From: Burkholderiales bacterium 70-64
GTDB taxonomy: Bacteria > Pseudomonadota > Gammaproteobacteria > Burkholderiales > Burkholderiaceae_E
Direction of reading: 5' to 3'
Assembly (NCBI GenBank): GCA_001898645.1
Contig: MKUQ01000050.1
Span: forward strand, 1-34,126
Length of the DNA: 34,126 bases
Below the pieces are notes generated by a model that did no database searches, was not told the DNA's origin, and worked only from the letters and a program-made list of their open reading frames with translations. The stretch's first letter is position 1, and every line of letters begins with the position of its first letter. The position numbers and the translations under genes are program-made. This document shows positions 1-34,126 of this stretch, piece after piece.

Positions 1-18
1 CCTACGGGACGCCACCGC

Positions 19-1320
19 TCACATGTGCGCCGGCAGGAAGGTGGCGATCACCGGGAAGGCCACCAGCACGACCAGGCGCACGATGTCGGTGACCACGAAG
101 GGCGCGACGCCCAGGAAGATGGTCGAGAGCTTCACGTCGCGCACGACGCTCTTGATGACGAACACGTTCATGCCGACCGGGGGGTGGATCAGCCCCAGCT
201 CGACGGTGACCACGACGATCACGCCGAACCAGATCGGATCGAAGCCGAGCTGCGTGATGACCGGAAAGATGATCGGCACGGTCAGGATGATCATGGCCAT
301 GGCGTCCATGATGCAGCCCAGCAGCAGGTACATCAGCAGGATCATCGCCAGCACTTCGTACTTGCCCAGGCCCAGGCCGGTGAGCCAGGTGGTGAGGGCC
401 TGCGGCGTCTGCGTGATGGTGAGGAAGTAGCCGAAGAGCAGCGCGCCGATCAGGATGGTGAACACCGCGGCGGTGGTGCGCAGCGATTCGACGAGGCAGC
501 GCATGAACTGCGCGCGGCTGAGCTTGCGGCGGATCACGCCGATGATGAAGGCGCCGCCCGCGCCCATGCCGCCGGCCTCGGTGGCGGTGAACAGGCCGCC
601 GTACAGCCCTCCGATGATGAACACGAACAGCAGCGCCACGGCCCAGACGTCGCGCAGCGAGGCGAGGCGTTCGCGCCAGGGGTGGCGGGTGCCGGAGGGC
701 AGGAACTTCGGGCGCACGAAGCCGATGATGTTGATGGTGATGATGTACATCGCCACCGCGAGGATGCCGGGCAGGATGCCGGCGATGAACAGCTTGCCGA
801 TGTCCTGCTCGGTGATGAGCCCATAGACGGCCAGCACGGTCGACGGCGGGATCATGATGCCCAGCGATCCGCCGGCGGCGATCACCCCGGTGGAGAAGCT
901 CTGCGGGTAGCCGTAGCGGCGCATCTCGGGGTAGGCCACCGAGGAGAAGGTGGCGGCGGTGGCCACCGAAGAGCCGCAGATGGCGGCGAAGCCGCCGCAG
1001 GCCGCGATGGTGGCGATGCCCAGGCCGCCCTTGAGGTGACCGAGGAAGGCGTTGGAAAGGCGGAACAGCTCGCGGCTCATCCCCGAGGCGGAGGCGAAGG
1101 CGCCCATCAGCAGGAACAGGGGGATGACGGCGAACTGGACGTCGGCTACGGTGCGGATGGGCGACTGCGCGAGCAGGCTCAGCGCGGCCTCGAAGTCGTC
1201 GGTCATGACGCCGAAGCCCACGATGCCGATCAGCCCCATGGCGATGCCTACCGGCACGCGCAGCAGCATCAGGACGAACAGCAGGACGAAGCCGGTGACG
1301 GCGATCGCGTGGGCGCTCAT
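19..1320 (-). CDS. dctM: TRAP transporter large permease, DctM family
   Basis: This 433-residue hydrophobic protein is the ion-coupled large membrane subunit of a tripartite ATP-independent periplasmic transporter. Hydrophobic helices run along its whole length, and Gly/Pro-rich stretches such as GGSLGIMIPPS near residue 150 and LIHPPVGMN near residue 380 are typical of DctM. The length is normal for the family. The ATG at 1318-1320 lies 19 bp downstream of the dctQ stop, so it is the third gene of a dctP-dctQ-dctM operon. The substrate, usually an organic acid, cannot be deduced. The gene is complete, ending 18 bases inside the window edge. Confidence 0.95.
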   Translation of the reverse strand: MSAHAIAVTGFVLLFVLMLLRVPVGIAMGLIGIVGFGVMTDDFEAALSLLAQSPIRTVADVQFAVIPLFLLMGAFASASGMSRELFRLSNAFLGHLKGGLGIATIAACGGFAAICGSSVATAATFSSVAYPEMRRYGYPQSFSTGVIAAGGSLGIMIPPSTVLAVYGLITEQDIGKLFIAGILPGILAVAMYIITINIIGFVRPKFLPSGTRHPWRERLASLRDVWAVALLFVFIIGGLYGGLFTATEAGGMGAGGAFIIGVIRRKLSRAQFMRCLVESLRTTAAVFTILIGALLFGYFLTITQTPQALTTWLTGLGLGKYEVLAMILLMYLLLGCIMDAMAMIILTVPIIFPVITQLGFDPIWFGVIVVVTVELGLIHPPVGMNVFVIKSVVRDVKLSTIFLGVAPFVVTDIVRLVVLVAFPVIATFLPAHM

Positions 1321-1339
1321 CGGCGGTTCGCTCGGCGAC

Positions 1340-1870
1340 TCACTCCACGCTCGGGGAGTGCCCGGGCGGTTCGAGTGCCTCCGGGCGCAGCGCCATGCGA
1401 TAGACGCGGACCGCCAGCAGCAGCACCGAGGCGGCCAGGCCCAGCCAGGCGACCAGGTAGTAGATCCACACCGGCTGGCGCAGGTCGAAGGTGAGCACGT
1501 GTTCTTCGCGCGTGTCGAGCACCTTGAGCCACATCATGAGCGCGAACATGGCCATCGCGAACAGCGTGACGGCATTGGAGAAGAGGTCCATCGCGCGGCG
1601 CATGCGGGGCCCGAGCGCGCCCCACAGGAGGTCGACGGTGATGTGCTCGCCGCGGTAGCCGGCGCCGGCCATGCCCCAGAAGATGAGGATGGCGAGCAGC
1701 AGCCGGCTGAAGTCGTAGGTGTCGGGGATCGCCCAGTTGAAGAAGTAGCGCAGGATCACCGACACGAAGGTGAGGGCGGTGACGGCGGCGAGGAACCACG
1801 CCGCCGTCACTTCGATCGCCTCGATGAACCGGTCGAGGCGGCCGCCCGCGCTGGGATCGCCGGCGGTCAC
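1340..1870 (-). CDS. dctQ: TRAP transporter small permease, DctQ family
   Basis: This is the small, four-helix membrane subunit that joins the DctM channel in TRAP uptake systems. About 176 residues are encoded, with four hydrophobic segments and the typical GEHITVDLLW stretch between the second and third. The open frame extends much further upstream, but the GTG at 1868-1870 overlaps the dctP stop in a GTGA arrangement. It gives a normal family length and puts the start just before the first helix, so I chose it. Translation is probably coupled to dctP. Confidence 0.9.
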   Translation of the reverse strand: MTAGDPSAGGRLDRFIEAIEVTAAWFLAAVTALTFVSVILRYFFNWAIPDTYDFSRLLLAILIFWGMAGAGYRGEHITVDLLWGALGPRMRRAMDLFSNAVTLFAMAMFALMMWLKVLDTREEHVLTFDLRQPVWIYYLVAWLGLAASVLLLAVRVYRMALRPEALEPPGHSPSVE

Positions 1871-2910
1871 TTGGCGGCGGCGCCGAACTTCTCGAGGCTG
1901 GCTTCGAGCTCCTTCATGGCCTTGTCGGGATCGATGCCGACCTTGCGCACGTTGTCGGCCCAGGTCTTGTGCAGCGGCAGGGCGGCCTTCTTCCACATCG
2001 CCGTCTGCTCGGGCGAGATCGTGTAGACCTCGTGGCCGGGCTCGGCGGCGAGCTTGGCGATGCCGCCGTGCTCGAAGTCGTCCCACGGCCCGGCCACCTT
2101 GCCGGCCCACTCGTTGTTGCAGTGGTTGTCGATGACCTTCTTCTGCGCCGCCGACATGCGGTTGTACTTCGACTTGTTGAAGACGAAGGCGAACGTGGTG
2201 ACGTAGAGCGGGGCGTTCATGTGGTACTTGGTGACCTTGTCGATGCCGAACAGGATCACCGAGCCCCACGGGAAGGTGACCGCATCGGCCACGCCCTTCT
2301 CGATGACGTCGCGCACCTCGGGGGCCGAGGCCTGCACGTTGGTGCCGCCCAGCATGGTGACGAAGGTGGCCATGGTGGCGTGCGCGGGGCGGATCTTCAT
2401 GCCCTTGAGGTCGTCGGGCACGACGATCTTCTTGGTGCGCGAGTGGAAGCTGCCCGGATCGTGCACGAAGGCGAGGCAGAACTTGACGTCCTTCATCTCG
2501 CGTTCGGCGTACTTGCGGTACCAGGCGTCGAGCGCCTGGGAGCCGCCCTTGCCGTTGGCGATGAGGAAGGGCAGCTCGCCGGCGCCGATGATCGGGAAGC
2601 GCCCCGGCTGGTAGCCCGGGTTGACGTAGGTGAGGTCGGCGATGCCGTCACGCGCCATGTCGTAGTGATCGAACGCCTTGCCCAGCTGCTGGGCAGGGTA
2701 GACCTTGGAGGTGATCGTGCCGTTGGAGTCTTTCTCCACCGAGGCGGCCCAGTCTTCGAGCGCCTTCTGCAGCGGGTGCGAGGCCGGCACCCAGTGGGAG
2801 ATCTTCAGGTCGAAGTGCTTGTCCTGCGCGTGCAGGGCCGGGGCGATGCCGAGCGCAAGCGCGGCACCCGCCAGCATGGCGGCGAACGATGCCGCACGAC
2901 GGGCCGTCAT
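1867..2910 (-). CDS. dctP: TRAP transporter periplasmic substrate-binding protein, DctP family
   Basis: This 347-residue periplasmic receptor captures the solute and passes it to DctQM. Residues 1-29 form a Sec signal peptide (basic MTARR, hydrophobic core, cleavage after ALHAQ). The mature part has DctP hallmarks: FDLKISHWVPASHPL at the start, PGSFHSRTKKI and LKGMKIRP in the middle, and a conserved ATFVTMLGGTNV segment. A GGAGGAG ribosome-binding site sits just upstream of the ATG at 2908-2910. It is the first gene of the operon. The ligand is unknown, although many relatives bind dicarboxylates or 2-oxo acids. Confidence 0.93.
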   Translation of the reverse strand: MTARRAASFAAMLAGAALALGIAPALHAQDKHFDLKISHWVPASHPLQKALEDWAASVEKDSNGTITSKVYPAQQLGKAFDHYDMARDGIADLTYVNPGYQPGRFPIIGAGELPFLIANGKGGSQALDAWYRKYAEREMKDVKFCLAFVHDPGSFHSRTKKIVVPDDLKGMKIRPAHATMATFVTMLGGTNVQASAPEVRDVIEKGVADAVTFPWGSVILFGIDKVTKYHMNAPLYVTTFAFVFNKSKYNRMSAAQKKVIDNHCNNEWAGKVAGPWDDFEHGGIAKLAAEPGHEVYTISPEQTAMWKKAALPLHKTWADNVRKVGIDPDKAMKELEASLEKFGAAAK

Positions 2911-2975
2911 GGATGTCTCCTCCTCGATGGGCGGTCGAAGCCCTTGTCAGATGACCGGACGCAGGGTCTGCGGCG

Positions 2976-3005
2976 ATTCTAAGGGGCGGGTTCGGCGCAT
3001 TACAA
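2976..3005 (-). promoter_or_regulatory. Candidate sigma-70 promoter for the TRAP operon
   Basis: On the minus strand, TTGTAA (3000-3005) and TAGAAT (2976-2981) are separated by 18 bp. The -10 matches the consensus at five of six positions and the -35 at four of six. It lies about 65 bp upstream of the dctP start, in the only AT-richer part of the aroG-dctP gap. This is a motif match only. Confidence 0.5.
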
Positions 3006-3070
3006 GTCGGTAGCGCGCCCGGTTGCGCGGCGGCCCGCTTGGGGGTATAGGGTGCGCCCGGCGCCGGCCG

Positions 3071-4162
3071 TCACGGGCGCCGGCGCCGCGCGACTGCCCG
3101 CGAGAGCGTCTCGAGCAGTGCCACCGAATCGTCCCATCCGAGGCAGCCGTCGGTGATGCTCTGGCCGTAGACCAGCGTCGCCGGATCGTCGCTGCCGGGC
3201 GTGAATGCCTGGCGCCCGGCGAGGAGATGGCTTTCGACCATGACCCCGAGGATGCGGGTGCTGCCCGCAGCGATCTGGCCGGCGATGTCCTCGGCCACAT
3301 GGGCTTGGCGCTCGGGCTGCTTGCTGCTGTTGGCGTGCGAGCAGTCGATCATCAGCGACGGCTGGCAGCCGCTGGCTTGCAGCGCCGCGCAGGCGGCCTC
3401 GACGCTGGCGCGGTCGTAGTTCGGCGCGCGGCCGCCGCGCAGGATCAGGTGGCAGTCGGGATTGCCGCGCGTGCGCACCATGGCGACGTGGCCGTTCTTG
3501 TGGATGCCGAGGAAGTTGTGCGCGCTGCGTGCGGACAGCAGCGCATCGATGGCCACACGCACGTTGCCGTCGGTGCCGTTCTTGAAGCCGATCGGCGCCG
3601 AGGTGCCCGAGGCCAGCTCGCGGTGCACCTGGCTCTCGGTGGTGCGGGCGCCGATCGCGCCCCAGGCGACGAGATCGCCGAGGTACTGCGGCGACATCGT
3701 GTCGAGCAGCTCGCTGCCGGCGGGCACGCCGAGCCGCGCGATGTCGATGAGCAGGGCGCGCGCGATGCGCAGGCCCTCGTTGATGCGGCAGCTCTCGTCG
3801 AGGTAGGGATCGTTGATCAGCCCTTTCCAGCCGACCGTGGTGCGCGGCTTCTCGAAGTACACGCGCATGACGATCTCGAGCGTGTCGCGTAGGCGCTCGC
3901 GTTCGGCGGCCAGGCGCCGGGCATACTCGAGCGCGGCCCGCGGGTCGTGGATCGAGCACGGGCCGATCACCACCAGCAGCCGGTCGTCCTCGCCGCGCAC
4001 GATGCGGCGCACCGCCGAGCGGGCCTGGCCGACCGTCGTTTCGACGGGGCTGCCCTCGATCGGGAAGAAGCGGATCAGGTCCTCCGGCGGCGGCAGCAGC
4101 TGCATCTGCGCCACGCGTTCGTCGTCGGTGCGCGAGGTCTTGTCGGGTTGGTCGGGGTTCAT
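3071..4162 (-). CDS. aroG: 3-deoxy-7-phosphoheptulonate synthase, class I (AroF/G/H type)
   Basis: This enzyme condenses phosphoenolpyruvate with erythrose 4-phosphate to DAHP, the first step of the shikimate pathway. The 363-residue protein matches class I-alpha enzymes. It has VIGPCSIHD (residues 65-73, with C69), the PEP-binding [15 protein letters not shown] near 105, [16 protein letters not shown] near 170-190, the metal-ligand region GIHKNGH, and the ligands in [16 protein letters not shown] and [11 protein letters not shown]. The feedback-sensitive isoform (Phe, Tyr or Trp) cannot be assigned by eye. It is divergent from wrbA, with 95 bp between the two starts. No convincing intrinsic terminator follows, only a GC hairpin overlapping the stop codon without a U-tract. 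Confidence 0.95.
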
Positions 4163-4257
4163 CGCATGCCGAAATGGAACAGTCTATTCCGTCCGCCGTA
4201 CTTTATCGCCACCGGCTCGCGAACGAGAATCGGAGTCCTACCAGCGGAGCATTCGAC

Positions 4258-4860
4258 ATGACCAAGGTTCTCGTTCTCTACTATTCGTCCTATGGCCACA
4301 TCGAGACGATGGCGCAGGCCGTCGCCGAAGGGGTTCGGGAAGCCGGCGCGCAGGCGGTGATCAAGCGCGTGCCCGAGCTCGTTCCAGAAGAGGTGGCGCG
4401 CAAGTCCGGCATGAAGGTCGACCAGGCCGCGCCGGTGGCCACGGTGGACGAGCTGCCTGATTACGACGCGATCGTCTTCGGCACGCCCACGCGCTTCGGC
4501 AACATGACGGCGCAGATGCGCAACTTCCTCGACCAGACCGGCCCGCTGTGGGTCAAGGGTGCCCTGGTCGGCAAGGTGGCCTCGGTGTTCACCTCCTCGG
4601 CCACCCAGCACGGCGGCCAGGAATCGACCATCCTCACCTTCATCCCGACCCTGCTGCACCAGGGGATGATCGTGGTCGGCCTGCCGTACACGTTCCAGGG
4701 TCAGATGGGCGTGGACGAGATCAAGGGCTGCTCGCCGTACGGCGCCTCGACCATCGCCGGCGGCGACGGCACGCGTCAGCCGTCGCAGACCGAGCTCGCC
4801 GGAGCCCGCTTCCAGGGGCGGCACGTGGCGCAGATCGCCGCCAGGCTGGTCGCGCAGTAG
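4258..4860 (+). CDS. wrbA: NAD(P)H:quinone oxidoreductase, WrbA family
   Basis: This flavodoxin-like protein reduces quinones by two electrons using NAD(P)H and is linked to oxidative-stress protection. The 200 residues start [19 protein letters not shown], the FMN phosphate-binding loop. [19 protein letters not shown] (about residues 78-96) and [18 protein letters not shown] (about 120-137) are WrbA signatures, as is the C-terminal [13 protein letters not shown]. The frame is open upstream, but the ATG at 4258 gives the exact family N-terminus and has GCGGAG a few bases before it. It is divergent from aroG and convergent with trxC (17-bp gap). Confidence 0.95.
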
Positions 4861-4877
4861 ATTCATTCACACGTTCT

Positions 4878-5306
4878 TCAGGCGCCGATCCAGGCCTCGA
4901 GTTGCGCCGCGCTCATGGCGCCGGCGCTGCGCCGCACCTCGCGCCCGCCGCGAAACAGCGCCACGGTGGGGATGCTGCGGATCGCGTACTGCTGGCTGAG
5001 GCCGGGGTTGGCGTCGGTATCGACCTTCAGGAACTGCACGCGGCCCGCGAGGCGCCCGGCCGCCTGCTCGAACTGCGGCGCCATGACGCGGCACGGCCCG
5101 CACCAGCTGGCCCAGAAGTCGACCACCACCGGCAGCTCGGTGCGCTGCAGGTAGTCGTGGAAGCGCGCCTCGTCGATCTCGACCGGCTTGCCGGGAAACA
5201 GCGGCTTGCTGCAGGCGCCGCAGTCGGGCTGCTGGCCGGCCCGCTCGGCGGGCAGCCGGTTGGTCTTGCCGCAGTGGGGGCAGACGACGTGGATGGTTTC
5301 GGACAT
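4878..5306 (-). CDS. trxC: Thioredoxin 2 (TrxC), zinc-ribbon thioredoxin
   Basis: This cytoplasmic disulfide reductase has 142 residues. An N-terminal zinc ribbon has its four cysteines in CPHC (9-12) and CGAC (29-32). The thioredoxin fold follows, with the active site WCGPC (68-72) and the cis-proline loop RSIPTV. This two-part design is specific to TrxC rather than TrxA. An upstream in-frame ATG at 5331-5333 exists. I prefer the ATG at 5304-5306 because MSETIHVVCPHC is the family N-terminus and GGAG lies 8 bp upstream. The 92-bp gap to the SMP-30 gene contains an AT-rich run (5361-5381), a possible promoter region without clear -35/-10 boxes. Confidence 0.94.
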   Translation of the reverse strand: MSETIHVVCPHCGKTNRLPAERAGQQPDCGACSKPLFPGKPVEIDEARFHDYLQRTELPVVVDFWASWCGPCRVMAPQFEQAAGRLAGRVQFLKVDTDANPGLSQQYAIRSIPTVALFRGGREVRRSAGAMSAAQLEAWIGA

Positions 5307-5398
5307 GGACACGGCTCCGGACGGTGCAGGCATCGCGCGACCGCATGGCGGCCGGTCTCGCCCAATGCTTTTTTATTTGGGGATCGGGAGCCGGCGCT

Positions 5399-6328
5399 TC
5401 AAGCGTTGAAGGCGAGCCGCAGGCCCGGGGTGGGCCAGTCGTCGATGGCCACCAGCCGGCCGCTGCCCGACAGCGTGACATAGGCGGTGCGCAGGCCGGG
5501 TCCGCCGAAGCAGAGGTTGGTCGTGAAGAGGTCCGGCAGCGGCAGGTGGTTGTACCAGCGGCCGTCGGGCGAGACCACGGTGATCCCGCCATGCATCATG
5601 GTGGCGACGCACAGGTTGCCGAACGCGTCGACGGCCATCGAGTCGAAACGCTGGTAGTGGCCTCCGGGCGCGGCCACGACCAGGCGCCCGCCGTGCGGCG
5701 AGGGCCAGGGGGCCTTGCGCACCGTGCCCGGAGCGACGACCTCGAATGCCCAGACGCGCGCGCCTTCGGTCTCGGCGTAGTACAGCGTCGCGCCGTCGGG
5801 CGAGAGCGCGATGCCGTTGGGCGTCGTGACCGGGCGCGCGACGGCGTGGATGGAGCGTCCGTCGGGGCGTGCGTAGTACACGGCGCCGCGGTCCATGTCG
5901 TGCTCGCGGATCTTGCCCAGGTCGGTGAACCAGAATCCGCCGTGCGCATCGAACACCAGGTCGTTCGGGCCGTGCAGGGGATGCCCGTCGACGCGCTCGT
6001 ACAGGCGCTCGACCTTGCCGGTGGCGAGCTCGACGCGCTCGATGCGTCCGCACGTGTAGTCGGCGGCCTGCCCGGCCGGCCGCAGGCAGCCGTCGGCCTC
6101 GGTCACCCATCGGAAGCCGCCGTTGTTGCAGACATAGACGGCACCGTCGGGGCCGATCGCGGCGCCGTTGGGGCCGCCGTCGAGATCGGCCACGACCTGG
6201 AGGCGGCCGTCGCTGCGCACCCGCGTGAGCGTACCGCGCGCGATCTCGACCACCAGGATCGATCCGTCGTCCATGGCCACCGGCCCCTCGGGGAACTGCA
6301 GGCCCGAGGCGATCTCACGCATCCGCAT
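5399..6328 (-). CDS. SMP-30/gluconolactonase-like beta-propeller protein
   Basis: SMP-30/LRE family enzymes are six-bladed beta-propellers that hydrolyse lactones such as aldono-1,5-lactones with a divalent metal. The 309 residues keep the probable metal and substrate ligands: E14 in FPEGP, N122 in GPND, N171 in TTPNGIALSPDG and D229 in RFDSMAVD. No signal peptide is visible, so it is probably cytoplasmic. Its start overlaps the 3' end of the LacI-type regulator gene by 14 bp, so the two are probably co-transcribed. A second in-frame ATG (6320-6322) is an alternative start. The context suggests a role in the LacI-controlled catabolic pathway; the true lactone is unknown. Confidence 0.88.
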   Translation of the reverse strand: MRMREIASGLQFPEGPVAMDDGSILVVEIARGTLTRVRSDGRLQVVADLDGGPNGAAIGPDGAVYVCNNGGFRWVTEADGCLRPAGQAADYTCGRIERVELATGKVERLYERVDGHPLHGPNDLVFDAHGGFWFTDLGKIREHDMDRGAVYYARPDGRSIHAVARPVTTPNGIALSPDGATLYYAETEGARVWAFEVVAPGTVRKAPWPSPHGGRLVVAAPGGHYQRFDSMAVDAFGNLCVATMMHGGITVVSPDGRWYNHLPLPDLFTTNLCFGGPGLRTAYVTLSGSGRLVAIDDWPTPGLRLAFNA

Positions 6329-7451
6329 TGCGGGATCCCCGTTTCGGCGCGCCGCGGCGGGCGGGGGGTGTGGACGTGCGGGCCGAAGCAGGGCCCGCCG
6401 CCAGGCCGGTGCTCTCGCGCACGATCAGCGTCACCGGCAGGGGGGCGGGTGCAGGCGGCTGCCGGCCGCGCAGCCGCGCGATCAGGTGGCGGCCGGCCTG
6501 CTGGCCGATTCCGGAGATCGGCAGCCTCACCGTCGTGAGCGGCGGGTGCAGGTAGGCCGCGAACTCGTTGTCGTTGAAGCTGGCGATGGACAGCTGCCGC
6601 GGCACCTCGATGCGCGCCCGGTCGAGCGCGGACAGGGCGCCCGCCGCGAGGTAGTCATTGCCGCACAGGATCGCGCTCACCGGCGCGCCGGCCCGGAGGA
6701 TCTGCTGCATGGCCTCGAAGCCCTGGCGAAAGCCGTAGTCGGTTTCGACCGAAGCCCCCTTGCACAGGCTCATGCCGCGGCGCGCGACCGCTTCGACGAT
6801 GCCGCGATAGCGGTTGCGTGCTCGCTCGTTGTCGGCGGTGTGCCCGCCGATGAACCCGATGCTGCGGTGGCCGAGACTGCTCAGGTGGTCGATGACGCAC
6901 GCCGCCGCCGCGCTCTCGTCGAAGCCTATGCAGTCGCCGTCGCGGCTGTGCAGCGCCCACATCATCACGAACGGGATGCGATGAGCCGACAGGATGGCGA
7001 AGGTCTGCGGCGGCTGTTCCGCGCCGAGCAGCGCCACGGCATCGACCCCGCGCTCGAGGAGGGTGCGCAGGATGGCGGGTTCGCGCGCCGCCTCGTGCGC
7101 GGGCGCGGACAGGAGCAGGGTGTACCCCTCGGCCGCGAGGGCGGACTCGAGTCCCTGGACCATGGTCGGAAACGACGAGCTGCCGTAGCGCGGCACGATC
7201 GCCCCGACGGTCAGCGTGCGGCGCAGGGCGAGTGCGCGCGCCGAGCCGTTGGCCACGTAGCCGAGGCGATCGGCCGCGGCCAGCACGCGCATGCGGGTGG
7301 CATCGCTGATCATGCCGGGGCGCGAGAGCGCGCGCGAGACGGTGCCGGTCGAGACGCCGGCGAGATTCGCCACGTCGGCGAGCGAAGTCGGTCGTGCCGC
7401 CGCGGGTGCGGCGGCGGGCGAACGCGCGGGTGGGCGGGGCGGACGAGCCAT
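6315..7451 (-). CDS. LacI-family transcriptional regulator
   Basis: This 378-residue LacI/GalR-type repressor has a 20-residue Ala/Pro-rich N-terminal extension. The helix-turn-helix and hinge follow (about 22-80: TSLADVANLAGVSTGTVSRAL, then GYVANGSARALALRRT). A periplasmic-binding-protein-like effector domain runs from about residue 80 to 345. It is divergent from the ABC-transporter operon. A LacI-type palindrome lies on the far side of the intergenic region (7566-7583), and a near-identical one precedes the ThDP-enzyme operon (10296-10311). I infer that it represses both and responds to a pathway compound. The Gly/Pro/Arg-rich C-terminal tail of about 30 residues looks unstructured. Confidence 0.93.
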   Translation of the reverse strand: MARPPRPPARSPAAAPAAARPTSLADVANLAGVSTGTVSRALSRPGMISDATRMRVLAAADRLGYVANGSARALALRRTLTVGAIVPRYGSSSFPTMVQGLESALAAEGYTLLLSAPAHEAAREPAILRTLLERGVDAVALLGAEQPPQTFAILSAHRIPFVMMWALHSRDGDCIGFDESAAAACVIDHLSSLGHRSIGFIGGHTADNERARNRYRGIVEAVARRGMSLCKGASVETDYGFRQGFEAMQQILRAGAPVSAILCGNDYLAAGALSALDRARIEVPRQLSIASFNDNEFAAYLHPPLTTVRLPISGIGQQAGRHLIARLRGRQPPAPAPLPVTLIVRESTGLAAGPASARTSTPPARRGAPKRGSRNADA

Positions 7452-7483
7452 CGGCGGTGTCGGCGTAGCGGGCGTGAAGGCCT

Positions 7484-7514
7484 ATGTTACCTGCTGGTTC
7501 ACCTGCTGGTGCAA
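7484..7514 (-). promoter_or_regulatory. Possible lacI promoter with tandem 12-bp repeat
   Basis: On the minus strand, TTGCAC (7509-7514) and TAACAT (7484-7489) are 19 bp apart, a little long for a sigma-70 promoter. Two direct copies of a 12-mer, ACCTGCTGGTTC and ACCTGCTGGTGC (plus strand, 7489-7500 and 7501-7512), fill the spacer. A diverged copy of the LacI operator (TGCAAGCG then GATGC, 7510-7522) touches the -35, which would fit autoregulation. All of this is inferred from motif likeness. Confidence 0.3.
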
Positions 7515-7539
7515 GCGGATGCGCGAGACGCGGCGGGCA

Positions 7540-7568
7540 TTGACCGCCTTCCCCGCAGGCGCTAGCAT
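7540..7568 (+). promoter_or_regulatory. Sigma-70-type promoter of the ABC-transporter operon
   Basis: TTGACC (7540-7545), a 17-bp spacer and TAGCAT (7563-7568) make a good promoter match about 50 bp upstream of the binding-protein start. The palindromic operator at 7566-7583 overlaps the end of the -10 and the expected transcription start. A bound repressor would therefore exclude RNA polymerase. Confidence 0.65.
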
Positions 7569-7583
7569 GCAAGCGTTTGCATG
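7566..7583. promoter_or_regulatory. LacI-type operator O1
   Basis: CATGCAAGCGTTTGCATG is an inverted repeat with seven-base arms (CATGCAA/TTGCATG) around a central GCGT. The central CG flanked by AA and TT fits the general LacI/GalR operator style. It shares 15 of 16 core bases with the second site at 10296-10311. The adjacent divergent gene encodes a LacI-family protein, the obvious candidate to bind it. Confidence 0.75.
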
Positions 7584-7616
7584 AATCGGCAGGGATATTT
7601 CGACGAGGAGACCCGG

Positions 7617-8663
7617 ATGAAGAACGACAAGCCCATGCCTTCGAAGTCGCGTCGCTCGGTCATGCTGGCGGGCGCCCTGTCCGCGACCGGTGCGCTCGCC
7701 CTGGGCGTGCCTGCGGCGGCCAGCCGCGCGCAGGCGCTCAAGCGGGTCAACGTCGGCATGCAGCCGATCGTGAACGGGCCGATCTACATCGCGATCAGGG
7801 AGAAGTACTTCGAGAAGCTGGGCATCGACCTCAACCTGGTGAAGTTCACCTCGGGCCCGGCGCAGTTCGCCGCGCTCGCGGGCGGGCAGATCGACCTGGC
7901 GTGGGGCGGCATGGGTGCATTCCTGCTCGCCAAGGCCAACGGGCAGGACCTGAACTTCATCTCGGTGTTCATGGACTACAACCCGCTCGAGGCGCTGGTG
8001 GTGCCGGCGGGCAGCCCGGTGCGGTCGGTGAAGGACCTGGCAGGCAGGAAAGTGGGCCTGGTGACGGGCTCCGACGCGCACTACGGCATGGTCAGGGCGA
8101 TGCAGGCCAACCGCATGGACAAGGGCTCGGTCACTCTCCTCGGCATGGCGCCGCCGCAGCAGATCGCGGCGCTGCAGTCCGGCGACGTCGATGCGCTGTA
8201 CCTGTGGGAGCCGTTCCTGACGCCGCTCTACGAGAAGGGCGCGCGGCCGCTGCTGCGCCTGTCCGACCTCGATCCCGGTTCGGCCTTCCTCGGCTGGGCT
8301 GGCAAGCGGGCGTGGCTCGAGGCCAACGCCGACGTGATCGAGAAGATCCTGAAGGGCTGGGACATGGGGCTGAAGCGGATGCGCGAGGAGCCCGGGCTGG
8401 CCGTGCGCTACACGATGGAGTTCACCGGCATGCAGGCCGCGCAGGCGCAGGCGATCCTCAAGGGGCTGGGGCACTTCGGCGCCACCGACGCGGTCGATCC
8501 GGCCAGCCCGGTGCACTGGGCCAAGGGCAGTCCGCTGAACCGCGTGATGCACGACTTCATCGCCTTCGGCAAGGAGCAGGGGCTGGTGAAGCCGGAGGTC
8601 GAGGTGGACGTCGACGGCTACGTGATGACCCGGTTCATGAAGGCGGCCGCGCAGGGCCGCTGA
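7617..8663 (+). CDS. ABC transporter substrate-binding protein, SsuA/TauA/NMT1 type
   Basis: This periplasmic binding protein has 348 residues. The N-terminus carries a Tat-like signal: SRRSVML (residues 11-17) followed by a hydrophobic stretch and an Ala-rich cleavage region ending ASRAQA. The mature part (VNVGMQPIVNGPIYIAIREKYFEKLGIDL, then GGQIDLAWGGMGAFLLAKANG) is typical of the sulfonate/taurine/nitrate/thiamine-precursor group. The frame is open from an ATG at 7581 inside the operator. The ATG at 7617, with GAGGAG upstream, gives the proper signal peptide and is preferred. First gene of an ABC operon under O1. The ligand is unknown. Confidence 0.9.
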   Translation: MKNDKPMPSKSRRSVMLAGALSATGALALGVPAAASRAQALKRVNVGMQPIVNGPIYIAIREKYFEKLGIDLNLVKFTSGPAQFAALAGGQIDLAWGGMGAFLLAKANGQDLNFISVFMDYNPLEALVVPAGSPVRSVKDLAGRKVGLVTGSDAHYGMVRAMQANRMDKGSVTLLGMAPPQQIAALQSGDVDALYLWEPFLTPLYEKGARPLLRLSDLDPGSAFLGWAGKRAWLEANADVIEKILKGWDMGLKRMREEPGLAVRYTMEFTGMQAAQAQAILKGLGHFGATDAVDPASPVHWAKGSPLNRVMHDFIAFGKEQGLVKPEVEVDVDGYVMTRFMKAAAQGR

Positions 8664-8664
8664 G

Positions 8665-9462
8665 TTGAGCCGGCAACGAACCACGCGCGCCGCCCACGGA
8701 CGGCGCTACCGGCTGATCAGCATCGCCAGCGTCGGCCTGGCGCTGGGGATCTGGATCGTCGCCAGCGTCGCCGGCTGGCTGGATCCGAACAAGCTGCCGC
8801 CGGTGCAGGCGCTGTGGGAGGCGCTGGTCGAGTTGCTGCGCCACGGCTACTCGGGGCGATCGCTGCTCGCCCAGGTCTCCGCTTCGGTGGGCCGCGCGCT
8901 GGCGGGGTTCGCGCTGGCGGTGGTGATCGGCGTGCCGGTCGGCATCTGGCTGGGTACGCGGCGCGGCTTCGATGCGGCGGTCAGCCCCTTCCTCACTTTC
9001 ATGCGGCCGATCCCGCCGATCGCGCTGGTGCCCCTGTTCACCTTCTATTTCGGCATCGGCGAGGCGTCGAAGGTGGCGCTGATCTTCCTCACCGCCTTCC
9101 TCTACCTCACCGTGAGCACGGCCAGCGGGGTGAAGGGCGTGCCGGCCGACCTGATCCTCGCCTCGCGCTCGCTCGGGCTGACTTCGCGCCAGATCTTCTT
9201 CAGCGTCATCATGCCGGCGGCCTCGGCGCAGATACTGACCGGCATGCGCATTTCGATGACGCTTTCGTGGACGCTGGTGGTCGCGGCCGAGCTGATCGCG
9301 GCGCAGGTGGGCCTGGGCTTCATGATCATGGACGCGACCACGTTCTACCGGATCCCGGTCGTGTTCATCGGGATCATCGTGATCGGCCTGATCGGGCTGG
9401 CGCTCGAATCGGCGCTGCTCATGGTGGAGCGGCGCGCGCTGCACTGGCGGGGCATGCAATGA
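8665..9462 (+). CDS. ABC transporter permease, SsuC/TauC type
   Basis: This inner-membrane permease subunit has 265 residues. Hydrophobic helices start at about residues 18-35. The cytoplasmic EAA-type coupling loop is visible as ASRSLGLTSRQIFFSVIMPAA, where the ATPase docks. The start is inferred to be the TTG at 8665, one base after the binding-protein stop, because no ATG or GTG lies before the first helix. The gene ends in an ATGA overlap with the ATPase gene. The family carries sulfonates, taurine, nitrate or related small molecules. Confidence 0.92.
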   Translation: MSRQRTTRAAHGRRYRLISIASVGLALGIWIVASVAGWLDPNKLPPVQALWEALVELLRHGYSGRSLLAQVSASVGRALAGFALAVVIGVPVGIWLGTRRGFDAAVSPFLTFMRPIPPIALVPLFTFYFGIGEASKVALIFLTAFLYLTVSTASGVKGVPADLILASRSLGLTSRQIFFSVIMPAASAQILTGMRISMTLSWTLVVAAELIAAQVGLGFMIMDATTFYRIPVVFIGIIVIGLIGLALESALLMVERRALHWRGMQ

Positions 9463-10232
9463 CGCGCACCGCGACGCTGACCCTGGAGCGCGTCGAGCGG
9501 ATGTTCGACGCGGTGCAGCCCGGCGGCGTGCCGTTCAAGGCGCTCGAGGGCATCGACCTGGTGGTGGAGCCGGCGCAGATCGTCTCCCTCGTCGGGCCTT
9601 CGGGCTGCGGCAAGAGCACGCTGCTGCGGATGGTGGCGGGCTTCGACCGGCCCAGCGCCGGCGTGATCCGCCTCGACGATCGCCCGATCGGCGAACCCGG
9701 CGCCGACCGCGGCGTGGTCTTCCAGCAGCCGCAGCTCTATCCGTGGCTGAACGTGCGCGAGAACGTGGTGTTCGGCCCGAAGAAGCGCGGCGTCGACAAG
9801 GCGCGCTACGAAGCCGATGCCAGGCGCTACATCGAGGCGGTCGGGCTGGCGGGCTTCGAGCGCCACTACCCCTACCAGCTCTCGGGCGGCATGCGCCAGC
9901 GGCTGCAGATCGCGCGGGTGCTGATCAACGAGCCGAGCATCCTGCTGATGGACGAGCCGTTCGGGGCGCTCGACTACCAGACGCGGCTCGACATGCAGCG
10001 GCTGCTGCTCGAGCTGAGCGAGCGCTACCGGCCGACGGTGCTGTTCATCACCCACGACATCGAGGAGGCGGTGTTCATCTCGGACCGCGTCCATGTCATG
10101 AGCGCGCGGCCCGGGCGCATCGTCGAGAGCCTGGAGGTGGATCTGCCGCGCCCGCGGGTCTACGAGGAGGTCTCGGTGACCGAGACGTTCATGCGGCTCA
10201 AGCTGCGGGTGCTGGCGCATCTGAAGGGCTGA
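9459..10232 (+). CDS. ABC transporter ATP-binding protein, SsuB/TauB type
   Basis: This nucleotide-binding subunit of the importer has 257 residues. All motifs are intact: Walker A GPSGCGKST (46-54), Q-loop Q90, signature LSGGM (141-145), Walker B ILLMDEP (161-167) and the switch histidine in ITHD (H199). The open frame begins far upstream inside the permease gene. The ATG at 9459, overlapping the permease stop as ATGA, gives the normal length. It is the last gene of the operon and is followed by a GC-rich hairpin. Confidence 0.95.
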   Translation: MTRTATLTLERVERMFDAVQPGGVPFKALEGIDLVVEPAQIVSLVGPSGCGKSTLLRMVAGFDRPSAGVIRLDDRPIGEPGADRGVVFQQPQLYPWLNVRENVVFGPKKRGVDKARYEADARRYIEAVGLAGFERHYPYQLSGGMRQRLQIARVLINEPSILLMDEPFGALDYQTRLDMQRLLLELSERYRPTVLFITHDIEEAVFISDRVHVMSARPGRIVESLEVDLPRPRVYEEVSVTETFMRLKLRVLAHLKG

Positions 10233-10245
10233 GCGTCTCGCCGCG

Positions 10246-10262
10246 CCGGCGCCGTGCGCCGG
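10246..10262 (+). terminator. GC-rich hairpin after the ABC operon
   Basis: CCGGCGC, loop CGT, GCGCCGG form a perfect seven-base-pair stem 13 bp after the ATPase stop and just upstream of the next promoter. No U-tract follows, so it is not a classical intrinsic terminator. It may protect the 3' end or help separate the two operons. Confidence 0.3.
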
Positions 10263-10264
10263 GA

Positions 10265-10293
10265 TTGACCGGCACGGCGGCACGCACTATCAT
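10265..10293 (+). promoter_or_regulatory. Sigma-70-type promoter of the ThDP-enzyme operon
   Basis: TTGACC (10265-10270), a 17-bp spacer and TATCAT (10288-10293) match the consensus at five of six positions in each box. The -35 and spacer length are identical to those of the ABC-operon promoter. The perfect operator palindrome starts three bases after the -10, over the expected transcription start. Confidence 0.7.
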
Positions 10294-10295
10294 TT

Positions 10296-10311
10296 ATGCA
10301 AGCGCTTGCAT
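10296..10311. promoter_or_regulatory. LacI-type operator O2
   Basis: ATGCAAGCGCTTGCAT is a perfect 16-bp palindrome. It differs from the core of O1 (7567-7582) at one base, which makes O2 fully symmetric. Its position just after the -10 box is typical for repression. With O1 it supports joint control of transporter and enzymes by the LacI-type protein encoded at 6315-7451. Confidence 0.78.
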
Positions 10312-10380
10312 GAAGCGGGCCGGCAGCGGTGACGGCCCGGACGCCGGCGCCGGCCATGCGGACATCGCGGAGACCTTCAC

Positions 10381-12084
10381 TTGACCACCACCAAGCGCGC
10401 CCTCGTGAGCACCCTGCTCGAATGCGGAGCGGACCACGCTTTCACCCTGCCCGGGCTGGGCGTGACCTGGATGCTCGACGAGTTCTACGAGGTGCGCGAG
10501 CGCCTGCGGGTGGTGCTCGCCCGCAGCGAGCAGATCGCCTCGGTCATGGCCCAGGTCTACGGTAAGCTGACCGGCCGGCCGGGCGTCTTTATGGGGCAGG
10601 GGCCGTTCGCCAGCACCACCGGGGCCTTCGGGATCCTCGAGGCGCGCTTTTCCGGCTCGCCGATGGTGGTGCTGACCGATACCTCGTGCTACGACGGGTT
10701 CGGCATGTACGGGGTCTACCAGACGATGACCGGCGACTACGGCGCGGCCGACGTGCGCACGGTGCTCTCGACCATGACCAAGTACACCGGCTACGCGACC
10801 GAGCCGCACGAGGCGGTCTACGGCCTGCAACTCGCCTTCAAGCATGCGCAGCTTCCGCGCATGGGTCCGGCGGCGCTGGTGCTGAAGTCGCCGATCATCC
10901 GCCGCGAGATGCCGGAACAGGCGCGGGTGAAGCTGTACCCGTCCGACGGCTACCTGCGCTACACGCCGGCGCGGCCGGATGCGCCGGCCGTCGATCGCCT
11001 GGCCGCGATGATCGCGCAGGCCCGCCATCCGGTGATCGTTGCTGGCCAGGGGGTGCAGTCGGCGCGCGCGCGCGCGCTGCTGGCGCAGCTCGCCGAGCGC
11101 GCCGGCATCGCGGTGGCGACCAGCTACAACGGCAAGGGCGCCGTCGACGAGACCGCGCCCACCTCCGTCGGGATGCTCGGCACCTGGGGCGCGCGCAGCG
11201 CGAACCGGATGCTGGGCAGGGCGGACCTGCTGGTGGCGATCGGCGCGAGCCTGGGCCCGGACTACCTGCGCTTTCGCGACGAGGCGCTGATCGACCCGTC
11301 GCGCCAGAAGATCGCCCAGGTCGACGTCGATGCGCGCCATGCGGGCTGGGTGTACCCGGTCGACCTCGCGATCACGGGCGATGCCGCCGACGTGATGGCG
11401 ATGCTGGCCGAGCGGCCGCTCGGCGAGGCCGGGCGCGACGCGCGCCTGGCGGCGATCGCGGCGAACAACCGCGAGCACGGCTTCGGCGTGCTGCCGGCGG
11501 CGGCCGCGGCCGCGGGCTCGCTGCACTACGCCGACATCGTGCGCGTGCTCGACCGCTCGCTCACACCGCAGGACATGCTGGTGCTGGATGCGGGCAACAA
11601 CCGCATCTGGATCACCAGCGGCCTGCGGCTGCGCACGCCGGGCCAGCTGGTGGCGCCGGGCGGCATCGGCGGCATGGGATGGGGGCTGCCGGCGGCGGCC
11701 GCCACGCGCCTGGTCCACCGCGATCGCCACGTCATCTGCGTGATCGGCGACGGCGGCATCGCGATGACGCTGAGCACGCTGGCGACCTGCGTGCAGGAGC
11801 GCCTGCCGATCACGGTGATCGTCGCGAACAACCATGGCCTGGGCATGGTGCGCGACAACATGAAGGGGCGCCGCATCGCGGTCGACTTCTCTCCGATGGA
11901 CTTCGCGGCGATCGCACGCGGCATGGGCTGCAACGGCGTGCGCGTGGATCGCGCCGACGCGCTGGGCGACGCGCTCGCACAGTCGCGCGCGGCGATCCTG
12001 AACGGAGGCGAGGGGGCCGTGCCGACCCTGATCGAGGTCGCAGTCGATCCCGAGGCGAGCCACGTGCCGGCTTCGGACTACTGA
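10381..12084 (+). CDS. Thiamine diphosphate-dependent enzyme (acetolactate synthase/benzoylformate decarboxylase-like)
   Basis: Enzymes of this family decarboxylate 2-oxo acids or ligate/cleave C-C bonds using ThDP and Mg2+. The 567 residues show the three-domain order: an N-terminal Pyr domain with the catalytic glutamate (E50 in ARSEQ), a central domain from about 195 to 330, and a C-terminal PP domain with the cofactor motif GDG (456-458) ending at N483-N484. The start is the TTG at 10381, with CGGAG 8 bp upstream. It is not a recognisable IlvB, Xsc or Gcl. As first gene of the O2 operon, it is the likely key enzyme of the pathway. Substrate unknown. Confidence 0.85.
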   Translation: MTTTKRALVSTLLECGADHAFTLPGLGVTWMLDEFYEVRERLRVVLARSEQIASVMAQVYGKLTGRPGVFMGQGPFASTTGAFGILEARFSGSPMVVLTDTSCYDGFGMYGVYQTMTGDYGAADVRTVLSTMTKYTGYATEPHEAVYGLQLAFKHAQLPRMGPAALVLKSPIIRREMPEQARVKLYPSDGYLRYTPARPDAPAVDRLAAMIAQARHPVIVAGQGVQSARARALLAQLAERAGIAVATSYNGKGAVDETAPTSVGMLGTWGARSANRMLGRADLLVAIGASLGPDYLRFRDEALIDPSRQKIAQVDVDARHAGWVYPVDLAITGDAADVMAMLAERPLGEAGRDARLAAIAANNREHGFGVLPAAAAAAGSLHYADIVRVLDRSLTPQDMLVLDAGNNRIWITSGLRLRTPGQLVAPGGIGGMGWGLPAAAATRLVHRDRHVICVIGDGGIAMTLSTLATCVQERLPITVIVANNHGLGMVRDNMKGRRIAVDFSPMDFAAIARGMGCNGVRVDRADALGDALAQSRAAILNGGEGAVPTLIEVAVDPEASHVPASDY

Positions 12085-12127
12085 GCAGGCGATGACGCAC
12101 GCGCGTGCGCACCGCGAAGGAGCGTCG

Positions 12128-12853
12128 ATGAGCAGCAAGCCGATCGCCATCGTCACCGGCGGAAGCCGCAACATCGGCTGGGCGATCGCGCAGCGCTTCG
12201 CCGCGACGCACCGCGTGGTCATCGGCGACCTGCACCCGCCCGATGCTCCGATGCCCGAGTCGATGATGTGGATCGGCTGCGACGTGCGCGACTATGCCGC
12301 CTGCGAGGAACTGATGGCTGCGGCGGCCGACATGGGGCCGATCGCCGCGCTCGTGCACTCGGCGGCGATCACCAGGCCGGCGGTGCCGATCTGCGAGCTG
12401 GAGCCTTCGGAGTGGGCCGCGGTCATCGACGTCAACCTGACCGGCGCCTTCCACGTCGCGCGCGCCGCGGTCCCCGCCCTGAGGAGGGCCTGCGGCAGCG
12501 CGGTGCTCATCGCCTCGCGTGCGGCGCGCGTCGGCTACGCGGCGCTCGAGCCCTCGCCCGACGGAACCAAGCCGCACTACTGCGCCTCGAAGGCCGGCGT
12601 GATCTCGCTCGTGCGCTCGCTGGCCATCGAGCTCGCGCCCGACGGCGTGCGCGTGAACTGCGTCGCGCCCGGCTCGATCGAGGGCGACATGATCCCGCGC
12701 GAGCGCTGGCCGCAGATCGCCGCGCGCGTGCCGCTCGGGCGCATGGGGCTTCCGGCCGAGGTCGCCGAGGCGTGCTGGTTCCTGTGCTCGCCGGCCGCGT
12801 CCTACGTGACGGGGCATGTGCTCGACGTCAACGGCGGCACCTGGATGAATTGA
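12128..12853 (+). CDS. Short-chain dehydrogenase/reductase (SDR), first copy
   Basis: This NAD(P)-dependent oxidoreductase has 241 residues and a Rossmann fold. The coenzyme motif is TGGSRNIG (10-17) and the catalytic residues are N103, S130, Y151 and K155 (YCASK). The usual NNAG is replaced by HSAA (77-80). The C-terminus SYVTGHVLDVNGGTWMN is typical of classical SDRs. The start at 12128 is chosen over the in-frame ATG at 12092 because GAAGGAG lies just upstream. It sits 43 bp after the ThDP-enzyme gene and 22 bp before the Bug gene. It probably oxidises or reduces an intermediate of that pathway. Confidence 0.88.
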   Translation: MSSKPIAIVTGGSRNIGWAIAQRFAATHRVVIGDLHPPDAPMPESMMWIGCDVRDYAACEELMAAAADMGPIAALVHSAAITRPAVPICELEPSEWAAVIDVNLTGAFHVARAAVPALRRACGSAVLIASRAARVGYAALEPSPDGTKPHYCASKAGVISLVRSLAIELAPDGVRVNCVAPGSIEGDMIPRERWPQIAARVPLGRMGLPAEVAEACWFLCSPAASYVTGHVLDVNGGTWMN

Positions 12854-12875
12854 CCGCGAGAAGAGGAGATCCCCC

Positions 12876-13844
12876 ATGAAGTGGCTCAAACGACTGACCG
12901 CCGTCGCCGCGATCGCCTGCGCTTCGTTCGCGCATGCCCAGGCCGCCTATCCGGCGAGGCCGGTGCGCATCGTCGTGCCGTTCCCCCCGGGCGGCGCGAC
13001 CGACATCGTCGCCCGCGAGATCGCCGAGCGGCTCACCAAGGCGATGGGCCAGCCGTTCGTGGTCGAGAACCGGGCCGGCGCCAGCGGCAATATCGGCGTG
13101 GAGCTGGTGGCCCGCTCGGCGCCCGACGGCTACACGCTGGTGGTCGGCGCGCCGCAGACGCTGACCATCAATCCGCAGCTGTTCCGCAACCTGCCGTTCG
13201 ACCCGCAGCGCGACCTCGCGCCCATCGTCGTCATCGCCTCCGTGCCCAACGTGCTGCTCGTCACCAACCGCCTGCCGGTGAAGACGCCCCAGGAGCTGAT
13301 CGCGCTGGCGCGCGCGCAGCCCGGCAAGCTCAACTACGGTTCGTCGAGCATCGGCGGCACGCCGCACCTGTCGGCCGAGCTGTTCAAGTCGATGACCAAC
13401 TCCTACATCGTGCACATCCCGTACCGGGGCAGCTCGCCGGCGCTGCAGGACCTGATCGGCGGACAGATCGAGATGATGTTCGACAACCTGCCGGCGGCGC
13501 TGCCGCACATCCGTTCGGGCAAGGTCAGGGCGCTGGCGGTCACCACGCTGGAGCGCACCGCCTCGGCCCCGGAGCTGCCCACGCTGGACGAGTCGGGAGT
13601 CAAGGGATTCGACTCGCAGGGATGGTTCGCGCTGCTGGCGCCCGCCGGCACGCCGCAGCCCGTCCTCGAGCGGATCAACGCCGAGGTGAACCGGATCCTC
13701 GCGACGCAGGAGTTCCGCGAGCGCCTGCAGCGGGTCGGCGCGGACCCGGTCGGCGGCTCGATCGCGGATTTCCGGCAGCGCCTGCGCAACGAGACCGAGC
13801 GCTGGGGCAAGGTGATCCGCTTCGCGAACATCACCGCCGAATGA
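12876..13844 (+). CDS. Bug-family (TctC-like) tripartite tricarboxylate receptor
   Basis: This periplasmic binding protein of 322 residues belongs to the family greatly expanded in Burkholderiales. Residues 1-23 form a Sec signal peptide ending AHAQA. The mature protein shows the family signatures YPARPVRIVVPFPPGGATDIVAR, the ENRAGASGNIG loop and GSSSIGGTPHLSAELFK. An AGGAG site precedes the ATG. No TctA/TctB membrane partners are encoded nearby. It either works with distant permeases or acts as a sensor, as proposed for some orphan Bug proteins. Its place in the O2 operon suggests it binds the same compound class. Confidence 0.93.
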   Translation: MKWLKRLTAVAAIACASFAHAQAAYPARPVRIVVPFPPGGATDIVAREIAERLTKAMGQPFVVENRAGASGNIGVELVARSAPDGYTLVVGAPQTLTINPQLFRNLPFDPQRDLAPIVVIASVPNVLLVTNRLPVKTPQELIALARAQPGKLNYGSSSIGGTPHLSAELFKSMTNSYIVHIPYRGSSPALQDLIGGQIEMMFDNLPAALPHIRSGKVRALAVTTLERTASAPELPTLDESGVKGFDSQGWFALLAPAGTPQPVLERINAEVNRILATQEFRERLQRVGADPVGGSIADFRQRLRNETERWGKVIRFANITAE

Positions 13845-14701
13845 GCAGGGGCGGCCGGCGGATGGATGCGGCACCGAGCGCCGGCGGTGCGGAGGCGGCG
13901 GCTTCCTCGCCGACGGACCTCGCGCGCGGCTGCCGGCGCATGGAGGGCAGGAACGCGCTGCTGACGGCGGCCGCGCGCGGCCTGGGGCTGGCCTCGGCGC
14001 TGCGGCTGGCCGCCGAGGGCGCGCAGGTCTGGATCACCGATCGCGACGAGACGGCGCTGGCGGAAGCGGCGCGCGAGGCCGCGCACGGGGGTCTGGCGCT
14101 GCGTACGCTGCGGATGGATTCGTCGGACCCGCGTGACGTCGCCGCACGGGTGGGCGAGGTGATCGCCGCGGCCGGCGCGCTCGACGTGCTGGTCAACAAC
14201 GCCGGCGGATCGCTCCACACGCCGTACCGCTTCGGCGACGAGTCCGACGAGGACTGGAAGCGCGTGCTCGACCTGAACCTGATGGGGGCGGTGTGGGCCA
14301 GCCGCGCGGCGCTGCCGGCGATGGTCGCGCGCGGCTATGGCCGCATCGTGAACTTCGGTTCGAAGGCCGGCCGCTTCGGGAGTCTGATCGCGGGTCCCAA
14401 CTATGCGGCCGCCAAGGGCGCCATCGCGTCGCTGACCCGGCAGATGGCGATGGAGTACGGTCCGCGGGGCATCACGGTGAACTGCATCTGCCCGGGCGTG
14501 GTCATGACCGAGCGCACGCGCGCCCTGTGGGCCGAGCGGCGCACGCCGCAGGAGCGCGCGCAGGTGCTGCAGGACATCCCGCTGCGGCGGCACTGCGAGG
14601 TCGAGGACGCGGCAGCCGCGGTCGCCTTCTTCGCCTCCGACGACTCGGCCTTCGTCACCGGCGTGACGCTCGACCTCAACGGCGGCCAGGCGATGGCCTG
14701 A
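13841..14701 (+). CDS. Short-chain dehydrogenase/reductase (SDR), second copy, with altered nucleotide motif
   Basis: This 286-residue SDR keeps NNAG (119-122) and the catalytic S174, Y188 and K192. The coenzyme loop reads TAAARGLG (42-49), with alanine in place of the first glycine of TGxxxGxG. The core is preceded by about 33 poorly structured residues. They follow from the ATG at 13841, which overlaps the Bug stop (ATGA). Internal ATGs at 13862 and 13940 are possible alternative starts. It is the last gene of the O2 operon, and its 3' end overlaps the convergent response-regulator gene by 26 bp. It is probably a dehydrogenase of the same pathway. Confidence 0.85.
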   Translation: MSRGGRRMDAAPSAGGAEAAASSPTDLARGCRRMEGRNALLTAAARGLGLASALRLAAEGAQVWITDRDETALAEAAREAAHGGLALRTLRMDSSDPRDVAARVGEVIAAAGALDVLVNNAGGSLHTPYRFGDESDEDWKRVLDLNLMGAVWASRAALPAMVARGYGRIVNFGSKAGRFGSLIAGPNYAAAKGAIASLTRQMAMEYGPRGITVNCICPGVVMTERTRALWAERRTPQERAQVLQDIPLRRHCEVEDAAAAVAFFASDDSAFVTGVTLDLNGGQAMA

Positions 14702-15362
14702 CCTGCTCCTGCATGCGCAGGCCGAGCCGGCTGGCCGCGATCACCGCCTGCGTGCGGTTGCGTACGCCCAGCGCACGCAGCACGGCGCTCACGTGGACCT
14801 TGACCGTGCCCTCCGCGAGGTCGAGGTGGCGGCAGATGATCTTGTTCGGCAGGCCGCGCAGGATCAGCCTGAGCACCTCGCACTGGCGGTCGGTGAGGCC
14901 GAGGCCGCGCGGATCGCCGCCGGGCGGACCGATGCGGATGGGCTCGTGGACATTGCGGCGCGGATCGATCGCCTCGCGCGGCACGTAGACGTGCCCGGAG
15001 ACGACCAGGCGCAGCGCATGGGTGATCACCTCGCCGTGGTAGGTCTTGGGGATGTAGCCGGACGCGCCCAGGTCGAGGCAGCGCAGGATCGTCTCCCGGT
15101 CGGTTTCGGCCGACAGGATCACGGTGGGCAGCTGCGGGTACTGCGCGCGCAGGGCCTTGAGCGCCTCGAACCCGGTGCTGTCGGGCAGGTTGAGGTCGAG
15201 CAGCGTGAAGTCGTAGGCGGTGTTCAGGGCCAGCATGCGGCGCGCTTCGGCAAAGCTCGAGGCGAGGTCGATGCGGCTTTCCGGCGCGATGGCCTCCATG
15301 GTCATGCATACGGCGTCGCGCATCAGCGGATGGTCGTCGATGACCAGTACGCAGACCCCCAT
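14676..15362 (-). CDS. LuxR/NarL-type response regulator, orphan
   Basis: This two-component regulator of 228 residues has an N-terminal receiver with the acidic pair in VIDDHP (9-10), the phospho-acceptor aspartate in LLDLNLPD near residue 56, and the lysine in IPKTY near residue 105. A LuxR-type HTH spans about 152-215 (LTDRQCEVLRLILRGLPNKIICRHLDLAEGTVKVHVSAVLRALGV). GAGGGAG lies before the ATG. No histidine kinase is encoded next to it, so its partner and targets are unknown. Confidence 0.92.
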   Translation of the reverse strand: MGVCVLVIDDHPLMRDAVCMTMEAIAPESRIDLASSFAEARRMLALNTAYDFTLLDLNLPDSTGFEALKALRAQYPQLPTVILSAETDRETILRCLDLGASGYIPKTYHGEVITHALRLVVSGHVYVPREAIDPRRNVHEPIRIGPPGGDPRGLGLTDRQCEVLRLILRGLPNKIICRHLDLAEGTVKVHVSAVLRALGVRNRTQAVIAASRLGLRMQEQVRPSPGRR

Positions 15363-15392
15363 GGATTTCTCCCTCTCGGCGCTGTTTTTCTT

Positions 15393-15420
15393 GATTCCGT
15401 TCCTTCGCAGGAATCTTTTT
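15393..15420 (+). terminator. Possible weak hairpin plus T-run in the intergenic region
   Basis: GATTCC (15393-15398) and GGAATC (15410-15415) can form a six-base-pair stem, followed by TTTTT (15416-15420). It lies in the 190-bp divergent gap between the response regulator and dusA. No plus-strand gene ends here, so it may be an operator-like dyad for the regulator gene rather than a terminator. The rest of the gap shows only a CATAAT box (15524-15529), without a clear -35, that could serve dusA. Confidence 0.2.
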
Positions 15421-15553
15421 ACGGAGGAGCCGCGCGGCCGTCAAGCGGACCTGCGGATCGGGCGGCGGTCTCGGCCGAACGGCCTAGGCCTGTTCTCCCT
15501 GCGATCGGCCGGGATGAGCCGGGCATAATGAGCGGCTTTGCCTCCTTCGCGTC

Positions 15554-16552
15554 ATGAGCCCCCACCGCTTCTGCGTGGCGCCGATGCTCGATCAGACTGA
15601 TCGGCATTGTCGCTACTTTCATCGGCAGCTGAGCCGGCATGCACGCCTGTACACCGAGATGGTGACCACCGGCGCGCTCGTGCACGGCCCGCGCGAGCGG
15701 CTGCTGGCGTTCGATGCAGCCGAGCATCCGGTGGCCCTGCAGCTCGGGGGCAGCGATCCGGCCGAGCTGGCGCGGGCGGCACGCCTGGGCGAGCAGGCCG
15801 GCTACGACGAGATCAACCTGAATTGCGGCTGCCCCAGCGAGCGCGTGCAGCGCGGCGCCTTCGGGGCCTGCCTGATGGCGGAGCCGGCGCTGGTGGCCGA
15901 CTGCGTGCGCGCGATGCGCGACGCGGTGGCGGTGCCGGTCACGGTCAAGCATCGCATCGGGCTCGACCGCGGCGAAGACTACGGCTTCGTGCGCGACTTC
16001 GTCGGGGCGCTGGCGCAGGCCGGCTGCGAGGTGTTCATCGTACATGCACGCAACGCATGGCTGCAGGGCCTGAGCCCGCGCGAGAACCGCACCGTGCCGC
16101 CACTGCGCTACGAGACGGTGGCCCGGCTCGCGCGCGATTTCCCGGCGGCGCGGTTCGTGCTCAACGGCGGCCTGCGCGATCACGCCGCGGCGCTCGCGCA
16201 GCTGTGCCATGTCGACGGCGTGATGCTCGGCCGCGCGGCCTTCGACGAACCGTGGCTGCTGGCCGAGGTCGACCCGCGCTACTTCGGGCAGCCGGCGCCG
16301 TGCGCCACGCGCGAATCGGCGGTCGCGGCCATGGGCCCCTATGTGCGGCGCGAGGTCGCCGCCGGCGCGCCGGTGCGCGTCGTGGTGCGCCCGATGACCG
16401 GGCTGTTCAACGGTCTTCCCGGCGCGCGCCACTGGCGTCGCGCGCTCGGCGATCCGGCGCTGCTGGCGCGCGCGGGCGACCGGGTGCTCGAAGCGGCGCT
16501 CGAGGCGATGCATCGCGGCGCATCCGCCGCACATACAGCAGGATGCCTGTGA
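15554..16552 (+). CDS. dusA: tRNA-dihydrouridine(20/20a) synthase DusA
   Basis: This FMN enzyme uses NADPH to reduce uridines 20/20a in the tRNA D-loop. The 332 residues carry DusA-specific sequence: VAPMLDQTDRHCRYFHR at the start, LYTEMVTTGALVHG, the catalytic cysteine in NLNCGCPSERVQ (about residues 93-104), then VKHRIGLD, HARNAWLQGLSPRENRTVPPL and GLFNGLPGARHWRR near the end. These separate DusA from DusB and DusC. Its last 146 bases overlap, on the opposite strand, the gene for a DUF2069 protein. No strong ribosome-binding site is visible. Confidence 0.95.
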   Translation: MSPHRFCVAPMLDQTDRHCRYFHRQLSRHARLYTEMVTTGALVHGPRERLLAFDAAEHPVALQLGGSDPAELARAARLGEQAGYDEINLNCGCPSERVQRGAFGACLMAEPALVADCVRAMRDAVAVPVTVKHRIGLDRGEDYGFVRDFVGALAQAGCEVFIVHARNAWLQGLSPRENRTVPPLRYETVARLARDFPAARFVLNGGLRDHAAALAQLCHVDGVMLGRAAFDEPWLLAEVDPRYFGQPAPCATRESAVAAMGPYVRREVAAGAPVRVVVRPMTGLFNGLPGARHWRRALGDPALLARAGDRVLEAALEAMHRGASAAHTAGCL

Positions 16553-16850
16553 AGGCGAGCAGCGCCAGGGCGGCTTCGAGAAGCGCCAGCAGCGCCGAGG
16601 GGCCGTGATCGGAGGCGGCCCGCACCGCACCCTCGCACAGATAGGCGAGCACTCCCATCGACCACCCCTGGAAGGCGCGCACGCGGCCGCTGCGCAGCGC
16701 GGGCAGGGCGAGGACGAGCGGCGCCACCTTCAGCGACAGCAGCCAGGCGCCCGGTCGCAGCGGCGCCAGCCACAGCTCCCAGGCGAGCCCCAGCGCGATC
16801 AGGGCGATGAACGAGCCGACCACCAGTTGGCGCAACGCGACCGTCGACAT
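16407..16850 (-). CDS. DUF2069 family small membrane protein
   Basis: This protein of 147 residues has hydrophobic segments at about 8-26, 36-52, 62-80 and 84-105. The sequence ELWLAPLRPGAWLLSLKVAPLVLALPALRSGRVRAFQGWSMGVLAYLCEGAVRA is typical of the DUF2069 family (function unknown). The last 38 or so residues are Arg/Pro/Ala-rich and lie antisense to the 3' end of dusA. The family normally ends soon after the last helix, so this tail looks like read-on after loss of an ancestral stop. The start codon is divergent from yihY. Confidence 0.82.
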   Translation of the reverse strand: MSTVALRQLVVGSFIALIALGLAWELWLAPLRPGAWLLSLKVAPLVLALPALRSGRVRAFQGWSMGVLAYLCEGAVRAASDHGPSALLALLEAALALLAFTGILLYVRRMRRDASPRAPLRAPGRPRAPAAPDRRARDASGARREDR

Positions 16851-16905
16851 GGCCGCGAATTATAGTGGCGGCTCCGTGCCGCCTCCTTCACCTCCTTCGT
16901 CCCGC

Positions 16906-18222
16906 ATGTCGCCGCCCCTTGGCCGGTCGCTCGCCCGGCTGGGAGGCGCGATGCTGCGCCAGGCCCGCCAGCTGCAATTGCCGCAGACCGCGGGCAGCCT
17001 CGCCTTCCTGTCGCTGCTGGCCATCGTGCCGATGTTCTCGATCGTGTTCGCGGTGACCACGGCCTCGCCGCTGTTCGCGCGCATGCGTGCGGCGCTGCAG
17101 GCATTCCTGGTGCACAACCTGTTCCCGCCCGCGATCAGCGACACCGTCATCGTCTATCTCAACCAGTTCGCCGCCAAGGCGAGCGAGCTGTCGCTGATCG
17201 GTACGGCGGCATTCATGCTGACCGCGTTCACCGCCCTGATGACCATCGAGCGCACCCTCAACCGCATCTGGCTCGCCGACCGGCCGCGCCCGATGGCCAG
17301 CCGCTTCACGCTGTACTGGATGCTGCTCACGCTGGGGCCGCTGCTGCTCGGGGCCTATCTCGCCGGCTACGGGATGGTGGCCAGCGCGTGGCTGCGCGGG
17401 GCCGACCTGCGCGAGCTGCGCAGCATCTGGCTGGTGGTGCTGCCGTGGATCACCGGCATCGGGCTGCTGTCGGCGATGTTCCGCCTGCTGCCGAGCGCGG
17501 CGGTGCGCTGGCGCGAGGCGTTCGCCGGGGCGCTGCTGTCGGCGCTGCTGTTCGAGCTGCTGCGCCAGCTGTTCGGGCGCTACCTGGTGCGCCTGCCCAG
17601 CTACGCCATCGTCTACGGCACGTTCGCCGCGCTGCCGCTGCTCCTGCTATGGCTGTACCTGGGCTGGCTGGCGCTGCTCGCGGGCGCCCTGCTGGCGGCC
17701 AACCTGCGCTTCTGGGGCCAGCCGGGCGAGCCGCACCGCTCGCGCACGCCCGGCGAGCGCTTCGACGACGCGTACGCGGCGCTGCTGGCGCTGCGCGACG
17801 CCCTGGGCGCCAACCGCCACGGTGCGCTGGCGGTCGCCGCGCTGGCGCAGGCGCTCGGCCACGACCGCGAGCGGGCCGCCCAGGTGGCGCTGCTGCTGGC
17901 GCGGCTGGGCTACATCACCCGCTTCATGACGGTGGGTGAGCCCGGCCAGGCCGCCGGGCCGGGGGCGGCCGCGGCGCGGGCGGCCGCGGGCGTGGCCCTG
18001 GCGCGGCGAGTGGCGCGGCACTGGTCGGTGCAGCGGGCGGATCCGGAATCGATCTGGTCGGAGCGCTGGGCCTGGGCCGATGACCCGCGCACGATGACGG
18101 CGCGCGCGCTGTTCGAGACGATCTGGCACGGCCGCGGCGAGGGCGCCGGCGCGCGCCTGGACGCTCCGGCGCTGGACGAGGCGCTAGTCAGAACGGAATC
18201 CGGCCGACCAGGATGTCCTTGA
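16906..18222 (+). CDS. YihY/virulence factor BrkB family membrane protein
   Basis: This integral membrane protein was once called ribonuclease BN, a name now regarded as wrong for the family. With the start at 16906 it has 438 residues. About six transmembrane helices lie in the first 270 residues (beginning TAGSLAFLSLLAIVPMFSIVFAV, with the typical TLNRIW and YGTFAALPLLLLWLYLGW segments). A soluble C-terminal region of about 160 residues follows. In-frame starts at 16807, 16849 and 16876 would add a Pro/Ser-rich stretch with no family likeness. TATAGT at 16861-16866 is a possible -10. The 3' end overlaps the DUF962 gene by 35 bp. The precise function is unknown. Confidence 0.88.
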   Translation: MSPPLGRSLARLGGAMLRQARQLQLPQTAGSLAFLSLLAIVPMFSIVFAVTTASPLFARMRAALQAFLVHNLFPPAISDTVIVYLNQFAAKASELSLIGTAAFMLTAFTALMTIERTLNRIWLADRPRPMASRFTLYWMLLTLGPLLLGAYLAGYGMVASAWLRGADLRELRSIWLVVLPWITGIGLLSAMFRLLPSAAVRWREAFAGALLSALLFELLRQLFGRYLVRLPSYAIVYGTFAALPLLLLWLYLGWLALLAGALLAANLRFWGQPGEPHRSRTPGERFDDAYAALLALRDALGANRHGALAVAALAQALGHDRERAAQVALLLARLGYITRFMTVGEPGQAAGPGAAAARAAAGVALARRVARHWSVQRADPESIWSERWAWADDPRTMTARALFETIWHGRGEGAGARLDAPALDEALVRTESGRPGCP

Positions 18223-18505
18223 ACATCACCCACTCGCCGGCCAGGGCGTACAGGGGCCGGCGGAACGACGCCGGGCGGTTCTTCTCGAAGGCGAAGTGGC
18301 CGATCCAGGACAGGCCGTAGCCCCACAGCAGGGCGGCCGGCAGCCAGAGCGGATTCAGCGTGGCGATCAGCTTGGCGAGGCAGAACAGGGCGCCCAGGCA
18401 GCCGAAGAAGTGCAGCCTGCGGCAGTTGGGATTGCGATGCTCGCCGAGGTAGTAGGCGTAGAACTCTGCGAACGACCGGGCCGGCGCTCGCTGCGTCGTC
18501 TGCAT
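18188..18505 (-). CDS. DUF962/Mpo1-like membrane protein
   Basis: This small protein of 105 residues has two or three hydrophobic segments. It carries the pattern FYAYYLGEHRNPNCRRLHFFG with H23 and H32, and a later GHFAFEKNRPASFRRP stretch. These are the conserved positions of DUF962, related to yeast Mpo1, an iron-dependent dioxygenase of 2-hydroxy fatty acids. That activity is not shown for the short bacterial forms. The frame is open upstream, but the ATG at 18503-18505 has AGGAGG 7 bp before it. It lies 65 bp after the hydrolase gene on the same strand and overlaps yihY at its 3' end. Confidence 0.85.
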   Translation of the reverse strand: MQTTQRAPARSFAEFYAYYLGEHRNPNCRRLHFFGCLGALFCLAKLIATLNPLWLPAALLWGYGLSWIGHFAFEKNRPASFRRPLYALAGEWVMFKDILVGRIPF

Positions 18506-18570
18506 CGGGTTCCTCCTGTGAGGGTCCGGAGCGCGTCCGGCCCTGCGTCTCGGGCGCTGTCGGCGCGCCT

Positions 18571-19416
18571 CTATGCCCGCAGTGTAGCCCCGGCCGGCGG
18601 AACGAGGAAACCTCGCAGCGCGGCGAGGACCGCATCGGGCCGCTGCGCCATCAGCGCATGGCCCGCGGCGGGGATCTCGACCACCTGCGGCGCCGGCAGG
18701 CCGTTGCGCGCCAGGGCGGCCGCCGCGCGCGCGATCAGCTCGCGCGCCTGCCGCGGCGGCGTCATGGCATCGAGCGCGCCCAGCACGAACAGCACCGGGC
18801 AGGCGAGGGCGTCGGCGCGTTCGAGGCCGCCGCCGTAGGCGTTGCAGGCGGCGAAGTCGGCCAGCAGCACGCCCGGGCGCTGGCGCTCCATCAGGCGGCG
18901 GTTCTGCACGAAGATCGAGAAGCCCGGCGCCGGGCAGCCGGGGTGCGCTTCGATGCCCGCGTGCGACCAGTAGTTGATCATGTCGAGGGCGCGCGGCTCG
19001 TCGTCGCGCGCGGCCGTGAGCAGCGCCTCGGAGACCTTCATCGGGAACGCGGTGCCGATCATGGCCACGCGCGCCACGCGCTGCGGCGCGCGCCCCGCGG
19101 CCTCGAGCGCGATCAGCGAGCCCATGCTGTGGCCCGCCAGCGCGGCGCGATCGACTCCCGCCGCATCGAGCGCCGCCAGCAGCCAGGCCGCCATCGCCTC
19201 GACCGAGGCGAGCGGCATGCCGGCGCTGCGTCCGTGGCCGGGCAGGTCGAAGGCCAGCACCGACCAGCCGTGGTGGGCGAGGTAGCGCGACTGCAGGATC
19301 CACACGCTGTGGTCGTGCTGCGCGCCGTGCACGAACACCGCCACCGGCTGTCGTGGGTCGAAAGCGCACCCGCCGGTGTAGGCATAGGCCGGCACTCCGT
19401 CGACTTCGATGCGCAT
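18571..19416 (-). CDS. Alpha/beta-fold hydrolase
   Basis: This serine hydrolase has 281 residues. It shows the oxyanion-loop sequence VFVHGAQHDHSVW, the nucleophile elbow GHSMGS (S near residue 101), an acid candidate in LGALDAMTP and the catalytic histidine in PAAGHALMAQRPD. It is probably cytoplasmic, since no signal peptide is seen. The frame continues into metY, but the ATG at 19414-19416 gives a normal N-terminus (MRIEVDGVPAYAYTGG). It lies 26 bp after metY and so probably shares its transcript. The substrate is unknown. Confidence 0.88.
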   Translation of the reverse strand: MRIEVDGVPAYAYTGGCAFDPRQPVAVFVHGAQHDHSVWILQSRYLAHHGWSVLAFDLPGHGRSAGMPLASVEAMAAWLLAALDAAGVDRAALAGHSMGSLIALEAAGRAPQRVARVAMIGTAFPMKVSEALLTAARDDEPRALDMINYWSHAGIEAHPGCPAPGFSIFVQNRRLMERQRPGVLLADFAACNAYGGGLERADALACPVLFVLGALDAMTPPRQARELIARAAAALARNGLPAPQVVEIPAAGHALMAQRPDAVLAALRGFLVPPAGATLRA

Positions 19417-19442
19417 GGCCTGCGTTCGCTCCCGTGTGCGTG

Positions 19443-20747
19443 TCAGCCCCTGGGCGTCCGGGCCACCGCCTTGAACGCCGCCTCGAGGTCGGCGATCAGG
19501 TCGTCCGGGTCTTCCAGGCCCACCGACAGGCGCAGCGTGCCCTCGCCGATGCCCGCGGCGAGCAGCGCCTGTGCGTCCATGCGGAAATGCGTGGTGCTGG
19601 CCGGATGGATGACCAGCGAGCGCACGTCGCCGACGTTGGCGAGGTGCGAGAACAGCCTCAGGGATTCGACGAACCGGCGCCCGGCGGCCCGGTCGCCCTT
19701 GATCTCGAAGGTGAACACCGCGCCGCAGCCGCGCGGCATCAGGCGCGCGGCGAGGGCATGGTCGGGGTGCCCGGGCAGCCCCGGGTAGCGTACGCGCTCG
19801 ACCATGGGGTGGCCGGCCAGGAACTGCGCGATGCGGGAGGCGTTCGCGACGTGGCGTGCCATGCGCAGGGGCAGCGTCTCGATGCCCTGCAGGATCTGGA
19901 ATGCGGCGAGCGGGCTCATGCAGGCGCCGAAGTCGCGCAGCCCCTCGCGTCGGGCGCGCAGCAGGAAGGGCGCCACGGTGGACTCCTCGCTGAACACCAT
20001 GCCGTGGAAGCCCTCGTAGGGCTCGGTGAGCTCGGGGAAGCGCCCGGAGGCGTCCCAGTCGAAGCGCCCGATGTCGACCAGCAGCCCGCCGATCACGGTG
20101 CCGTGCCCGCACAGGAACTTGGTGGCGGAGTGATAGACGAGATCGGCGCCGAGCTCGCCCGGGCGCATCAGCCACGGCGTGGTGAAGGTGGCATCGACCA
20201 CCAGCGGCACCCGGTGCGCGTGGGCGATCCCGGCCACCGTGGGGATATCCAGCACGTCGAGCCCCGGGTTGCCGAGCGTCTCGCCGAAGAGCAGGCGCGT
20301 TTCGGGCCGCAGCGCGGCGCGCCAGGCATCGGGGTCGCGCGGATCGACGAACGTGGTGGCGATGCCGAAGCGGGGCAGGGTGAACTGGAGCAGGTTGTGC
20401 GAGCCGCCGTAGAGCGCGCGCGAGGCGACGATGTGGCCGCCGGCGCCCGTCAGGGTGGCGATGGCCAGGTGCAGCGCGGCCTGCCCGCTGGCGGTGGCGA
20501 TCGCGCCGACGCCGGCTTCGAGGGCCGCGATGCGCTCCTCCAGGACCGCAACCGTGGGGTTGCTCAGCCGCGAGTAGACGTGCCCCGACTGCTCCATGTC
20601 GAACAGCGCGGCGGCGTGGTCGGCATCGCGGAAGACGAAGGAGCTCGAGAGGTAGATCGGGGTGGCGCGTGCGCCGGTCTCCGGGTCGGGCGCCGCGCCC
20701 GCATGGACCGACAGCGTGTCGAAGCCGTAGTAGTCGCGCTGGCTCAT
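19443..20747 (-). CDS. metY: O-acetylhomoserine/O-succinylhomoserine sulfhydrylase (MetY-type, PLP)
   Basis: This PLP enzyme replaces the acyl group of activated homoserine by sulfide to make homocysteine. The 434 residues open with GFDTLSVHAGAAPDPETGARATPIYLSSSFVF. They include YSRLSNPT, the PLP lysine K210 in YHSATKFLCGHGTVIGG, and the C-terminal NVGDVRSLVIHPASTTH. The long insertions (about residues 225-260) favour MetY over the shorter MetZ or MetB types, but acyl-donor preference cannot be read by eye. GGAGGG precedes the ATG. It is divergent from the Pil-Chp operon across 190 bp. Confidence 0.9.
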   Translation of the reverse strand: MSQRDYYGFDTLSVHAGAAPDPETGARATPIYLSSSFVFRDADHAAALFDMEQSGHVYSRLSNPTVAVLEERIAALEAGVGAIATASGQAALHLAIATLTGAGGHIVASRALYGGSHNLLQFTLPRFGIATTFVDPRDPDAWRAALRPETRLLFGETLGNPGLDVLDIPTVAGIAHAHRVPLVVDATFTTPWLMRPGELGADLVYHSATKFLCGHGTVIGGLLVDIGRFDWDASGRFPELTEPYEGFHGMVFSEESTVAPFLLRARREGLRDFGACMSPLAAFQILQGIETLPLRMARHVANASRIAQFLAGHPMVERVRYPGLPGHPDHALAARLMPRGCGAVFTFEIKGDRAAGRRFVESLRLFSHLANVGDVRSLVIHPASTTHFRMDAQALLAAGIGEGTLRLSVGLEDPDDLIADLEAAFKAVARTPRG

Positions 20748-20872
20748 GGAGGCGCCCTCCCGAGGCGGGATCGCAGGGATGCTAGCACGCTGCCGGCGGC
20801 CGATCGGCGCCGGCCGGCCGTCGGTCCGCCCGTCCGCCCGTGGCCGCGGCGTGACAGCACGGCGGGGGCGGC

Positions 20873-20901
20873 TTGGGTTCCGGCGCGCTTGCGGCGACAA
20901 T
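20873..20901 (+). promoter_or_regulatory. Candidate promoter of the Pil-Chp operon
   Basis: TTGGGT (20873-20878), a 17-bp spacer and GACAAT (20896-20901) lie 36 bp upstream of the first chemosensory gene. The match is moderate, three and four of six. Nothing better was seen in the 190-bp divergent gap to metY, which otherwise holds only GC-rich sequence. Confidence 0.35.
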
Positions 20902-20937
20902 GCGGGATCAACGACGGAACCCGCCGACGCAAAGCCC

Positions 20938-22332
20938 ATGGAAAGCCGCCCGGTCTATCGCGTCGCCGCCGCCGGACTCGATCCGCGCGACGTGCGCCTG
21001 ATCGAAATCGTCTTCAAGCACAGCCAGTACAACCGCTACGAGTTCGTGATCGAGCCGCGGCTGGTGCCCGAGCGGGTCGACATCCTGGTGGCCAATCCGG
21101 CCGAGCAGGAGGGCCTGCGCGCGCTGGCGCGGCTGCGCACCCTCGGGCGCAAGGTGGCGGTGGTGTCGGCCCTGCCGCACGGCATGGCGAGCATCACCCG
21201 GCACGCGATCTCGATCGATCGCCTCACGCTGCAGCTGCTGCCGATCCTGAACCGCGTCGTGGAGCTGGAGCTGGCGGCACCCGACACCCGTCCGGGGGCA
21301 GCCGCGCAGGCTTCGGCCGCTGGACCGGCACCGGCATCGACCTCCGGCGTTGCGCCGGGCTCGGCATCCGCACCCGCCTCGTCGTCACCCGCGCCGGCGC
21401 CCGCCTCGACGCCGCTCGACGCGGCGGCGTCGCGGGAGCAGGGGGCGCCGGGCGAGACCGGCGCTCCGGCCGCGGAGGCCGGCCCGCCTTCGAACCCGCT
21501 CAACCTCGAGCTGCCCACGCGCGACTTCCTGCGCGAGGCGGCGCGCAAGTCGCGCGAGGGCGACCGGGCGCGCGAGGCGGCCCATCGTTTCGCGATGCCG
21601 CCCGCAGAACCCGCGAGACGCCCCGCCGCGGCCGCACCGGCCTACGACCTCATCGTTCCGCCGCTGCCGGCGCGGCCCGAGCGGCATGCCGGGAGCGGCC
21701 CCGGCGTGCCGGGGCCGTCGCAGTCCGCCGCCCCCGGGCCGGCCGCTGCGCCGCCCGCCCGGCCTGCTCCGGCTGCGCCACCGTCGAACCTGGTCGAGTT
21801 CCCGCGCAGCCCGGAGGCGCCGGTGCAGCGGGTGCGCGTGCTGGTGGTCGACGACAGCCCGACGGTGCGCCAGCAGCTGTCGCTGGCGTTCGCGCGCATG
21901 GGGGTGCTGTGCGACGCGGTCGCCAGCGCGGCCGAGGCGCTGCGGCGGCTCGCGCAATGCCATTACGACCTCACCCTGGTCGACGTGGTGATGCCCGACA
22001 TGGACGGCTACAAGCTCACCCGGCAGATCCGGCGCCGGCACCGCGGCACCCCGGTGATCATCCTGACCAGCCGCTCCTCGCCGTTCGACCTGGCGCGCGG
22101 CGCGCTGGCTGGCTGCGACACCTACCTGGTCAAGCCGGTGCCGCTGAAGCGGCTCGAGGCAGCGGTGGCCAAGCTGCTGCGCCGGGTGCTCGCCATCGAC
22201 GACCTGAGCGGCCTGATCCGGCTCAGCGGCGAGGCGCCGCCGCGCCGCGCCGCGCCGTCCGCACGCCCGGCGCCGCCGCAGGCGCCCGACGGCGATCCGC
22301 GCTCGCAGCCGCCGCGGTCGGCGGGGGGTTGA
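20938..22332 (+). CDS. PilG-like response regulator with extra N-terminal domain
   Basis: The 464-residue protein has three parts. Residues 1-115 are a compact alpha/beta-looking domain (VYRVAAAGLDPRDVRLIEIVFKHS, then RTLGRKVAVVSALPHGMASITRHAISIDRLTLQLLPILNRVVELEL) that I do not recognise. Residues 116-298 are an Ala/Pro/Ser-rich linker. Residues 299-425 are a receiver with D305/D306, phospho-acceptor D349 (LVDVVMPDMDGYKLTRQIRRR) and K399. A Pro/Arg-rich tail follows. The receiver resembles PilG, the pilus-extension output regulator of Pil-Chp systems, but typical PilG is a single receiver of about 135 residues. First gene of the operon. The ATG at 20938 lacks a clear ribosome-binding site. 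Confidence 0.8.
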   Translation: MESRPVYRVAAAGLDPRDVRLIEIVFKHSQYNRYEFVIEPRLVPERVDILVANPAEQEGLRALARLRTLGRKVAVVSALPHGMASITRHAISIDRLTLQLLPILNRVVELELAAPDTRPGAAAQASAAGPAPASTSGVAPGSASAPASSSPAPAPASTPLDAAASREQGAPGETGAPAAEAGPPSNPLNLELPTRDFLREAARKSREGDRAREAAHRFAMPPAEPARRPAAAAPAYDLIVPPLPARPERHAGSGPGVPGPSQSAAPGPAAAPPARPAPAAPPSNLVEFPRSPEAPVQRVRVLVVDDSPTVRQQLSLAFARMGVLCDAVASAAEALRRLAQCHYDLTLVDVVMPDMDGYKLTRQIRRRHRGTPVIILTSRSSPFDLARGALAGCDTYLVKPVPLKRLEAAVAKLLRRVLAIDDLSGLIRLSGEAPPRRAAPSARPAPPQAPDGDPRSQPPRSAGG

Positions 22333-22347
22333 CGTGGAGCGGCCGGC

Positions 22348-22737
22348 ATGAGGGACGCGGAGGCGCGGGAAAGCGTGGCGACGGCGCTGGTGGTGGACGA
22401 CCTGGGCACCGAGCGCGAGCGCATGGCGGCGATCCTGCTCGATGCCGGCTGGCAGGTGAGCACGGCCGGCAGCGGCGCCGAGGCGCTCGAGAAGGCGCGT
22501 GCGGAGCGTCCGGCGATCATCTTCATGGACATCGTGATGCCCGGCATGGACGGCTACCAGGCCTGCCGCCGGCTGGCCGGCGATCCGCTGACGCGCACGA
22601 TCCCGGTGGTGTTCGTGTCCACCAAGTGCCAGCGCGCCGACCAGGTCTGGGCGCGCATGCAGGGCGGCAAGGCGCTGATCGGCAAGCCGTACAGCGAGGC
22701 CCAGGTGCTCGATGCGCTGAGGTTCGCGGCCCGATGA
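22348..22737 (+). CDS. pilH: PilH-like response regulator
   Basis: This single receiver domain of 129 residues has the acidic pair D17/D18, phospho-acceptor D61 in MDIVMPGMDGYQACR and K113 in IGKPY. The sequences FVSTKCQRADQVWARMQGGKALIGKPY and PGMDGYQACRRL are very close to PilH, the regulator linked to pilus retraction or acting as a phosphate sink. It starts 15 bp after the PilG-like gene and ends in an ATGA overlap with the CheW-like gene. Confidence 0.88.
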   Translation: MRDAEARESVATALVVDDLGTERERMAAILLDAGWQVSTAGSGAEALEKARAERPAIIFMDIVMPGMDGYQACRRLAGDPLTRTIPVVFVSTKCQRADQVWARMQGGKALIGKPYSEAQVLDALRFAAR

Positions 22738-23267
22738 CCACGGCCTGCGCGGACGGAACGCGAAGCCCGGATGCGCCGGCATCCGCGGCGTGGCTCGAGG
22801 CGGACGTGCCGGCCGCGGCGGGGCCCGAGGCGGCCCCGGCGGCGCGCTTCGGCGTCCGCCTGGGCGCGGTCCCGGTGCTCATGCCGCCGGGCACGCCGCT
22901 CGAGTTCGTCGCCGACACGGCGATCCACCCTCTGCCGCTGGCGCCGGCACGCGTGGCCGGCCTGATGCAGTTGCGCGGACAGCCCATGGTCGTTCTCGAT
23001 GCGGCGACGCCCCCGGCGCAGCGCGATGCCGCGCGCCGCCACGCCGTGCTGGTGGTCGGGCAGCCGCCCGAGGCAGCCGCCCTGCTGGTGGACGCGCCGC
23101 CGGTGGCGGTGGACGTGGCCGGCGCCGGCGACAGCCCCGCGCCCTCGGCCGATGCATGCGCATACGCCGATGCCCTGGGTGCCTGCGTGTCCGCTCGCGG
23201 CGAGCATGCCGGCTGCTGGTACGAAGTCGAGCCGGCGCGGCTCTTCGATGCCCTGGCGCACAGCTGA
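22734..23267 (+). CDS. pilI: CheW-like adaptor (PilI type)
   Basis: This protein of 177 residues has a divergent CheW domain from about residue 40 (FGVRLGAVPVLMPPGTPLEFVADTAIHPLPLAPARVAGLMQLRGQPMVVLDAATPP). It should bridge the chemoreceptor and the ChpA-type kinase. Identity rests on the CheW-like GLMQLRGQPMVVLD strand-turn-strand and on its position between pilH and the receptor gene. The start overlaps the pilH stop as ATGA. The first 38 residues are Ala/Pro-rich. A very long open frame in this phase begins thousands of bases upstream, but only this part is coding. Confidence 0.85.
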   Translation: MTTACADGTRSPDAPASAAWLEADVPAAAGPEAAPAARFGVRLGAVPVLMPPGTPLEFVADTAIHPLPLAPARVAGLMQLRGQPMVVLDAATPPAQRDAARRHAVLVVGQPPEAAALLVDAPPVAVDVAGAGDSPAPSADACAYADALGACVSARGEHAGCWYEVEPARLFDALAHS

Positions 23268-23271
23268 CGCA

Positions 23272-24684
23272 ATGGCCGCGCACTCGTTCGCCCGTCGGCT
23301 CAGGCTGGGCATCGCCGTGCTCGCCGCCGTGCCGCTGGCGGTGACGGTGCTGGCGGCCGGCCTGGCCTGGCTGCTCGGCCGCAGCGCCTTCGATCCGGCC
23401 CAGAGCGAGCGCATCGTGGTCGGGGTGCTGGCGGCCGCCGCGCTGCTCGCCCTGGTCGGCCTGGTCTACGGCCGGCGCCTGGCGCGCTCGGCGAGCGAGC
23501 CGATCGAGCGCATCCAGGCCACCCTCGAGGCGCTCTCCGACGGCGACCTCGACGCGCGCGTGCATTGGTCGGGACACGACGAGTTCGCGGGCATGGCCGA
23601 TGCGCTCGACCGCCTGCTCGACGATCGCGTGGCGAGCCTGAACCGCACCATCCGCGACAACGAGGAGCTGAACAACTCGGTGATCGAGATCATGAAGGCG
23701 GTGGGGACGATCGCCGCCACCAAGGATCTCGGCCTGCGCGTGCCGGTCACCGAGAACGTCACCGGGGCGATCGCCGACGCGCTGAACCTGCTGACCGAGG
23801 AGACCGGACGCGTGCTGCGCAACGTGGCGGCGCTCTCGAGCGATGTCGCGCAGGCGACGCTGGCGGTGCGCGGACAGTCCGACCTGGCCATCCAGGCCGC
23901 GGCACGCGAGCAGCGCGAGGTGGTGATGGCCGCCGGCGAGCTGGCGCAGGCCGCGCAGGCGCTGGTCACCGTGGCCGAGCGTGCCCGCGAGGTCGACGAT
24001 TCGGCCGGGCGCGCCGCGCTCGAGACCGGCGCGGCGGTGCGCGTGGTCGGCGCGACCGTGCAGGGCATCGCCCAGTCGCGCGAGCTGATCCGCCAGACCG
24101 AGAAGCGCATCAAGCGCCTGGGGGAGCGTTCCCAGGAGATCGGCCAGGTGGTGGGCATCATCCAGGCGATCGCCGAGCGTACCGGCATCCTGGCCCTGAA
24201 CGCATCGATGCAGGCCGCTTCGGCCGGCGAGGCGGGCCGCAGCTTCGCCGTCGTCGCCGACGAGGTGAAGCGGCTGTCGGAGTCGGCGCGCGAATCGACC
24301 ACCCGCATCGCGCGGCTGGTCAATGCCATCCAGACCGAGACGCACGAGACGGTGCGCGCCATGAACGAGGCGATCACCCAGGTGGTCGAGATCAGCCGCA
24401 TGGCCGACGACGCCGGCCAGGCAATGCGGCGCACGCAGCGCGAGACCGAGTCGCTGGTCGCCAACGTGCGCGAGATCGCCACCACCTCGGAGGAGCAGGC
24501 GCAGGTGAGCTCGGCGCTGCAGACGCGCGCCGACGTCATCCGCGAGGCGAGCGCCGAGACCGCGCGCCAGCTGCGCGCGCAATCGATCGAGACGCGCCGC
24601 CTGGTCGAATACGCGCGTTCCCTGGTCGACGAGGTCAGCGTCTTCAAGACCGCCCCGGCGTCGTCGGCCGCGGACAAGGTGTGA
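23272..24684 (+). CDS. pilJ: Methyl-accepting chemoreceptor (PilJ position) with minimal periplasmic loop
   Basis: This chemoreceptor has 470 residues. Two transmembrane helices (about 12-35 and 48-66) enclose only about 12 periplasmic residues (GRSAFDPAQSER). A HAMP domain follows (about 66-120), then a long coiled-coil signalling domain with the hairpin tip around residues 300-340 (ERTGILALNASMQAASAGEAGRSFAVVADEVKRLSESAREST). Typical PilJ carries a large periplasmic ligand-binding region and is about 200 residues longer, so this one cannot sense in the same way. The tip deviates from the usual ERTN with ERTG. It starts 4 bp after pilI and ends 4 bp before the kinase gene. Confidence 0.88.
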   Translation: MAAHSFARRLRLGIAVLAAVPLAVTVLAAGLAWLLGRSAFDPAQSERIVVGVLAAAALLALVGLVYGRRLARSASEPIERIQATLEALSDGDLDARVHWSGHDEFAGMADALDRLLDDRVASLNRTIRDNEELNNSVIEIMKAVGTIAATKDLGLRVPVTENVTGAIADALNLLTEETGRVLRNVAALSSDVAQATLAVRGQSDLAIQAAAREQREVVMAAGELAQAAQALVTVAERAREVDDSAGRAALETGAAVRVVGATVQGIAQSRELIRQTEKRIKRLGERSQEIGQVVGIIQAIAERTGILALNASMQAASAGEAGRSFAVVADEVKRLSESARESTTRIARLVNAIQTETHETVRAMNEAITQVVEISRMADDAGQAMRRTQRETESLVANVREIATTSEEQAQVSSALQTRADVIREASAETARQLRAQSIETRRLVEYARSLVDEVSVFKTAPASSAADKV

Positions 24685-24688
24685 AGCG

Positions 24689-27600
24689 GTGAGTCCGGAT
24701 ACCGGTCGCCCCGCGACGCTGCACGAATTCCGGGCCGGGGCCGGCTCGCCCGCTGCGCTGCTCGACGCCCTCGATGCGGCAGCGGTCGGGCTGCTCGAGC
24801 CCATGCTCGGCGCGGTGCTGCTCGAAGGCCCGGGCGAGGGTGCCGGCGAAGACGCGGGCGGCCACGAAGACGATGCCGCGCGAGCCTCGCGCGATCCCGG
24901 CGGCGCATGGCGCGCCGGCCTGGCCGAGGCGCTCGACCGCCTGGCCCATGCTGCCCTGGCGCTCGAGCTGATCGGGCTCGGCCACGTGGCGACGCTGCTG
25001 CGCGCGCATCTCCTGGAGCCCTGCGCGCCCGATGCCGCCGAGTTCGAGATTGCCGTGGCCGAGGCCTGGATATCGGACGCGATCGCGTTCTGCGGCGGCC
25101 AGCTCCCGGCCGCCGAGGCCGCCGTCCTCGTCGAGCGGCTGCGTGACTGGCCTGCCTTGGCCACGCGGATCTCCCCCGACCTGATCGAGCCGATCGCCGC
25201 GCGCCTGCGCCAGGATGCCGAGCGCATCGCCGCGGCCACCCTGGCCGAGATGCGGGCGCGGCGCGGCGGCGACGGGCCGTCGGTCGAAGCGCCGCCCGCG
25301 CCGGTGTCGATCGGCGAGGACGAGCTTGCCATGCTGGCCGAGGCGGCCGACCAGCTCGCCGAGGAATTCGAGGAAGCGCTCGGCGCTGCCGGCGGCACGC
25401 AGGCGCGTGCACCCGCTGCCGCGAGCGGCGGGCAGGGCGGTGCCGGCACCGTGGCCGCGACCCCGCCGGCCGAGGGGCTCGAGCTGGCGGCCGACGCGAT
25501 CGAGCGCTATGCCAACGCGGTGAGCTACGTCGGGCTCGAGATCCTCGGCAAGGCGCTCGCCACGCTGCATGCCAACCTGCTCGGGCTGGCGCACCGGCCC
25601 GACGCGTTCGGCGTGCGCCAGCGCGCGCTGCTGCAGCACCTGCCGGGCGCCTGGGCGCGGCTCTTTCGCGGGCTCCCGCGGACGGGTACGCCGGAGGCCG
25701 CCGTGGACGGCACGCCCGAGGCCGTCTCGACCGGCGCGGCTGCCGATGCGCTGGCCCTGCTCGGCGACGAGGCATGGCCGGCGCCCGCGTCGCCCGAGCT
25801 GCTCGAGTCCGCCCGCCGCTCGCTCGCCGCGGTGACCACCGTGAGCACGCGCCGGGTATCGGTGTCCGAAGAGTCCGTCGACGAGCAGGACCTGTCGCTC
25901 GAGATCCCGCTCGACGCCGACCGCGTGGTGGTCGAGAACCTGCTGCGCGAGCTGCCCATGCTGTCGCACCAGTTCTCCGAGTGCATCGAGCGCATCGACG
26001 GCGGATCGGCCGCGGCGATCGGCCCTGCGCAGCGCATCGCGCACACCCTCAAGGGCTCGGCCAATACCGTCGGCGTGCGGGGCATCGCGCTGCTCACCCA
26101 TCAGCTCGAAGACCTGCTGCAGCTGCTCGATCCGCTGCAGGGCGCGCTGGCCGCGCCGCTGCGCGCGACGCTCTCGGACGCTGCCGACTGCCTGGCCGAA
26201 ATGAGCGAGGCGGTGGCCGGCCTCGGGCCGGCGCCCGCAGGCGCGGCGGCGATCCTCGGGCGCGTGCGCGAGTGGACGCAGCGCGTGCTGGACGAGCCCG
26301 CGGCGGCGCTGGCCGGCGGCCCGGCGTCGCCGCAGGGGCCGCACGAGCCCGGGGCAGCCGGCGAGCCCGGAGCGGCCGGCGCAGCCGGGCGGGCGGGCGA
26401 ATCCGGGCGTGCCGGCCCATCCGGAGCGGCTGGCGCAGGAGCGGCCGGCGCGTCTGCCGAGGCCGGCCCGTCCGCTGCCGACATGCCCGCTGCCGACATG
26501 CCCGCTGCCGCCATATCCGCCGACGCCGCCGCCAGGTCCGCCGGCGTCGCGTCATCCCCGCCATCGCCGCAGCCGATCCCGGCCGGAGATGCCGCGGCGA
26601 CACCCGAGGCGCCCGCCGCCGAGGGCAGTCCCGCGGCGCCGCCCGAGGCGCAGGAATGGTTGCGCGTGCCCGCCTCGCTGATCGAGCGCCTGCTGGCCTT
26701 CGCCAACGAGGCCTCGATCCTGTTGTCGCAGGCGCAGGAGCAGGCGATCGAGGTCGATCGCGGACGCGCCGGCCTGCGGGGCGCGACCGACCAGCTGCAG
26801 GATCTGGCCGGCGAGCTCGAGCGCCTGGTCGACGTGCGCGGGCTCGCCCTGAGCGAGCGGCGCGCGCGCGAGGATTTCGACACGCTCGAGCTCGACGAGT
26901 ACAACGACCTGCACATGGTGTCGCGCCGCATCGCCGAGTCGGGCGCCGACGGACGCCTGATCGAGCAGCAGCTCGGGCAGAGCGTCGCGGCGCTGCGCGA
27001 TTCGCTCTCCCAGCTCGAGCGCATCCAGGTCGACCTGCGCGAGGCGGCGCTGCGCACGCGCACGGTGTGCGTCGACACGGTGGTGCCGCGCTGGCGCCGG
27101 ACGGTGCGCCAGGCGGCGCGCATGGCCGGGCGCGAGGCATCGCTGCAGGTCGACGGCGAGTCCATCGAGATCGATTCGCAGCTGCTGCAGTCGCTCGTCG
27201 AGCCGCTGGCGCATCTGCTGCGCAACGCCATCGATCACGGCATCGAGCCGCCGGCGCAGCGCGAGCGCCTCGGCAAGCCCGCGGCCGGCCGTCTGGTGCT
27301 CGGCTTCGCGCGCGACGGCCCCGACCTGCTCATCGAGTGCCGCGACGACGGCGCGGGGTTCGACCTGCCGGCGGTCCGCGCGCGCGCGATCGCGCTCGGC
27401 CTGCTCGATGCGGACGAGCCCTGCGACGACGAAACGCTGCTGCAGTGGGTGCTGCTGCCGGGCTTCTCGACGCGCAGCCAGGCGACCCAGCTCTCGGGGC
27501 GCGGCATCGGGCTGGACGTGGTCAGCCAGGCGGTGCGCGAGCTGCGCGGCACGCTCGAGATCGAGACGTTGCCGGGGCGCGGCACGCGCTTCAGGCTGCG

Positions 27601-28465
27601 CCTGCCGGTGCGCCTGGCGGCCCTGCCGGTGATCGTCGTGCGTTCGCCTACTCACGTGCTGGCCCTGTCGGTGCGCGAGGTCGAGCAGGTGCTGGCGGCC
27701 GAGGCGATGATCGAGGAGGCCGACGGCGCGCGCCACGTGCAGGTCGCCGCGGGCCGCCTGCCGGTGGTGCGCCTCGAGGACGCGCTCGGCCTGCCCGAGG
27801 ACGCGTTCGCGCCGCCGCCGGGCGTCGAGCCCGGCACCGCGGCGCTGCTGCAGGTACGCCTGCCAGGCGGCGAGCGCGTCGCGGTCCTGGTGCCCGAGCC
27901 GGGGCAGACGCGCAGCGTGGTGCTGCGTCCGCTGGCGTCGTTCCTGCCGCCGCTGCCGGGGATCGAGGGCGCCGCGGTGCTGGGCGACGGCGCGGCGGCA
28001 GCGGTGATCGACCTGCCGCATCTGCTCGCGGCGCGCCGCGGCGCGCGCGCGGCCCCGGCGCTGAGCCCGTCGCTGCGCCAGGCGCCGGTGTGCCTGGTGG
28101 TCGACGATTCGGTGAGCGTGCGGCGCACGATGGAGCAGTTCGTGCGCGATCTCGGCTACGACACCGACAGCGCCGCCGACGGAGTCGAAGCGCTCGAGCA
28201 TGTGCAGCGGCGCATTCCCGCACTGGTCCTCGCAGACCTCGAGATGCCGCGCATGAACGGCGTCGAGCTGGTGCGCGCCCTGCGCGCGCGGCCCGAGACC
28301 CGCGCCGTGCCGGTGATCATGATCACCTCGCGTTCCTCGGACAAGCATCGCAAGCTCGCGCTCGAGGCCGGCGTCGACGTGTTCCTGACCAAGCCCTACA
28401 CCGAGGACGCGCTGGCGGGGCACATCGCCCGTCTGCGCTTGTCCGGCCGCTCGGGGATGGGATAG
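24689..28465 (+). CDS. chpA: Hybrid CheA-type histidine kinase/response regulator (ChpA/PilL-like)
   Basis: This hybrid sensor kinase of 1258 residues should phosphorylate the PilG-like and PilH proteins. In order: a helical N-terminal region (1-400) without an obvious phospho-histidine; one clear Hpt domain with H452 in AHTLKGSANTVG; a Gly/Ala/Pro-rich linker (about 545-650) containing a collagen-like Gly-X-Y run; a CheA core from about 654; an ATPase N-box LLRNAIDHG near 845 and G-boxes CRDDGAGFD and LSGRGIGLDVV; a CheW-like domain (about 978-1110); and a receiver (1131-1250) with D1183 in ADLEMP. The start is the GTG at 24689. The Pseudomonas aeruginosa ChpA is about twice as long with several phosphotransfer domains. 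Confidence 0.9.
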   Translation: MSPDTGRPATLHEFRAGAGSPAALLDALDAAAVGLLEPMLGAVLLEGPGEGAGEDAGGHEDDAARASRDPGGAWRAGLAEALDRLAHAALALELIGLGHVATLLRAHLLEPCAPDAAEFEIAVAEAWISDAIAFCGGQLPAAEAAVLVERLRDWPALATRISPDLIEPIAARLRQDAERIAAATLAEMRARRGGDGPSVEAPPAPVSIGEDELAMLAEAADQLAEEFEEALGAAGGTQARAPAAASGGQGGAGTVAATPPAEGLELAADAIERYANAVSYVGLEILGKALATLHANLLGLAHRPDAFGVRQRALLQHLPGAWARLFRGLPRTGTPEAAVDGTPEAVSTGAAADALALLGDEAWPAPASPELLESARRSLAAVTTVSTRRVSVSEESVDEQDLSLEIPLDADRVVVENLLRELPMLSHQFSECIERIDGGSAAAIGPAQRIAHTLKGSANTVGVRGIALLTHQLEDLLQLLDPLQGALAAPLRATLSDAADCLAEMSEAVAGLGPAPAGAAAILGRVREWTQRVLDEPAAALAGGPASPQGPHEPGAAGEPGAAGAAGRAGESGRAGPSGAAGAGAAGASAEAGPSAADMPAADMPAAAISADAAARSAGVASSPPSPQPIPAGDAAATPEAPAAEGSPAAPPEAQEWLRVPASLIERLLAFANEASILLSQAQEQAIEVDRGRAGLRGATDQLQDLAGELERLVDVRGLALSERRAREDFDTLELDEYNDLHMVSRRIAESGADGRLIEQQLGQSVAALRDSLSQLERIQVDLREAALRTRTVCVDTVVPRWRRTVRQAARMAGREASLQVDGESIEIDSQLLQSLVEPLAHLLRNAIDHGIEPPAQRERLGKPAAGRLVLGFARDGPDLLIECRDDGAGFDLPAVRARAIALGLLDADEPCDDETLLQWVLLPGFSTRSQATQLSGRGIGLDVVSQAVRELRGTLEIETLPGRGTRFRLRLPVRLAALPVIVVRSPTHVLALSVREVEQVLAAEAMIEEADGARHVQVAAGRLPVVRLEDALGLPEDAFAPPPGVEPGTAALLQVRLPGGERVAVLVPEPGQTRSVVLRPLASFLPPLPGIEGAAVLGDGAAAAVIDLPHLLAARRGARAAPALSPSLRQAPVCLVVDDSVSVRRTMEQFVRDLGYDTDSAADGVEALEHVQRRIPALVLADLEMPRMNGVELVRALRARPETRAVPVIMITSRSSDKHRKLALEAGVDVFLTKPYTEDALAGHIARLRLSGRSGMG
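26474..26518 (+). repeat. 15-bp tandem repeat in the kinase linker
   Basis: GCTGCCGACATGCCC occurs twice in tandem (26474-26488 and 26489-26503), followed by a diverged third copy (26504-26518). It stays in frame and encodes AADMP, AADMP, AAAIS. It sits at the end of the Gly-X-Y-rich linker, which suggests that this linker changes length by slippage. Confidence 0.8.
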
Positions 28466-28522
28466 CATCGGCTTGCAGGCAGGCCGCCCGGGCCTGTCCC
28501 CGAAGAATGCGGGAGGTGGTGC

Positions 28523-28987
28523 ATGCAGGCCAGCGAAGTGCTTCGGGTGAAGGGCAATACGCTGTTCACCGTCAGCCCGGCGACGATGCTGTCGGACTGC
28601 GTGATCACCATGGCCGAGCACGACATCGGCTCGCTGGTGGTCATGGACCGCGGCCGCCTCGCCGGCATGCTCACGTTCCGCGAGGTCCTGCAGGTGCTGG
28701 CGCGGCGCCAGCTCGAGCACCGCGCGGGCCCGACCCGGCCGGTGGCCGAGATCGTGGTGGCCGACATCATGAAGACCGATCCGTTCGTCGTTTCGCCGAG
28801 CATGGATCTCAACGAGCTGCGCCGCGTCATGCTGGAGACGCGCCAGCGTTACCTGCCCGTCATGGACGGCGACACCCTGCTGGGCGTGATCTCGTTCCAC
28901 GACGTCGCGCGCGCCGTGCTGGAAGAGCAGGGCTTCGAGAACCGCATGCTCAAGGCGTACATCCGCGACTGGCCGGCCGAGGGGTGA
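28523..28987 (+). CDS. Tandem CBS-domain protein
   Basis: This protein of 154 residues consists of two CBS motifs (about 10-60 and 80-140), with LGVISFHDVARAV at the second. Such stand-alone pairs usually bind adenosine nucleotides and act as energy sensors. It starts 57 bp after the kinase gene, across a short GC hairpin (28480-28496, no U-tract). AGGTGG precedes the ATG. No effector domain is attached. Whether it belongs functionally to the chemosensory operon is open. Confidence 0.88.
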   Translation: MQASEVLRVKGNTLFTVSPATMLSDCVITMAEHDIGSLVVMDRGRLAGMLTFREVLQVLARRQLEHRAGPTRPVAEIVVADIMKTDPFVVSPSMDLNELRRVMLETRQRYLPVMDGDTLLGVISFHDVARAVLEEQGFENRMLKAYIRDWPAEG

Positions 28988-29002
28988 ACCGAGCGCGCGG
29001 GC

Positions 29003-29018
29003 GGATTCGATAGAATCC
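29003..29018. promoter_or_regulatory. Dyad overlapping a -10-like box directly before surE
   Basis: GGATTC, GATA, GAATCC form a perfect six-base inverted repeat ending 4 bp before the surE ATG. The embedded TAGAAT (29011-29016) is a good -10 match placed 6 bp before the ATG, and no Shine-Dalgarno sequence is visible. If used, it would make a leaderless surE transcript. The -35 is poor, so confidence is low. Confidence 0.3.
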
Positions 29019-29022
29019 TTCC

Positions 29023-29766
29023 ATGCGCATCCTGATCAGCAACGACGACGGCTATTTCTCCCCCGGCATCGAGGCCCTCGCCGCGGTGGCCAGGGCCTTC
29101 GGCGAGGTCACCGTGGTCGCGCCCGAGCGCGACCGCAGCGGTGCATCGAACTCGCTCACCCTCGATCGTCCGCTGTCGGTGCGCGTGGCCGCGAGCGGCT
29201 TCCTGTACATGAACGGCACGCCCACCGATTGCGTGCACGTCGCGATTACCGGCCTGTTCGATCACAAGCCCGACCTGGTGCTCTCGGGCATCAACGACGG
29301 CGCCAACATGGGTGACGACACCATCTATTCGGGCACCGTGGCGGCGGCCATGGAAGGCTACCTGCTGGGCGTGCCGTCGATCGCGTTCTCGCTGGCGCAG
29401 CGCGGCCAGGAGCACCTGTCCACCGCGGCCTCGGTGGCGCAGGATCTGCTGGAGCGGCTCACGCGCCGCCCGCCGCCGGGCCCGATGCTGCTCAACGTGA
29501 ACGTGCCGGCGTGTCCCCGCGAGGCGCTGCGCGGCATCCGCATCACGCGCCTGGGACGGCGCCACATGGGCGAGGCGGTGGTGCGCAGCACCAGCCCGCG
29601 CGGCGACACCATCTACTGGATCGGGCCTGCCGGCGGCGCCAAGGAGGCCGGGCCGGGCACCGACTTCCACGCGGTCGCCAACGGCTGGGCGTCGGTGACG
29701 CCGCTCGAATCCGACCTGACCGCCTACTCGCTCGATCCGGCGCGCGACTGGCTGGGCATCGAATGA
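29023..29766 (+). CDS. surE: 5'/3'-nucleotidase SurE
   Basis: This metal-dependent phosphatase releases phosphate from nucleoside 5'- and 3'-monophosphates and is linked to stationary-phase survival. The 247 residues show the N-terminal metal ligands D8 and D9 ([13 protein letters not shown]), then [27 protein letters not shown] and [25 protein letters not shown]. The length is normal. It overlaps pcm by ATGA, the usual surE-pcm arrangement. Confidence 0.96.
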
Positions 29767-30503
29767 CGCGCCGCCCGGCGTGGCTGGCGGCCGCGCCGCC
29801 CGCCACCGCACGCAAGCGTCCGGCGGTCACGGTGACCGTGCCCGGCGGTCTCGGGCTCGCCTCGGAACGCGCGCGCGCCAGCATGGTCGATGCGCTGCGC
29901 CGCCTCGGCGTGCGCGACGCCGGCGTGCTCGACGCCATGGCGCAGGTGCCGCGGCACGCCTTCATCGACGCGGCGCTCGCCAGCCGCGCCTACGAAGACG
30001 TCGCCTTGCCGATCGGCCATGGCCAGACGATCTCCCGGCCGAGCACGGTGGCGCGCATGATCGAGACGGTGGTCGCGCACCTGCCGGCGGCGCGGCGCGC
30101 CGATGCGCAGGTGCTCGAGGTCGGCACCGGCTGCGGCTACCAGGCGGCGGTGCTGGCGCGCGTGTTCGGCCAGGTGGTGTCGATCGAGCGCGTGCGCGCG
30201 TTGCACGAGCAGGCGCGCGGCAACCTGCGCGCGCTGCGCCTGCCCAACCTGCGGCTGGTGTTCGGCGACGGTCATGCGGGCGTGTCCCAGGCCGCTCCCT
30301 ACGACGCGATCGTGGTGGCTGCGGCGGCCGACGCCATCCCCGATGCGCTGCTCGAGCAGATGAAGACCGGTGCGCGATTGATCGCTCCGATCGGCACGAC
30401 GCGCCAGGCGCTGCACCTGGTCGAGCGCGTCGAGCGCGATCGATGGCAGCTCACGGTGCTCGATGCGGTACGATTCGTACCGCTGCGCGCCGGTACGTCC
30501 TAG
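29763..30503 (+). CDS. pcm: Protein-L-isoaspartate O-methyltransferase
   Basis: This enzyme uses S-adenosylmethionine to methylate L-isoaspartyl residues and starts the repair of aged proteins. Of 246 residues, the first 30 are a basic Ala/Pro extension. The family core follows: [38 protein letters not shown] (about 60-98), the SAM motif [15 protein letters not shown] near 115-129, and the C-terminal VRFVPLR. The ATG at 29763 overlaps the surE stop. The frame is open upstream but is only a shadow of surE. Confidence 0.95.
30465..30483. repeat. Perfect 19-bp inverted repeat at the 3' end of pcm
   Basis: GCGGTACGATTCGTACCGC has nine-base arms around a single central T. It lies within the conserved VRFVPL codons of pcm, 87 bp before the nlpD start. 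It could be an operator-like dyad for nlpD or a chance product of the codons. No regulator is assigned. Confidence 0.45.
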
Positions 30504-30569
30504 CTCTGCTTCGAAGACCGCCCGCAGCGCCCTCGTTCATTGCACGCGCCCCGGCGGCGCCCCACATCG

Positions 30570-31460
30570 ATGGCGAACTACAGCTCGAGCGTCCGTCTCA
30601 CCGGCGCTGCGGCCTGCATTGCGGGTCGATCCACTCTCCTCGCGTTGGCGGCGGCTACTCTGCTGGCCGCCTGCACGGCGCCGCATCCCGCGCCGATCGT
30701 GCGTCGCGACAGCCCGGGGCGCAGCGTCGCGGCGCCGCCCCCGGCGGCCAGCGCGCCGGCCGCCGCCCCGCCCATGGTGACGGCCCCGCCCGCACCCGCG
30801 GTCGAGACGACGCCGGTGCAGCCGAGCAGCGTCGAGCTGCGGCCGCTGCCGGGCAGCGGCGGCACGGCAGCGCCGGCCACCTCCAACCTGCTCAAGTCGG
30901 AGCCGAGCGCGCTCAAGAGGCCGTATTCCGATGCCTTGCTGGCCGAGTTGAAGGCGGCGCAGGCCGATGCACCGCCGACGCTCGCGATGGCGCCGGCCAC
31001 GGCGCCTGCGGCCGCACCGCCCGCCGCGCCGGCGGCAACCGCGCCGTCCGTCGCGCCGCCGCCGGCGGCGCCCGACGCCGGGGCTGCCGCCAGCGAGAGC
31101 GGCTTCATCTGGCCCGCCACCGGCCAGGTGGTGCAGGATTTCGCCCAGCCGGGCAGCATGGGGCTGTCGATCGCCGGCAAGCCCGGCGACCCGATCGTGG
31201 CGGCCTCCGACGGCCGCGTCATCTTCAGCGGGCCGGGGCCGCGCGGCTACGGCAACCTGCTGATCGTCAAGCACGACTCCGACACGCTCTCGGTGTATGC
31301 CCACAACCGCACGCTGCTGGTCAAGGAGGGCCAGAGCGTCAAGCGCGGCCAGCGCATCGCGGAGCTCGGCAGCTCGGGCTCCGACCGGCCGCAGCTGCAC
31401 TTCGAGATCCGCAAGCAGGGCAAGCCGGTCGACCCGCGCAAGTACCTCCCGCAACGCTGA
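30570..31460 (+). CDS. nlpD: NlpD-like lipoprotein with degenerate LytM (M23) domain, no LysM
   Basis: NlpD is an envelope lipoprotein that activates cell-wall amidases during division. The 296 residues have a lipoprotein signal with lipobox LAAC (C35), a long Ala/Pro-rich region, and a C-terminal M23/LytM domain (about 180-296; GFIWPATGQVVQDF, SVYAHNRTLLVKEGQSVKRGQRIAELGSSGSDRPQLHFEIRKQGKPVDPRKYLP). The zinc ligands are lost: the first His/Asp site reads SMGLSIAG and HxH reads QLH. That is usual for NlpD-type activators. The peptidoglycan-binding LysM module normally found between lipobox and LytM is missing. The ATG at 30570 is preferred over an upstream TTG at 30540. Confidence 0.87.
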   Translation: MANYSSSVRLTGAAACIAGRSTLLALAAATLLAACTAPHPAPIVRRDSPGRSVAAPPPAASAPAAAPPMVTAPPAPAVETTPVQPSSVELRPLPGSGGTAAPATSNLLKSEPSALKRPYSDALLAELKAAQADAPPTLAMAPATAPAAAPPAAPAATAPSVAPPPAAPDAGAAASESGFIWPATGQVVQDFAQPGSMGLSIAGKPGDPIVAASDGRVIFSGPGPRGYGNLLIVKHDSDTLSVYAHNRTLLVKEGQSVKRGQRIAELGSSGSDRPQLHFEIRKQGKPVDPRKYLPQR

Positions 31461-31508
31461 GAACGTGCGAATGAGCCTTCCTTCACGCGTTCCGAGCGGG
31501 GTTTGCCG

Positions 31509-32294
31509 ATGACGCCCGTCCTGTGCTTCGACATCGAGACCGTGCCCGACGTCGCCGGGCTGCGCACGCTGCGCGGCTTCGACGCGTCGATCGACGATGC
31601 CGAGGTGGCCGAGCGCGCCTTCGCGCAGCGGCGCGAGCAGACCGGCAGCGACTTCCTGCCGCTGCACCTGCAGCGGGTGGTCGCGATCGCCTGCCTGCTG
31701 CGCGACGACGACGGCCTGCAGGTGCGCTGCCTCGGCCAGCCCGACGATCCCGAGGCCAAGCTGGTGCAGATGTTCTACCGCTTCGTCGAGCGCTACACGC
31801 CGCAGCTGGTGTCGTGGAACGGCGGCGGCTTCGACCTGCAGGTGCTGCACTACCGCGGCCTGGTGCACGGGGTGCAGGCCGGGCGCTACTGGGAGCAGGG
31901 CGACGAGGACCGCGATTTCAAGTGGAACAACTACCTCGGGCGCTACCACAGCCGTCATCTCGACCTGATGGACCTGCTCGCGCTCTATACGCCGCGCGCC
32001 AATGCACCGCTGGACGAGCTGGCAAAGCTGTGCGGGTTCCCGGGCAAGCTGGGCATGGACGGCGCGCAGGTGTGGCCGGCCTACCGGGCCGGCCGCCTGA
32101 CGGAGATCCGCGCCTACTGCGAGACCGACGTCGCCAACACCTACCTGGTGTTCTGCCGCTTCCAGCTGATGCGCGGGCTGTGGACTCCCGAGCACTACCG
32201 GCGCGAGATCGCGCTGCTGCGCGAGACGCTGCAGGCGCAGGCCGGGCAGGCTGCGCACTGGCGCGAGTTCCTGCAGGCGTGGCCGGAGCGGTGA
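31509..32294 (+). CDS. PolB-like 3'-5' exonuclease (DEDDy family)
   Basis: This predicted nuclease has 261 residues. The DEDDy exonuclease motifs are visible: FDIETVPD with D8 and E10 (ExoI), [16 protein letters not shown] (ExoII), and [13 protein letters not shown] (ExoIII, with the Y-x3-D pair). It resembles the stand-alone PolB-exonuclease-like proteins common in proteobacteria, whose cellular role is not well defined. The ATG at 31509 is preferred over a TTG six bases upstream. The gene ends in a GTGA overlap with rlmD. It lies 48 bp after nlpD, the slot where rpoS is often found. Confidence 0.88.
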
Positions 32295-33826
32295 ACGCGC
32301 CGCCGTCGGTGGCGGCCGGCGCGGCGCACGTGTCAGCCCAGGGCGCGGGCGGGGCGGCCGGCGCGCCTGCCGCCGCTGCGCGCAGCGGCGCGCCGCACGG
32401 CGGCCCGACGCTCGAGCTCGAAGTCGCCTCGATCGACCTCGAGGCCAACGGCGTCGCGCACCACGACGGCAAGGTGGTGTTCGTGCGCGGCGCGCTGCCC
32501 GGCGAGCGCGTGCGCGCGACGCTGGTGCGCAGCAAGCCGCGCTTCGAGGTGGCACAGACCGTCGAGGTGCTGCGCGAGTCGCACGCGCGGGTGGTGCCGC
32601 GCTGCCCGCACTTCGGCGTGTGCGGCGGCTGCTCGATGCAGCACCTCGACGCCGACGCCCAGCTCGCGATCAAGCAGCGGGCGCTGGAAGACCAGCTGTG
32701 GCACATCGGCCGGCTGCGCCCGGGCATCGTCCTGCGGCCGCTGGCCGGCCCGCGCTGGGGGTACCGCTACCGCGCGCGGCTGTCGGTGCGCCACGTGCCG
32801 AAGAAGGGCGGCGTGCTGGTCGGGTTCCACGAGCGCGCCTCCAGCTACGTGGCCGACATGCACGAGTGCCACGTGCTGCCGCCGCGCGTCTCGGCGCTGC
32901 TGCTGCCGCTGCGCGATCTGGTTGGCGGCCTGGCCCTGCGCGAGCGCCTGCCGCAGATCGAGGTGGCGGTCGGGCAGATCCAGCGCGCGCCGGGGCCGTC
33001 GCCGGATGCACCCGGGCTGCCCGGGCACGCGCCGGGGCAGCCCGCGGGCGCACCCGACTCCGGCCTGTTGGTCGCGCTGGCGCTGCGCGTGCTCGATGCG
33101 CCCGGCGCCGCCGATCGCGCGCGGCTGCTCGAGTTCGCCGCGCGCGAGGGCGTCGAGCTGTGGCTGCAGCCGGCGGGGCCCGACAGCGTCACGCTGCTGT
33201 GCACGCGCGAAGGCAGGCCGGCGCGCAGCGACGACGATTCCGGGCTGGCCTATCGGCTACCCGAGTTCGACGTCACCATGCCGTTCCGGCCCACCGACTT
33301 CACCCAGGTCAACCACCGGATCAACGAGGTGCTGGTGTCGCGCGCGCTGCGGCTGCTCGATGCGCAGCCCGGCGAGCGGGTGGCCGATCTCTTCTGCGGG
33401 CTGGGCAACTTCACGCTGCCGCTGGCGCGGCGCGCCGGCGAGGTGATCGGCATCGAAGGCAACGCCGCGCTGGTGGCGCGCGCCCGGCGCAACGCCGCCT
33501 TCAACGGCCTGTCGGCGCGCACCGACTTCCGCACCGCCAACCTGTTCGAGGAAGGTGCCCCGCAGTGGCGCGCGCTCGGGCGCTTCGACCGGGTGCTGAT
33601 CGACCCGCCGCGCGAGGGCGCGCTCGAGGTGGCCAGGGCGCTGGCGGACGATGCCGCGCCGCCGCGCCGCATCGTCTACGTGTCGTGCAATCCGGCGACG
33701 CTGGCGCGCGATGCGGCCATCCTCGTGCACCAGGGCGGCTACACGCTCGAGGCCGCGGGCGTGGTCGACATGTTCCCGCAGACCTCGCACGTGGAATCGA
33801 TCGCGGTGTTCGGGCCGCGGTCCTGA
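32291..33826 (+). CDS. rlmD: 23S rRNA (uracil(1939)-C(5))-methyltransferase RlmD
   Basis: This SAM- and Fe-S-dependent enzyme makes m5U1939 in 23S rRNA. The 511 residues have a TRAM domain (about 41-98), four cluster cysteines C105, C111, C114 and C194, the SAM motif [21 protein letters not shown], and the catalytic cysteine in [12 protein letters not shown]. Two low-complexity parts are unusual: an Ala/Gly-rich N-terminus (1-38) and a Pro/Gly insertion (about 236-258). The start is taken as the GTG at 32291, overlapping the exonuclease stop; the family core begins only near residue 40. The frame is open far upstream as a shadow. Confidence 0.93.
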
Positions 33827-33845
33827 GTCGTCTCACGCCGGTTCT

Positions 33846-33863
33846 GCCGTGAGCCGGCACGGC
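33846..33863 (+). terminator. Hairpin downstream of rlmD
   Basis: GCCGTG, loop AGCCGG, CACGGC form a six-base-pair stem that starts 19 bp after the rlmD stop. There is no U-tract. It may mark the transcript end in a GC-rich genome. Confidence 0.3.
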
Positions 33864-33950
33864 CGTGGCGATTGCGTGCCTCGGCCTGCGCGTGCGTCGG
33901 TTTGCGCGAGCAAAGGCGCGGGCCGCCCGGGGCCGGCGCACCGGTGCTTG

Positions 33951-33967
33951 CCCCCGCTACGCGGGGG
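33951..33967. repeat. Perfect hairpin of seven GC pairs
   Basis: CCCCCGCTACGCGGGGG is an inverted repeat with seven-base arms and a three-base loop. It is followed by TACCC, not a T-run, so it is closer to a repeat-element stem than to a classical terminator. Confidence 0.6.
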
Positions 33968-34005
33968 TACCCTGCGATGCTCCAGCACCGGCTGGCGCGG
34001 CGCAA

Positions 34006-34032
34006 CTCGCTGCGCTCGCTGCGCTCGCTGCG
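34006..34032. repeat. CTCGCTGCG tandem repeat, three copies
   Basis: Three exact 9-bp copies lie head to tail and are followed by CTCAGACAGG. They sit about 40 bp after the 33951-33967 hairpin and probably belong to the same non-coding element, which may continue past the window edge. Confidence 0.75.
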
Positions 34033-34126
34033 CTCAGACAGGGCGCCGCGAGAATGAAGTACGAAGCGCGCTGCGCGCGCCGCCGGTGCTGCTGCGCTTC
34101 TCGGCTGCGCACAGGCGCGCCGGCCC

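Follow-up and report, generated by a model that had tools for sequence, protein, structure and literature searches.

Two operons are read rightward in a stretch of DNA from Burkholderiales bacterium 70-64 (contig MKUQ01000050.1, positions 1 to 34,126; this whole stretch of 34,126 nucleotides is referred to here as the window), one for an ABC importer and one for a ThDP-dependent enzyme, two short-chain dehydrogenases and a Bug-type binding protein, and a LacI-family gene diverges from them. This locus raises the question whether both operons and the divergent gene answer to one signal through a shared operator. From the evidence presented below, we conclude that a local LacI-family repressor-operator system very probably governs the ABC-importer and ThDP operons (Table 1).

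Table 1 Genes, promoters and predicted operators of the locus, in window coordinates.
Feature	Position	Strand	Basis
SMP-30/gluconolactonase-like gene	5399-6328	-	Pfam SGL 8.9e-51; follows lacI also in L033, L038
lacI-family regulator gene, 378 aa, HTH VSTGTVSRAL	6315-7451	-	Pfam LacI 6.2e-15, Peripla_BP_3 2.9e-36
O3, degenerate operator GTGCAAGCGGATGCGC in front of lacI (candidate)	7509-7524		PWM score 9.9, shuffle p 0.009
ABC-operon promoter: TTGACC 7540-7545, 17 bp, TAGCAT 7563-7568	7540-7568	+	sequence reading, promoter scan
O1 operator ATGCAAGCGTTTGCAT (predicted)	7567-7582		overlaps -10 by 2 bp; motif scans of window and genome
NMT1/SsuA-like ABC substrate-binding protein	7617-8663	+	Pfam NMT1 1.6e-19; SsuA_fam below its cut-off
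ABC permease	8665-9462	+	Pfam BPD_transp_1 4e-27
ABC ATPase	9459-10232	+	Pfam ABC_tran 1.3e-32
ThDP-operon promoter: TTGACC 10265-10270, 17 bp, TATCAT 10288-10293	10265-10293	+	sequence reading, promoter scan
O2 operator ATGCAAGCGCTTGCAT (predicted), perfect palindrome	10296-10311		motif scans; counterparts in relatives
ThDP-dependent enzyme, acetolactate-synthase superfamily, TTG start	10381-12084	+	Pfam TPP_enzyme N/M/C
Short-chain dehydrogenase SDR1	12092-12853	+	Pfam adh_short_C2 6.4e-50
Bug/TctC-type solute-binding protein	12876-13844	+	Pfam TctC 1.8e-78
Short-chain dehydrogenase SDR2	13940-14701	+	Pfam adh_short_C2 1.6e-54; open frame from 13880, start 13940 chosen by us

The layout that the first-pass annotation had claimed for both rightward operons, TTGACC followed after 17 bp by a -10 box and then by an operator, was recovered exactly when the coordinates were read, and a sequence check agreed that O2 is a perfect 16-bp palindrome from which O1 differs by one base. 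A promoter scan of positions 6300-14800 returned exactly these two sigma-70-like sites (10 of 12 matches at the ThDP operon, 9 of 12 at the ABC operon; mean of 0.4 sites in 50 shuffles), and no terminator-like site was found in the same region. The description of the modules as near-identical held for their elements and failed for their phasing: counted from the first base of TTGACC, the operator begins 27 bp downstream in the case of O1 and 31 bp downstream in the case of O2, the first -10 box reaching two bases into O1 and the second being followed by a two-base gap, a difference in phasing to the -10 box of 4 bp between the two modules. That the window contains no other good copy proved correct at up to three mismatches (the four matches listed are the two sites counted on both strands; the mean over 100 shuffles was 0.48 matches, and 4 of the 100 reached four or more), but a degenerate third site, O3, is present. 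Across the genome (4.72 Mb, up to two mismatches) the motif was found at O1 and O2 only, while the reversed-pattern control gave one site per strand. This genome-wide scan, which had been proposed as a check, thus yielded no extra copies and left the regulon reading unrefuted; both genomic sites lie less than 3 kb from lacI, the picture of few sites adjoining the regulator gene that characterizes a local regulon.

The divergent gene had been taken to encode a LacI-family protein, which Pfam matches to the HTH (PF00356, 55.2 bits at a cut-off of 27) and to the ligand domain (PF13377, 125.5 bits at a cut-off of 26.5) bear out. PF00356 matches nothing else in the genome, where this is the sole LacI-family gene found by a search that, as a control, detected the family in 9 of 14 named genomes. 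None of 18 NCBIfam rows for named LacI equivalogs (GntR, RbsR, CytR, PurR and others) was above its cut-off, the best reaching 212 of 400 bits. CytR and PurR operators have TGCAA half sites, and the system resembles both in half site and HTH; unlike these proteins, the regulator scores far below their equivalog cut-offs (186 of 436 bits for CytR, 163 of 501 bits for PurR), and its control would be local, not global. As a sole LacI regulator has its predicted palindrome at both promoters, one nutrient probably switches on importer and breakdown enzymes together.

A scan of a genome collection yielded six loci (L033-L038) with regulators 68-77% identical to that of the window, all six containing the ThDP enzyme and a palindrome with up to two mismatches (L036 and L037 are near-copies). 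With the ThDP protein as query, 399 genomes of the order yielded a single genome (G389) besides the own one, and the same search in 268 genomes of the family of G389 gave six genomes including G389 (loci L060 and L072-L076), each with a LacI protein of 42-48% identity in the locus and with a palindrome of up to two mismatches upstream of the operon. All relatives with the ThDP operon thus have a same-clade regulator in the locus and the palindrome before the regulated operon (12 of 12 examined), so that the check at orthologous operons, likewise proposed at the outset, again left the regulon reading unrefuted. For comparison, of the 26 smaller loci that surround other LacI proteins of the family (L007-L032), six contained a match at any position, five of them at two mismatches and one (L008) at a single mismatch. 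When 39 LacI proteins were placed in a tree, the regulator of the window and those of its 12 relatives grouped as one clade of 13 with a support of 100/99 (1 change vs 11.2 with shuffled labels; L076 is a long row), and a smaller tree lacking L076 and L029 united 12 regulators in one group (100/100). Orthologues of the regulator (E ≤3e-170, next match 1.8e-71) and of the ThDP enzyme (E ≤1e-140) occurred in the same four (G000, G025, G068 and G070) of 74 family genomes, the own included; this co-occurrence is not independent of the operator conservation, because L033, L034 and L035 belong to genomes G070, G068 and G025. The predicted common control of the ABC importer, the ThDP enzyme, both SDRs and the Bug protein, as first claimed from the window, draws its support from this conservation, the clade and the uniqueness of the sites.

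It could be argued that the palindromes arose by chance and have no regulatory meaning, since LacI-type motifs are short and reversed controls gave 0-3 sites per genome at two mismatches, but exact copies occupy the sole two promoter-like sites and every one of the 12 orthologous loci conserves the palindrome. We therefore consider a chance origin extremely improbable and reject it on the window and genome scans, the promoter scan and the conservation, and retain the operator reading. Site counts at up to two mismatches in relatives were 1, 1, 1 and 2 for G460, G461, G462 and G465, all at the locus, and nine and six for G463 and G464, two at the locus in each (reversed-pattern control in G460, G461, G462, G465, G463 and G464: 0, 1, 1, 3, 0 and 0). 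By count, G465 (2 vs a control of 3) and G461 and G462 (1 vs 1) are unenriched, so the argument there is one of position and match quality. Seven of the nine sites in G463 and four of the six in G464 are off-locus, and five of these eleven were checked, each lying inside a long stop-to-stop open frame. The assignment of the regulator is less tight in five of the six genomes because they encode two to five LacI proteins each (G460 2, G461 2, G462 5, G463 4, G464 4); in SZAS-70 (L038, G465) the regulator is the sole LacI protein and both sites stand at the two promoters of the locus.

Of 16 sites (window included, coding site L076:4270 excluded), 15 have a TTGAC box no more than 60 bp upstream, the exception being the site before the ThDP gene of L060. 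By our reading, the operator overlaps or comes after the -10 box in the window and L033-L037, and lies in the spacer, reaching into the -10 box, in L038 (both sites), L072-L075 and the ABC operon of L060; both positions would suit a repressor. In L076, the site at 8347 stands before an operon headed by a TctCBA carrier, and the second site (4270), which is weaker and inside an SDR2-like gene, was taken as chance and rejected as an operator. That the LacI-type protein is instead an activator, or a repressor with a co-repressor, appears very unlikely to us: members of the family that use a co-repressor exist, PurR being described as such in the sections of the RegPrecise study drawn on here (Ravcheev et al. 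2014, PMC4052901), but wherever a TTGAC promoter was readable the main operators lie, by our reading, at or after the -10 box or within the spacer and not upstream of the -35 box, and what would be controlled is a transporter together with enzymes of apparently catabolic function. A repressor released by its ligand is thus the reading we prefer.

O3 was identified with a position matrix built on eight main operators, among them those of the loci tested for O3, and evaluated with 1000 Markov shuffles. Its score is the fourth-best in the window, so that O3 alone would not stand out and is revealed by the relatives only: counterparts before lacI occur in L033 (p 0.003), L034 (0.001), L035 (0.004) and L036 (0.002), that of L037 (0.001) agreeing with its near-copy L036, and the Fisher P over the window and L033-L036 is about 7e-9 with the relatives treated as independent. 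No O3 was found in L038 (p 0.099), where lacI is not divergent and follows the ABC genes as the final gene, and in L060 and L072-L075 O3 was not significant with the close-clade matrix (p 0.078-0.414). A matrix of the six main sites of their own group gave, as the second of two matrices tried, weaker half-operators in these five loci, e.g. TTGCAAACGATGGTCA (p 0.006-0.023), with one good half in each of the five. The SMP-30 gene shares the last 14 bp of lacI and is probably cotranscribed with it, and O3 probably autoregulates lacI and controls the overlapping SMP-30 gene. The probable membership of SMP-30 in the regulon, as the first-pass annotation had it, fits this overlap, but the control would be exerted through O3 and not through O1 or O2.

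The E. coli Lac repressor acts at an operator at the promoter, has an auxiliary operator and controls permease and enzyme jointly, all of which is predicted here as well. Unlike the Lac case, two separate operons have one main operator each, O1 and O2 being 2.7 kb apart, and looping from O3 to the main operator is unsupported and was rejected, as the five start-to-start spacings (58, 78, 139, 137 and 168 bp) share no common helical phase.

The flanks of L033 and L034 match those of the window locus (AroG, Dus and the gene at 14676-15362), and in L033-L037 no ABC operon separates lacI from the ThDP operon. One main operator is kept in the region between these two, which also contains the O3 counterpart, as would be expected if the regulator mainly served the ThDP operon via O2, with autogenous control at O1/O3, and the ABC operon were a passenger, its operator being a remnant of a former lacI-ThDP intergenic region. 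We regard this as quite unlikely, since G389 (L060) and SZAS-70 (L038) too have a separate NMT1-type ABC operon with an operator of its own at a TTGAC promoter, which makes 3 of 3 cases outside the ThDP operon when the window is included, and an NMT1-type ABC importer lies within the ThDP operon in L037 and L074, and in L073 as judged by ATPase and permease. The importer of G389 stands at the same place as that of the window and is a different one (ATPase 46%, permease 28% identical to the window's), its ATPase and permease being 83-84% and 73% identical to ABC genes that the ThDP operons of L073 and L074 contain; its binding protein was grouped as NMT1-type by 79% identity to that of L074. 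The ABC operon of L038 is 56% (ATPase), 46% (permease) and 24% (binding protein) identical to that of the window. Separate operators and in-operon importers together indicate that importer and enzymes have repeatedly come under one control, in line with the preferred reading of a regulator shared by both operons. The pattern is less clear for other transporters: a TRAP importer lies inside the operon of L033, a TctABC system heads that of L076, and TRAP-like genes at the edge of L037 had no operator match in the L037 stretch examined. Tentatively, and with somewhat less than even confidence, we propose that the regulon exchanges importers by lineage (two distinct NMT1-type ABC types, TctABC and TRAP) and serves an undescribed organic-acid pathway; the importer types suggest an anionic organic compound or organic acid as ligand.

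Among the NCBIfam matches listed (25 of 52), the ThDP enzyme was below every cut-off (best 260.9 vs 539), and acetolactate synthase or another named ThDP enzyme was rejected on these matches; because they and the PDB matches listed (60 of 130) are generic, we leave its substrate unnamed. Cyclohexane-1,2-dione hydrolase (ring-cleaving) does not supply a name either, the match being weak and partial (6.7e-26, residues 203-555), and the matches listed for the PDB name BbmA in open-licence PMC text looked unrelated. SMP-30 is present in 3 of 13 loci (window, L033 and L038; stretches of limited length), and a metallo-beta-lactamase-fold hydrolase, sought in L060, L073 and L074, is present in these three; with neither hydrolase known in the other seven loci, the cleavage of a lactone or ester in the pathway is no more than suggested.

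In the mechanism that we propose, a dimer of the regulator would occupy O1 and O2 in the absence of ligand and, as O1 reaches into the -10 box and O2 takes up the stretch just downstream of it, would exclude RNA polymerase from both operons, which would be shut off together. Binding to the weaker O3 may also let the repressor limit transcription of its own gene and of the SMP-30 gene that overlaps it. The ligand, either imported or formed within the pathway and most likely an organic or sugar acid, would then release the protein and turn importer and enzymes on together.

Local LacI-family regulons have been reconstructed in RegPrecise, and the sections of that study drawn on here (PMC4052901) report operators that are even palindromes, with a central CG in 1173 of 1303 factors studied, autoregulation in 72% of LacI-family factors and carbohydrate pathways in 96% of groups with an assigned pathway. 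As in the regulons described in these sections, O1 and O2 are even palindromes (16 bp here) whose central CG recurs in every site listed for the window and its 12 relatives, the sites lie a short distance upstream of a start codon, the target operons are few and autoregulation is likely; unlike in those regulons, the predicted control extends to a ThDP enzyme, SDRs, a Bug protein and an NMT1-type ABC importer. Judged by its sequence features, the system belongs to the well-known class of local LacI regulons. Searches of open-licence PMC text found neither a description of the regulon nor an occurrence of the 14-mer TGCAAGCGCTTGCA.

The regulon is ordinary gene control, well supported by relatives. 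It assigns a candidate regulator to an uncharacterised, recurring ThDP/SDR pathway of Burkholderiales, so that the substrate may be found by a ligand screen of one protein, and it indicates which importers may go with which SDRs and lactonase-like hydrolases. The loci compared here would also form a small natural series in which importer operons were brought under an already existing regulator.

A TRAP carrier lies close to the regulon in the window, on the far side of the AroG-type DAHP synthase gene, and a scan of the window returned no operator copy near it at ≤3 mismatches. The regulated region of L033, a relative locus, likewise contains a TRAP importer.

In three more distant loci of another Burkholderiales family (L060, L073 and L074), Pfam assignments revealed metallo-beta-lactamase-fold hydrolase genes interspersed with the ABC genes, while the SMP-30 gene was found in none of the three. 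Past the ThDP operon of L060 lies a hydantoinase/oxoprolinase.

Carrier and enzyme genes at the window and distant loci
Feature	Locus	Coordinates	Basis
TRAP carrier	window	19-2910	
DctM of TRAP carrier	window	19-1320	Pfam
DctP of TRAP carrier	window	1867-2910	Pfam
AroG-type DAHP synthase gene	window	3071-4162	
Metallo-beta-lactamase-fold hydrolase and hydantoinase/oxoprolinase (listed jointly)	L060	728-4351 and 12165-13202	
Metallo-beta-lactamase-fold hydrolase	L073	13196-14242	Pfam
Metallo-beta-lactamase-fold hydrolase	L074	5705-6643	Pfam
TctABC carrier	L076	5282-8218	

In one relative, the distant locus L076, a complete TctABC tripartite carrier heads the regulated operon. This arrangement suggests a TctAB partner for the window's lone Bug protein, either one that it formerly had or one that it borrows.
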